NCBI GenBank assembly: GCA_021784595.1
Contig: JAJYHT010000039.1
Location: 1 to 48,058 of the forward strand
Direction: 5' to 3'
Length of the DNA: 48,058 bases
Origin: Bacillota bacterium
GTDB taxonomy: Bacteria > Bacillota > Sulfobacillia > Sulfobacillales > Sulfobacillaceae
Below the pieces are notes generated by a model, which had not been told where the DNA came from, did no database searches, and saw nothing but the letters and a program-made list of their open reading frames with translations. The first letter of the stretch is position 1. Each line of letters starts with the position of its first letter. Shown here piece after piece: positions 1 through 48,058 of this stretch. Made by a program: the position numbers and the translations under genes.

Positions 1-5
1 CCGAT

Positions 6-1007
6 CTAAGACCGCGACAGATACAAGTTCCCGTCCAAAATTCCCCTCACTGCATCTCCAATCGGATCCGTCGGATCATCGCCATCCAACAACACCGTAT
101 AAATGCCGGTGATGGACCCTGTACCGACACGCCCAGCCCGTTCCAGCAGTTTAGGCAACAAATGAAAAACCGACGGCGTGTAGCCGCGAACAGACGGAAT
201 TTCTCCCGCCTCCAAACCCACTTCACGTTGGGCCATGGCCACCCGCGTCAAGGAGTCCACTACCAGCACGACATTGGCGCCTTGGGCGCGGAATGACTCC
301 GCGATAAAGTTAGCGCTGTGAACCGCCCGCAGCCGCATAATCGCCGGCATGTCGGAGGTCGCCGCTACGATGGCAGTGCGGGCCAAGGCATGGGGCGGCA
401 GGCTCTGGTAAAATTCCGCCACTTCGCGTCCGCGCTCACCCACCAGTGCCACAACCGCCACATCGGCCCCAACACCGCTTAACAACTGACGCAACAAAGT
501 GGTCTTCCCTAGTCCCGCTCCGGCAAAAATGCCTACGCGCTGCCCGACTCCCAAAGTCAACAAAGCATCAATAACCCGAATTCCCGTCCACAGCGGCGCA
601 GTGATGGGGTGGCGCCACAAGGGTGCAATCGGTTTGGATGCTATCGGCTGTTTTTGGCCTTGGGGCTTGGGTTTGCCATCCAAGGCATTTCCCATGCCAT
701 CAATCACACGGCCCAACACCGCACGGCCGGCTACAATTTCAAGCGGGAAGCCGGAAGATCGCACTAGTTGACCCGACTGAATGCCCATCAGCTCTTGATA
801 GGGGGTCAACAGCACACGTCCTTCTCCCTCAAATCCGACCACTTCACAAGCTATTTGCTCCGCACCCTGATCTATCCAGCAAAGTTCACCCACGGGGGCC
901 TTAGGTCCTCGTGCTACCACAGTAGTGCCGCGCACGGATTCAATCCGTCCTACGGCCACAAATTTTCGCGCGCTAGCGATCGGTGTAAGGATGTTCTCCC
1001 AGTCCAT
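6..1007 (-). CDS. fliI: Flagellar export ATPase FliI, 3' part cut by an apparent frameshift
   Basis: FliI is the ATPase of the flagellar type III export apparatus; it works with FliH at the cytoplasmic base of the motor to unfold and deliver secreted subunits. Visible are the beta-barrel N-terminal region (about 1-90), Walker A GAGLGKTT at 163-170, a Walker B region VVLVVDSLTR near 240-250 and the downstream motif DPIGDAVRGILDG. The family is normally about 430-440 aa, yet this frame stops after 333 aa directly after LSRS, where homologues continue LSRxLAE...PAID. Adding one T before the stop would continue the reading as S-L-D-R, which fits the family, so a one-base deletion or sequencing error at about position 8 is likely. 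The start overlaps the end of fliH by 35 bases. Identity is certain; whether the gene is broken is not. Confidence 0.93.
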   Translation of the reverse strand: MDWENILTPIASARKFVAVGRIESVRGTTVVARGPKAPVGELCWIDQGAEQIACEVVGFEGEGRVLLTPYQELMGIQSGQLVRSSGFPLEIVAGRAVLGRVIDGMGNALDGKPKPQGQKQPIASKPIAPLWRHPITAPLWTGIRVIDALLTLGVGQRVGIFAGAGLGKTTLLRQLLSGVGADVAVVALVGERGREVAEFYQSLPPHALARTAIVAATSDMPAIMRLRAVHSANFIAESFRAQGANVVLVVDSLTRVAMAQREVGLEAGEIPSVRGYTPSVFHLLPKLLERAGRVGTGSITGIYTVLLDGDDPTDPIGDAVRGILDGNLYLSRS

Positions 1008-1674
1008 GAATCACCTCATTGACAATCGTTTGCAAGGAGGCCACAGGTCCCGCTAATATCCCTCCATGATCACCTTCCAAACGCCACTCCCCTTCGCTCA
1101 GCACTTGATCTACCGCTAGCGTCAGCGACTGGCTTTCAGACTTCATGCGCTCGACAATGGCCTTAAGATATGGCTCCCATTTTTTTGAGACAAAGAGCCG
1201 CAGTTTGTCATCATCCAACTGGTTGGCGGCATCGTTCAGGTAGCCGCGGATAATATCGGGATCCCGTTCCGCTAGCATAGGAAACAGACGTGCGGCCATT
1301 GCGGCAGCTAAAGTCAGGGTCTCTTCTTGGCGTAAGATTTGGACCAATTGGTCCAAATCGCCAAATGCACCCACTATACTGGCCAACTGTTGCTCGACGG
1401 AGTGCCACTGATTACGGCTTTGAGACAGGCCTCGCTCCAAGCCTTCTTCATATCCCCGCGCCCGCGCGCTTTCCACAATGAGCCTGGCCTGCTCCTGGGC
1501 CTCCTCGAGAACCGCCTCCGCTTCCCGCCGTGCCCGTCCAATCAACTGATCAACACGCGTAGCCACTTCCTTTTCCAACACCACTGGGTTGTCTGAAGTT
1601 TTGGAAAAAATTTTTAAGGCATCCTGCCCCATGGCCAGTCGGTCTGCTTTCACCACTCTAGACGACAAAGTCAT
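973..1674 (-). CDS. fliH: Flagellar assembly protein FliH
   Basis: FliH binds and regulates the FliI ATPase and docks it to the export gate and C-ring. The 233-aa product shows a long charged, Glu/Ala/Arg-rich stretch at roughly residues 35-95 (EAEAVLEEAQEQARLIVESA) typical of the FliH/V-ATPase E-subunit coiled coil, and a C-terminal half with the EGEWRLEGDHGGI segment common in FliH. Primary sequence in this family is poorly conserved, so the call rests equally on its position between fliG and fliI. The start overlaps the 3' end of fliG by 17 bases and its end overlaps fliI, so translational coupling is likely. Confidence 0.88.
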   Translation of the reverse strand: MTLSSRVVKADRLAMGQDALKIFSKTSDNPVVLEKEVATRVDQLIGRARREAEAVLEEAQEQARLIVESARARGYEEGLERGLSQSRNQWHSVEQQLASIVGAFGDLDQLVQILRQEETLTLAAAMAARLFPMLAERDPDIIRGYLNDAANQLDDDKLRLFVSKKWEPYLKAIVERMKSESQSLTLAVDQVLSEGEWRLEGDHGGILAGPVASLQTIVNEVIHGLGEHPYTDR

Positions 1675-2659
1675 CGCGCTCCCCCCGGGAAATGACCAAT
1701 TCGCCTTGATCCTCCAACTGTCGAATGATATTCACAATCTCCCGCTGCGCCTGTTCCACATCGCGGATACGCACAGGACCTAGCACTTCAACATCATCTT
1801 TGAGCAGTTCAGACGCCTTTTGGGAAAGGTTTCTCATCACCTTTTGGGAGACTTCGGCCGCAGTGCCCTTCAACGCCATCGCCAAAGTCTTGTTGTCCAC
1901 CCGGCGTAGAACTTTTTGCAACGACTTATCCTCGATTTGAACAATATTTTCAAAAACGAACATCCGATTGCGAATCTCATCGGCCAATTCCGGATCAAAC
2001 TCTTCCAATCTTTCCAGTATTTGGCGCTCAGAACTCCGGTCGGTATTATTTAAGATTGGGACGATAGCATTTATGCCTCCCGCACCCGATACCTCTTCTG
2101 CCGCCATATTAGACAATTTAGCCTCCAACAGCGCTTCAATCTCCTTGATGACCTCGGGGGCCGCCCTCCCCATTAAGGCGATGCGCCGCGCCACGTCGCT
2201 TTGGATTTCAGCGGGTAATCCGGATAACACCTGGGATGCCTGGGTGGGATCCATATAAGCCAGCATCACTGCAATGGTTTGCGGGTGTTCGTTTAAAATC
2301 AAGGACATGATCTGGTTCGGATCGGCTTTGCGCAGCACGTCGAAGGGTCTTCGCTGCAAATATGTAGTAAGCCTGCGCAATATCTCGTTGGCTCTCGTCG
2401 TATCAAACGCACGCTCCAACATGTCTCGCGCCAGATCAATGCCACCCTCGGTGATTTCCACTTCCGCCCGCGACATTTGATAAAACTCGGTGAGAACCTC
2501 GATTTGCATCTCGCGGTCTACGCGCTTTAAGTTGGCAATTTCTACCGTAATTTGTTCTACTTCCGAATGCCGTAGATGACGCATCAAGTCGGCCGCTTCT
2601 TGGGCTCCTAAACTCATCAGCAAAATTGCTGCTTTTTTGGTTCCTGCCACTCTCGCCAT
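1658..2659 (-). CDS. fliG: Flagellar motor switch protein FliG
   Basis: FliG forms the upper C-ring, binds FliF through its N-terminus, and its C-terminal domain contacts the MotA/MotB stator to generate torque. At 333 aa it has the usual length. The N-terminal domain begins with TKKAAILLMSLG, the middle domain has the EHPQT motif (about 128-132), and the C-terminal torque domain has the conserved FVFENIVQIEDKSLQKVLR run with charged residues and the hydrophobic MALKG segment. Its ATG shares one base with the fliF stop codon (TAATG), indicating tight coupling of the two ring proteins. Confidence 0.97.
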   Translation of the reverse strand: MARVAGTKKAAILLMSLGAQEAADLMRHLRHSEVEQITVEIANLKRVDREMQIEVLTEFYQMSRAEVEITEGGIDLARDMLERAFDTTRANEILRRLTTYLQRRPFDVLRKADPNQIMSLILNEHPQTIAVMLAYMDPTQASQVLSGLPAEIQSDVARRIALMGRAAPEVIKEIEALLEAKLSNMAAEEVSGAGGINAIVPILNNTDRSSERQILERLEEFDPELADEIRNRMFVFENIVQIEDKSLQKVLRRVDNKTLAMALKGTAAEVSQKVMRNLSQKASELLKDDVEVLGPVRIRDVEQAQREIVNIIRQLEDQGELVISRGERDDFVV

Positions 2660-4248
2660 TACGTGTCATCCTCTTGCATCCAAGCCCGTATTAATCGCGC
2701 TACGCTGTCGGGATCCGATTTGACAAGCTGATCCAAATGCTTTTTGGCTACCTCCGCTTGACTAGGTTCCTTGGCCAGGCGCATTTCGTTAAGCAAATCG
2801 GCCACCGACAATCGAGGATTGTCTCCAGTCAACTGCGACCTTTCGTCCCCCTTGGGCAACGATGGACCAGCCGGAGCAAAGGCTGGAGTAAAATTAATGC
2901 GTTTTGCCATGCGCCGAATCCAGAGCAACAGCAAAACTCCTGCGACAACAGCTAGTCCTAACAGAATGTAGCGGCGTAAAGCCTCTGCCTGAGATGCCTT
3001 ATTCATCGCAAGCAGTGCCGAATTGACGGCCGCGCGATTAAATGGGGCGCCGACCACCACAACCTTGCTCGCCACCGCAGGAGTAATTCCGGCCGCGGCC
3101 GCAACCAAGTTTTTAATCGTGTTGGCTTGGGCAGGGCTCAACGTTTTGTTGACCACCACGGCCACTGTCAGACGCGTAATGTTGCCCGCCGGGATCGTTT
3201 GGTGCGTATTGGTCGTATCCACCAAATAATGGCTTACCGTAGTGGTGCTGCTGGAAGTGGACGGGCCGCCAGCCGAGCCGTTGGGATAGACTGGAACGTT
3301 GCCGCCCGTGCCGGTTTGGGTAACCGTGGCAGCCGTTTGCGAGCTCTTTTGTGTTTGGACCTGCTGGGATGACAACGTACTCTTGCCATATTGAGTGGAA
3401 TCGACAGTGGACTGGTTGAAATTCAATGTTGCATTGACGCGCACCACAGCCGCTCCAGGTCCCAACATCTGCTGCAGCATGGAACTAATGTTATTGCTGA
3501 TCTGGTTGTCGACCGAGTTTTGATCCGCCATCTCCGCACTACTCATGCCACTCAACTGGCCGGCCGGAGAATTGGACGACAAGCCCGCCGACAAAACATT
3601 GCCGGACTGGTCCACCACGATAACCTGGTTCACCGCCAGACCCGATACCGAATGCGCCACCAAATTCATGATGCCGCGCACTTGGCCCGTGCTCAAGCTA
3701 TCACCTGGCGTCAGATCCACAAACACGGACGCCGTCGCATTGGTCTGGCTTTCCCCAAACAGGCTAGGCGACGGCTCATTGATCAACACTCGGGAGTTGT
3801 GAATCCCATTTATCGTGTTGATCGTCTCTTGGAGAGAGGCTTCAATATTCACCAACTGGGACAATTGCAATTCCTGGTCGGTTTCTCCTAAAGAAAATGT
3901 CAAAGGCGTCGGCAATCCCACCGTCCCAGAGGAAGGGATGTTTTGATCTGCCAAGGTGACCCGCACTTGGTTAACGTCCGCCCTCGGCACCAATACCGTG
4001 CGCCCTTGGTCGCTCAACTGATAAGGGACCTTCATCTGCGTTAACTGCGCCGTGATTTGTCCCGCCGCGGCCGCATTCAAATTCGTATACAGCGGTTGAT
4101 AATTGGGGTTGGTGAGCATTCCCCAAGTGACTCCTGCGACCGCAAGAAACAACGCCAGCACGACACCAGCCCGTAATTTCTGGCTGGTCGAGGACCCTTT
4201 CCACCAGTGGACCAACCATTGTCGATACTGCTGCATTCGCTCGTTCAT
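2659..4248 (-). CDS. fliF: Flagellar MS-ring protein FliF
   Basis: FliF builds the membrane-embedded MS-ring, the base on which rod, export gate and C-ring assemble. The 529-aa product has a first membrane segment at about 26-46 (ALFLAVAGVTWGML), a YscJ/FliF ring-building domain from about 47 to 230, a Ser/Thr/Gln-rich linker in the middle, a second membrane segment at about 433-450 (YILLGLAVVAGVLLLLW) and a C-terminal cytoplasmic tail ending in the FliG-binding type LIRAWMQED. Twelve bases separate it from fliE upstream and it abuts fliG downstream, the usual basal-body order. Confidence 0.97.
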   Translation of the reverse strand: MNERMQQYRQWLVHWWKGSSTSQKLRAGVVLALFLAVAGVTWGMLTNPNYQPLYTNLNAAAAGQITAQLTQMKVPYQLSDQGRTVLVPRADVNQVRVTLADQNIPSSGTVGLPTPLTFSLGETDQELQLSQLVNIEASLQETINTINGIHNSRVLINEPSPSLFGESQTNATASVFVDLTPGDSLSTGQVRGIMNLVAHSVSGLAVNQVIVVDQSGNVLSAGLSSNSPAGQLSGMSSAEMADQNSVDNQISNNISSMLQQMLGPGAAVVRVNATLNFNQSTVDSTQYGKSTLSSQQVQTQKSSQTAATVTQTGTGGNVPVYPNGSAGGPSTSSSTTTVSHYLVDTTNTHQTIPAGNITRLTVAVVVNKTLSPAQANTIKNLVAAAAGITPAVASKVVVVGAPFNRAAVNSALLAMNKASQAEALRRYILLGLAVVAGVLLLLWIRRMAKRINFTPAFAPAGPSLPKGDERSQLTGDNPRLSVADLLNEMRLAKEPSQAEVAKKHLDQLVKSDPDSVARLIRAWMQEDDT

Positions 4249-4260
4249 CTTATCCTCGCC

Positions 4261-4554
4261 TTAGCTTAGCGGCATGTTCATAATGGTTTGATAGGCTGAA
4301 ATAACGTTGTTGTTGACCGCATCCGCCACATCCAATGTGGATTGCGCTTCTGCCATGGCAACCATCGCCCCGGTTACCGTTCCTTGACCGCTCATGGCCT
4401 GTTGGATTGCCGCATTGGCTTGCTGTTGGCTATTGCCGACAGCATTTACAGCACTGGCCATCAACTGCGAAAAGGAGGAACCCTGGGTAGGCCCCGTGGT
4501 CCCCGACGTACTCAATTGGATCGGGTTTAGCAATCTCAAGCTAATAGGCGTCAT
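4261..4554 (-). CDS. fliE: Flagellar hook-basal body adaptor FliE
   Basis: FliE is the small adaptor joining the MS-ring to the proximal rod. The 97-aa product has the typical length and C-terminal signature: VTGAMVAMAEAQSTLDVA followed by AYQTIMNMPL. The Gln/Ala-rich helical middle (NSQQQANAAIQQAMSGQ) also fits. It lies four bases after flgC and twelve bases before fliF within the same transcript. Confidence 0.95.
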   Translation of the reverse strand: MTPISLRLLNPIQLSTSGTTGPTQGSSFSQLMASAVNAVGNSQQQANAAIQQAMSGQGTVTGAMVAMAEAQSTLDVADAVNNNVISAYQTIMNMPLS

Positions 4555-4558
4555 AACC

Positions 4559-4972
4559 TCAACTCCCTATGCTTAGAGCTTTCAGAACCATATCCTTGCT
4601 GGCCGTGAAAGCGCTCGAATTGGCTTGGTAAGCCTGCGATGCTTCAATCATATCCACCATTTCGGTAGCTAAATTGACGTTGGGATATAAGACCTCCCCT
4701 TGAGCATTAGCCAGCGGACTGGTGGGGTCGTACACGGCCTTGAAGGGACTGGGATCCTGCAAAATGGCAGAAACCACAACACCTTGGCCAATGTTGGCAT
4801 CAGCCCCCGACAAAGTAGCCGGCACTGGCGAAAACACCACAAACTCCCTGCGGTACGGTCCCCCCTGGGGCGTTTGCGTGGTGTCGATGTTGGCCAGGTT
4901 ATTGGATATCACATCAAGGCGCAAGGACTCGGCGGTCAGTCCGCTAGCGGAAATCTTCATCGCATCGAACAT
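4559..4972 (-). CDS. flgC: Flagellar proximal rod protein FlgC
   Basis: FlgC is one of the proximal rod proteins, exported across the membrane and polymerised on FliE. The 137-aa product begins with the rod/hook family signature FDAMKISASGLTAESLRLDV followed by the ISNNLANIDTT motif and ends with the helical VDMIEASQAYQANSSAF region ending in ALSIG, both used for polymerisation. Its ATG overlaps the flgB stop by one base (TAATG). Confidence 0.96.
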   Translation of the reverse strand: MFDAMKISASGLTAESLRLDVISNNLANIDTTQTPQGGPYRREFVVFSPVPATLSGADANIGQGVVVSAILQDPSPFKAVYDPTSPLANAQGEVLYPNVNLATEMVDMIEASQAYQANSSAFTASKDMVLKALSIGS

Positions 4973-5334
4973 TACTGGGGCCTCCCTTCGGTGACAATTT
5001 TAATTTCCGTCACCTTGGTGTTCAGCGCCTGCACCGCAGTCTGATAAGTTAACTGCGCCTTTGCCAAATCCACCATCTGTCCAGTCAAAGACACGGAATT
5101 GCCATCGGTGCGCAGGGCGCCCGTTTGCGTAACCACGGTCCCGGTCACCGCCGCTACCGCTTGCGGTCCTTGCTGCAGGGCGGCCGCCAACTGAGTCTGA
5201 AATGACAACCCCGAGGCCTTAAATCCCGGCGTGTCATAGTTGGCCATGTTGTTGGTTATGATGGTTTCCTGTTGGCGGCTTAACGCCAATGTGGTCAGAA
5301 TCGCCTGGTTGGTCAGCGTATTGAACAGTCCCAT
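4972..5334 (-). CDS. flgB: Flagellar proximal rod protein FlgB
   Basis: FlgB is the other proximal rod protein found beside FlgC. The 120-aa product carries the N-terminal rod motif RQQETIITNNMANYDTPGFK and a C-terminal helix with VDLAKAQLTYQTAVQALNTK. It is preceded by a good ribosome binding site (AGGAGG about 6 bases before the ATG). A 46-base gap separates it from motB with no terminator-like hairpin, so motAB and the rod genes probably share a transcript. Confidence 0.96.
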   Translation of the reverse strand: MGLFNTLTNQAILTTLALSRQQETIITNNMANYDTPGFKASGLSFQTQLAAALQQGPQAVAAVTGTVVTQTGALRTDGNSVSLTGQMVDLAKAQLTYQTAVQALNTKVTEIKIVTEGRPQ

Positions 5335-5380
5335 CAGTCATCCTCCTTAAACATCATAGTCACTTGGAGCTCAATACCTC

Positions 5381-6139
5381 TCACGGTCCCGATCCTATTG
5401 CCACCGTGGCTACATTGGAGCGCAACACCAAGATGTTCACCCGACGGTTGAGTTGACGGCCAGATGCGGTAGCATTGGAAGCAATCGGATGATACCGTCC
5501 AAAGCCAGAGAGCGACAATCGGTTGGGATTGATTCCCGGAACTTTAGCTAGCACATAGACCACATTAGCCGCCCGCATTGCCGACAATTGCCAATTGCTC
5601 GGATAAAGTGCAGTCCGGATCGGCGTTGAATCGGTGTATCCCACCACTTCAACATCGTTGGGCACTGAAGCCAATGCTTGCCCAATCAACTCAATGAGGC
5701 CGGTTGCCTGAGCCGACAACACCGCGGACCCCGGCGTAAATAACAGTGTCGCATTAAGACTGACTTCAACGCCACGCTCATTGCTGGTAACCGATACCTG
5801 GTTGGCCACGTGAGCTTTGACCAAGGCCGCCTCAATGCGATTTTGAAGCTGATTCAAGCTTTGCAGTTCCGCGGTGCTCGACGCGGCCACGCCGCTCAAA
5901 CCGGTAATAATGGAGGGTCCAGGAGAACTGCCGACAATGCTGTTCGAGTCAAAATTTTGCGCCAAAGCTTGCGCCACTAAGGCAAATTTCACTTGTTCGG
6001 TGCGATTCATTGCATACAGCACAATGAAAAATGCCAGCAACAGCGTTATAAGGTCAGCATAGGTAATGAGCCAGCGCATCATCCCGCCGCCCTCTCCTCC
6101 TCCACCTCCTTCATCCTCGGTGTCTAAATGATCCATCAT
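5381..6139 (-). CDS. motB: Flagellar stator protein MotB
   Basis: MotB and MotA form the ion-conducting stator; MotB anchors it to peptidoglycan. The 252-aa product starts with an acidic, Gly-rich cytoplasmic leader, then one membrane helix WLITYADLITLLLAFFIVL in which D29 is the ion-binding aspartate. The C-terminal OmpA-like domain (about 120-245) shows LLFTPGSAVLS, VVGYTDSTPIR and the NWQLSAMRA and NRRVNI segments that bind peptidoglycan. Its ATG overlaps the motA stop (ATGA). The six-glycine run in the leader is unusual to the eye. Whether the ion is H+ or Na+ cannot be read from this sequence with confidence. Confidence 0.96.
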   Translation of the reverse strand: MMDHLDTEDEGGGGGEGGGMMRWLITYADLITLLLAFFIVLYAMNRTEQVKFALVAQALAQNFDSNSIVGSSPGPSIITGLSGVAASSTAELQSLNQLQNRIEAALVKAHVANQVSVTSNERGVEVSLNATLLFTPGSAVLSAQATGLIELIGQALASVPNDVEVVGYTDSTPIRTALYPSNWQLSAMRAANVVYVLAKVPGINPNRLSLSGFGRYHPIASNATASGRQLNRRVNILVLRSNVATVAIGSGP

Positions 6140-6948
6140 ACGACCTGCGCCTCTTTGTCGCGCGACCCCGGAAGTTCGGCCACGGCCGGAGCCCCCGACG
6201 GACGGATGAAGCTCATGAGTTTGTCTTTAAGCAAACTCGGCGGCATTCCTTGCTGTATCGACAAAAGCCCTTCCAATGCAATTTGACGCATCAACAAGTC
6301 GTGCTTTGCCTTGTTCTTCAAGTTGTGCGCCATGGGAAGCCACAACAGGTTGGCCGTGCTTACCCCATACAACGTGGCAATAAATGCCAGCCCAATGGCA
6401 GCCGCCAACGCGTTGGGGTTCCCGGTCAACTCGCCTAACACGTGAACCAATCCCATAACGGTCCCAATAATGCCCATGGTGGGCGCATACCCGCCGGCGG
6501 CTTCAAAGACGCTAGCACCCATTTTTTGTTGGGCCAAGCGGGCATAAATGTCGGCCTCCAACATCTGTTTTAAGAGCACCGGATCTGCGTTATCCACAAT
6601 CAACTGCAACCCTTTTTCCAAGAATTCGTCATGCGCCAGCGGTATCTCCGATTCGAGCGCCAATACCTGCTGTTTGCGGGCAATATCCGAATATCGGGCC
6701 AACTGGTCAATCAATTGAACTGGATCAAATGTGGTACGCGTCAAGGCCATCCGCACCAGCTTTGGCACTTGCTTCAACTCATCGACAGAATAAGCAATCG
6801 CGGTTGCCCCAATGGTTCCGCCAATCACAATTAACGCAGCCGTGCCTTGCAACAATGCGCCAGCCCGTCCACCCTCCAGCACAAAACCAGAAATCAGCGC
6901 CACAATACCAAAAATAATTCCGCCCAGTGCGCTTGCATCAATACGCAT
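6136..6948 (-). CDS. motA: Flagellar stator protein MotA
   Basis: MotA forms the rotating pentamer around MotB in the flagellar stator. The 270-aa product has four predicted membrane helices (starting near residues 6, 33, 150 and 182), a cytoplasmic loop with the RALESEIPLAHDEF-type helix region, and the conserved GGYAPTMGIIGTVMGLVHVL and YGVSTANLLWLPMAHNLKNKA segments of the MotA/TolQ/ExbB family. An AGGAGG-type site lies a few bases before the ATG. It overlaps motB by four bases. Confidence 0.96.
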   Translation of the reverse strand: MRIDASALGGIIFGIVALISGFVLEGGRAGALLQGTAALIVIGGTIGATAIAYSVDELKQVPKLVRMALTRTTFDPVQLIDQLARYSDIARKQQVLALESEIPLAHDEFLEKGLQLIVDNADPVLLKQMLEADIYARLAQQKMGASVFEAAGGYAPTMGIIGTVMGLVHVLGELTGNPNALAAAIGLAFIATLYGVSTANLLWLPMAHNLKNKAKHDLLMRQIALEGLLSIQQGMPPSLLKDKLMSFIRPSGAPAVAELPGSRDKEAQVV

Positions 6949-6966
6949 ACGGTTCCTCCTGGCTTC

Positions 6967-7542
6967 CTACATCCAAATACCCCGCACTGCGGTCTTGATT
7001 GCGCTGTAACGAACCGCCAACGAGGGACTGGCATAGTAGTCGAATTCTTCCGCGGAAGCAAACTTCCTGCGAAGAATTTCCCGACGGAGCCGTATCGGAT
7101 CCAACTCAATTCCGTTCAAATTATCAACCCCGATATAGTTGCCTGGCGAAAGCACAATTTGCGGAACCCAGGTGTTGGCCCCATGCAGAAAATGAGCTTG
7201 GATGTCAAACATCCTGCGATTGCCGACCACTTCCCAAACTCCCGACCAAGGATGCGGGCCTAGTACCACATGATACATGCTGTCCCGATTGCGTTCCCGA
7301 TTCGGTTTTATGATGTGCTTGCAGAAAATAGGGCCTCCCAAAGACGGGTCCACTTGGTACAACACGTTGTTGAGTATGAATTGTATGAGTTCATCACGGG
7401 TTGGTTTTAGCACCCCGTTAGGAAAACAACGGTCTGTTTCACTGCGTCGACCTCGACGTTTGGTTTTAGGCCATCCAAAAATCGGCGTCGACATTTCAAT
7501 CACCTGACCGTCCTCAAAAAATGCTAATGTTTTTGTTGACAT
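6967..7542 (-). CDS. Unknown protein inside the flagellar gene run
   Basis: I do not recognise this 191-aa protein. It has no signal peptide or membrane segment; it is basic in the first third (PKTKRRGRRSE) and contains a compact region with many aromatic residues (HPWSGVWEVVGNRRMFDIQAHFL) and a C-terminal charged helix (RLRREILRRKFASAEEFDYY). I start it at the ATG giving MSTKTLAFFEDG because a GGGGGGA site lies about 5 bases upstream; the same frame stays open for 48 more bases. It ends 18 bases before motA, so it is probably cotranscribed with the stator and basal-body genes and may be a flagellar accessory or regulatory protein. That role is inference from position only. Confidence 0.7.
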   Translation of the reverse strand: MSTKTLAFFEDGQVIEMSTPIFGWPKTKRRGRRSETDRCFPNGVLKPTRDELIQFILNNVLYQVDPSLGGPIFCKHIIKPNRERNRDSMYHVVLGPHPWSGVWEVVGNRRMFDIQAHFLHGANTWVPQIVLSPGNYIGVDNLNGIELDPIRLRREILRRKFASAEEFDYYASPSLAVRYSAIKTAVRGIWM

Positions 7543-7579
7543 TTCCATCCCCCCGGTGGAAACCGATGTGCCCGTTAAA

Positions 7580-7600
7580 CTAATTATCAAGGTTCGACAT
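7580..7600 (-). other. Possible six-codon leader ORF
   Basis: On the minus strand a GGGAGG site is followed, four bases later, by ATG and a frame of only six sense codons (M-S-N-L-D-N) ending in TAG. It sits 38 bases before the chosen start of the unknown flagellar-operon gene. It could be a leader peptide or upstream ORF that sets translation of that gene, or a decayed start. The evidence is only the strong ribosome binding site. Confidence 0.25.
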
Positions 7601-7721
7601 AATCCTCCCAGTTCCTGCTTTTATTGACCATAAATACCAGTGAAATACAAAATCGGACATACGTTCGAAAATCCGAGGGATTACAGGGGCAACAGCGTTT
7701 TTTAGGCAAATCAGTAGTTTG

Positions 7722-8930
7722 TCAGTCTTGATCCAGCCAATCCCGCAGTTGCGCTTCGATAGGAGACAAATAAGACTGTTTAGCCAGATAAGCGCGCATT
7801 TGGTTTTTCGACATCACTAAGCTTAAAAGGTCCACAATTTCGCGAGGACTGCTCCCATCCAAAATTTCTAGCAACTCAATCCATACACTGCGGTAAAAAG
7901 GATACTGCTCCAAAAGGTTCATGTATTCCTTGACCGCTTCTTTGTAACGCTGCCTGGCCGTTTGAATCTTGGCCAGCCACCGGCGGCACAAGTAGCTGCC
8001 AGCACCGGCTTCACTATAGAGGACCAAGTCCTCTCCCTGGGTCAATGCTTCCAGCAGCGTCGCATAGGACGCGTCATGCTTTTGCAATTCAAACAGCACC
8101 GTACCATACAAGAAAAGAAGATCTGTCGAGTACGGATATTCTTTTACAGCGGCCGCCAACTGACTTTCTGCGGTTTCCAGTTGCCCGCGTTTAGTTGCAA
8201 TGTAGGCTCTTACCCAGAGGAATTGCAGCCGCCAAGAGTCGCCTAGTTGGGTGATGGTGGATTGCGACTCTTCAATCCGCTGTGTGGCCAGGTCCCATTC
8301 TTGGGCGCCCGCATAGACTGTTGCCAATTTAATTCGGCTCTCTGGACTTTGGGACAACTGACCTTCCAGGTGTTTAACCACAAAGTTTTCCCACTGTTTG
8401 CGCTGACCCCGAGGACCACGCCCGTCTGGGCAGTCAATCCGCACTGGCAAATCCTCCACCGCATAGCCAAATTCCGCCAAGGCCCCGCCTATGGCGGGCA
8501 CCAGTCGGCCGCTAAATCGAACTGCCCCACCGCGGGGAAACAGCCGCACCGGGTCAGTGCCCAGCCGAGACCGTGAAGTGGCATCTGCAACGCTTAGACG
8601 AAAGCCAGTCCGTTTGTATCCCCCAGCAGCCTCTACCAATGTGCGCGCATCGATGCGTACGAATTGCTCATTGCCATAGAGCCACAACACCCAATCGGTA
8701 TCCAGCGAAGAGAGAAGACGATTGCGCCATGCCGAGAAATCGCCGTGCCAGGGCACGGCCGCCCATTCCACCATGCCTTGTTGGAACGAGGACAGCGGCC
8801 CCTGTGCCCCCTCTGCCCCGAGAAGTATTATGCGCGATGCCAGACTGGTCACCGAGAGGGCTGCCCTTTCAACTTGCTCGGCATTATAGGGCCACGTTTC
8901 AATAACCACCGTGATATCATTGGGAATCAT
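7722..8930 (-). CDS. Glycosyltransferase-like protein with TPR repeats
   Basis: The 402-aa product has an N-terminal half resembling family 2 glycosyltransferases: DITVVIETWPYNAEQVERAA, then the acceptor-loop type motif WHGDFSAWRNRLLSSLDTDWVLWL, where homologues read DDFSxARN...DWVLxLDADE. Here the metal-binding acidic pair is replaced by YGNEQ, so catalysis is doubtful. Residues about 185-350 look like TPR-type helical pairs (for example ESRIKLATVYAGAQEWDLATQ and YSTDLLFLYGTVLFELQKHDAS). It ends one base before the ATG-side of the FliN-like gene's stop region, so the two are probably cotranscribed. A role in flagellin or surface glycosylation, or as a non-catalytic scaffold, is inference. 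There is no signal peptide, so it should be cytoplasmic. Confidence 0.75.
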   Translation of the reverse strand: MIPNDITVVIETWPYNAEQVERAALSVTSLASRIILLGAEGAQGPLSSFQQGMVEWAAVPWHGDFSAWRNRLLSSLDTDWVLWLYGNEQFVRIDARTLVEAAGGYKRTGFRLSVADATSRSRLGTDPVRLFPRGGAVRFSGRLVPAIGGALAEFGYAVEDLPVRIDCPDGRGPRGQRKQWENFVVKHLEGQLSQSPESRIKLATVYAGAQEWDLATQRIEESQSTITQLGDSWRLQFLWVRAYIATKRGQLETAESQLAAAVKEYPYSTDLLFLYGTVLFELQKHDASYATLLEALTQGEDLVLYSEAGAGSYLCRRWLAKIQTARQRYKEAVKEYMNLLEQYPFYRSVWIELLEILDGSSPREIVDLLSLVMSKNQMRAYLAKQSYLSPIEAQLRDWLDQD

Positions 8931-8931
8931 G

Positions 8932-9309
8932 CTAGACGGCGCCCCACTCCGTCACTTCCACCCCAAACTTGTTTCCTACCAGCACCACTGCTCCACGCCC
9001 GACTTGTTTCCCATTGAGACGCAAGATCAAAGGGTCTTCCCATCGTGTACGTAAGGGAATGCGGCTCCCTATGCCTAGTGCGAGCCAGTACCCAACCGGA
9101 AACTCCGCCTCTCCAATTTCCGCAGTTAATGTGAGGCGCACATCTTGTACCCGCCTTAGTTCGTCTGGCATTGGGGTAAGAGTTGTCAGCGCCCATGTTG
9201 GGTGAGGTTTGTTTAGATTCTCTAGCGGATCGGGACGTGTCTCTCGTTCCGTATCATCGTCGGCCAGTCCCATCGGTGCTTGTTCATCCACTCGTTCTTC
9301 ATCGGTCAT
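8932..9309 (-). CDS. fliN: FliN-like flagellar motor switch protein (SpoA domain)
   Basis: The C-terminal 70 residues match the SpoA/FliN fold: VQDVRLTLTAEIGEAEFPVG, then WEDPLILRLNGKQVGRGAVVLVGNKFGVEVTEWG, the classic ...DPVDLxVNGKxxARGEVVxxxxxFGVRI pattern. The N-terminal 50 residues are acidic and low in complexity, like the FliN leader. The ATG start giving MTDEERVDEQ is preferred because GGTGAGG lies 8 bases upstream; an upstream TTG is also in frame. FliN forms the bottom of the C-ring and binds FliH. FliM or FliY is not in this window, so this could be the main FliN or a paralogue. Confidence 0.82.
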   Translation of the reverse strand: MTDEERVDEQAPMGLADDDTERETRPDPLENLNKPHPTWALTTLTPMPDELRRVQDVRLTLTAEIGEAEFPVGYWLALGIGSRIPLRTRWEDPLILRLNGKQVGRGAVVLVGNKFGVEVTEWGAV

Positions 9310-9469
9310 CGTCGATCCCTCACCATAGCGTGTCAATTACTGTCAGGTCGCCAAGATTTAGCCGGAAAATAAACTGTTCCTCCCAAAATTCCACAAGAAA
9401 ACCTATTTTCCCTCTTTCCTCTGTGGATTTTTCAATTTAATTAGGTATGGAATTTTGTGGTTTCCCCGT

Positions 9470-9475
9470 ATAATG
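9470..9475 (+). promoter_or_regulatory. Candidate sigma-A -10 box upstream of the DUF1049 gene
   Basis: A perfect TATAAT lies 46 bases before the GTG start of the DUF1049 gene. The hexamer 17 bases further upstream (TATGGA) is only a weak -35 match, so the promoter is tentative. Confidence 0.4.
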
Positions 9476-9520
9476 AACCATATAGACTGAGTGCGTCGAT
9501 GTCGGGAGGGAGTTCTGTTT

Positions 9521-9763
9521 GTGAAACGATTCATTTTGTATTTAGTGTTTGCGTTATTGGCCGGAATCTTTGCTCTACAGAACCAGCGGCCAGTGCAAAT
9601 TCACTTGTTTTTCTGGGTTTTCCCTGGTGTGTCCGAATCTATTTTAATTATTGCCAGTGTGTTGGCTGGTGCCGTACTGGGCAGCAGTCTAGCGTGGCGC
9701 GAGCATCTAAGACGGACGCGTCTTCTCCATCCCAAGCCACCCCAACCGCCTAAGCCAAATTAA
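9521..9763 (+). CDS. LapA/DUF1049 family small membrane protein
   Basis: This short protein (80 aa from the GTG start) has two hydrophobic helices (FILYLVFALLAGIFALQNQ and ESILIIASVLAGAVLGSSL) joined by the characteristic NQRPVQIHLFFW stretch, then a basic, Pro-rich tail. That is the DUF1049/LapA pattern; in Gram-negatives LapA helps LPS assembly, but in Gram-positives its role is unknown. GTG is chosen because GGAGGG lies 10 bases upstream. It is a single-gene unit, facing the FxsA gene. Confidence 0.82.
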   Translation: MKRFILYLVFALLAGIFALQNQRPVQIHLFFWVFPGVSESILIIASVLAGAVLGSSLAWREHLRRTRLLHPKPPQPPKPN

Positions 9764-9775
9764 CCATGGTCAATC

Positions 9776-9807
9776 ACTGGATCGCGACCATGGTCATAAG
9801 ATCCAGT
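9776..9807 (+). terminator. Hairpin after the DUF1049 gene
   Basis: An 8-base stem (ACTGGATC with GATCCAGT) encloses the self-complementary ACCATGGT and is followed by CTCTTTCG. It sits 12 bases after the stop codon. The T-tract is weak, so terminator activity is only likely. The remaining bases to the fxsA stop hold nothing I can identify. Confidence 0.4.
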
Positions 9808-9992
9808 CTCTTTCGATTCGCGCGGGGTCATTTGTTCCTCTCAGAATCTCTCGGTTGATAGGCCGTGCAGTGAAAGTTTGAGGTTCAGGAAGCTTAGTCG
9901 GGTTTTTGTCTATCGCCTGTTACTCGCCTTACAATTTTCCCGCTTTATGCAACCCTCTTAGAAACTGTGGTTTAATGCTGTTCCGCCTCTGG

Positions 9993-10373
9993 TCATCTCC
10001 AAAAGCGTTCCATAAAGCGATTGGAAATCCATCGCACCAGCGTTCGTGCGACTCCCATGCGAACTTTGGGAATCATAAACAATAAGCCAATCACACCGGT
10101 CAAAGGACCTGGAGTGATCATAAAGGCCATAGCCAGCAAGAGCAATGCTCCCTCACCCAATCGGTGAACAGGAAATCCTTCGCGTGCCCATTCTTCACGC
10201 ACCGTGGTCCACCATTGCTGGCCGCTGCGCTTGGCCAGGTATGCTCCTAGAACGGAGGACACCAAGGTAATGCCAATCGTCCAGCCCCACCCCAAAAAGT
10301 GGGCAATAAGAAACAATAAGCCCAATTCCACCAGGGGCACAATGGCGAAAACCAATAATAGGCGCTTTAACAA
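9993..10373 (-). CDS. fxsA: FxsA family membrane protein
   Basis: The 126-aa product matches FxsA, a small inner-membrane protein whose overproduction relieves phage T7 exclusion by F plasmid in E. coli; its normal role is unclear. It has four hydrophobic stretches, the VPLVELGLLFLIAHFLGWGWTI start, the LAKRSGQQWW segment and the very typical GALLLLAMAFMITPGPLTGVIGLLFMIPKVR. TTG is the start, behind a weak GGGGTGA site. Confidence 0.9.
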   Translation of the reverse strand: MLKRLLLVFAIVPLVELGLLFLIAHFLGWGWTIGITLVSSVLGAYLAKRSGQQWWTTVREEWAREGFPVHRLGEGALLLLAMAFMITPGPLTGVIGLLFMIPKVRMGVARTLVRWISNRFMERFWR

Positions 10374-10438
10374 TCCCGGTCACCCCGCCTCAAGAAATTT
10401 CCTGTTTCATTGTGCGCCCAAAAAACAGATTTCTCAAG

Positions 10439-11635
10439 TTAGCCTGTGGCCATATGATCGGCAGCAACGGGTTTCTGGTTTGTAAAGGGCACCGCCCACG
10501 TTGTCCAGATGCCCGCGATAGTGCTCGCCAGCAACGTAATGTAACGTACCGCCAGACCTACGGGAAATAGGCGGTATGCGTACCATCCCAACGCGTTGGA
10601 GTGTGGATACATATAATGCAATATAGTCATCGAATTCACGTAATCAATGAGGCCCGCTACCGCCATTGCCCCGTAGGTCCAAGCTGGCCACTCAGCTAAT
10701 ATTGCCAGCACCAAGAACCACAACATATATTGCGGGGAAAACACTTTGTTAACCACCAAAAACGTCCCAAATGCTATGGCACTGGCCGCCGTCACCGACC
10801 CTCCATGCCACACCCACCACATGAGCCCGCCCACGGCGAGCGCCACCACACCCAATGAGACGCTGTTAACCAAACCGATGGACAACCCGTGCACCCAGCG
10901 ATTCGCCCAAATATCGGCGCCAAGTCCACGATTAGCATTGTACGTGAAAAAGAACGCCCAGTTTTTGAAGTTTCCTACCATGAATGGCACATTAATGATG
11001 ACCGATGCTGCAAAGAAAGCCACCGCCATCCGTATCCAGTGGCGAACTTGTTTGCTCCGAAACATTTCTACCGTGATAAAGGGTAGAAAAAATATCGGAA
11101 ACAACTTGAAAAATACTCCCAAACTGAATACCAGGCCGGATGACACAAACCGTTGATCGCGATACAAACTCCACGCCCACACCATCAGAAAGATTCCGAT
11201 TAAGTCCCAGTTTAAAAGGCCATAAACCAGCAATAGCGGAGACGCCGCAAACGCATAGGCATATTTGGGGGATTTCTTCTCCAACATAAAGTACGTTAAG
11301 AGACCACAGAGCCACAACACAACAGCCGTCACCGTAAAATATCCAACCACACCGGGAACGTACGATGCCAGCCACATGACGATGCCCATCAAGACAGGAT
11401 ATTCAATCCGATTTTGAATATAGGGCATCAAGTGCAAATATAAATGCCGAGTATGGTAGAGCGCTAAAACATCCGCATAGGCCAGATGTGCATAGGCCCA
11501 ATCGTGGTAATTACGCAACCTTCCGGCAGCAGTGACAATCGGCGGATTCGGCAGTAATCTAACATAAGCCCAAAGCATCCATCCAGTATACGCGGCAGCC
11601 AAAAGCCAACGTCGCAATATAACCAAAGACGACAA
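10439..11635 (-). CDS. GT87-type polyprenol-phosphate-sugar glycosyltransferase
   Basis: A 398-aa polytopic membrane protein with about ten hydrophobic helices. The pattern RLRNYHDWAYAHLAYADVLALY, IEYPVLMGIVMWL, the GLLNWDLIGIFLMVWAW segment and GVFFKLFPIFFLPF fits GT87 (PimE-like) alpha-mannosyltransferases of the GT-C superfamily, which use polyprenol-phosphate sugars on the outer face of the membrane. The conserved early acidic residue is probably the Asp of NYHDW. The TTG start is uncertain; another TTG three codons later has better spacing to GGGGA. It stands alone, so its acceptor cannot be inferred. Confidence 0.75.
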   Translation of the reverse strand: MSSLVILRRWLLAAAYTGWMLWAYVRLLPNPPIVTAAGRLRNYHDWAYAHLAYADVLALYHTRHLYLHLMPYIQNRIEYPVLMGIVMWLASYVPGVVGYFTVTAVVLWLCGLLTYFMLEKKSPKYAYAFAASPLLLVYGLLNWDLIGIFLMVWAWSLYRDQRFVSSGLVFSLGVFFKLFPIFFLPFITVEMFRSKQVRHWIRMAVAFFAASVIINVPFMVGNFKNWAFFFTYNANRGLGADIWANRWVHGLSIGLVNSVSLGVVALAVGGLMWWVWHGGSVTAASAIAFGTFLVVNKVFSPQYMLWFLVLAILAEWPAWTYGAMAVAGLIDYVNSMTILHYMYPHSNALGWYAYRLFPVGLAVRYITLLASTIAGIWTTWAVPFTNQKPVAADHMATG

Positions 11636-11743
11636 TCCCCTTTCACTCTATGGACACATTAAAAGAACGCGAATTCATACTCTAAGGTTACACTCTGGGA
11701 CGAAAGGAAGATAGCCGATGGCTCTGCTCCAATTATTGGACCG

Positions 11744-12442
11744 TTACCCATTTCCCCTCATACGGGCCATCCGGTGCGCCCAGGCGACAACCATCAGCAC
11801 GGTGCAAAAGGGAATGGCCGCCGCCGCGGCCAGGTCACGGGACATCAAAAATCCGGCTCCCATTACGCTGCCCAAGTAGGTCAGGTAGACCACGGCTTGA
11901 CGTGTTACCGGGGATGGAGGCGCGGATTGCCGCAATGTGCTGTGGATCAATCCCCCCAAAAGACTAGTTAAGGTCCCAGTCAAAAATGTGGTCATAATTC
12001 CCGGAACGTCAAGTTGGCGCACGGCCGCGCTTTGCATTCCCATCGCCACCGCAGCCAATGCTATTAAAGAGTATAGCCCGTAAGACATATGCAACCCAAA
12101 CCAAAGACGGTCCAACCAAAAAGCTCCTAGCAGCACCATTTCTATCGTAAACACTGTAGTCACCGAAGGGGGCCAATCCACATTCCAATCGGCATCATAC
12201 ATCGTCCAAGTAGCGATCACTACACCGAGTAAAAATCCTCCGAGGGCGGTCGCAGAACGGCTGGCATCCAAGAAAAGGCCCTGCCCCATGGCCAACCCCA
12301 ACAATACAGTGTTGCCCGTCATCGCTGAGGTAAATACGTGTCCCAGTTCTAAAAAGCTCAGCGCATCCATGCTCCCCGAACAAACAGTCAATAACACGAT
12401 GCGCCCAGTGGGTTCGACTGTCAAGACTTCCATTGACCCCAT
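11744..12442 (-). CDS. YoaK/DUF1275 family membrane protein
   Basis: The 232-aa product carries the DUF1275 hallmark near its start: VCSGSMDALSFLELGHVFTSAMTGNTVLLG, followed by five or six membrane helices and the GMQSAAVRQLDVPGIMTTFLTGTLTSL motif. The family is widespread and of unknown function; a transport role has been suggested. The start is the ATG, with GGCGGG very close upstream; a second ATG three codons in is possible. It seems to be monocistronic. Confidence 0.88.
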   Translation of the reverse strand: MGSMEVLTVEPTGRIVLLTVCSGSMDALSFLELGHVFTSAMTGNTVLLGLAMGQGLFLDASRSATALGGFLLGVVIATWTMYDADWNVDWPPSVTTVFTIEMVLLGAFWLDRLWFGLHMSYGLYSLIALAAVAMGMQSAAVRQLDVPGIMTTFLTGTLTSLLGGLIHSTLRQSAPPSPVTRQAVVYLTYLGSVMGAGFLMSRDLAAAAAIPFCTVLMVVAWAHRMARMRGNG

Positions 12443-12497
12443 TTCCCGCCTGATGCTTTGACGGTCATACCCGCATCCTATGTTGGCGACACCATGT

Positions 12498-13724
12498 TTA
12501 TGGAGAAAGAATGGGAGGTGCGGGTGTAGGACGTCCTGGCAATCCGTTAATCAGCCACCAGGCAATAATGCCGGTACAAAAAGCCGCCACCACTAGCGGT
12601 GCATAAGGCCAATGGGCAAATAGAAGTCCTCCCGGCAAAGGCGCAATGGCACCCGCCAATTCTGTCACCAAGTTGAATAAGCCGTAGGCTGTCCCAGCTT
12701 CCTGACGGCGGATGGTGCGCCCCACCGCTACCCCAGCCAATCCTCGCGAGCCTTCCCCACTGCCCCGCAAAAGCCCCGAAAACAAACCCCAACCGACACT
12801 CGAGGGTGCCCAGATCAAGGCCATAAACCCCATCGTCACCAATCCCATGCCATATCCCAGTGATCGCGGGATGCCTACCCTTTCTCCGATTTTCCCCCAG
12901 ATCGGACCGCTAATAGTGCCAAAGAAGATCCCGGTGCTGCCCAAAAGGCCGATGGTCTCCATGGAAAGGTGCCCAACCGACTTCCAGTAAGGGACCACAA
13001 AGGGCCAGGCCAAGCCCTGCACCATTGCCAAACCGGCCGAGAATATCATCCATTGAAACAACCGGGGGCGCTGTTGAGGAGTCCAAGAAAACCGCGATCT
13101 GTGTGGACGCTTGGGTCCAGGCGGATGAGATTTAATCGGCAGAATCGCCAAGGTGGAGATCGCATAAAGAATGCCACTTATGACAAACACCAACGTGTAC
13201 GAGTCATGCGTGGCCAAATATCCGCCAATTGTGGGCCCTATAACCATCCCTGCCCCAAACACGCTCATTACGACGTTATACGCCGTAGAGAGATGCTCGC
13301 TCTTGGCTTCGGTAATAATCACCGCTTGCATGGCAGGAGTCGAAAATGCAGAGCCAAAATATAATAAAACGCCCGGTAATAGCCATTGCCAATGAGGAGC
13401 CCACGCAAACATCAGCGGGACCGGGACCGCGACCGCCGCTCCCCAAATCAGTATTTTGCGCCGATCTACGCGGTCCGCCAGCCATCCTCCAGGAAAAACC
13501 ACAAAGGCGGTGGCAAATCCCGCCGTGGTAGACAACAACCCTACTACTACCGCACTGCCCCCTAAATGCTCCACATAGAGCGGCCATAAAATTCCGTATA
13601 GGCCGAATCCCAGCCCCCAGAGACCCATTGATAATGTCATCCACCACAGGTCAGGTGTCATGCCAAGTTTGGATAAACGCACGGCCCACCTCCGGAAATT
13701 CTTGTCCGTATACCGTACGCCCAT
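12498..13724 (-). CDS. Major facilitator superfamily transporter (12 TMS)
   Basis: A 408-aa product with twelve predicted membrane helices. Motif A is clear in the loop between helices 2 and 3 (GGWLADRVDRRKILI) and a similar sequence between helices 8 and 9 (GKIGERVGIPRSLGYG). GPTIGGYLA in helix 5 fits motif C of drug exporters. Substrate cannot be read from the sequence. The gene ends 55 bases after the DUF1275 start and is preceded by a small unknown gene read in the same direction. Confidence 0.88.
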   Translation of the reverse strand: MGVRYTDKNFRRWAVRLSKLGMTPDLWWMTLSMGLWGLGFGLYGILWPLYVEHLGGSAVVVGLLSTTAGFATAFVVFPGGWLADRVDRRKILIWGAAVAVPVPLMFAWAPHWQWLLPGVLLYFGSAFSTPAMQAVIITEAKSEHLSTAYNVVMSVFGAGMVIGPTIGGYLATHDSYTLVFVISGILYAISTLAILPIKSHPPGPKRPHRSRFSWTPQQRPRLFQWMIFSAGLAMVQGLAWPFVVPYWKSVGHLSMETIGLLGSTGIFFGTISGPIWGKIGERVGIPRSLGYGMGLVTMGFMALIWAPSSVGWGLFSGLLRGSGEGSRGLAGVAVGRTIRRQEAGTAYGLFNLVTELAGAIAPLPGGLLFAHWPYAPLVVAAFCTGIIAWWLINGLPGRPTPAPPILSP

Positions 13725-13734
13725 GCCGCCATAG

Positions 13735-14061
13735 CTAGACCTCTTTAGGCGGCTCCTTTGGAGCAGGACTGGGACCTAAATGCTCTCCGAACGCACTTTG
13801 CAGAACTTTGATGGGTAAACGCACCATGCCTTCCACCGCCCATAGAAATTCATCTGCGCCCTGCGACCAGGCCGAGGGCCTTTCTTCCACAGTTCGGCGA
13901 ATCGCCCGAAATGGACTGGAGACCATCGTGTCGACATACCATAACTCCCGTCGAATGGTATCGTTCAACCCATTGACGGGTCCCCACTCCGGCTTGGGAT
14001 GCGGACGAACTGGCACTGCCTTATTTTCTTTGGTTTCTTTGGCTTCTTTTTCCTGACCCAT
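13735..14061 (-). CDS. Small unknown soluble protein
   Basis: I do not recognise this protein. From the ATG giving MGQEKEAKETKENKA it is 108 aa, with a Lys/Glu-rich leader, Pro-rich ends (APKEPPKEV) and a middle that could be helical (RELWYVDTMVSSPFRAIRRTVEE). The frame is open upstream for 47 more codons but GGGGGG lies seven bases before this ATG, which decides the start. It lies 10 bases upstream of the MFS gene in the same direction. Confidence 0.6.
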   Translation of the reverse strand: MGQEKEAKETKENKAVPVRPHPKPEWGPVNGLNDTIRRELWYVDTMVSSPFRAIRRTVEERPSAWSQGADEFLWAVEGMVRLPIKVLQSAFGEHLGPSPAPKEPPKEV

Positions 14062-14196
14062 GTGCTTGCCCCCCGATCTTGATAAGACTAGCCTGCAACT
14101 TTTCTTTAAGTGGTATGCATGAAAGCTTTTGGCATAATGACATATCATAGAATGATGGGCCGACAGCCAACCACAAAATTCCAGGAGGTTATTGCG

Positions 14197-14586
14197 ATGC
14201 AACGTGAAATGCTAAAATCCAAGATTCATCGGGCGATTGTGACAGAGGCGAATTTAGATTATGTGGGCAGTTTGACACTCGGCCACACTTTAGCGCAGGC
14301 GGCAGACATCTTGGATTCTGAATTTGTCCATGTTACCAACATCAATACCGGAATCCACTGGGTCACTTATGTCATTGTGGATTGGGAACATAGCGGCACG
14401 GTATGCCTAAACGGCACTGCGGCGCGCAACTTTCACCCGGGCGATCCGGTAATCATTATGGCATACGGACATTACAGCCCGGAGGAAATTTCTCAGTTAA
14501 CCCCACGCATCGTGTTCGTGGATGATCAAAACCGCATCGAAAAAGTCCTGACTAAAGAGCCCCCCCGTTCCACTACCGGAGAGTGA
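14197..14586 (+). CDS. panD: Aspartate 1-decarboxylase PanD
   Basis: PanD makes beta-alanine from aspartate for pantothenate and CoA synthesis, using a pyruvoyl group formed by self-cleavage between Gly24 and Ser25. This 129-aa protein has MLKSKIHRA with Lys9, DYVGS with the cleavage pair exactly at G24-S25, Tyr58 and the NGTAAR motif with N72. Residue 54, normally an arginine that binds the substrate carboxylate, is histidine here (TGIHWVTY), which is unusual. The start follows GGAGG by 8 bases. Other pantothenate genes (panB, panC) are not in view. The 14587-14662 gap holds only the next ribosome binding site. Confidence 0.92.
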   Translation: MQREMLKSKIHRAIVTEANLDYVGSLTLGHTLAQAADILDSEFVHVTNINTGIHWVTYVIVDWEHSGTVCLNGTAARNFHPGDPVIIMAYGHYSPEEISQLTPRIVFVDDQNRIEKVLTKEPPRSTTGE

Positions 14587-14662
14587 TGAATTGAACCAGG
14601 CTGGGGCACAGTAAGAGGGGTGACGCCGACTGTCACTACGCTACCGACGAGGAGGATCGCCA

Positions 14663-14977
14663 ATGGCCATTGTTGAAGTCAAAGTGGTTCCGATTGGTAC
14701 TGACGACCCTAGTTTTTCGAGCTATATTCGGGACTGCTACCTGGTGGCTGAAAAATACGCTGAGGTGGATATCGTAGTCACTCCGAGCGCAACCATCTTA
14801 GAGGGAGACCTTGATACTGTACTGCCCATTGTAGAGTCCATGCACCAATCGCCTTTTAATCGCGGTGTAGACCGCGTGATCACCAGCATTACGATTGATG
14901 AAAGACGCGACAAAGAAGAGGACATGGATGATATGGTCAACGCGGTCTACGGCGAAGAGGAGAGCCAAATTCCCTAA
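14663..14977 (+). CDS. MTH1187 family thiamine-binding protein
   Basis: The 104-aa product fits the MTH1187/UPF0045 (YqgV-type) family of small ferredoxin-fold proteins that bind thiamine or a related ligand. Family features: the EVKVVPIGTDDPSFSSYI opening, the middle SATILEGDLDTVLPIVESMH, and the GVDRVITSITIDERRDK strand near the end. GAGGAGG lies 8 bases before the ATG. It lies downstream of panD in the same direction, and could be cotranscribed; both would then relate to cofactor supply. Confidence 0.88.
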   Translation: MAIVEVKVVPIGTDDPSFSSYIRDCYLVAEKYAEVDIVVTPSATILEGDLDTVLPIVESMHQSPFNRGVDRVITSITIDERRDKEEDMDDMVNAVYGEEESQIP

Positions 14978-14998
14978 CCGCGGTCCGTTTTTTGAAGA

Positions 14999-15039
14999 AA
15001 CCGTGAATGCCAGCCGGAATCCGGCTGGCATTCACGGTT
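14999..15039. terminator. Perfect 19-bp hairpin between convergent genes
   Basis: Two perfectly complementary 19-base arms (14999-15017 and 15021-15039) with a 3-base AAT loop lie between the MTH1187 gene and dcd. The right arm covers the dcd stop codon. T-runs beside it are weak (TTTTTT lies on the plus side before the hairpin, so serves as an interrupted U-tract only for the minus-strand transcript). It probably terminates both transcripts. Confidence 0.7.
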
Positions 15040-15640
15040 GGCGTTCGGCCATCAAACGAATGGCATCCCAATCCTGGTCCAGTGCCAATTTGGAAAATTC
15101 AGGCCCAATTGGACCCGTATATTTGCCTCCGCTAGACGGATAAGCCGCTGCTGGCTCATCCAATCCATGAAAAACCAACTGGGCCACACGGGTCCCGGGA
15201 TAGAGGTACACAGGAGTATCGCCTAAATTCGCCAATTCCAATGTCAGACTACCCCGATATCCGGGTGACACCATAACAGCAGTGGCTACGATCAAACCGA
15301 GTCTTCCCCATGATGACCGCCCAATCACATAGGCCAAGAGGTCCCGTGGAATTTGCAAGAACTCCAGCGTCACCCCTAAAACCAGTTGATTCGGGTGCAA
15401 AATCATCTTGTCCCCTACCTCGACCCGCACACGTTCCTGATAATCATGAAAAGGCTGGTCCATAGCCATTGGATCGATCGGGCCCCGGGCTGACCGTTTC
15501 ATGAGAATGAACTCTGTCCCTAAGCGCACGTCGATAGACCCGCCCCGAATTTGTTGCCGGCTTAACAACGGCGTTACGATTAGGCGGTCTTCCAAGGGCA
15601 GCGCCATGCGCTGCCATAAGGAATCCTCTCCAATTACCAT
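15032..15640 (-). CDS. dcd: dCTP deaminase family protein
   Basis: Dcd deaminates dCTP to dUTP for thymidylate synthesis; some Gram-positive and archaeal forms also hydrolyse dUTP. The 202-aa product has the trimeric dUTPase/Dcd fold motifs: GSIDVRLGTEFIL, HPNQLVLGVTLEFLQIP, the GRSSWGRLGLIVATAV active-site loop, and PGYRGSLTLELANLG with the catalytic-type Glu. I cannot separate the mono- and bifunctional types by eye. It overlaps the preceding unknown gene by seven bases. Confidence 0.92.
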   Translation of the reverse strand: MVIGEDSLWQRMALPLEDRLIVTPLLSRQQIRGGSIDVRLGTEFILMKRSARGPIDPMAMDQPFHDYQERVRVEVGDKMILHPNQLVLGVTLEFLQIPRDLLAYVIGRSSWGRLGLIVATAVMVSPGYRGSLTLELANLGDTPVYLYPGTRVAQLVFHGLDEPAAAYPSSGGKYTGPIGPEFSKLALDQDWDAIRLMAERQP

Positions 15641-16419
15641 GTCTTGCCCCCCTCCTCATGACCCGCTGCCTGGTCCCAAAGATTGGCCAATAACCGCCCT
15701 TCAATCGCCTTGTGCGCTAAACCTGCCGCTCTTAGCCTTTCTTGGCCATCAAACTGATGCAAGGCCAACAGAACCGCCACATCGCTTAGAGGGCTTCTCC
15801 CTCCCGGATCGTGGGGTACCACCCCGTAAGCCAATTGAGCCACATAGGGTTCGAACGCCGGAAGCAGAGGCCAGCTGAAATCCAGCGCCTCACTGCTCAT
15901 TTCTCCAAACCAAACCGTCATTTCCGAAATTTTTAAGTTTTGCCCATGAGTCCTATAATGGGTAGCATAACTCGTCCACAACTCATCATTTCGTGGGCCT
16001 ACCCAGCCGGCCGACCATATAGCGGGCAATGCCGCCGCGCCAGCCAACCCCAGAGCAGCCTTCAACCGCACCAGGTCGTGGCCCGCCCAAACGAAAATAG
16101 CTCCGGCCATCGCCAACGGATCGCCGCCCAATGCTTTGGGAAATGCAATAAGAGCGCCTTCTGCCGTCTGGACCATATCCCATTGCAGTCCACCGACCAA
16201 TATGATTGGTGTGGGAGACAATTGTGCCAGCCAATGCTTAACCCCAACCGCTGCGGTCGCAGGTATGGTTTGGTAGAGCCGATTCAGCCACACAGTCCGA
16301 ATAGAAGGTTCCAGCAGTTCGACAATACGTCGAATGCTCGAAGTTGGGATTTCGGACAGCCGTTGCTCCACCCATAGATTCCAACTAAGCTCCTGCCATC
16401 GATGCACCGCACCATCCAC
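15634..16419 (-). CDS. Unknown protein coupled to dcd
   Basis: I do not recognise this 261-aa protein. It is rich in Trp and Ala, has no clear signal peptide, and includes hydrophobic patches (TPIILVGGLQWDMVQ, GGDPLAMAGAIFVWAGHDLVRL, LGLAGAAALPAIWSAGW) that are probably buried rather than membrane-spanning. The first 40 residues look like a helical domain (VEQRLSEIPTSSIRRIVELLE). The GTG start follows CAGGG closely. Its 3' end overlaps dcd by seven bases, so expression is coupled; a role in nucleotide metabolism is a guess from position. Confidence 0.6.
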   Translation of the reverse strand: MDGAVHRWQELSWNLWVEQRLSEIPTSSIRRIVELLEPSIRTVWLNRLYQTIPATAAVGVKHWLAQLSPTPIILVGGLQWDMVQTAEGALIAFPKALGGDPLAMAGAIFVWAGHDLVRLKAALGLAGAAALPAIWSAGWVGPRNDELWTSYATHYRTHGQNLKISEMTVWFGEMSSEALDFSWPLLPAFEPYVAQLAYGVVPHDPGGRSPLSDVAVLLALHQFDGQERLRAAGLAHKAIEGRLLANLWDQAAGHEEGGKTW

Positions 16420-16590
16420 CCCTGATTACTTCGTTGCCTGTACTATAGCAGAAGCCCTTCCATCCAGGAAATCGGACAGGCAATTTATTGGCTTTCCACA
16501 TAGCGAAATTGATAGCTTGGTCGATGCCGCCAAATATGCTACCATAAGAAATATTGAGATCCAGAATTTAGGAAACAATAAGGAGCGCCC

Positions 16591-17241
16591 ATGAACCAAT
16601 TCCCAGGTTTTACTCAAGAGGATTTTGACATCTTCCTTATCCCAGAATTTCATGAACGCATGGCCCATCTGCGCAGGCAAATTCGTCCTAAACTCGCTAA
16701 ACTAGGCGATGATTTGTCACCCAAACTCGAAACTTTAGTGGGTCATCCGCTATATCCTCACACAGCATCCCACGCACGGCGCCGGGTAAACCCTCCCGAT
16801 GACACTTGGGTCGCCTTTTCCCGTTCCGAAAGAGGATATAAACGCTACGCCCATTTCGAAGTTGGCATTTGCCTCGACTACGTTTTTGTGCGATTTGTGG
16901 TCAAACCAGAAGGCGAGGACGACAAACCAGGGCTTGAACGCTATTTGGAATCGGACGGCCTCAAAGCCTTCGAATTGCGAGATCCAAGTCCCATTTTTTG
17001 GTACCGTGACGATCACGGTGTCGATCCTTTCCCTATCGAAGCCATTGACCACCACAAAATGGCAGAAATATTGCACAAGACCAAAGTGAAAAGCCACGGA
17101 TTTACGGTTGGCATCACCATAGCCCGGCATAATCCGGTCGTGGCCGGAGCAGAATTGGTCACGCGTAGCTACAATGCCATCGCGCACTTAAATCCGCTCT
17201 ACCAAGGCACCGTATCCGTCGCCAAGACGGTTGACGCATGA
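16591..17241 (+). CDS. YktB/DUF1054 family protein
   Basis: The 216-aa product matches DUF1054 (B. subtilis YktB): FPGFTQEDFDIFLIPEFHERM, IRPKLAKLGDDLSPKLE, then the signature ASHARRRVNPPDDTWVAFSRSERGYKRYAHFEVG. Its biochemical function is unknown; structures show a soluble alpha/beta fold. AAGGAG lies 7 bases before the ATG. It overlaps the next gene by four bases (ATGA), so the two are cotranslated. The 170-base gap to the unknown gene upstream holds the divergent promoters; a TTGGTC and TACCAT pair 17 bases apart at 16517-16545 is a tentative one. Confidence 0.9.
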   Translation: MNQFPGFTQEDFDIFLIPEFHERMAHLRRQIRPKLAKLGDDLSPKLETLVGHPLYPHTASHARRRVNPPDDTWVAFSRSERGYKRYAHFEVGICLDYVFVRFVVKPEGEDDKPGLERYLESDGLKAFELRDPSPIFWYRDDHGVDPFPIEAIDHHKMAEILHKTKVKSHGFTVGITIARHNPVVAGAELVTRSYNAIAHLNPLYQGTVSVAKTVDA

Positions 17242-17693
17242 AATTTTCACTAGATGATTTACCAAATCATACCGTGAGCCGTCTATCCCGTCTCGTATCC
17301 GCCGATATGACGGCAGCAAACCGGGGCAATCCCACTCCAGCTTTTGTGTTGGCTACTCCTGTGGTGCTGCAACTGTTCGAAGAATGCGCCGCACGCGTTG
17401 TACTGCCATATTTAGGGCCCGAATTTTTAATTTTGGGTGTGGAGGCGACAATATCGCACAGCCGCCCTACCCCCACGGGGCTAACCATCGAGGTAGAGGC
17501 CGAATTGGTAGAACGTCAGGGAAACAAATTAAAGTTTGCTCTTAAGGCGTGGGATGCTTTCGAAGTGGTGGCGTACGGATCCTTGACCTCTGCGGTTGTA
17601 TCGCGTGATGACTTCGAGTCTAGATTTCGAGAAAAGTTCAACTATCCCCCAGCCAACTCGGCCACAGATGGCTCGGCACCTCATAATGGGTGA
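17238..17693 (+). CDS. Hotdog-fold thioesterase, FlK-like
   Basis: The 151-aa product resembles the fluoroacetyl-CoA thioesterase (FlK) branch of hotdog thioesterases: LATPVVLQLFEECAARVVLPYL, GVEATISHSRPTPTGLTIEVEAELVE, then a strand with FALKAWDAFEVVAYGSLTSAVV. The Thr-Glu-His set used by FlK has counterparts in ATP, LFEECAA and ISHSRPTP. The likely job is hydrolysis of a short acyl-CoA, but the substrate is unknown. Its start overlaps yktB (ATGA), and its last 56 bases overlap the convergent LysR gene. Confidence 0.82.
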   Translation: MKFSLDDLPNHTVSRLSRLVSADMTAANRGNPTPAFVLATPVVLQLFEECAARVVLPYLGPEFLILGVEATISHSRPTPTGLTIEVEAELVERQGNKLKFALKAWDAFEVVAYGSLTSAVVSRDDFESRFREKFNYPPANSATDGSAPHNG

Positions 17694-18564
17694 TGAAAGT
17701 TGCCAACAACGCTTTAAGCGCAGCAGTGCGCGGCGGATCTTTGAGCAGAATCAAGGAGGTGGTGCGGGCAATAGAGGGCAAGTTTTCTACACCCAAGGCG
17801 ACCAGCTCGCCTCTTTTAATATCCTCACGCACCACGGAATCTGGCACCATAGCTGCGCCTAATCCGACTTTGACCATGCTTTTAATGACGTCGTGACTAT
17901 TAAACTCCATCAAAATTTGGGGAATGACACCATGCTGCTCCAAGACGCCATCCACGTACGATCGAAATCTGGAGGGCGTTTGATAGGAAATGAACTCCAT
18001 CTCGGCCACATCCTGCAGCGTGATGATGGAGGGCAAATCGCGAGCTCGTTGGGGACTCACCACTAGTCTCACAGGATCTGAGAACAACGGGATCGAGTCA
18101 ATCTGACCGTGAATGATGGGCACAGTCACCAATCCAACCGCATGCTCGCCTTTGACCACTCCATCCAAATTGTCCTGAATTTCCCCGATCTTTACCCGCA
18201 CTCTTAAATGAGGGAAATTTTTGGTAAATACCGACAGCACTTGGGGTAAACTAAATACCGCTACCGTCGCCACGGCAGCAATGTGCAGTTCTCCCTGACC
18301 GGGCCTCTCCATTTCTGCGATAGCCTCGTACGTTTGATCTACGGCCAACAAGACCCGTTTGGCGTAGTGATAAAGGACTTCGCCAGTTCCCGTCATGTGA
18401 AACTTCCGCCCTTGCCGAACCAGCAACTGGCTATGGAATTCTTCTTCCAGCTGGGCCAACTGTTTGGTTACTGCGGGTTGCGTCAAATTCAACTGCTCTG
18501 CCGCCCGGGTCAAGCTGCCGGACTCAACAATTCGTGTGAACGTTTTGAGGTGTGCCAATAGCAT
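17638..18564 (-). CDS. LysR family transcriptional regulator
   Basis: The N-terminal winged helix is typical: HLKTFTRIVESGSLTRAAEQLNLTQPAVTKQLAQLE, followed by the LysR substrate-binding domain with LHIAAVATVAVFSLPQVL and GLGAAMVPDSVV. I start it at the ATG giving MLLAHLK because GAGGAGGG lies just upstream; the frame is open 11 codons further. LysR proteins usually control the divergent neighbour, which here is korAB. The 3' end overlaps the thioesterase gene by 56 bases on the opposite strand. A TACAAT at 18613-18618 (complement) could be its -10 box. Confidence 0.92.
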   Translation of the reverse strand: MLLAHLKTFTRIVESGSLTRAAEQLNLTQPAVTKQLAQLEEEFHSQLLVRQGRKFHMTGTGEVLYHYAKRVLLAVDQTYEAIAEMERPGQGELHIAAVATVAVFSLPQVLSVFTKNFPHLRVRVKIGEIQDNLDGVVKGEHAVGLVTVPIIHGQIDSIPLFSDPVRLVVSPQRARDLPSIITLQDVAEMEFISYQTPSRFRSYVDGVLEQHGVIPQILMEFNSHDVIKSMVKVGLGAAMVPDSVVREDIKRGELVALGVENLPSIARTTSLILLKDPPRTAALKALLATFITHYEVPSHLWPSWLGDS

Positions 18565-18662
18565 GGCCACCCTCCTCATACTGGACAAATTTCTCAAACA
18601 TTTTCGTCCCTTATTGTACTAGAATATTCCCGACAGTTATGGATTAAATAAAAAAGGTTTAT

Positions 18663-18673
18663 TAGGATTCCTA
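18663..18673. promoter_or_regulatory. Candidate LysR operator
   Basis: TAGGA-T-TCCTA is a perfect short palindrome of T-N-A type centred in the intergenic space between the LysR gene and korA, the usual place for a LysR site. Support is position and symmetry only. Confidence 0.3.
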
Positions 18674-18779
18674 CGCTAACAGGACTACAGTAGTAATTAA
18701 GAATAAAAATGTTTCGGGGGCGGCCAAAAGACGTTGGCTCGCGCCTGATTTCTACTTGGGCACCAGGGGAGGCACACAG

Positions 18780-20516
18780 ATGTTAGCGTGGAAAATTGGC
18801 GGAGATCAAGGCGAAGGAATCGACTCCACCGGCGATGTATTGGCGACGGTAGCCAACCGCATGGGTTATTACGTTTATGGCTACAAACACTTCTCTTCCC
18901 GAATCAAGGGGGGGCATACCAACTATAAAGTGCGCATCGCCACCACAAGAGTGGAGGCCACTACGCGTCGAACGGATATCTTGGTGGCTTTGAACCAGGA
19001 TACTATTGATCGGAACGTTTTCGAGCTGGACCATGGTCTGTTGCTGGCTGACAGCGCCTTTGGCCCTGTGTTGCCAGAAGGTGCCTCGGCTTATTTGCTG
19101 ACCATGCCGTTAACCGAAATTGCCAAGGACCTGGGTACTGTAATGATGCGTAACATGGTGGCCGTCGGAGCATCGGCAGCATTGTTGCAATTGCCAGTCG
19201 AGCCATTCATCGAATACGTCACCGACAAATTTCAAAAAAAAGGCGACGCCATTGTGGAATCGAATCGCAAGGCGGTCGAAATTGGCTATCAGAAAATCAT
19301 CGACGAATATTCGTCATTATTAACCTATAAACTTGGTGAACCTACTCCTGGCGATCGGTTGGTGATCACCGGTAATGACGCCATAGCCTTAGGCGCAATT
19401 GCTGGCGGATGTCGACTGATGTGCGGTTACCCCATAACCCCGGCCACCGACATTATGGAATCGCTGGCCAAGTGGTTCCCGTTAGTGGGCGGAGCCGTAG
19501 TCCAAATGGAAGACGAACTGGGCTCCATTACCGCTGTTATCGGTGCTGGCTTTGCTGGCGCTCGAGCTATGACTTCTACCTCGGGTCCCGGAATTTCCTT
19601 AATGCAAGAAGCGATGGGACTAGCTTCAGTGGCAGAGGTTCCGGCGGTCATTGTGGACACGCAACGTGGCGGTCCTAGCACCGGCATGCCTACCAAACAA
19701 GAGCAGTCGGATCTGTTTGCATTGCTCAATGGGGGCCACGGCGATGCCCTACGGGTTGTTTTAACGCCAGGCTCAGTCGAAGAGTCCTTTGAGGACGCGG
19801 TGGAAGCGTTCAACTTAGCCGAACAGTTTCAGACTCCTGTCATTATCGCTACGGATTTATCGCTCTCGTTATGGCAGCAAAGTGTGGAACGCTCGCGGCT
19901 CAACGGTCCTGCCCAACCCATACGCCGTGGCGCCACCTTTTCTCAAGAAGATCTGCTAGCTTTGGGAGAAAACGTGTTTCAACGGTATCAATTTAGCGCT
20001 GACGGCATTTCACCACGCTCGTTGCCCGGAGAAAAAAACGGCCAATACCTAGCCACCGGAGTTGAACATGGTCCGAATGGAAAAGTGTCGGAAGATCCCG
20101 TGAACCGCACCCGAATGATGGATAAGCGCCTAGCAAAGCTCTACGGGGTCAACCAAGTCCGCGATGGATTTAAATATGATGGTCCTCAAAACCCCGACCT
20201 GATATTGGTTGGCATTGGATCAACAGTGGGCATCTTGCGCGAAGCCGCTACCCATATCGGAGCCAAGGTGGGCGTTGCTTGGTTCCGCACCTTGTCGCCG
20301 TTTCCCGTCGACCGGGTGCGCTCGGTTCTAGCTCCTGCCCGTCATGTGTTGGTAGTAGAGCAAAACGCGTTAGGCCAAATTCGCCAGCTTATGGCCGCTC
20401 ATGGCGTGTCCAATGACCGTTTTGACAGTTTTCTAAAGTATGATGGGGTACCCTTTCTTCCGGAAGAGGTTGTGACCCGAGCCGAGACCCTGTTAAGTCC
20501 CCTGGAGGTGCACTAA
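18780..20516 (+). CDS. korA: 2-oxoacid:ferredoxin oxidoreductase, fused gamma-alpha subunit
   Basis: With the next gene this forms a two-subunit 2-oxoacid:acceptor oxidoreductase that decarboxylates a 2-oxoacid (often 2-oxoglutarate) to acyl-CoA while reducing ferredoxin, or runs in reverse for CO2 fixation. The 578-aa chain begins with the gamma domain (GGDQGEGIDSTGDVLATVA, SRIKGGHTNYKVR), then the alpha domain with YPITPATDIMESLAKW near residue 216, EDELGSITAVIGAGFAGARA and TSTSGPGISLMQEAMGLA. The C-terminal transketolase-C-like part follows. AGGGGAGG lies 7 bases before the ATG. Substrate choice between 2-oxoglutarate and pyruvate cannot be settled here; KorA is the closest label. Confidence 0.92.
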   Translation: MLAWKIGGDQGEGIDSTGDVLATVANRMGYYVYGYKHFSSRIKGGHTNYKVRIATTRVEATTRRTDILVALNQDTIDRNVFELDHGLLLADSAFGPVLPEGASAYLLTMPLTEIAKDLGTVMMRNMVAVGASAALLQLPVEPFIEYVTDKFQKKGDAIVESNRKAVEIGYQKIIDEYSSLLTYKLGEPTPGDRLVITGNDAIALGAIAGGCRLMCGYPITPATDIMESLAKWFPLVGGAVVQMEDELGSITAVIGAGFAGARAMTSTSGPGISLMQEAMGLASVAEVPAVIVDTQRGGPSTGMPTKQEQSDLFALLNGGHGDALRVVLTPGSVEESFEDAVEAFNLAEQFQTPVIIATDLSLSLWQQSVERSRLNGPAQPIRRGATFSQEDLLALGENVFQRYQFSADGISPRSLPGEKNGQYLATGVEHGPNGKVSEDPVNRTRMMDKRLAKLYGVNQVRDGFKYDGPQNPDLILVGIGSTVGILREAATHIGAKVGVAWFRTLSPFPVDRVRSVLAPARHVLVVEQNALGQIRQLMAAHGVSNDRFDSFLKYDGVPFLPEEVVTRAETLLSPLEVH

Positions 20517-20518
20517 AA

Positions 20519-21382
20519 ATGGCAACCCTGCAAGAATTTCGCACTAACGAAAAAGCCTGGTGGTGTCCAGGATGTGGCGATTTTGGTGTATTGGCGGCCA
20601 TGCAAAAGGCCCTGGTAGCCGTAGGCGCCAATCCCGAAACCACCGCCATCGTGGCTGGCATCGGTTGTTCGGGGAAGATCGGGAACTACATCAACTCTTA
20701 TAACATCCACGTCACCCATGGGCGCGCTCTACCCGCAGCGCTAGGTCTCAAACTGGCTAATCGCGACCTCATGGTCTTAGTCGCTGGAGGCGATGGCGAT
20801 GCCTACGCGATTGGCATGGGTCACTTCATGCACGCCCTGCGGCGCAACGTGAATGTGACTTACGTCGTCATGGACAACCACGTATACGGCCTCACCAAGG
20901 GCCAAACCTCGCCCACCTCAGAAGAGGGATTCAAGACCAAAACTTCCCCTCAGGGAAGCATTGAGCGGCCGGTTCATCCCCTGATGCTGGCTGTCTCTGC
21001 TGGTGCGACGTTTGTCGCCCAAGGATTTTCCAGTTGGCAGCCGCAATTGGCTTCGTTGATTCAACAAGGCATTGAGCATCCCGGATTCTCTCTCATCAAC
21101 GTCATTTCGCCCTGTGTCACCTATAATAAGGTGAACACCTACGACTGGTACAAAAAAAATCTGCAAAACTTGGACCAAGATTCTACCTACCAGGCCACTG
21201 ACCGCACGCGTGCCCTGGCGCGCTTGCATGAGACCGACGAAATGGTGACCGGGTTGGTCTATCAAGAAGATTCCACTCCCTATGAGGAGCTGATTCCCGG
21301 GTTTAGGGAAACTCCGCTGGTACATCAGGATCTCAGTGTCGACCAAACAACTTGGAATAAAATTCTAGCTACTCTTGAATAG
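20519..21382 (+). CDS. korB: 2-oxoacid:ferredoxin oxidoreductase, beta subunit
   Basis: The beta subunit binds thiamine diphosphate and one 4Fe-4S cluster. In this 287-aa chain the cluster ligands are visible: WWCPGCGDFG (C15 and C18 region), GIGCSGKIG and SPCVTYN. The TPP motif GDGDAYAIGMGHFMHAL...NHVYGLTKGQTSPTS is complete. It starts two bases after the korA stop with its TGGAGGTG site inside the korA 3' end. A hairpin terminator follows. Confidence 0.94.
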   Translation: MATLQEFRTNEKAWWCPGCGDFGVLAAMQKALVAVGANPETTAIVAGIGCSGKIGNYINSYNIHVTHGRALPAALGLKLANRDLMVLVAGGDGDAYAIGMGHFMHALRRNVNVTYVVMDNHVYGLTKGQTSPTSEEGFKTKTSPQGSIERPVHPLMLAVSAGATFVAQGFSSWQPQLASLIQQGIEHPGFSLINVISPCVTYNKVNTYDWYKKNLQNLDQDSTYQATDRTRALARLHETDEMVTGLVYQEDSTPYEELIPGFRETPLVHQDLSVDQTTWNKILATLE

Positions 21383-21388
21383 CCGTTG

Positions 21389-21423
21389 GAAAGCCTCCCG
21401 ATGCAATACCGCGGGAGGCTTTC
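21389..21423 (+). terminator. korAB terminator
   Basis: A 12-bp perfect stem (GAAAGCCTCCCG with CGGGAGGCTTTC) and 11-base loop lie seven bases after the korB stop, followed by TGCTTATTC. The right arm ends in TTTC, giving a modest U-tract. Confidence 0.75.
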
Positions 21424-21478
21424 TGCTTATTCAAACTCCTCCTTGCAATTCGTGTGCCCAAAACAGCCAACTTACTGT

Positions 21479-22202
21479 TTACCACCTCGCCTGACGGTCG
21501 GCTAATGGGCCAACAACCCTAACTACCCACCCCATCATCGAAATCATTTCGGCCACCGTGATCCCTATTGCGCCAAATAATATCTCTCGATAGGGATGGC
21601 TGGGTTTTCCAGGCCAAGCCGCGCGATCTACGCGTCGACCCACCCGCCAGACCAGTGCTCCATTGGGAAAGAGATCTGCAATCACCCACTAACAGAGCAA
21701 AAGGAATGCCCACGATAATCACCGTCAGGCCAGCCACTGCAACCAACAACCCGATATTCCAAAAGCAACCAATGCCAACCGCCCGCAGGCTCTCACGGTC
21801 CATATCGCGGGTGATGTTGGTCATCCAAGAAGGCACCATTGCAACTAAGAGTCCACTGAGCACGATGTTGCCCAACAATCTAAAAATCCCGCCAGTTAGC
21901 CACATCCATCCGTGATGATGAGAATCCCGATTTTGCACTGTAAACCCATCACTAACTCCCATTTCGACAATAGTATCTTTTCCATTGACGCTGCCAACTC
22001 CCACTGAACGTTGCCCTAAAATTCGGCCATGCTGTGTACCCACGGCTTGTTGAACGGAGGAGGGAAATACCGAGCCACTGGCCCCAATAACGAAAAACAT
22101 GCCTATCATTTGCCGCCCCAAAATCACCACTAACGCAACAAACGCTACCCTCTCGCCCGATTGTGGCCAACACAAGCTGCCATCGTTGGCGAATTCGCCC
22201 AA
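21479..22202 (-). pseudogene. Frameshifted membrane protein with a C-terminal channel-like membrane domain
   Basis: Two minus-strand frames together look like one decayed gene. The first carries RLLGNIVLSGLLVAMVPSWM, then IGCFWNIGLLVAVAGLTVIIVGIPFALLV, a pattern seen in membrane proteins that carry an N-terminal bactofilin-like repeat region; the GQRSVGVGSVNGKDTIVEMG stretch before it fits such a region. At about 21690 coding sense jumps to another frame that continues with ALVWRVGRRV and ILFGAIGITVAEMISMMGW and ends at 21479. The upstream part also drifts between frames and has no good start. Function is unknown. It is the left edge of a run of remnants reaching to 24.0 kb. Confidence 0.55.
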
Positions 22203-22420
22203 GACAAGTTTTTAATGCGCCCGGAGATCTTGCACATGTTTTAGATATTTCAGGTATCAGGATTTTATGATGGATCAAAGGCTTCTGATGACGATCGGTG
22301 GTCAGGGCGCTATGCAGCCCATGCCTGTACCGCACTAAGGGAAAAACAACCTTGATCAATTGGTTGATTTTTTATACATGGTAATTCATGACTAGGAGAT
22401 ATTGGTAGTACAAGCCCCCG

Positions 22421-22621
22421 CTCGATGAAATCCTCGAACCTATCCGAAGTCTTCCCGGATCTACGGTAACAATCGGTATCTCGGGGTATGGGGGCTCCGG
22501 CAAGACAACTCTCGCCCGGGTAATGGCTGACCAATTGTCCGCGGCCGTGGTCTCCATTGATGAATTTGGCACGCGCAGGGTGTTCACGCGGTCCGATGAT
22601 TGGCACGGATTTGACAGAAAG
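22421..22621 (+). pseudogene. Truncated uridine-kinase-like P-loop NTPase fragment
   Basis: On the plus strand about 67 residues read as the start of a uridine kinase-type protein: LDEILEPIRSLPG, TVTIGISGYGGSGKTTLAR with a full Walker A, then VVSIDEF and DDWHGFDRKR. The frame is preceded within a few codons by TAG, no start codon or ribosome binding site fits, and sense disappears after the last motif, where the opposite strand takes over with a different remnant. It is a broken gene piece. Confidence 0.6.
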
Positions 22622-22639
22622 CGGGCTTACTTGTGGGAG

Positions 22640-22933
22640 CCCAACGAAATTGATTTTTCGCGTAAGTTCCACCCCAAACAGTTGACACAGCGTCTCGTTC
22701 GCCCTGTGGATCTCCCGGAGGATGTGCATGTCGACGGAGCGGCCGGCGAATAGGTCCGACAAGCTTGAAGCCCAACAGCCGAACAAAGCCCACGCGCTGA
22801 CCGAAGCCAATTGATCAACCAGGTCGATGTCGCTCTCCTCCCTGAAGTCGCTGCGGGTAGCCGAACCGAACACCGCCAACGACTCAATGCGTTCCTGCTG
22901 ACACAAGTGCCGTTGAACCACTGGAACAAGCAC
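22640..22933 (-). pseudogene. MNT-type nucleotidyltransferase fragment
   Basis: The frame entering from 22933 shows the minimal nucleotidyltransferase signature VFGSATRSDFREESDIDLV (GSx10DxD), then AGRSVDMHIL, which corresponds to the GRPVDLV segment of MntA-type antitoxins. Similarity fades after KINFV, at the junction with the plus-strand kinase piece, though the frame stays open by chance to 22310. MNT proteins usually pair with a HEPN toxin; none is present. It is probably a remnant, though a short real product cannot be excluded. Confidence 0.55.
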
Positions 22934-23072
22934 CGTTCCGACCCGTTTCCCTATCTACGATTACTATAGTCTGCCCGCTCGCCCAGACAAAGACCGCGCC
23001 GTCTTTCTTACTGCGCTTGCGCCCCCGTTAACGCCTGATCAGCTATGTAAAGGAACCGGTCCTTGCCAACGC

Positions 23073-23597
23073 TTAAACACAATGTGCACCGTCGTAGAAC
23101 TTTGCCAGCCAAACCCATTGCGGACCCATGTCGGACGTGCGATCCGACACACGCGTGAAACCCGCCGATGCATAGCAGTTCAACGCCGGCGCGTTCTCCG
23201 GGTAGATTCTCATAAACACCGACGGAAATCCGTATTGCCTTCCTCTTTCAAAGAGTAACGCGGTCAGCAATCGGCCCAAGCCTTGGTTTCGGTGTTTGGG
23301 GCTCACCATCAGATGGGCCAGCTCCAGGTCTCTTGCGGTCTCGTCAACCCAAATTTCTCCATAGCCTAGCGGACCATCAGGTCCGTCTAAAATCCAACAC
23401 CGTTGATCCTCAGCCTCGAGCCATCCCTGGAAATCGCGGTCCGTCAGAGGCGCATGTCCGATGGCCATTCGGCAATCACGCGGATCCTCAAGCCACGTCG
23501 CGATCAGCCCGGCATCTCGACTCGTGGCGTTTCGCAAATAGTACTCCGTGCCGTCTCGCAAACTATCACCTCGTTCTTTTTCCGAGATGCACACCAT
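23073..23597 (-). CDS. GNAT family N-acetyltransferase
   Basis: The 174-aa product has the GNAT fold: N-terminal YYLRNATSRDAGLIATWLEDP, a middle strand LGYGEIWVDETARDLELAHLMVSPKHRNQGLGRLL with the acetyl-CoA binding R/QxxGxG/A loop, and the late SVFMRIYPENAPALNCYASAGF motif. Substrate is unknown. The first ten residues may be non-coding, as a later start is possible. It is the only intact gene in the remnant region and has no operon partner. Confidence 0.85.
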   Translation of the reverse strand: MVCISEKERGDSLRDGTEYYLRNATSRDAGLIATWLEDPRDCRMAIGHAPLTDRDFQGWLEAEDQRCWILDGPDGPLGYGEIWVDETARDLELAHLMVSPKHRNQGLGRLLTALLFERGRQYGFPSVFMRIYPENAPALNCYASAGFTRVSDRTSDMGPQWVWLAKFYDGAHCV

Positions 23598-23769
23598 TCT
23601 TCACCGTCAGGACGTGCTCAACCGGCGCTAAAGAGAACAACCACCGCCTCCATTCCCTCGGTTCCACAATGGACGCTCTCAAGCTGCATCATATGACTCC
23701 GGCGCTTTGCCTCTGACCGGGTCGTCTGGTGGCACTCGCGCAACAGGACCTTGGTTGCTCAAGTAGAAC

Positions 23770-23975
23770 ACTAAAACCGTGTTCGAAACGAACCCAAATG
23801 CTTGGCAACACTGAAGGAGCGCATTTTGCACTGCATCTTCCGCATTAGTCGAGTTGCCCGGTCAGGCCCTGGCCATTTTTCACCACATCGACAGATGAAG
23901 CCGCACCAAATCAGCATAAGCTTCACGATTTTCCCCATTTAAAATGGTGTGAACTGATTGTTCCTCGTCGGTCAT
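23770..23975 (-). pseudogene. Dead ECF sigma factor, N-terminal part
   Basis: Read from the ATG at 23975 the frame gives MTDEEQSVHTILNGENREAY, the usual opening of an ECF RNA polymerase sigma factor, then two TGA stops, and continues in the same frame with PGNSTNAEDAVQNALLQCCQ, the region 2 core (homologues: NxADAEDAVQEALLxA). Nothing resembling region 4 follows. Two in-frame stops in one reading frame suggest true decay and not a single sequencing error. Confidence 0.6.
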
Positions 23976-24216
23976 GCGCTAGCTTATCCTACCATCTCAT
24001 TAGAGTGCGGGATCAATGGTAAAGTCACGCTTCTTACTCAAAACTTTTTCATTTTCAAACAGGTTTGTTAGTACCACAAATCAATTCTCGTGGACTCTCC
24101 CAATATTGCCCGGGTCACCGTCCGGGCCCATTACGTCATTACAATTCATCTCCCCCCACATCAAGTTGCCCTCAATTGCAGAATTGATGAATCTGTCCCA
24201 TGGGTATTCGGGTGGT

Positions 24217-24714
24217 CTAATATGACCGCATATGATGCCAGTGCCCAGCGATTTTTCCCGCCAAAGACTCCAACAAATTTTGGTCATCAGGGCCAAAACG
24301 GCCAAGTTCTGGGCTGTCAACGTCAATCACTGCCACTACCTGGCCTGTGACCAGAATCGGGACCACAATTTCGGAGCGGGAAGCCGCATCACAGGCAATG
24401 TGCCCGGGAAATTCCAGCACATTATCAATAATGAGAGTTTGTCCGATAGTCGCCGCATGGCCAACGACGCCTTGATTTGGACCAATCCTGGTGCAAGCCG
24501 GAAGGCCGACGAAAGGTCCTAGCACCATGTCACTGGTTCCATGTTCGGCAATATAGAACCCTACCCAATTCACTCGGGCAAAAAACTGACCCAAAATCGC
24601 AGCCAGGTTTGCTAGGTTTGCCAGGTAATTGGGCTCGCCTTGAAGTATTCCTTCACTAAATTGCAGTACATCCTCTCGAGTCATTCCGTCCTGCCAGGTC
24701 ATGTCCATCTCCAT
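24217..24714 (-). CDS. GAF-domain free methionine-R-sulfoxide reductase-like protein
   Basis: The 165-aa GAF protein fits the fRMsr family, which reduces free methionine-R-sulfoxide: NWVGFYI, LGPFVGLPACTRIGPNQGVVGHAA, then NVLEFPGHIACDAASRSEIVVPIL and VIDVDSPELGRF. The catalytic-type Cys in HIACD and the resolving-type Cys in LPAC are present, but the third Cys, which lies in GVCG in E. coli, is Val here. Activity may still be possible with two cysteines. It is divergent from the helicase operon. Confidence 0.85.
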   Translation of the reverse strand: MEMDMTWQDGMTREDVLQFSEGILQGEPNYLANLANLAAILGQFFARVNWVGFYIAEHGTSDMVLGPFVGLPACTRIGPNQGVVGHAATIGQTLIIDNVLEFPGHIACDAASRSEIVVPILVTGQVVAVIDVDSPELGRFGPDDQNLLESLAGKIAGHWHHMRSY

Positions 24715-24803
24715 CTAGCTCTAACTCCCCCATCTACGGTGGTTCTGCACATTTTACCATAGACAAAACTCGATAAATGTCGATGAAAGGCAGGCATTTC
24801 AGG

Positions 24804-24809
24804 TACAAT
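24804..24809 (+). promoter_or_regulatory. Candidate -10 box of the XPB operon
   Basis: TACAAT lies 32 bases before the chosen GTG. The -35 position holds only a weak match, so this is a tentative call. Confidence 0.35.
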
Positions 24810-24840
24810 GAAGGTAAACCCCTTCGCAAGGAGGTCGGCT

Positions 24841-26550
24841 GTGGAACGCCTTCCGTTAATTGTCCAAAGCGATCTAACGCTTCTGCTGGAAGTGGATAAT
24901 CCCACATTCGAAGAGGCACGGCAATCCTTAGTAGGATTCGCCGAGTTGCTCAAAAGTCCCGAACATATCCATACCTATCGCATCACCCCTCTCTCCATCT
25001 GGAATGCCGTAGCGGCTGGAATCACACCTGACGATATGATCGGGCGTCTGACCACATATTCTCAGTATCCCGTACCCGACAGCGTAAGCTATTTCATTCG
25101 AGATCAGGGACGGCGATTTGGGCCCCTTCAACTTCGCAAAGCTCCTGATGGCGATGGCTTTTGGCTCACCAGTGATGATTCGCAGCTTTTGCTTCAAGTA
25201 TCGCGTCATAAAGCGGTGGTTCCCTTTCTCGGACCGGAAATGGGTCAGGGTTTTCGCATCCGGCCGGAACATCGCGGATTGATTAAGCAAGCCTTGGCCA
25301 AAATCGGTTGGCCCGCCAACGACCTCGCCGGTTATGCGCCCGGCATTCCAATGCCCTTGACCTTGCAAGATATCAGCCGCCGGGGACAGCCGTTTCGGAT
25401 GCGCGATTACCAACTCGACGCCATCAAAGCGTTTTCAGCTTCTGGCAATGGTGTGATAGTGCTTCCCTGCGGAGCCGGAAAAACCATGGTCGGGTTGGGC
25501 GCCATGGCAGAGGTGGGCAGAGACACCCTGATTCTTACCACCTCCGTCGCCGCTCTTCATCAATGGCGCAGCGAAATATTAGATAAAACGTCATTAGGTT
25601 CCGCATCGATTGGCGAATACAGTGCACGGGTAAAGGAAATGCGCCCGGTCACGCTAACCACCTATCAACTCTTGAGCCATAAAAAGGGGGCCGTCTACCC
25701 GCATTTTGACGCTCTCAACCAACATGATTGGGGACTCATCATCTATGACGAAGTGCATCTGCTGCCAGCCCCTGTATTTCGTCTCACCGCCAGTTTGCAA
25801 AGTCGCAGACGTTTAGGGTTGACTGCGACCTTAATTCGAGAAGATGGACGGGCAGACGATGTATTTGCCTTAATTGGTCCCAAACGATTTGACATGCCAT
25901 GGAAGGACTTGGAACAGCAAGGCTGGATTGCCAGTGCCCAATGCAAGGAAATTCGTGTGGCGTTGTCAAACACATGGCGTGAACGCTATGCACTGGCCGA
26001 GGATGCTGAAAGAATCCGCATTGCTGCAGAAAACCCAGCGAAACTCGGCACTATTCGTGAACTGTTAGACGAACACCACAACGACCACATTCTCATCATT
26101 GGTCAGTATCTGTCTCAATTAAAGACAATTAAAGAAGCTACCGGGGCTCCCGTGCTCACCGGAGAAACCCCAACGGCCGAGCGTGAACGCCTGTATCAAG
26201 CCTTTCGCGAGGGTCTCATCCCGGTCCTGATTGTGTCTAAAGTAGCAAATTTTGCTATCGACTTGCCGGACGCCAACGTGGCTATCCAGGTGAGTGGAAC
26301 CTTTGGATCCCGTCAAGAAGAAGCTCAGCGTTTGGGGCGCATCCTTCGCCCTAAATCGGACGGGGGACAAGCTACCTTTTATTCCATCGTGTCCGAGGAC
26401 ACCAGAGAACAGGACTTTGCCCAAAAACGCCAGCTTTTTTTATGCGAACAAGGCTATCGCTACGATATTGCGCACGCTGATGAAACGGGCTCGCCCGCTG
26501 ACAGTGCACGGATTATCCCGTTCCCCCGAGGCAAGGAGGTCCCATCGTGA
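24841..26550 (+). CDS. XPB-type superfamily 2 DNA helicase
   Basis: A 569-aa SF2 helicase of the XPB/Ssl2 type. An N-terminal Helicase_C_3-like domain (about 3-90: LTLLLEVDNPTFEEARQSLVGFAELL, THTYRITPLSIWNAVAAG-type) precedes the motor. Walker A PCGAGKT is at 209-215, DEVH at 303-306, and LGLTATLIREDGR contains the RED motif that marks XPB, followed by IGPKRFDMPWKDLEQQGWIA. Motif VI, QRLGRILRP, is at about 496. XPB proteins unwind DNA in repair and in opening of promoters. The GTG start follows AAGGAGG by 6 bases. It overlaps the next gene by GTGA. The Bax1 nuclease that accompanies archaeal XPB is absent. Confidence 0.92.
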   Translation: MERLPLIVQSDLTLLLEVDNPTFEEARQSLVGFAELLKSPEHIHTYRITPLSIWNAVAAGITPDDMIGRLTTYSQYPVPDSVSYFIRDQGRRFGPLQLRKAPDGDGFWLTSDDSQLLLQVSRHKAVVPFLGPEMGQGFRIRPEHRGLIKQALAKIGWPANDLAGYAPGIPMPLTLQDISRRGQPFRMRDYQLDAIKAFSASGNGVIVLPCGAGKTMVGLGAMAEVGRDTLILTTSVAALHQWRSEILDKTSLGSASIGEYSARVKEMRPVTLTTYQLLSHKKGAVYPHFDALNQHDWGLIIYDEVHLLPAPVFRLTASLQSRRRLGLTATLIREDGRADDVFALIGPKRFDMPWKDLEQQGWIASAQCKEIRVALSNTWRERYALAEDAERIRIAAENPAKLGTIRELLDEHHNDHILIIGQYLSQLKTIKEATGAPVLTGETPTAERERLYQAFREGLIPVLIVSKVANFAIDLPDANVAIQVSGTFGSRQEEAQRLGRILRPKSDGGQATFYSIVSEDTREQDFAQKRQLFLCEQGYRYDIAHADETGSPADSARIIPFPRGKEVPS

Positions 26551-28346
26551 TTTTTTCGCTCCCGCTCATTTTACAGCATCTCAATGAGGATGATCGGGCT
26601 ATTCTAGCCCGCCATGCCCGCGTGTCCAATGCCTCAGCCCCCGAGCAACTTGCCGCATTGGCATCCAAACTAGCGAATCCCGCGTATATTGCCCAAGCGG
26701 TGGGTCGCCTATCTGGTGACGAACGCCAGGTTTTGCTCCAATGGATGACGCACACCCGTGAAGACATGTTGATTCATGCTGGCCTAGTGGGCGCCCCGAA
26801 TCTGCCCTTGGCTAACAAACTAGGCCACATGGGCATCCTGTATCAAGTGCAGCCTCACACCAAAACTTGGCTGTATGTCATTCCTCACGAATTGGTTGCT
26901 CCACTCTTTTCTGTTCTATTGGCTCAATCGATGTCGTCTGCTCCGATGGCCCATGCCGTCCGCTCTCCCCGAGCCCTATCAGCTTCTCCCGTATGGTGGC
27001 CCATGATCCACGATTTCTTCATGCTGACCAGCCTCACCCGCCGCGAACCGCTGCTGGTGACACAACAGGGACAGGTTTACAGACGCATCATCACTAAACT
27101 GGCTCAAAAAACATGGAATAGAGGAAACGTGGCGCAACTCGATACGACCTTGTATGCCGCTCATGGATTAGGATTGCTCTCTCTGACCCCGTACCAAAAA
27201 CACATCACCGTCTCGTCTTATGCCGAAGAATTTTGGACTAAAACTCCTAGAGAATTTTTCGGAACTCTTGAACAATATCTGGCCTCACATTTCGGCATGG
27301 TTCTGCAAAAAATTTTTTGGACCTGCGCGGGGGGCTTAGAACCAGACCAGTGGCTTGACTTGGCTAGCTTTCATCAATGGGCCGCAGCCCAAAACATCTT
27401 TGGCTATAAATCGTATCAAGCAGAAAACTTTGTCAAGTTTCTCGCCAGTTTGGGACTAGCAGAACAGGAGGGCCCCCGATGGCGCTTAACGGACGCACCA
27501 TATTGGGCTTATCACCAAAAATTTGAGCCCATCTCCTCCCCCTCGGTAGTGATCCAGCCTACCGGTGAAGTCCTGGTACCTCCTGACGCTTCCTACGCGG
27601 ATCGCTGGATCGTCGATTCTCTAGCCACTCCGGTAAAGTGGGATCGAGTGGCGGTATACCATATCGACCGCGAGAGCGTGGCTTCTGCAGTTGAACGCGG
27701 CATCGTGGCCGATCAATACATTAAATTGTGGAAAACCGTCTCGCGAACTGTGATGCCGAGCAACATTGAATCCAATATTCGCGATTGGTACCGTGCGTTA
27801 AGTCGGCATCGCCTAGTGCGGGCTACCTTAATCCATAGCTCCGATGCCTCGGAATCCAGCCAAGCGGAACAAATTTTAGAAAAATCGGAGGCATTTTTGG
27901 AACGGTTGTCTCCGCAAGATCTGATTATTGCCGATAGCCGAGTGGATGCTGTGAAAAAATCGCTTGACCGAGCCGGCATCGCCATGCTGTCGACGATCTA
28001 TGCCCCAGGTGCAAGCCATTTGCCCGATGATTCTTCTTTGGACTGGGAGCCTTATGGTGAAAGCATTATGCCGGTTAACCCTCCGTTGATAAGCGCGGAA
28101 ATCCCAACCCATCTCTTGTTGCCTACCATGGACCTTTACACAATTCAAAGAGTGTTGCGCGAAGCCCTCCAACAAAATCACAAGGTTACCGTATACTTTA
28201 AAGACTCGGAAGACACACAGGCCCGCGCGCTGGTCATGGTCTCTGGCTTCATAGCCCAAGGACGGTTGCAAGGCGTCGATGCCGACCAGAAAGCTTTTGT
28301 TATCCCAGTACATAAGCTGGTGCTCGTACAGCCGGTGATGCAATGA
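26547..28346 (+). CDS. Helicase_C_3 and WYL-like protein coupled to XPB
   Basis: This 599-aa protein is translated with the helicase (GTGA overlap). The middle (about 325-400) has SPSVVIQPTGEVLVPPDASYADRW, a Helicase_C_3/XPB N-terminal-like domain, ending in VAVYHIDRESVASAVERGI. The C-terminal 80 residues (LLPTMDLYTIQRVLREALQQ, VTVYFKDSEDTQARALVMVSGF, DADQKAFVIPVHKLVLV) look like a WYL-type domain, which can sense ligands or nucleic acid. The first 300 residues are helical and not recognised. I infer it to be a partner or regulator of the helicase in DNA repair. No nuclease motif was seen. Confidence 0.8.
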   Translation: MIFSLPLILQHLNEDDRAILARHARVSNASAPEQLAALASKLANPAYIAQAVGRLSGDERQVLLQWMTHTREDMLIHAGLVGAPNLPLANKLGHMGILYQVQPHTKTWLYVIPHELVAPLFSVLLAQSMSSAPMAHAVRSPRALSASPVWWPMIHDFFMLTSLTRREPLLVTQQGQVYRRIITKLAQKTWNRGNVAQLDTTLYAAHGLGLLSLTPYQKHITVSSYAEEFWTKTPREFFGTLEQYLASHFGMVLQKIFWTCAGGLEPDQWLDLASFHQWAAAQNIFGYKSYQAENFVKFLASLGLAEQEGPRWRLTDAPYWAYHQKFEPISSPSVVIQPTGEVLVPPDASYADRWIVDSLATPVKWDRVAVYHIDRESVASAVERGIVADQYIKLWKTVSRTVMPSNIESNIRDWYRALSRHRLVRATLIHSSDASESSQAEQILEKSEAFLERLSPQDLIIADSRVDAVKKSLDRAGIAMLSTIYAPGASHLPDDSSLDWEPYGESIMPVNPPLISAEIPTHLLLPTMDLYTIQRVLREALQQNHKVTVYFKDSEDTQARALVMVSGFIAQGRLQGVDADQKAFVIPVHKLVLVQPVMQ

Positions 28347-29338
28347 CGCGTCGTCGCCGCATTCGCCCTCGGTTTTTTGCCTTCCTGGCACTCTTAGCCG
28401 GAGTGGGCATTGGCAGCTACAGCCTGTTGAGCCGCCCCATTCCCTCTGTAGCCCAGCATGTCGATCCACCAGTCGCGAGGGCAGCCTTAAAACCTCCCTC
28501 GTCCTTTTACACATTGACCCCGTTTGGCCTGCCCGAAGGATTGAGTAATTTTTCCGCTATTAGTACCACCGGGGGCATCATTCTAGTAGCTGGCGGGCAG
28601 ATCGCAGGCGGTATCAATTCAACGACTTATACCCTGACCAGCAACGGAGCGGTAATCAGCGGTTCGCTAAACCAACCACGCCAAGATGGCGGCTTAACCC
28701 TCATTCACGGCAACCCCGTCTACTTTGGAGGCTTGACATCTGCCCATCAGATAGTGTCCACCGCCCAATCACTGAATGGGAGCAGTCCTTATAACTTTCT
28801 TCCGCAAGCGCTTTATGGTTTCGCTGCCGCGACTGCCAACAACATCACCTATGTTGTAGGCGGCATTACCCCCATCGGGTACTCCGCCAATATTTATCGC
28901 ATTAACCAACAAGGCCAGGCCACGCTGTGGTCTACATTGCCTATGCCTATTGCACACCCGATGGCTCAAATATTTCGAGGTGCACTTTACATCGCCGGAG
29001 GTGCGACAGCGTCCGCCAAACTGGTTTCCACGATCTTTCGCGTCTCACTTCAAACCAAACAGCTCTCCCATTGGGCCGAAATGCCAGTCGGATTGGACAA
29101 CGGGTCGATGGCAGTGCTAGACAACCGGATTTGGATCTTGGGCGGTGCTACACGCAAAGGCTTATCCCGCGCAACCTGGGTCATTATGGGAAAAAACGCA
29201 GTGGTGCCCGCGCGGCCACTACCTGAGCCATTAAGCGGCGCCAGCGTGGTATCCGCCAATAACGCCATCTGGATTATGGGCGGCCACAGTCCTCAAGGCT
29301 TAAGCTCCACCATTTATATTCTAAAATCGTCGCCTTAA
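28343..29338 (+). CDS. Exported kelch-like beta-propeller protein
   Basis: The 331-aa product has a basic start and one hydrophobic segment (FFAFLALLAGVGIGSYSLL, about 11-29), so it should be anchored or secreted, with a propeller outside. About six repeats of kelch style carry a diglycine and spaced Trp (ILVAGGQIAGG, PVYFGGLTSAH, TYVVGGITPIG, LYIAGGATAS, IWILGGATRKG, IWIMGGHSPQG). Its ATG overlaps the preceding stop (ATGA), so an extracytoplasmic protein is coupled to two DNA-associated cytoplasmic ones, which is odd. Function is unknown. Confidence 0.78.
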   Translation: MTRRRRIRPRFFAFLALLAGVGIGSYSLLSRPIPSVAQHVDPPVARAALKPPSSFYTLTPFGLPEGLSNFSAISTTGGIILVAGGQIAGGINSTTYTLTSNGAVISGSLNQPRQDGGLTLIHGNPVYFGGLTSAHQIVSTAQSLNGSSPYNFLPQALYGFAAATANNITYVVGGITPIGYSANIYRINQQGQATLWSTLPMPIAHPMAQIFRGALYIAGGATASAKLVSTIFRVSLQTKQLSHWAEMPVGLDNGSMAVLDNRIWILGGATRKGLSRATWVIMGKNAVVPARPLPEPLSGASVVSANNAIWIMGGHSPQGLSSTIYILKSSP

Positions 29339-29354
29339 GGAACGCGACACGGGG

Positions 29355-30479
29355 CTATGGACCCGTCACAATAGGATATTGGTGTGGGGTGGGAATAGTT
29401 CCGAGCGTGCTGCTCCACGTAACAATGCCGCGCTGCAGCACATAGGCATGATATCCCAAGAGCCTAAGCAGAGCATCCGCTTGCGCCGCATTTTGCAGTG
29501 TTTGGGATACTAGTACGACTTCCTTGGTGGGTGACACCAGGTTTAAATTGGCTCCGAGCTGCCCAAAAGGAATGTTGATGCTGCCGGCAATGTGGCCTGC
29601 ATTGAATTGTTGGGAAGGCCGCAAGTCTATGACCTGTGGGGGAGTGGGACCGCTTAAGGCAGCAAATAGGGCAGCGGGCGCTATTGTCCAAGGGCGGCTG
29701 TACCCGGTAGGATATACGCGGTTCAAATTATGCCAATAACTGGCTACTTTTGAGGCCCACGAAAACCCCAACACATAATGGCCTAACCGGGGCGGATTTA
29801 ACGAAGATTGAGGAGAATTGCGAGTAGTCAAGGGAAGGTTGGTGACCGTGGCTAAAGATGGCCAAACATTTAATAGCGGGTTCCAAGACGAAACCCCATC
29901 TTTTAGTCCATAAGCATCATAGCCGAGCAATCGAAGGATGGCGGGAGTCATTTCGCCCCCGTCGCCATCGTAGCACATGACAACAATGGGCGTATGCCGG
30001 GGCAATGGGAAAAAATGAATGGGCGCCGAACCGCCATCCACCGGAACAATTTTAGTGTAGCTATGGGTGGCCATCAATTCCGTGCCGAAATCTTGCAGAG
30101 GAATATTATAGGCACCGGGTATGTGGCCCAGATTAAACCCCTCGGTGCCAGAAGGCTGTCTGACATCGATCAAAGTGACCGGTTGCCCCCTGGCAATCCA
30201 CTGATGCAGGGCAAGCGCCGTTACTTGATAGTCCTGATGCGATGCCGCTTCTGCAAAATAGCTAGTGACCGCACCAACCGGAATTCCATAGGGAGAAGCC
30301 GGCGTTTTAGGTTTTTCGACATTTAAACTGAGCCATGCCCATATGAAAATAGCAAACACAACGATGGCTACTGCTCCCCACATCCATCGTGAACGAACAG
30401 AGGTCCGGGTATCGTGAAGTGACTGTTGCGATGTTCCAACCTGCCTTTCCTCGCCGATATGCCATTTTAATGACTCCAC
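29355..30479 (-). CDS. Membrane-anchored tandem rhodanese
   Basis: A predicted membrane helix (WMWGAVAIVVFAIFIWAWL) is followed by two rhodanese domains. Domain 1 has VTLIDVRQPSGTEGFNLGHIPGAYNIPL and an active-site loop VVMCYDGDGGEM with the sulfur-carrying Cys. Domain 2 has PQVIDLRPSQQFNAGHIAGSINIPF, but the loop reads VVLVSQTLQN, so the Cys is lost. Rhodaneses move sulfane sulfur between carriers; here this would be on the outer face of the membrane. The GTG at 30479 (GGTGG upstream) is preferred because the longer frame runs through the start of the divergent gene. Start confidence is low. Confidence 0.82.
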   Translation of the reverse strand: MESLKWHIGEERQVGTSQQSLHDTRTSVRSRWMWGAVAIVVFAIFIWAWLSLNVEKPKTPASPYGIPVGAVTSYFAEAASHQDYQVTALALHQWIARGQPVTLIDVRQPSGTEGFNLGHIPGAYNIPLQDFGTELMATHSYTKIVPVDGGSAPIHFFPLPRHTPIVVMCYDGDGGEMTPAILRLLGYDAYGLKDGVSSWNPLLNVWPSLATVTNLPLTTRNSPQSSLNPPRLGHYVLGFSWASKVASYWHNLNRVYPTGYSRPWTIAPAALFAALSGPTPPQVIDLRPSQQFNAGHIAGSINIPFGQLGANLNLVSPTKEVVLVSQTLQNAAQADALLRLLGYHAYVLQRGIVTWSSTLGTIPTPHQYPIVTGP

Positions 30480-30599
30480 AATACCACCAATCAGGTCCAA
30501 ACACCATGTCCGAAAAGCCGACGACAACGAGAAGAAGGGCTCCTTTTCAGACTCCGTATCTCGTGCTACTATCAAATAACTAGGAAGCGAGGTACATTT

Positions 30600-31094
30600 T
30601 TGGACCACCATCAATTTAGAAACGTCATGGGCCGCTTTGCGACCGGCGTTACCGTAATCACCACCAAAGGCACGGACCGATGGCATGCCATGACAGCTAA
30701 TTCGCTGACGTCTTTGTCCCTTGATCCGCCGCTGGTGCTTGTCGCGGTGGACCTAAAGGCCCACACGCTGCAAGGTTTAAAAGCGTCCGGTCGATTTGCG
30801 GTCAGTATTCTGGACGAAACCCAGACGGACTTAAGTCGCCGGTACGCCGATTCCCATCAGCCCCCGGACCCGTTTGTCGGTGCCCCTATTATCCAGAGTA
30901 TGCATGGAATGCCGGTGCTTGCCGAAGCCTTGGCTTATTTGGATTGCCGAATAGAAGCATTTTATCCAGGCGGCGACCATCAAATTGTGGTTGGCCGGGT
31001 CGAAGACCTGCAGGTGTTAAACCAGGAAAAGGCTCCCCTGATCTTCTTTCGAAGCCGCTATCACCGATTAGTTCCTAGTCATCATCTGGATTAA
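30600..31094 (+). CDS. Flavin reductase domain protein
   Basis: The 164-aa product fits the flavin reductase-like (FMN-binding split barrel) family: MGRFATGVTVITTKGTDRWHAMTANSLTSLSLDPPLVLVAVD, then the GRFAVSILDETQTDLSRRYA and FVGAPIIQ segments. Such proteins supply reduced flavin to two-component monooxygenases or reduce flavins directly. TTG is the start, with GGAAGCGAGG close upstream. It ends 20 bases inside the convergent unknown gene and has no monooxygenase partner nearby. Confidence 0.87.
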   Translation: MDHHQFRNVMGRFATGVTVITTKGTDRWHAMTANSLTSLSLDPPLVLVAVDLKAHTLQGLKASGRFAVSILDETQTDLSRRYADSHQPPDPFVGAPIIQSMHGMPVLAEALAYLDCRIEAFYPGGDHQIVVGRVEDLQVLNQEKAPLIFFRSRYHRLVPSHHLD

Positions 31095-31347
31095 CGGGCA
31101 ATCCTTCCAAATCGTCCTCACTAAGCGAAATTCCGCCCACCTGAATAGAACCCCCGTGTCGCGCGGCTTCACGCTCAATGATTGCATAGATCAAAGGTTT
31201 TAATGCTTGTGGGCGATAGACGTAGTAGTCGAGTTTTTTCAATGCCCGTTTGGGCATCGTAATGCGACAATGGATCAGGTCCACCGAAGTGTTAGCCACA
31301 ACTTTTTCGGGATCCGAACGATCCACACTAATTACAACGATGTCCAC
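31075..31347 (-). CDS. Small unknown protein following the GT4 gene
   Basis: I do not recognise this 90-aa protein. It alternates strands and helices (DIVVISVDRSDPEKVV, CRITMPKRALKKLDYYVYRPQALKPLIYAIIEREAARHG) and ends with an acidic tail. It overlaps the 3' end of the GT4 gene by 16 bases and faces the flavin reductase gene with a 20-base overlap, so it is probably the last gene of the MFS-gmk-GT4 run. Confidence 0.55.
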   Translation of the reverse strand: MDIVVISVDRSDPEKVVANTSVDLIHCRITMPKRALKKLDYYVYRPQALKPLIYAIIEREAARHGGSIQVGGISLSEDDLEGLPVNPDDD

Positions 31348-32411
31348 TGAGAATCTCCTTTCTTGGCCATTTCGCGATACAGCGCCAACATCTGCTCTAC
31401 ATTATCTTTAAAATTATAACGCGAATTCACCCACTCGGGACCATTGGCTCCCAATTGGCGAATTGTTGCCGGGTCTTTCACCAAAGGCTCTAATATCTCT
31501 GCCCAGCGATGCGGAACATTTTCTTCAACCAAGAGCCCAGTACGGTCGGGATCCACGACTTCAGCCAACCCGCCCACCCGGTGCGCCACCACCGCGCGGC
31601 CCATCGCCATCAGTTCGAGCGCCGCCACTCCAAAAGATTCACGCCGGGACGCATATAGCCCGACGTCAGCCCAACCCAATGCCCCCGGCAAGTCGTCTTC
31701 GTCTACCTGGCCTAAAAATTCGACCCGGTCCGATATCCCAGCTTCTACGCATTGCCGGATTAATTGGTCATGATCACTGCCAGTTCCTAAGATACGGCCC
31801 CTCCAAGACGACAATCCCCTCGCATCCAACAAATTGAACGCTTTTAAAACCACGTCAATCCCATACACGGACTCTAGGGCTTTATTAACAATCCAGCGCA
31901 ATTCTATCCCTTTATTGCGGGGAGAATCGATGAACCGTGTCATATCGATGCCAAAAGGGATCACCTCAATCGGACGGTCGGTAAATTGCCCGCTGACACG
32001 GGCCAAATATTGCGACGAGGCCGTAATAGCACTGGCTTTACTAAAGATGTACTTAAGCACGCGACCATTTAGGGCTTTATGCTGGTGTCCAAACACTTCC
32101 ACATCTGCGCCCCAAATCGACACAATCAAAGGCCGAACGCCTGACAAAGCGCCGTAAAGGCCCCAGTGCGAAGCGTAGTGGGCGTGAACCAGGTCTGGTT
32201 GGAACCGTTTCAGATGGCGACGCAAGGTGCGGATCGCCCCGGGCACCTGAAGTCGGGCTCGCCTGCTTGGCGGCAGATAATATATCGGCACGGGCGAATT
32301 AGCCCAGCGCCGTTCACTGTATACTTCTATGGTTATCCCTTGCCGTGATAAAGCTTTGACCCAGCGTTGGGTATGGATGCTGGCTGCGTCAGCCAGGATA
32401 GCGACTCTCAT
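31332..32411 (-). CDS. Glycosyltransferase family 4 protein
   Basis: A 359-aa GT-B enzyme. The N-terminal domain opens MRVAILADAASIHTQRWVKAL and includes FQPDLVHAHYASHWG; the C-terminal domain has FGIDMTRF, ILGTGSDHDQLIRQC, VEFLGQVDEDDLPGALGWADVGLYASRRESFGVAALELMAMGRAVVAHRVGGLAEVV, with the EX7E motif of retaining GT4 enzymes. It would use a nucleotide sugar to extend a surface glycan or glycolipid. The start overlaps the gmk stop (ATGA); an upstream frame inside gmk was discarded. Confidence 0.9.
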   Translation of the reverse strand: MRVAILADAASIHTQRWVKALSRQGITIEVYSERRWANSPVPIYYLPPSRRARLQVPGAIRTLRRHLKRFQPDLVHAHYASHWGLYGALSGVRPLIVSIWGADVEVFGHQHKALNGRVLKYIFSKASAITASSQYLARVSGQFTDRPIEVIPFGIDMTRFIDSPRNKGIELRWIVNKALESVYGIDVVLKAFNLLDARGLSSWRGRILGTGSDHDQLIRQCVEAGISDRVEFLGQVDEDDLPGALGWADVGLYASRRESFGVAALELMAMGRAVVAHRVGGLAEVVDPDRTGLLVEENVPHRWAEILEPLVKDPATIRQLGANGPEWVNSRYNFKDNVEQMLALYREMAKKGDSQWTSL

Positions 32412-33049
32412 CGCGACTGCGAATCCAGCAACTGGTGGGTCATCTCCTCCAACGCCCGATAGCCAGCGCGTCGAGATCTTTCGGCTTGAATGATGGTGGC
32501 TACCGTTTCCACACATTCCTCCAACTGATCATTCTTGACCACATAGTCGTAAGTTTTGGCATGGCGCAGTTGCTCTACCGCGTTGTTTAACCGTGCATCC
32601 AGATTGTTTACTTCGGAGCGCGCCAATATGCGGCGTTTTAATTCATCTAGCGATGGAGGCAGTAAAAAAATGGACACCACTCCACGATGGCGCTCCTGAT
32701 ATTTGATCCGGCCCTTGTAGTCCAACTCGATAATTCCGTCGTGACCGGGCAAAAAAAGTTCTCGAGGAGATCCGTAATAGTGGTCCTTATATACTTGTTC
32801 ATATTCGAACACCGCGCCGGCCTCTATGAGGCGGTGAAACTCCTCAACATTGACAAAACGGTAGTCAAATCCATCCGTCTCACCTGTACGAGGCGCACGG
32901 GTGGTATACGTGACCACCTTGGACAAGAGCGGATCACGAGCCAATAACGACTTCATCACCGAGCCTTTCCCCGCTCCTGAAGGCCCTGTGAACACAAACA
33001 AAATTGGTTCTGTTAGGTTCTCGGTTCGCATGCCCATATTGTAACCCAT
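32408..33049 (-). CDS. gmk: Guanylate kinase
   Basis: Gmk phosphorylates GMP or dGMP to the diphosphate with ATP. The 213-aa protein shows P-loop FTGPSGAGKGSVMKSLL, the GMP-binding TTRAPRTGETDGFDYRFVNVEEF, the VFEYEQVYKDHYYGSPRE region and VSIFLLPPSLDELKRRI with the LARSEVNNLDARL lid segment. Several ATG codons are possible; the one at 33049 gives the usual length but no strong ribosome binding site. An essential housekeeping gene embedded between a drug-exporter-type MFS gene and GT4 is not the standard context. Confidence 0.93.
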   Translation of the reverse strand: MGYNMGMRTENLTEPILFVFTGPSGAGKGSVMKSLLARDPLLSKVVTYTTRAPRTGETDGFDYRFVNVEEFHRLIEAGAVFEYEQVYKDHYYGSPRELFLPGHDGIIELDYKGRIKYQERHRGVVSIFLLPPSLDELKRRILARSEVNNLDARLNNAVEQLRHAKTYDYVVKNDQLEECVETVATIIQAERSRRAGYRALEEMTHQLLDSQSR

Positions 33050-33060
33050 TTTCTTGTCTA

Positions 33061-34581
33061 TTAGGGCAAATTCTCGAGCATCGCTGGCTTGCTGGGAAAT
33101 GCCCATTCCACCACCAGAACGAGCACCGCCGCAATCAAAAGGCCTAAAAAGACGCGGTGAATCCCTATATACAATCCTTGCTGAACGTAATGCAAGGCCG
33201 CTTGGGGAACTTTAGCCGTGGACGCTCCCCCTATCATCGAGGATGCGTTGAGTCCTTTAGGCAACTGCATTCTAATCGCCGCTGGAGTATTGCGAAACCA
33301 TGCAGCCAGATTGGCATTGACAATGCTGCCAAAGACCGCGACACCTAAGGTGCTGCCCAGCATCCGAGTGAACATATTGCTTCCCGTCACAACCCCGCGC
33401 CGGTTCCATCCCACCACGGACTGCACTGCCACCACCAGAGAGGTGGACAACAAGCCCAAACCAGATCCCATCACCAAGCTAAAAGCGGCTACCAACCACA
33501 CCTTGGATTGCATGTCCAGGCTCCAAAAACCTATCCCGGCCACGGTGCATAATCCGCCGCCAATGAGTGCTGTGTTGCGAAACCCTATCTTAAGATACAG
33601 TTTCCCCGAATACGCCGAAGCAGTAGGCCAACCAATCGACATGGTGGCCAATGCAAAACCTGCCACCAACGGCGTTTTACCGAGCACCCCTTGCACAAAT
33701 GTCGGCAAAAAAGAACTCAATCCCATCGACAGTACGCCTACTATCAAACTGCCAATATTGGCGATTGCCAAGACTCGGCGTCCAAACACCCAAAGAGGGA
33801 TGACCGGCTCACGAGCTCTCGCCTCCACCCAGATCAGCGCACCCACCAGCACCACCCCCCCTCCTATGGTCGCCGCACTGAACCATGAAAGCCATCGCCA
33901 ACCGACTCCCCCTTCCAACAACCCTAAGATGATTGATGCCATCGATACCATAATCAGAATCGAGCCCCAGTAGTCTATGGTGTGGCGGTACACCGCAACC
34001 TTTTCATGCAAAAAGAACCAAATCGTCAACATCGCAGCAATCCCGATCGGCACGTTGATATAAAAAACCCAGTGCCACGATGCATACTGCACCAAGAATC
34101 CCCCAATGGCAGGTCCGATGACCGCTGAAATCCCCCATACACTGGCTAGGTATCCCTGCATTTTGGCTCTTTCCTCAATGCTGAACAGGTCACCGACCAC
34201 CGTGGTGGCAATAGGAACGATAGCGGCCGCACCCACTCCTTGCACTCCCCGAAAGGCAATCAGCGCTACCATATTCCAAGACAACCCCGAGAGCATGGAA
34301 CCGAGTAAAAAAATGGCTGACCCTATCAGCAGCATGGGTTTGCGGCCGTAGATGTCAGCAAGCTTTCCATAAATCGGCACCATCGCCGCCTGAACCAACA
34401 GATATACCGAAAACACCCAGGGGAATAGTGAAAATCCCCCTAAGTCGTGGACAATTGACGGGATCGCCGTGGCCACGATAGTGCCGTCCATAGCTGCCAA
34501 TCCCATGGTCAACATCAATCCTGCCATGATGTACGAACGGGATGCGGGCTTTATGTTTGTCGCCTGACTATGAGAGGCCAT
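33061..34581 (-). CDS. DHA2-type MFS transporter (14 TMS, EmrB/QacA-like)
   Basis: A 506-aa product with about 14 membrane helices. DHA2 motifs are clear: LMLTMGLAAMDGTIVATAIPSI in helix 1 (motif D1), GKLADIYGRKPMLLIGS (motif A), RGVQGVGAAAIVPI (motif B region) and GPAIGGFLVQYASWHWVFYINVPIG (motif C). These proteins are usually drug/proton antiporters. The ORF ends 12 bases before the preferred gmk start. Substrate unknown. Confidence 0.91.
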   Translation of the reverse strand: MASHSQATNIKPASRSYIMAGLMLTMGLAAMDGTIVATAIPSIVHDLGGFSLFPWVFSVYLLVQAAMVPIYGKLADIYGRKPMLLIGSAIFLLGSMLSGLSWNMVALIAFRGVQGVGAAAIVPIATTVVGDLFSIEERAKMQGYLASVWGISAVIGPAIGGFLVQYASWHWVFYINVPIGIAAMLTIWFFLHEKVAVYRHTIDYWGSILIMVSMASIILGLLEGGVGWRWLSWFSAATIGGGVVLVGALIWVEARAREPVIPLWVFGRRVLAIANIGSLIVGVLSMGLSSFLPTFVQGVLGKTPLVAGFALATMSIGWPTASAYSGKLYLKIGFRNTALIGGGLCTVAGIGFWSLDMQSKVWLVAAFSLVMGSGLGLLSTSLVVAVQSVVGWNRRGVVTGSNMFTRMLGSTLGVAVFGSIVNANLAAWFRNTPAAIRMQLPKGLNASSMIGGASTAKVPQAALHYVQQGLYIGIHRVFLGLLIAAVLVLVVEWAFPSKPAMLENLP

Positions 34582-34613
34582 TAAATCCTACAGTGCTCCA
34601 TTTCGTTTTTGGT

Positions 34614-35576
34614 CTAATCGGCAAGGCCTTGGCTGACCCGATAGCAGCCCTCTTCAGCTTCTTTCACCATCCTCGCGATTAATTCGGCCACGCTGGGAAT
34701 GTCATCGATTAGTCCTACGGCTTGACCAGCCCATACAAAACCATGGTCCAAGTTGCCGTCCAAAGCGGCGTCCCGATTCACTTGCCCGCGCACCCGCTGC
34801 ATTAAGGAGGCCGCATCGATTGAGTTTTCCTCGTCTTTTAGCAGTTGTTCTACATAAGGAGACGGCAACACCCGGCCCGGACGTCCCAATGAACGTTCTA
34901 TAATTTTCGTGTCTTGCTCCCTGGCCTTAACCAGCGCGGCCTTGTAGTCCTGATGGGCAGGGCTCTCGACCGTGGCGACAAAGCGCGTACCCATCTCAAT
35001 GCCACTCGCCCCTAAAGCGAGGGCCGCCAAGAGTCCGCGGCCATCCGCAATGCCTCCTGAGGCCACTACGGGTATGTTCACGCTGTCCACCACACGTGGA
35101 GTCAGCACAAATGTGCCTAAATCATCTTTTCCAATATGTCCGCCACCTTCTTGTCCCACGGCAATCAACACATCGGCCCCAAGACTTTGCGCCTTTTGTG
35201 CTGCCCGAACCCCCGCCACCAGCACCATCAGCTTAGCCCCACCTCGTTTGACCTGTTCCACATAAGGAGCGGGATTGCCTCCAGTCAGCGACACCACAGG
35301 CACCCCTTCAGCGGCCGCCAAATCCAGAAGATCCTCAATGGGACGATGCCCGATGGCGCAGTTTACGCTAAAAGGTCCGTCAGATAATTCCCGAAATCGG
35401 GCTATCTCAGCCTTTAAGGCATCGGGACCGTCCAATGTGGTTGCGGTGATTTGCCCTAAACCACCCGCATTGGTAACCGCCGCCGCGAGTTCTGCTCGAG
35501 CCAGGTAAGCCAAACCACCTTGAATAATGGGATAGCGAATGTTGAGCAGTCGAGTCAAGGGTGTCGCCCACATCAC
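34614..35576 (-). CDS. Nitronate monooxygenase/FabK-like flavoprotein
   Basis: A 320-aa TIM-barrel flavoprotein: PIIQGGLAYLARAELAAAVTNAGGLGQI, VSLTGGNPAPYV, GADVLIAVGQEGGGHIG with the conserved His, VASGGIADGRGLLAALALGASGIEMGTRFVAT. This matches the NMO/2-nitropropane dioxygenase family, to which enoyl-ACP reductase FabK also belongs. Without fab genes nearby, an NMO-like role is more likely, but I cannot exclude FabK. It overlaps the upstream HIT gene by four bases (ATGA). Confidence 0.86.
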   Translation of the reverse strand: MMWATPLTRLLNIRYPIIQGGLAYLARAELAAAVTNAGGLGQITATTLDGPDALKAEIARFRELSDGPFSVNCAIGHRPIEDLLDLAAAEGVPVVSLTGGNPAPYVEQVKRGGAKLMVLVAGVRAAQKAQSLGADVLIAVGQEGGGHIGKDDLGTFVLTPRVVDSVNIPVVASGGIADGRGLLAALALGASGIEMGTRFVATVESPAHQDYKAALVKAREQDTKIIERSLGRPGRVLPSPYVEQLLKDEENSIDAASLMQRVRGQVNRDAALDGNLDHGFVWAGQAVGLIDDIPSVAELIARMVKEAEEGCYRVSQGLAD

Positions 35577-35965
35577 GAAATCACCTCCCGAATCTTGGCT
35601 GCCATAGCCGATAGTTCAGAGGCGTCTCGACTTGTGGCTAATCTGAAATCCAGATCAGCCATGTGATTGATTGGAATTAAGTGCACATGAGCATGGGGAA
35701 CATCAAATCCTGCCACCACCAAACCCACACGATCGCACCCGGTCACCGCTTTCAATGCCGCGGCGATGGGCTTGGCAAATACCATAATCGAGGCCAGATC
35801 CTCGCTATCCAAATCAAAAAATTCATCCACCTCAACTTTGGGAATTACCAACGTATGCCCCGGTTGAACCGGGTGGATGTCCAGAAATGCATAAAATCTT
35901 TCACTCTCTTTAATGCCAAAGCTAGGCAAATCCCTACTCAAAATTCTGGAAAAGATCGATGGCAC
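35573..35965 (-). CDS. HIT family nucleotide-binding protein
   Basis: The 130-aa product has the histidine triad PHAHVHLIP near residue 93, the LDIHPVQPGHTLVIPK strand-turn and a C-terminal helical end. HIT proteins hydrolyse AMP-linked substrates such as adenosine phosphoramidates or dinucleoside polyphosphates. One departure: the usual Cys/Ile-FC start is SIFSRILSRDLPS. GTG is the start; GGGAGG lies 5 bases upstream. A TATACT at 36105-36110 (complement) may be its -10 box. Confidence 0.9.
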   Translation of the reverse strand: MPSIFSRILSRDLPSFGIKESERFYAFLDIHPVQPGHTLVIPKVEVDEFFDLDSEDLASIMVFAKPIAAALKAVTGCDRVGLVVAGFDVPHAHVHLIPINHMADLDFRLATSRDASELSAMAAKIREVIS

Positions 35966-37075
35966 ACCATTTCCTCCCTCAACATTACGCCTCTTTACGA
36001 TAGGGATACGTCATCTATGTTCTGCAACTGGAAAGGCATCTTTTAGGAAAATCATCGGGAAACCACAACAGAGAAAGAGAGCCTATGCTCTGTCGATAGC
36101 CATTAGTATACCAGTACGAACCGCTCTTAAAGCATAGCGCAGGTCAAGCAGATTGGTCAAAATTGGCTAGGAGTTGTCCAAAAAATGCTCAAAAGGGTGC
36201 TGTTCCCAATTTCGCTCATGCTCTTTGATACCCTGCCGACCACGCTCGGAGAGATTATTTGCTTCTGACGCAGCAATTCTGGAATGGCGAATATTCCACC
36301 GAGCACCTGCCCCTTCTCTAATCCCATTACCGCCCCGTTGCTGCCACGGGGTTTGAGGGCATTTTTCGCCGAAGTCATACCAACCGCCTTAGCCGATGAC
36401 CAGGGCTAAGGCGGCAACCATTTTAACCAAACCCATACCAAACTGAATTAGTGCCAACAGCCCAGAGAGCTGCGTCCAGTGCGCCTGTAGCCAACGCTAG
36501 GCCTTCGACCCTTGCTTTGTCCATGGGAGTTCTAGGAGGATTCCTGGCACGCTCTTCTCACAACGTTTCGCCAGTCATTGTACGCTCGATCCCCACCTAA
36601 TAGATGTGCTTCCTACGCCAACACCTATTAACACGATGGCCCATAAAATATCGATTTCGGTAAATCGCAAGCCAACCATTTCCGCCATCACCCGCTTCAC
36701 CCATCGCTGTTGGAGGCCAGCATCGGCCGCAAATCAGGATTTTTTCTTCCGTATCTATGTGTTGCACGCCAATAATGAGGGGGCATGGCGGTCCCCACTC
36801 CGCCTTGCCCTGGGCCTGCGCCCTACGCATGGCTTGGTGATTGTTGAGTAAAATCCGTTAATGGTTAGCTGCGATATGTTTCGACAGCCATCCCTATGTA
36901 TTGCCTCCCTCGCAGTGCCCTAGATGAGCTTTCCGGGTTTCATTCGGCCTCTTCGTTTGTCTCAGGACATTGCTCCCTGACCCATAGAGTCACGGAAGAA
37001 CGTCTCTTCATGGAACCGTCACTGTTTTAGGATCTGGTTGCCGTCAGCGCCGTCATCAACGGAATGCGGACATTG
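35966..37075. other. 1.1-kb stretch without an intact gene
   Basis: No frame here has a convincing start, ribosome binding site and protein-like sequence together. It holds the HIT upstream region, the decayed membrane-protein pieces listed separately, and a perfect 11-bp inverted repeat at 36384-36394 and 36404-36414 that overlaps the end of one piece. From 36740 to 37075 I see nothing definite. Confidence 0.6.
36389..36730 (-). pseudogene. Decayed membrane-protein pieces
   Basis: Two minus-strand stretches look protein-like but lie in broken frames. The first (36575-36730) reads AADAGLQQRWVKRVMAEMVG then EIDILWAIVLIGVGVGSTSI before TGA. The second (36389-36496) follows a TAG and reads RWLQAHWTQLSGLLALIQFG then MGLVKMVAALALVIG before TAA. 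Both have one hydrophobic helix. They could be parts of one small membrane protein that has decayed. I do not recognise the family. Confidence 0.35.
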
Positions 37076-38008
37076 CTAGCGCACTATGGATGTATCTCTT
37101 CGGAACAAGAAAGCCATGTTGGATGGTCGTTCCGCAAGTCGCCGCATGAAGTAGGCAAACCAATCATTACCGAACGGCACATAGATCCGCACGGGATAGT
37201 TTTCTCGGACTAACTGCTTTGCCAATTCAGACCGAATTCCATACAACATCTGGAACTCCAAACGGCCTAGGGGAATTTTGTTCGCATGAATAAAGTCTTT
37301 TATGGTCTCGATAACGGCGTCGTCATGTGTGGCGATCGCCGTAAAGTTTCCCGTTCTCAGATAAATCCGGAGCAAATCCACATAACTCGCATCGATGTCG
37401 CTTTTGCTTTGCCACGCTACACCGGATGATTCTCGGTACGCTCCCTTGACCAGGCGCACATTGGCTTGTGCCTGTGCGAGGTCTAAGGCATCCTCTTTGG
37501 TTTTAAACAACGAAGCCTGCAATACGATGCCCACGCTGTTTGGAAAGTCACGATGCACTCGACGATATATCTCAAGGGTTGCGGCATTGTATCGAAAATC
37601 CTCCATGTCGATCCGCACGAAGTTATTTAGTCGATCCGCGTTTTCGACAATGGTCAATACATTGGTTAGGCACAATTCTCTATCTAATCCCAGACCCAAT
37701 TGTGTCAATTTGATAGAGAGCCGCGCCTTGATCCCCACCTGACCTATGGCGTTTAATACTTCAAGGCAGGATTGTGTCGCCTTATGCGCCTCGCCTGCGT
37801 TCGCAACAGATTCTCCTAAGTGATCTAGCGTGACTGTCATCCCGTGCGCATTTAATTCGCGGGACGCCTGTAGAGCAGCGTCAATCGAGGTTCCGGCGAC
37901 AAAGCGCTTAGCCCCTAATTTCAATCCATACTGTTTGGCGAGTCGATTGGCCATGCGGTTTTGCGCAAAATATAACAAGGTGTTTTTGCCCATCCGTGCC
38001 GAATCCAT
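37076..38008 (-). CDS. putB: Proline dehydrogenase (monofunctional)
   Basis: A 310-aa FAD enzyme oxidising L-proline to pyrroline-5-carboxylate, of the short Gram-positive PutB/FadM type. Visible: VTLDHLGESV, SIKLTQLGLGLD, VRIDMEDF, VGIVLQASLFKT, VRLVKGAYRES, RLEFQMLYGIR and the substrate-binding end YVPFGNDWFAYFMRRLAERPSN. The ATG at 38008 has GAGGAGG 5 bases upstream, so the longer frame is not used. No pyrroline-5-carboxylate dehydrogenase lies in the window. It closes a minus-strand run of amino-acid catabolic genes. Confidence 0.94.
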   Translation of the reverse strand: MDSARMGKNTLLYFAQNRMANRLAKQYGLKLGAKRFVAGTSIDAALQASRELNAHGMTVTLDHLGESVANAGEAHKATQSCLEVLNAIGQVGIKARLSIKLTQLGLGLDRELCLTNVLTIVENADRLNNFVRIDMEDFRYNAATLEIYRRVHRDFPNSVGIVLQASLFKTKEDALDLAQAQANVRLVKGAYRESSGVAWQSKSDIDASYVDLLRIYLRTGNFTAIATHDDAVIETIKDFIHANKIPLGRLEFQMLYGIRSELAKQLVRENYPVRIYVPFGNDWFAYFMRRLAERPSNMAFLFRRDTSIVR

Positions 38009-38092
38009 AGTATCCTCCTCAAGCCCTTTCCTTTTATAGGGGCTTTGAAACCTGCGGTGTAACGTTCCGAGCCCCCTCTCACAGCCAAACTT

Positions 38093-38123
38093 CTGTTTTG
38101 CAGGCGTTGAACCTGCAAAACAG
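38093..38123 (-). terminator. 12-bp hairpin between the FAD oxidase and proline dehydrogenase genes
   Basis: CTGTTTTGCAGG and CCTGCAAAACAG are perfectly paired around a 7-base loop, about 85 bases before the proline dehydrogenase start and 180 bases after the FAD oxidase stop. It could end the upstream transcript or act as an attenuator for putB. The following bases (AAGTTTGG on the minus strand) are not a strong U-tract. Confidence 0.45.
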
Positions 38124-38304
38124 AGGAGCCGCTGTATTGCCCCCTTGAAAAAGATGAGGTTAGCCAACCGGGCTCCTGTAATAACTCTTGCGACTAAGAA
38201 TATCTGGCTCAGGGCAGTCATGGAAACATTTCGTTGCCATACCCTAACCGTGCCGACCATAGGTTTATACGAGACTACCTCCGGCCATGCGTGAACTGTA
38301 CCGA

Positions 38305-39465
38305 CTAGATGACAAAGGTTTCATGGGTGGTTTGGTGCTGGAACCTCTCGCGTGCATACGGGGTGAGATCGACAAAAGGCGCTTCGCCCGTGATGAGTTC
38401 CGCGACAACGCGCCCAGCAGCCGGAGAATGCATAAAGCCATGCCCGCTGAATCCCACCGCATAAAAGAATCCGGGCAGAGAGTCAGCCTCTCCAATAATG
38501 GCTGTGCCGTCCGGGGATACTTCATATAGTCCTGCCCACCCCCGCATGATGGAGGCCTTCTCTAAGGCTGGTACCCAAGACAACACTGTGCCCACCAACT
38601 TCTCCAGCGATTCCTGGTCGGTTTCGACATTTTCGCTGGATGGCTCCAAGGGATCGGACATACCCATTAATATGGAGCGCCCTTCTCGCCGAATGTACGA
38701 GGTGTTTTCAAATTCCAGCGTCATGGGAATTTCGGGAGGCAGCCCTGAGAATGTGTCCGTCACATACACACTGCGCCGATAGGGGTCGACAGGCAGCGCC
38801 ACGCCAGCCAAAGCGCCCACGGAACGAGCCTGAGGGCCAGCCGCATTGACCACCACCGGCGCATGGATGACCGTTCCGTCTTGCGTAACAACGCCTGTTA
38901 CACGCCCGCCAGACTGGGTAATTTGAGTAACCTGGGCATTGAGCCGGATCTCTACCCCCAGCGTCTGGGCGCGACGCATCCATCCATAGGCTACGGCTCC
39001 GGGGTCGGCCACGCCATCCAGACCACAAAAGGTTGCCCCCACGATGTCGGGCATGTGAATGTACCGGTACCGCACGCGGACGTCATCGGGCGTCAAGGTT
39101 TCGACGGGGACTCCCAGTGTTCGTTGCATGGCCGCCAATTCGACCATAATGTTCCATCGCTGTGAATCGCGAGTGACGAACAAATACCCGCAGGGGTTGA
39201 AGGACGCCGAAATTCCGAACAAGTCTTCAAAGCTATGAAACATTTCAAGTCCATATTGGGAAAATCGGACGCTGCTGGGATGGGAAAATTCCAGACGGAC
39301 GCCTCCGGCGCTACGAGCGGATGATCCCCATGCCCACATCGGTTCGCGCTCCAGCAGGACGATGTCCCGTACACCCCGTTCGACCAAATGATACGCGATG
39401 GATAGACCCACAAGCCCTCCACCAATGATGATAACCTCTCGTGTCTCGCTCGTGATGCGAATCAT
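38305..39465 (-). CDS. FAD-dependent amino-acid oxidase (DAO family)
   Basis: A 386-aa flavoprotein of the D-amino-acid/glycine/sarcosine oxidase fold. The FAD-binding start VIIIGGGLVGLSIAYHLVERG is followed by SSARSAGGVRLEFSHPSSVRFS; VVNAAGPQA, MGMSDPLEP, and the C-terminal WAGLYEVSPDGTAIIGEADSLPGFFYAVGFSGHGFMHSPAAGRVVAELI complete the fold. The substrate is likely a secondary or D-amino acid such as sarcosine, proline or hydroxyproline. The ATG at 39465 is the family-typical start, but its ribosome binding site is poor. The frame extends back into the OCD-like gene. Confidence 0.85.
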   Translation of the reverse strand: MIRITSETREVIIIGGGLVGLSIAYHLVERGVRDIVLLEREPMWAWGSSARSAGGVRLEFSHPSSVRFSQYGLEMFHSFEDLFGISASFNPCGYLFVTRDSQRWNIMVELAAMQRTLGVPVETLTPDDVRVRYRYIHMPDIVGATFCGLDGVADPGAVAYGWMRRAQTLGVEIRLNAQVTQITQSGGRVTGVVTQDGTVIHAPVVVNAAGPQARSVGALAGVALPVDPYRRSVYVTDTFSGLPPEIPMTLEFENTSYIRREGRSILMGMSDPLEPSSENVETDQESLEKLVGTVLSWVPALEKASIMRGWAGLYEVSPDGTAIIGEADSLPGFFYAVGFSGHGFMHSPAAGRVVAELITGEAPFVDLTPYARERFQHQTTHETFVI

Positions 39466-39491
39466 CCTTTCTGACGTGGCTTTGATGTCCT

Positions 39492-40421
39492 TTAGAGCCG
39501 ATGCACCAAACATTCGGCACAAATAACGTCAAACAACGCTGTGCCGACGCTCTTCATGACTGTGCGGCCCGACTGGGCTCCATCGTGCGCTGCTGCAGAC
39601 AATGGACGGATAGCCGATAAATCAATAAGCCCTTCTTGGGCAGGGATAACATAATCGCCCGCCTCGGCGACGCACGACGATAGTGCGTCGGCATACAGGT
39701 GGGCACCCTTGACCACATCGGAGGCCAGCTCCCGGGTGGTCGGCTGATACGATCCCATGGCGTTAATCAGCACGGTGTGCGGCAGGAGGTTCTTCGTCAG
39801 CAGCGGGAGCGGCGACGCCGTAACGGTCGTGATGACGTCGGCGTCTTTGACGGCATCTTGAATGTGGTCATCGACCTGAACAACAACGTCTTGAAATTGC
39901 GGGAGTGCTCGGAGCCGTGCAGCCAACACTTCAGCGGCTTCCCGGTGCCGAGCCCAGATGCGCATCTCCTGCACCCCAGAGAGAATCGCGAGCGCCTTCG
40001 CGTGATAATAGGCTTCGAGTCCAGATCCGATAAGGGCCTGTCTCTGGACGGAAGCGGCCAGCCATGTAGTAGAGACGGCCGCGATGGCCGCCGTGCGGAT
40101 GCCGGTGAAAGCCGCGCCGTCAACCACCGCCATGACATCACCGTGGGAGTTGTATAGCGTAACACTGCCGTTTAGCGTCGGTTTCGGCGCACTAAGCGCC
40201 CTGTTGCCTGGCCGTTCATACAGCACCTTCACGACGGACAACGCATGGTCGACCGTTCCAGCAGCCATGACAATCGTGGCGCCGTCGCCGTCAGGCTGCA
40301 CGACACGAACGGGAGGCGCCACAAGCGTACGATGCAGATTCTCCGCCAGATAACGCCGAACGATATCGTCCGGGATTAGGCGCTCCAACTCTTGTGCTCC
40401 GAGCCAGAGGGAGTCAGGCAT
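39492..40421 (-). CDS. Ornithine cyclodeaminase/mu-crystallin family protein (possible ketimine reductase)
   Basis: A 309-aa NAD(P)-binding protein. Features: TLVAPPVRVVQPDGD, VVKVLYERPGN, GAAFTGIRTAAIAAVSTTWLA, the nucleotide loop IGSGLEAYYHAKALAI, and INAMGSYQPTTREL. True ornithine cyclodeaminases carry an essential Asp in the corresponding GxDxPGKxEL; here that motif is GSYQPTTREL, as I recall for ketimine reductases that act on delta-1-pyrroline-2-carboxylate. Located just upstream of an FAD oxidase and near proline dehydrogenase, it may turn the cyclic imine product of D-proline oxidation into L-proline. This is inference. Confidence 0.84.
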   Translation of the reverse strand: MPDSLWLGAQELERLIPDDIVRRYLAENLHRTLVAPPVRVVQPDGDGATIVMAAGTVDHALSVVKVLYERPGNRALSAPKPTLNGSVTLYNSHGDVMAVVDGAAFTGIRTAAIAAVSTTWLAASVQRQALIGSGLEAYYHAKALAILSGVQEMRIWARHREAAEVLAARLRALPQFQDVVVQVDDHIQDAVKDADVITTVTASPLPLLTKNLLPHTVLINAMGSYQPTTRELASDVVKGAHLYADALSSCVAEAGDYVIPAQEGLIDLSAIRPLSAAAHDGAQSGRTVMKSVGTALFDVICAECLVHRL

Positions 40422-40649
40422 TATGACACCTTCTTTCCTGTATTGGGGATGTGAACCTACTCAACGGGCCGGATCATTGCATACGTGATTAGTGATACAT
40501 TTGGGCGACCATCTTTCTGGTTGGGAAAGTGTCATGACCGCTTACCCAAGAATGGTTCGTTGCGAAAATTATACTACCGAACCCGAAAGAGGAATCCTAG
40601 TGGCATACTCCTGACGCCAAACGGTCGTTTTCACCAAAGACAGGTCCCG

Positions 40650-42176
40650 CTAAGCTGACTGTTCCGAGGTCAGTTGGACATCCGCGATGCGCGAGGCAAC
40701 TCCCCACGGAAGAAAGACAAGAACGGAGACCACGACCACTATCAAACTACCGACATTTAGGCTCACCCAAGATTTCGCGCCGACTCCCCCAATATAAGTC
40801 ATGCCGACTAGAAACAGCATATACGCCACATACCACAATGCATGGACAAATCCTTGCTTCACGTGATAAATCAGCCCAAAGATCACGGACGCCACAAACA
40901 CCAAAATCACGGCATACGGAACGGATGGCCACCCACTCCAATAAACGACCAAGGAGGCGGCCACAAAGGCCAAGACGGCGACTAGCCGTTTGCTCCATGA
41001 GCCTTGTGCCCCACTATGATAGCGCGCGATCATCACCACGGGGTTCACGGAAAAACCTAAATATCCGCCAACCACGGCATCGCTAATGAGACCATAAATG
41101 GAGGGAAATGGGGCTGCGATAAACGCCATGGCTGCCCCGATCACTGTAAACACAACAAGTGCCCACGCCGGAACGGCATATTCTTGATTCAATTCTTGAA
41201 GGCGTCGACTGACAATACCGGATCGACTCATAGCAAACAGAATCCGACTCCCGGCTCCTTGATAAATATATCCGGTCACAAACGGCCCGAGGATCGCGAC
41301 CACTGCCGTCAATCCAATAAGCCACCCATAGTGTCTCGCTTGGGCCAACAGTAAAAATGGGTTTCCAGGGATACTTGCGACCGAGGCCCAGGCACCCCGA
41401 TGCAAGTGAACGGCCGCCCAACCTAATGCCACAATGAATGCTAGAGCAAAGAGAATATAGATGACGGTTTGACCCAAAACAACCCAGAGAATCGACCGTG
41501 CCATTTCCTTGGGGGAGGTAATTTCTCCGCCGTAGTCGGGGATCATCCGAATTCCACCGTACGCAAACATCGCCAAAGGAATGGCGGCCCAGACGCCCCG
41601 AATCCCAAAGGGCGTAAAACCACCAAACCGGACGAGGTTGCCGAAATGAGCCATGGTCACAAATCCGATGGCGGCCAACACATAGAGCCCAATCTTTATC
41701 GCGCCGATGAAATTAGTCGATCGAGCAAACGCCTTGATCCCGTAATAGTTGAAAGGGAGGAACAGTAACACGAGAATAATGCCTGCAATGCCGCCCAACA
41801 TGGTCGGATTACCTCCGACATTGATCAGATGGGGCCAAAAGTAATTGATACCTTCCACAGAGGCCAAGGCTTCAATCGGCGGGATAAAAAGATACCACAC
41901 CAAATCAGCAAAAGCGTTAATCATGTTGGTGGTGCGTCCATGCGTGTATAAACTATAGCGCGACGGCCCACCGGCTTCGGGATATGCTTGTCCTAATTCC
42001 ATATACGTCAGGCCTACGAATAAATACATGATGGCACCGATAATCCAAGACAAAATAGCGCCCGGACCTGCCTCAGCGGTCATACCAGCATTGCTAAAAA
42101 ACACACCCGTACCCATCGCGCCGGCGATTCCCAGAATAATTAGATCGCGATATCTCAATGATCGCTTGAGACCCAT
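40650..42176 (-). CDS. APC family amino-acid permease
   Basis: A 508-aa transporter with about 12 to 13 membrane helices. The APC signature at helix 1 is clear: LKRSLRYRDLIILGIAGAMGTGVFFSNAG with the unwound G-x-G, followed by AGPGAILSWIIGAIMYLFVGLTYMELGQAYPEAGG. The ATG at 42176 has GGAGGGG upstream, and GMG start extension was dropped. Its substrate is likely an amino acid degraded by the surrounding enzymes. A motif shared with the gntR upstream region lies about 60 bases upstream. Confidence 0.9.
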   Translation of the reverse strand: MGLKRSLRYRDLIILGIAGAMGTGVFFSNAGMTAEAGPGAILSWIIGAIMYLFVGLTYMELGQAYPEAGGPSRYSLYTHGRTTNMINAFADLVWYLFIPPIEALASVEGINYFWPHLINVGGNPTMLGGIAGIILVLLFLPFNYYGIKAFARSTNFIGAIKIGLYVLAAIGFVTMAHFGNLVRFGGFTPFGIRGVWAAIPLAMFAYGGIRMIPDYGGEITSPKEMARSILWVVLGQTVIYILFALAFIVALGWAAVHLHRGAWASVASIPGNPFLLLAQARHYGWLIGLTAVVAILGPFVTGYIYQGAGSRILFAMSRSGIVSRRLQELNQEYAVPAWALVVFTVIGAAMAFIAAPFPSIYGLISDAVVGGYLGFSVNPVVMIARYHSGAQGSWSKRLVAVLAFVAASLVVYWSGWPSVPYAVILVFVASVIFGLIYHVKQGFVHALWYVAYMLFLVGMTYIGGVGAKSWVSLNVGSLIVVVVSVLVFLPWGVASRIADVQLTSEQSA

Positions 42177-42236
42177 TCTGACCCCTCCCATTCATCACCT
42201 TGCTTTTGGCTTTTTAACACTTACTATTACTCTGAT

Positions 42237-42258
42237 ATGTCAAATGTAATATAGCACA
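42237..42258 (-). promoter_or_regulatory. Candidate GntR operator upstream of the permease
   Basis: Read on the minus strand, TGTGCTATATTACATT matches 14 of 16 bases with a site upstream of gntR at 44373 (TGTACTATATCACATT). The TTGACA at its end could be a -35 box for the permease promoter. Confidence 0.45.
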
Positions 42259-42349
42259 TGTTATTTGTATATGCACATTCATTTAAATTTTTTGTTATTT
42301 CTTCGTTATTCCACTGGAGGGAGTCCCAAGAAAAGAATCTGGCTTCGTA

Positions 42350-43600
42350 CTAGCCTGGCAAAAACGGGCGCATCTGCGCGGGCGGTCGTCCCCCATTCTC
42401 GAAGAGCTGGCGAACGAGTGCGGCGGTTCCTGCGGCAAGGGTCATCCCTAGCATCCCGTGACCGGTAGCGATCGTCACGTTATCCCATCCCGTTAGTGGC
42501 CCAATAAGGGGTCGACCGTCAGGGGTCATGGGTCGAGAGCCTGCCCAATCGACGGATTCCTCCCAGGCAAGCTGCGGGAGCAGGTGCTGTCCTGTAGTCC
42601 GAATGTCAGCGAGTCGGAAAGCGTCGGTGGCGGGGGTACCGGGATCGAGGTCCATTCCACCAGTCACGCGAACTCTGGTCCCTTGGACAGATACCACGAC
42701 GTGTCGCTCGACGAAGTTCAAGGCGTGCTTTGGAGCCGCTCGGTCCGACATAAGCGTAATGCTGTATCCCCGCCCAGGCATCAAGGACTGGCTGGCACCC
42801 ATACGATGCAACCACGTTCCAGATTCCCAACCCGCGGCGATGATCCAGTGCCCGACGGGCACCACCCCAAAATTTCCGCCCAGCTCACACACTCGACGTC
42901 CCTTCGTGGTCACGCGGGTGACCTCTGTGTGTTCTAGCACCGTAACTCCGGCTCGAATCGCTTTGTCGTAAAACGCTCCGATCACACGATCCGGGGACAC
43001 AACCCAATCATCAGTATGAAGGATGCCACCGCTGACGGGCACATCCAAACCCGGCACTCTATCATAGACTTCGTTGGGCGATAGATGCTCCCATCGATTT
43101 CCGAGAGATTCGAGTTTACGGACTTCGGTCAAGGCCTTGCCAAGTGACGATGGGGTCTCAAAGATGTCGAGCCAGCCACAGTTCGTCAAGTCACAAAAAG
43201 AACCTTCGTCCACCCCCATGATTTCTCGGTAGCGGTGAAGACTCAGTTGAGCGACGGCATTTATGTCGGACGCAACCCGTAAACGATCTCGCATCCTACC
43301 AGCAGCCACGAATCTGGCAAGCCACGTAATCTTCTTCCAGTCGGTAAGACGCCCAAGACACAACGTTTTGCTGCCACCAAACACCGCGCGGATACCTTCA
43401 CCGATGGCATCCAATCCGCCCAATGGCAAGGTATAGCTCGGAACAATAAGCCCGGCATTCCCCGATGAAGCACCGAACCCCACATGGTTGCGTTCCAACA
43501 ACGTGACCTGCCACCCCGCTTCGGCCAATTCCCATGCAATGGAAAGGCCGATGACTCCTCCACCGAGAACAACTACAGGTTCTGTCTGATGGGAATACAT
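42350..43600 (-). CDS. dadA: DadA-like D-amino-acid dehydrogenase
   Basis: A 416-aa FAD enzyme. It begins VVVLGGGVIGLSIAWELAEAGWQVTLLER, contains SSGNAGLIVPSYTLPLGG and LTNCGWLDIF, and ends with DWAGSRPMTPDGRPLIGPLTGWDNVTIATGHGMLGMTLAAGTAALV, which is typical of DadA-type D-amino-acid dehydrogenases (also hydroxyproline dehydrogenases of that branch). The product would be a 2-oxoacid or, for D-proline, pyrroline-2-carboxylate. It begins 50 bases after the gntR stop, so the two likely share a transcript; AGGAGG lies just before the ATG. Confidence 0.88.
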   Translation of the reverse strand: MYSHQTEPVVVLGGGVIGLSIAWELAEAGWQVTLLERNHVGFGASSGNAGLIVPSYTLPLGGLDAIGEGIRAVFGGSKTLCLGRLTDWKKITWLARFVAAGRMRDRLRVASDINAVAQLSLHRYREIMGVDEGSFCDLTNCGWLDIFETPSSLGKALTEVRKLESLGNRWEHLSPNEVYDRVPGLDVPVSGGILHTDDWVVSPDRVIGAFYDKAIRAGVTVLEHTEVTRVTTKGRRVCELGGNFGVVPVGHWIIAAGWESGTWLHRMGASQSLMPGRGYSITLMSDRAAPKHALNFVERHVVVSVQGTRVRVTGGMDLDPGTPATDAFRLADIRTTGQHLLPQLAWEESVDWAGSRPMTPDGRPLIGPLTGWDNVTIATGHGMLGMTLAAGTAALVRQLFENGGRPPAQMRPFLPG

Positions 43601-43649
43601 AGATAGCCTCCTTCTTCATGTTCCCACTCATCTGGCCGTGCTCAACACT

Positions 43650-44333
43650 TTAGGCGAGGTCGGGATCCGGACGTTCGGGCAACCCAGCCCACATCCCTCG
43701 TGTGTGCCCCAAGTGCCGTTTCATCAAGCGTTCAGCCAGCAATCCGTCACCATCGACGACCGCCTGGAAAATTTTGCGGTGCTCATTGTTGGTCTCCACC
43801 ATATTCCCAGATTGAACAAGTTTTCCCAAACCGTACAATCGGGTTTGTTCGCGAAATCGGTCAACGATTTCCACTAGGCGGTGGTTCCCGAATTGCTCTA
43901 GTAAGGTCAAGTGAAACCGGCGGTCGGTTTCGAGATATGCCGTCAAATCCCCCGACTCGAGGCACTTCTCCATCGTTTCGAGATCGACCGTCAATTGAGA
44001 CATCACATCCTCATTGAGATGACCCGCAATGTTCCGAAACGGCGGTGCTTCCAAGAGTAAACGTAGCTCAAAAATCTCGTTCAGGTCTTGATCCGACAGC
44101 TCAATGACGCGAAATCCCTTGTTGCGGACTTGTTCGATGAGCCCTTCCTTAACCAAGTCCAGAAACGCTTCTCGGACCGGAGTGGGCGACACCCCCATCT
44201 GGCTGGCGAGCGACGGTGCAGAATAGACATGTCCGGGGATTAACTCTCCCAGGACGATCTTGGACCGGATGGCGCCCAAGGCCTGTTCCCGGAGGCTGAC
44301 GGAACCTAACTTTTTGAACTCTGTCTTAATCAC
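43650..44333 (-). CDS. GntR family regulator with FCD domain
   Basis: A 227-aa regulator. The N-terminal winged helix reads LREQALGAIRSKIVLGELIPGHVYSAPSLASQMGVSPTPVREAFLDLVKEGLIEQ; the C-terminal all-helical FCD domain has EDRRFHLTLLEQFGNHRL-type and EHRKIFQAVVDGD and MKRHLGHTR, with the Asp/His residues used for metal binding. It probably controls the downstream dadA-permease-OCD-FAD run. Its start codon is ATT-adjacent: the frame begins with ATG/GTG-like codon giving MIKTEFKK, with no very strong site. Confidence 0.9.
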   Translation of the reverse strand: MIKTEFKKLGSVSLREQALGAIRSKIVLGELIPGHVYSAPSLASQMGVSPTPVREAFLDLVKEGLIEQVRNKGFRVIELSDQDLNEIFELRLLLEAPPFRNIAGHLNEDVMSQLTVDLETMEKCLESGDLTAYLETDRRFHLTLLEQFGNHRLVEIVDRFREQTRLYGLGKLVQSGNMVETNNEHRKIFQAVVDGDGLLAERLMKRHLGHTRGMWAGLPERPDPDLA

Positions 44334-44372
44334 AGCGACACCTTGGCTTTCTCCTTAAGTTTGATTGTCCAG

Positions 44373-44403
44373 TGTACTATATCACATTACATCGTACTCC
44401 CAA
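44373..44403 (-). promoter_or_regulatory. gntR promoter and overlapping candidate operator
   Basis: On the minus strand TTGGGA (44403-44398) and TATAGT (44381-44376) are separated by 16 bases, a good sigma-A-type pair 40-70 bases before gntR. The 16-base motif shared with the permease upstream region (44373-44388 read on the plus strand) covers the -10 box, which would suit autorepression. Confidence 0.5.
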
Positions 44404-44612
44404 TATAGCGGATAGGATACTGCTCAGACAAGATACTAGATGTTGGTCTATTCCGTGGGCACCCAGACCTTGGGGCTGATACCCTAACTCCAACTGAGGT
44501 GAATGCGGCGACAACAAAATATGCTGCGGCGTTTAAAACTGTATCTGGCTTTTAGTCGATTTATGTCGAAGTAAATCCTCATCACATTATGTCTGAACGA
44601 GGAGTTGTAGCT

Positions 44613-44669
44613 ATGACGGTCAGCGCGAAGACAAGGAAAATCGCGGTGGTCGGCAAGCAGATTATTTAG
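44613..44669 (+). other. Truncated ORF with a good ribosome binding site
   Basis: GAGGAG followed 8 bases later by ATG opens an 18-codon frame (starting MTVSAKTRKIAVVGKQII) that ends at TAG. It looks like the surviving first bases of a gene whose rest was lost; it could also be a real small peptide. Confidence 0.3.
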
Positions 44670-44787
44670 CGCTTGTCACCTGCCGTATGGCAGGCGACGA
44701 CGACATCAGCCGCCATCGAAACCGGCACGCAACTCTCACTCAGGCCAATGGCCGACAGATTACGCCGCCGCCATCGCAAGGTGGGGG

Positions 44788-44919
44788 CTATTTTACGCTT
44801 ACCTTGATATCCCGCGGTAAGAATTGCCGGACCAAGTGAAGAAGACGTCCATGCGCAATGCGGCGATTCAGCAACAGCAGTAGCTTGTCGTGGTTGACTG
44901 TAGCGCAGGTACCGAATCG
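44788..44919 (-). pseudogene. ltrA: Group II intron reverse transcriptase fragment
   Basis: The frame reads RFGTCATVNHDKLLLLLNRR and then IAHGRLLHLVRQFLPRDIKV before a stop. This matches the region of group II intron-encoded proteins with FDTVNHDKLMxLLxRRIxDxRVLxLIRxFLxAG. No YxDD active site, maturase X domain or intron RNA domain V was recognised nearby. It is a remnant of a retroelement. Confidence 0.6.
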
Positions 44920-44920
44920 T

Positions 44921-44959
44921 AACCAGGAACCCTGGGAATTTTCCCCAGGGTTCCTGGTT
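44921..44959. terminator. 16-bp perfect hairpin
   Basis: Arms AACCAGGAACCCTGGG (44921-44936) and CCCAGGGTTCCTGGTT (44944-44959) pair perfectly around 7 bases. Downstream on the plus strand is GTTGTGGATTTTAAAG. No intact gene ends into it, so it may be the surviving terminator of a lost gene or a mobile-element end. Confidence 0.45.
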
Positions 44960-45109
44960 GTTGTGGATTTTAAAGCTGTCGTTGACATCGGTCACCATTT
45001 CGGGGTTACCTTATAGGTCTCCTTATCGTCCCCGGAAGGGGACGAACGCGCCGAGCTCTCCTGGGGTTAAGCGAAAATCTTCCGTTCCATGCCGTCCGCA
45101 CACAACTAG

Positions 45110-45208
45110 TGCAGGCTCGACCGCGCCCTGACTTTGGCCGACCGGCTCATCCATTTCGATTACAACCCAGAACTGCTTCGCAAGGCCTTCGGATTCACCC
45201 TGTCTTAG
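45110..45208 (+). pseudogene. Unidentified plus-strand gene fragment
   Basis: After a TAG the frame reads CRLDRALTLADRLIHFDYNP then ELLRKAFGFTLS before the next stop. Composition is protein-like, but the family is not recognised and no start is visible. Confidence 0.25.
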
Positions 45209-45245
45209 GCTAACGGTCGGGACAGTCATCATGCCGGGCGCATCA

Positions 45246-45279
45246 ATAGGACACACCCACTCCATCGGGTGTGTCCTAT
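45246..45279 (-). terminator. Hairpin after the symporter gene
   Basis: ATAGGACACACCC and GGGTGTGTCCTAT (13 bp) pair around 8 bases, starting 32 bases after the symporter stop. There is no long U-tract on the minus strand, so strength is uncertain. Confidence 0.55.
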
Positions 45280-45310
45280 CTCTAGAAGGTAAGCATCATT
45301 CCCAAATTGC

Positions 45311-46849
45311 TTATTGTGCGACAGCCTTTTCGTCGGGTTCCGTAATGTAGTCCGCGGCCGCAGTGCTGTCATTTCCGTTAGAAACCCGCATCGCATTAAA
45401 TATCAGCGTCAGTACGACGGTGACCACGATATTGGCGATAATAGCCCAGATTCCCGCGTAGGCCAAGATCACGGAATGGCCGATATGCAAGGGATAGATG
45501 GAGGTTTTGAAGGATTCGGCGGCCGCCATGCCGGTTCCAATCACCATTCCGGTAAGCCATCCAATCAATAAGGCCCATCGATGGAACCAACGCGTGTATA
45601 GGCCGAACATAATGGCGGGCACAGTCTGCAAAATCCAGATTCCACCTAAAGTCTGAAAGTAGATGGAGTACTGCAGGGGAATCACCACAATAAAGAACAA
45701 CGCCCCTAGAATGACAATCATTCCGACAATTTTTGCTACTTGGGCTTCTCGGTTGGGCCCAGTGCTAGCAGCGAAATACTCCCGGTAGATATTGCGGGTA
45801 AATAGATTGGCTGCGGCAATAGCCATAATGGCAGCGGGCACCAATGCCCCAATGGCGATAGCGCCAAAAGCAAACCCAGCAAACCATGTTGGCAGCGTTT
45901 TTAGAAATAGCAGGGGGACTACCAAACTCGTGTCTTTGGTGTGAATGCCCGCGGCAATGGCCATATATCCCAGCAGGGCAATGAATGTTAACGCCAGCGA
46001 GTATAGAGGGAGCAACGCCGCATTGCGCTGAATGGTACGCCCACTCTTGGCTCCCAAACTACCGGTCACGGCGTGGGGATAGAGCAACAAGGCGAACGCC
46101 GAGCCCAAAGCCAACGTGGCAAAAGCGCTAAAGAGCTTCGGAGACAACATCACAGACCCTTTGTGGGTCGGCAAGGTTTGCTCTGCTACATGGAAGATGT
46201 GGCCGTATCCTCCCAACTGCATGGGAATGGCAATACAAGCCACAATGACGGTCACGTAAATCAGCAAGTCCTTGAGGATGGCGGTAAGTGCCGGGGCGCG
46301 AAGACCACTGGTGTAGGTATAAGCCGCGAGAATGACAAACGCAATGATCAGCGGCAAATCCTTCATCAACCCCGTTCCTGACAATCCCATAGCCGTGAGC
46401 ACAGCCTGGATACCGGTTAGCTGCAATGCAATATACGGCATGGTGGCTAAGATTCCTGTGAGTGCCACTGCCAACGCCAGCAGGGAACTGTCAAAACGCC
46501 CGCGCACGAAGTCCGCAGCAGTAACATAGTTCTGTTGTTTGGACACACGCCATAACCGCGGCATTACAATATACATAATGGGAAACACGACAATCGTGTA
46601 CGGCACGGCAAAAAATCCAAACGCCCCCGCCCCATAAACCAGCGCAGGCACAGCAATAAACGTATACGCCGTATATAAATCGCCGCCCAACAGGAACCAG
46701 GTAACAAAGGTTCCAAATCGCCGGCCCGCCAATCCCCATTCCTCAATGAGGTCCAGGTCTCCTCGATGCCACCGAGAAGCGGAAAATCCCAGAACCACCA
46801 CCAGGGCGAACAAAATAAGAAATACAATAATTGCCGACCAGTAAATGAT
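45311..46849 (-). CDS. mctP: Monocarboxylate symporter, MctP-like (SSS family)
   Basis: A sodium:solute-symporter family protein with 13 or so helices, closest to MctP, which imports pyruvate, lactate and alanine. Typical: LHEWGLAGRR-type EEWGLAGRRFGTFVTWFLLGG, DLYTAYTFIAVPALVYGAGAFGFFAVPYT and AADFVRGRFDSS. Family N-termini read M-N-W-T-A-L-I-V-F, and this frame gives IYWSAIIVFLILFALVVVLGF, but no ATG, GTG or TTG lies there. AAGGAGGG stands 6 bases before an ATC (46849) and 9 before an ATT (46846). The first available TTG (46813) would remove half of helix 1 and has no ribosome binding site. I therefore place the start at 46849. A DUF3311 gene lies directly upstream. Confidence 0.88.
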   Translation of the reverse strand: MIYWSAIIVFLILFALVVVLGFSASRWHRGDLDLIEEWGLAGRRFGTFVTWFLLGGDLYTAYTFIAVPALVYGAGAFGFFAVPYTIVVFPIMYIVMPRLWRVSKQQNYVTAADFVRGRFDSSLLALAVALTGILATMPYIALQLTGIQAVLTAMGLSGTGLMKDLPLIIAFVILAAYTYTSGLRAPALTAILKDLLIYVTVIVACIAIPMQLGGYGHIFHVAEQTLPTHKGSVMLSPKLFSAFATLALGSAFALLLYPHAVTGSLGAKSGRTIQRNAALLPLYSLALTFIALLGYMAIAAGIHTKDTSLVVPLLFLKTLPTWFAGFAFGAIAIGALVPAAIMAIAAANLFTRNIYREYFAASTGPNREAQVAKIVGMIVILGALFFIVVIPLQYSIYFQTLGGIWILQTVPAIMFGLYTRWFHRWALLIGWLTGMVIGTGMAAAESFKTSIYPLHIGHSVILAYAGIWAIIANIVVTVVLTLIFNAMRVSNGNDSTAAADYITEPDEKAVAQ

Positions 46850-46874
46850 AATCTCCCTCCTTCTTATTGCGGCC

Positions 46875-47066
46875 TTAATGGTTGTCGATGAGATAAATGA
46901 TGCCGCTTAGAATGCCAACCAGGAAAATCCATAGGATAAGATACCAATACATAAAAGGAAAGCCCGCCAGCTCCGGTCGATATGACGCGTAAAAAGATGG
47001 AAATAGAGTGCCTATGAACGGCAACAAAAACAGCCAGTAGAGTCCAGTTTTGCTTTGCTTTTGCAA
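46875..47066 (-). CDS. DUF3311 small membrane protein
   Basis: A 63-aa protein with two hydrophobic helices (YWLFLLPFIGTLFPSFYAS and MYWYLILWIFLVGILSGIIYLI), the length and pattern of DUF3311, which is regularly found next to MctP-type symporters and may be a second subunit. TTG is the start, 7 bases after a perfect AAGGAGG. It ends 25 bases upstream of the chosen symporter start. Confidence 0.88.
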   Translation of the reverse strand: MQKQSKTGLYWLFLLPFIGTLFPSFYASYRPELAGFPFMYWYLILWIFLVGILSGIIYLIDNH

Positions 47067-47114
47067 AAAATCACCTCCTTTGCCACATTAACTTGCCAGA
47101 TTAGCTGCAAGAAA

Positions 47115-47143
47115 ATTGTGTCACTTAAGATAACGTCAGTCAA
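47115..47143 (-). promoter_or_regulatory. Promoter of DUF3311-mctP
   Basis: On the minus strand TTGACT (47143-47138) and CACAAT (47120-47115) are 17 bases apart, about 49 bases before the DUF3311 start. Confidence 0.5.
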
Positions 47144-47179
47144 TATCCCCAAACATAAAACCTCCCTCATTTTACAGCG

Positions 47180-47208
47180 TTGTCACGAATTTTGAAACGA
47201 GATATAGT
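47180..47208 (+). promoter_or_regulatory. Promoter for the small-peptide/ykuS transcript
   Basis: TTGTCA (47180-47185) and TATAGT (47203-47208) are 17 bases apart, a good sigma-A pair. The transcript would carry a long leader with a hairpin before the 27-aa ORF. Confidence 0.55.
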
Positions 47209-47246
47209 CGAATTTTTCAAGATTTAACTATATTGGTTCGAAAATT

Positions 47247-47280
47247 CTTGCTTGATGAAATCTCCGTATTCATCAGCAAG
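47247..47280 (+). promoter_or_regulatory. 5' leader hairpin
   Basis: CTTGC-T-TGATGAA pairs with TTCATCA-GCAAG (12 bp with one bulged T) around a 9-base loop, in the leader between the promoter and the 27-aa ORF. It may be an operator or an RNA element. Confidence 0.35.
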
Positions 47281-47333
47281 ATCTGGGCATGCTAGCACTA
47301 ATTGGCGTCGGTTCGAAAGAGAGGTTTTTGGAA

Positions 47334-47417
47334 ATGACCATGTGGATTTTAGGAGGCATCGCCCTCATCCTGTCTTTTGTCATTGGTGCAGTATTTGTGG
47401 CCGACCACAAGGAATGA
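47334..47417 (+). CDS. 27-aa single-helix membrane peptide
   Basis: The ORF reads MTMWILGGIALILSFVIGAV then FVADHKE and stops; one hydrophobic helix with a charged C-terminus. Its size and shape resemble accessory peptides of membrane complexes (KdpF- or CydX-like), but no such complex lies beside it. A GAGAGG site is 9 bases upstream and a promoter and hairpin precede it. It is directly before ykuS. Confidence 0.5.
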   Translation: MTMWILGGIALILSFVIGAVFVADHKE

Positions 47418-47459
47418 GCGAGTATTGCAGGTGGCACACTACCGCTGGAGGTGAGGATA

Positions 47460-47714
47460 TTGTCGCGTGCAACGGTGGCTATCGAAAGCCAGTTGACTCC
47501 CTATTCCCAAGCCTTGTCTGATGCGGGCTACCGAGTCGTGCCTTTAACCGACACAACGCTTAAGAGTGCTGAAGCGGTGGTGGTACAAGGCAGTGACGAT
47601 AATTTTTTGGGGATAGAAGATCCGCTGACCAAAGCACCCATCATCAATGCTACCGGATTGACGGCTCAGCAGGTAGTCAACGAAGTAAAGCGCCGTACCG
47701 CGCTCGAATCATAG
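47460..47714 (+). CDS. ykuS: YkuS/UPF0180 family protein
   Basis: The 84-aa product matches UPF0180: VAIESQLTPYSQALSDAGYRVVPL, EAVVVQGSDDNFLGIEDP, and KAPIINATGLTAQQVVNEVKRR. Function is unknown. I choose the TTG at 47460 because GGAGGTGAGG lies 8 bases upstream; the GTG inside that site is also in frame. A hairpin terminator follows. Confidence 0.85.
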   Translation: MSRATVAIESQLTPYSQALSDAGYRVVPLTDTTLKSAEAVVVQGSDDNFLGIEDPLTKAPIINATGLTAQQVVNEVKRRTALES

Positions 47715-47728
47715 ATCAACGCCGCCAA

Positions 47729-47762
47729 ACCCGAACGGGCTCCTTCATAATCCCGTTCGGGT
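47729..47762 (+). terminator. ykuS terminator
   Basis: ACCCGAACGGG and CCCGTTCGGGT pair (11 bp) around 12 bases, 15 bases after the ykuS stop, followed by GCCTTTCCCTTATT. Confidence 0.7.
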
Positions 47763-47800
47763 GCCTTTCCCTTATTGGTGAAACCTAGCCAGTGGTTCAG

Positions 47801-47956
47801 CTAGAACAGAGCGATATCTTGGTCTCCCAAAGGTGTTTGTGCTGCATGCGAAAGATCTCGCGCCCGCATCATCACTCCCATCGGTCTCTTAACCCAATTT
47901 TGGGCCAAGACCATATCTTTACTCAGCCCAGTAATGAAAAACTCCGCCGTTAGCAT
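47801..47956 (-). CDS. Small unknown protein (51 aa)
   Basis: The frame reads MLTAEFFITGLSKDMVLAQN, then a basic, Met-rich middle, then LSHAAQTPLGDQDIALF. AAGGA lies 8 bases before the ATG. I do not recognise it. Protein-like composition and the ribosome binding site are the only support. Confidence 0.4.
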   Translation of the reverse strand: MLTAEFFITGLSKDMVLAQNWVKRPMGVMMRARDLSHAAQTPLGDQDIALF

Positions 47957-48040
47957 CGCAACTGTCCTTCGATGGTTTCTATTTTACCGACTACGGGCTA
48001 AGATGATGAGAAAAACCTGTCCATTATCGAGGAGGGCATT

Positions 48041-48058
48041 GTGAAATATTACTTGGCT
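48041..48058 (+). CDS. Start of a gene running off the window
   Basis: GAGGAGGG lies 4 bases before a GTG that opens M-K-Y-Y-L-A at the window edge. Too little is visible for a function. Confidence 0.45.

Follow-up and report, generated by a model that had tools for sequence, protein, structure and literature searches.

A p52/Tfb2-like protein encoded beside bacterial XPB helicase: a probable counterpart of the XPB arm of TFIIH

XPB helicases and their described partners

In human TFIIH, the N-terminal domain (NTD) of XPB and the clutch domain of p52 form a pseudo-symmetric dimer through which XPB is recruited (PMC6422496). In this complex it has been shown that p52/p8 activates the XPB ATPase and also limits it, and that a p52 E359K substitution leaves 5% of the activation (PMC7708078). 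Another example of an XPB with a dedicated partner is the archaeal XPB-Bax1 helicase-nuclease. Since 1997 XPB has been known from bacteria, with an unclear role (PMC3353954), and its function there was still called elusive in a 2026 review (PMC13024598). The XPB of Mycobacterium tuberculosis (Rv0861c/Ercc3) is a weak enzyme by itself, needed in molar excess and slow in ATP hydrolysis (PMC3353954), as is expected for a motor without its activator. Deletion of this gene has been reported to cause hypersusceptibility to rifampin (PMC10534295), which hints at a role in transcription. According to the authors of a 2012 study, homologues of p44 and p52 had not been found in bacteria, and for want of p52 bacterial XPB was taken to act alone (PMC3353954).

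A further group of relevance here comprises the WYL regulators PafBC, DriD, BrxR and CapW, in which a C-terminal Sm-like barrel follows a helix. The WYL domains of PafBC, DriD and SiwR bind single-stranded DNA (PMC10693628).

Here we describe a bacterial locus in which an XPB gene adjoins the gene of a protein with p52/Tfb2 likeness along its whole length. The pair thereby recalls a complex already described, namely the XPB arm of TFIIH. We put at roughly three in four the probability that the XPB motor and this dedicated partner make up a stripped-down bacterial counterpart of that arm. What is new is the XPB-p52 module in prokaryotes, with a WYL-like tail in the protein described here. No paper on the function of the partner or of Rv0862c was found in the open-licence PMC literature, an earlier description elsewhere being possible, and NCBIfam holds no model of its own for the partner.

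The locus and its p52-like partner protein

The locus lies in the window, by which we mean the whole stretch of 48,058 nucleotides that was analysed, from a genome assembly of 3.79 Mb in 101 contigs. It consists of three co-directional genes, for XPB, the partner and a kelch protein, each of which overlaps its neighbour by 4 bases as read from the sequence (Table 1). The GTGA and ATGA overlaps described in an earlier note on this DNA are indeed present, at the starts at 26547 and 28343. The arrangement is not due to chance, since the same three genes are found in the same order in other genera. Promoter scans of the locus gave a result no better than that for shuffled sequence. Upstream of XPB and divergent from it is a gene for a GAF-domain protein (24217-24714, minus strand), whose position is kept in one other genome of the same genus (G004) and in one of another genus of the same family (G006). 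The window also encodes a nucleotidyltransferase resembling the MntA antitoxin (22310-22933, minus strand; NF047752 at E 6.5e-6, which is below its cut-off, and Polbeta at 5.4e-7).

Table 1. Features of the XPB-partner-kelch locus, in positions of the window
Feature	Position	Strand	Basis
Shine-Dalgarno AAGGAGGT of XPB gene	24828..24835	+	read from sequence
XPB helicase, 569 aa, GTG start	24841..26550	+	NF045503, PF16203 and PF13625 over cut-off
XPB N-terminal module (NTD/clutch and following small domain), residues 6-160	24856..25320	+	PF13625, hhalign
XPB RecA1/RecA2 helicase core with RED motif	25396..26475	+	ResIII and ERCC3_RAD25_C over cut-off
Shine-Dalgarno AAGGAGGT of partner, within XPB reading frame	26533..26540	+	read from sequence
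p52/Tfb2-like XPB partner, 599 aa, GTG start, XPB stop overlapped as GTGA	26547..28346	+	
Winged helix 1, residues ~14-111	26586..26879	+	AlphaFold2 model; p52 alignments start at residues 36-38
Winged helix 2, residues ~152-222	27000..27212	+	AlphaFold2 model; p52 N-half match 6tru_D
Winged helix 3, residues ~234-314	27246..27488	+	AlphaFold2 model; p52 N-half match 6tru_D
Clutch / Helicase_C_3 domain, residues 331-419	27537..27803	+	PF13625, superposition, family profile
Small beta-alpha-beta-beta-alpha domain, residues 420-477	27804..27977	+	AlphaFold2 model; p52 alignments
Predicted disordered linker, residues 483-524	27993..28118	+	pLDDT < 50
WYL-like small beta-barrel, residues 529-599, without W-Y-L residues	28131..28343	+	DriD superposition; PF13280 in orthologues
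Kelch gene, 331 aa, ATG start, partner stop overlapped as ATGA	28343..29338	+	

The first gene encodes a bacterial XPB helicase. Its product reaches 817.7 bits against NF045503 ('DNA repair helicase XPB'), where the curated equivalog cut-off is 610, and the earlier note's reading of an XPB with SF2 and RED motifs holds, with GAGKT, DEVH, the RED motif (REDG, residues 333-336) and QRLGRILRPK all kept. The N-terminal Helicase_C_3 domain that is expected of the family is matched by PF13625 over residues 6-130 (E 6e-35), and solved XPB structures align over residues 186-543. The M. tuberculosis enzyme belongs to the same helicase family and shares the N-terminal domain and the RED motif, but has been treated in published work as acting alone. 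UvrB is present in the host genome, so XPB was rejected as a replacement for UvrABC.

In the partner, the only Pfam domain over its cut-off is Helicase_C_3 (PF13625, residues 334-435; 40.6 bits against a cut-off of 34.2), the same domain that begins XPB and the second of its kind at the locus, as the earlier note had also stated. Matches to the Tfb2 families of Pfam (PF03849, 12.4 bits, cut-off 34.5) and NCBIfam (TIGR00625, 12.5 bits, cut-off 320.7) did not reach their cut-offs, and it was these sub-threshold matches that pointed to TFIIH. Because they lie below the curated cut-offs, the protein is named p52-like here, as opposed to being filed as Tfb2. An AlphaFold2 model, built from 35 sequences without templates (mean pLDDT 83), predicts, from the N-terminus onward, three winged helices followed by the clutch and a small domain, and then a disordered linker that leads to a C-terminal barrel. 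The small domain may correspond to the C-terminal, p8-binding domain of p52, whose position it takes in alignments that reach human p52 residue 459, but this region of the partner (residues 415-482) also resembles the XPB module.

When this model was compared with the PDB by Foldseek, ranks 1-23 were all taken by p52/Tfb2 chains (E 5.7e-14 to 1.5e-5), in alignments spanning about 330-540 columns, followed by the XPB NTD and then by WYL proteins. With VIA-align, the clutch superposes on the human XPB NTD at an rmsd of 1.2 A over 89 residues (Z 13.1), and residues 122-323 fit the crystal structure of the N-terminal half of p52 (6tru_D) at 3.5 A over 152 residues (Z 9.1). Superposition of the whole chain on p52 is loose (rmsd 13-15 A), because the domains flex or sit differently, and the claim of p52 likeness rests on domain order and on the fit of each domain. 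A separately modelled partner from Thorarchaeota (pLDDT 76), which has no WYL-like tail, likewise finds p52 at rank 1 (E 2.2e-9).

At the level of sequence, family profiles were needed: a phmmer query made of the window partner alone had no match in the PDB, and its clutch alone matched neither p52 nor XPB there, giving unrelated chance matches only. A profile built on a 35-member alignment of the partner family and run against all PDB sequences had significant matches only to the XPB NTD (3.5e-10) and to the clutch of p52/Tfb2 (0.0035-0.013). Among these 35 members Helicase_C_3 is found in all and Pfam Tfb2 weakly in six (best 6.6e-4). Profile-profile comparison by hhalign aligns partner residues 334-482 with XPB residues 6-160 at 99.6% (E 1.4e-23); the clutch of the partner and the NTD of XPB are homologous. 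The partner is p52-like by its fold, its domain order and its genetic link to XPB. The p52 residue E359 lies in the fragment VETNYRLY (checked on the PDB sequences of p52), which aligns with IQPTGEVL in the partner and VQSDLTLL in XPB; by our reading of the strand register, as opposed to a structural superposition, its position corresponds to Q337 in the partner and Q9 in XPB. Of 86 partners, 77 have Q or E there, and all 81 XPBs compared have Q.

The C-terminal tail had been described as WYL-like in the earlier note, and structure prediction bears this out, with matches that include DriD, BrxR, PafBC and CapW and with the Sm-like barrel and preceding helix of a WYL domain in the predicted structure. 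Its superposition on DriD (Z 10.0, rmsd 2.6 A over 70 residues; VIA-align) is nearly equalled by those on Hfq, Sm and SH3 barrels (Z about 9). A Pfam scan gave no match of PF13280 (WYL) to the window protein, which has RLQ in place of the W-Y-L residues, but PF13280 matches two of the 35 aligned orthologues (best E 2.8e-8). Members of the family without the tail are common. Compared with p52/Tfb2/GTF2H4, the partner of XPB/Ssl2, the window protein shares the order of winged helices and clutch, followed by a small domain that may correspond to the C-terminal one of p52, as well as a clutch homologous to the XPB NTD and the top fold match in the PDB; it differs in the added tail, in the adjoining XPB gene of a prokaryote and in scoring below the curated Tfb2 cut-offs. 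TFIIH subunits p8, p34 and p62 were not found on a cursory look. XPB-Bax1 is alike in that XPB has a dedicated partner, but no nuclease family was found in the window partner or the kelch protein, as had been noted before, and the partner resembles p52 as opposed to Bax1.

Human XPB T119 is mutated in trichothiodystrophy; in actinobacterial partners and in the XPB of the window (T49) the residue at this position is threonine, but in the window partner it is aspartate (D374; 27666-27668).

Distribution of the pair and the proposed complex

In a count of Helicase_C_3 proteins in 154 genomes of the window's class, 90 have at least two and 62 have none, as for a pair that is kept or lacking together. 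The two genomes with a single one are G033, which is 61% complete and has its match at the start of a contig, and G036, where the gene breaks off; joint loss was rejected for the latter, as the gene merely meets the end of its contig. In a sample of 61 genomes, XPB and the partner adjoin in nearly all of those with XPB. Among XPB loci drawn from 80 genomes of many phyla, the partner is found beside XPB in Bacillota, Actinobacteria, Planctomycetes, Chloroflexi, Hydrogenedentota, Spirochaetia, Sumerlaeota and Latescibacterota, and lies one or two genes away from it in Thorarchaeota (Asgard archaea). A further 27 genomes across phyla were picked mostly for having no partner beside XPB, and 22 of these encode at least one more Helicase_C_3 protein besides XPB; the other five (G069, G072, G078, G081 and G084) have a single match. 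For most XPB loci that lack an adjoining partner there is one at another place in the genome.

Several further observations were made at these loci. G072 and G078 (Methanolliviera and Methanophagales; loci L092 and L105) encode an XPB with its NTD and no second Helicase_C_3 protein. Two tandem paralogues of the partner stand beside XPB in Chloroflexi (L081:4911-9554 and L150:2330-6625), and some partners repeat the module that follows the clutch, as might be expected of a heteromeric assembly. In the Thorarchaeota loci L087, L098 and L100, a divergent gene just upstream of the partner encodes a clamp-loader-like ATPase, by eye of the replication factor C type.

By analogy with TFIIH, the clutch domains of XPB and the partner would form a pseudo-symmetric dimer in which their sheets pack against each other, and through this dimer the partner would recruit XPB and both raise and cap its ATPase, while the winged helices would place XPB on DNA. 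The WYL-like tail might bind single-stranded DNA made by the motor, a guess for a tail so degenerate, and might signal this DNA to the complex itself, to RNA polymerase or to repair factors. Such a complex probably opens or remodels DNA in repair or at stalled transcription, and probably acts alongside the canonical UvrABC pathway as opposed to taking its place. The odds appear about even for a broader proposal, in which bacteria and Asgard archaea widely hold an XPB-p52 complex as a minimal TFIIH-like translocase older than eukaryotes, working at RNA polymerase or at lesions, with bacterial WYL-tailed forms that sense single-stranded DNA themselves, and in which eukaryotic TFIIH inherited its XPB arm from this translocase.

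A widespread XPB-linked p52-like partner offers a concrete complex and provides a weak enzyme with a candidate activator. With its gene beside that of XPB, the role of bacterial XPB, so long unclear, has become open to experiment. A counterpart of this kind in prokaryotes, one in Asgard archaea included, would have consequences for views on where TFIIH came from and on the coupling of DNA opening with repair or transcription in bacteria.

Alternative readings and the kelch gene

The closer sequence match of the clutch to the XPB NTD than to p52, given above, makes a separate duplication possible, and the partner might on that account be a prokaryotic fusion of a copied XPB N-terminal module with unrelated winged helices, themselves common folds, which binds XPB and whose likeness to p52 is convergent and of little functional meaning. 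We consider this unlikely, since in whole-length Foldseek comparison the best 23 matches of the window protein are all p52/Tfb2 chains and p52 also leads for that of Thorarchaeota, and domain order and probably the small domain after the clutch agree with p52 as well. Less probable still is a transcription factor of winged-helix/WYL type, comparable to PafBC or DriD, that regulates the operon or a DNA-damage response and forms no complex with XPB. The barrel of the partner does match WYL regulators, which sense single-stranded DNA (PMC10693628), and winged helices are present in its model, but the only domain found in all members is the clutch, homologous to the XPB NTD. Members without the WYL tail are frequent, and the partner co-occurs with XPB even where the two genes lie far apart. 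The window protein differs from the known WYL regulators in lacking the WYL residues and in carrying three winged helices and a clutch upstream of the barrel.

The XPB-p52 module as preferred here leaves the kelch gene outside, while the earlier note had taken all three genes together as a combination without a described counterpart, missing p52. When gene order was checked in other genomes, only XPB and the partner were conserved beyond the order. A single three-gene system, with a membrane-anchored kelch protein that tethers the XPB-partner complex or signals to it, is in our judgement very unlikely. Within the order, nine of 15 genera, belonging to two families, have the kelch gene next to the partner, and stop and start overlap or abut in g1, g3, g4 and g9. 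However, the neighbourhood is largely syntenic within the family anyway, orthologues have moved elsewhere in g2, g5, g6 and g10 and were not found in g8 or f3 among the genera and families compared, one genome has the kelch orthologue without XPB and the partner, and no other phylum examined has a kelch gene beside the pair. Clustering of the neighbours of the 80 XPB loci also gave no third gene that recurs across phyla, the large clusters appearing to be shadow ORFs. The kelch gene was accordingly rejected as a default part of the system, on the evidence of the tree, the displaced orthologues and the wider synteny of the family. Most simply, it is a co-transcribed operon neighbour in this order of bacteria, a functional tie to the pair being possible. 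Least probable of all, and hardly to be credited, is an anti-phage defence system, which the adjoining of an SF2 helicase and a WYL-like protein might suggest, given that WYL proteins regulate several defence systems. Against it, PADLOC has no match for the partner or the kelch protein and PHROG none for the partner, XPB matches generic helicases only, and the locus is stable and near-universal in the order, with conserved flanks, as opposed to a mobile island.

The kelch protein itself has motifs above cut-off (Kelch_1, 55.5 bits) and an arginine-rich start followed by one hydrophobic segment from residue 11, so that its propeller is probably membrane-anchored outside the cell, in agreement with its earlier description as extracytoplasmic. 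Kelch proteins of one family, which share an RxRPRF-like start and a single hydrophobic segment, are found across the order and outside it, often at a distance from XPB (L195-L204 and L212).
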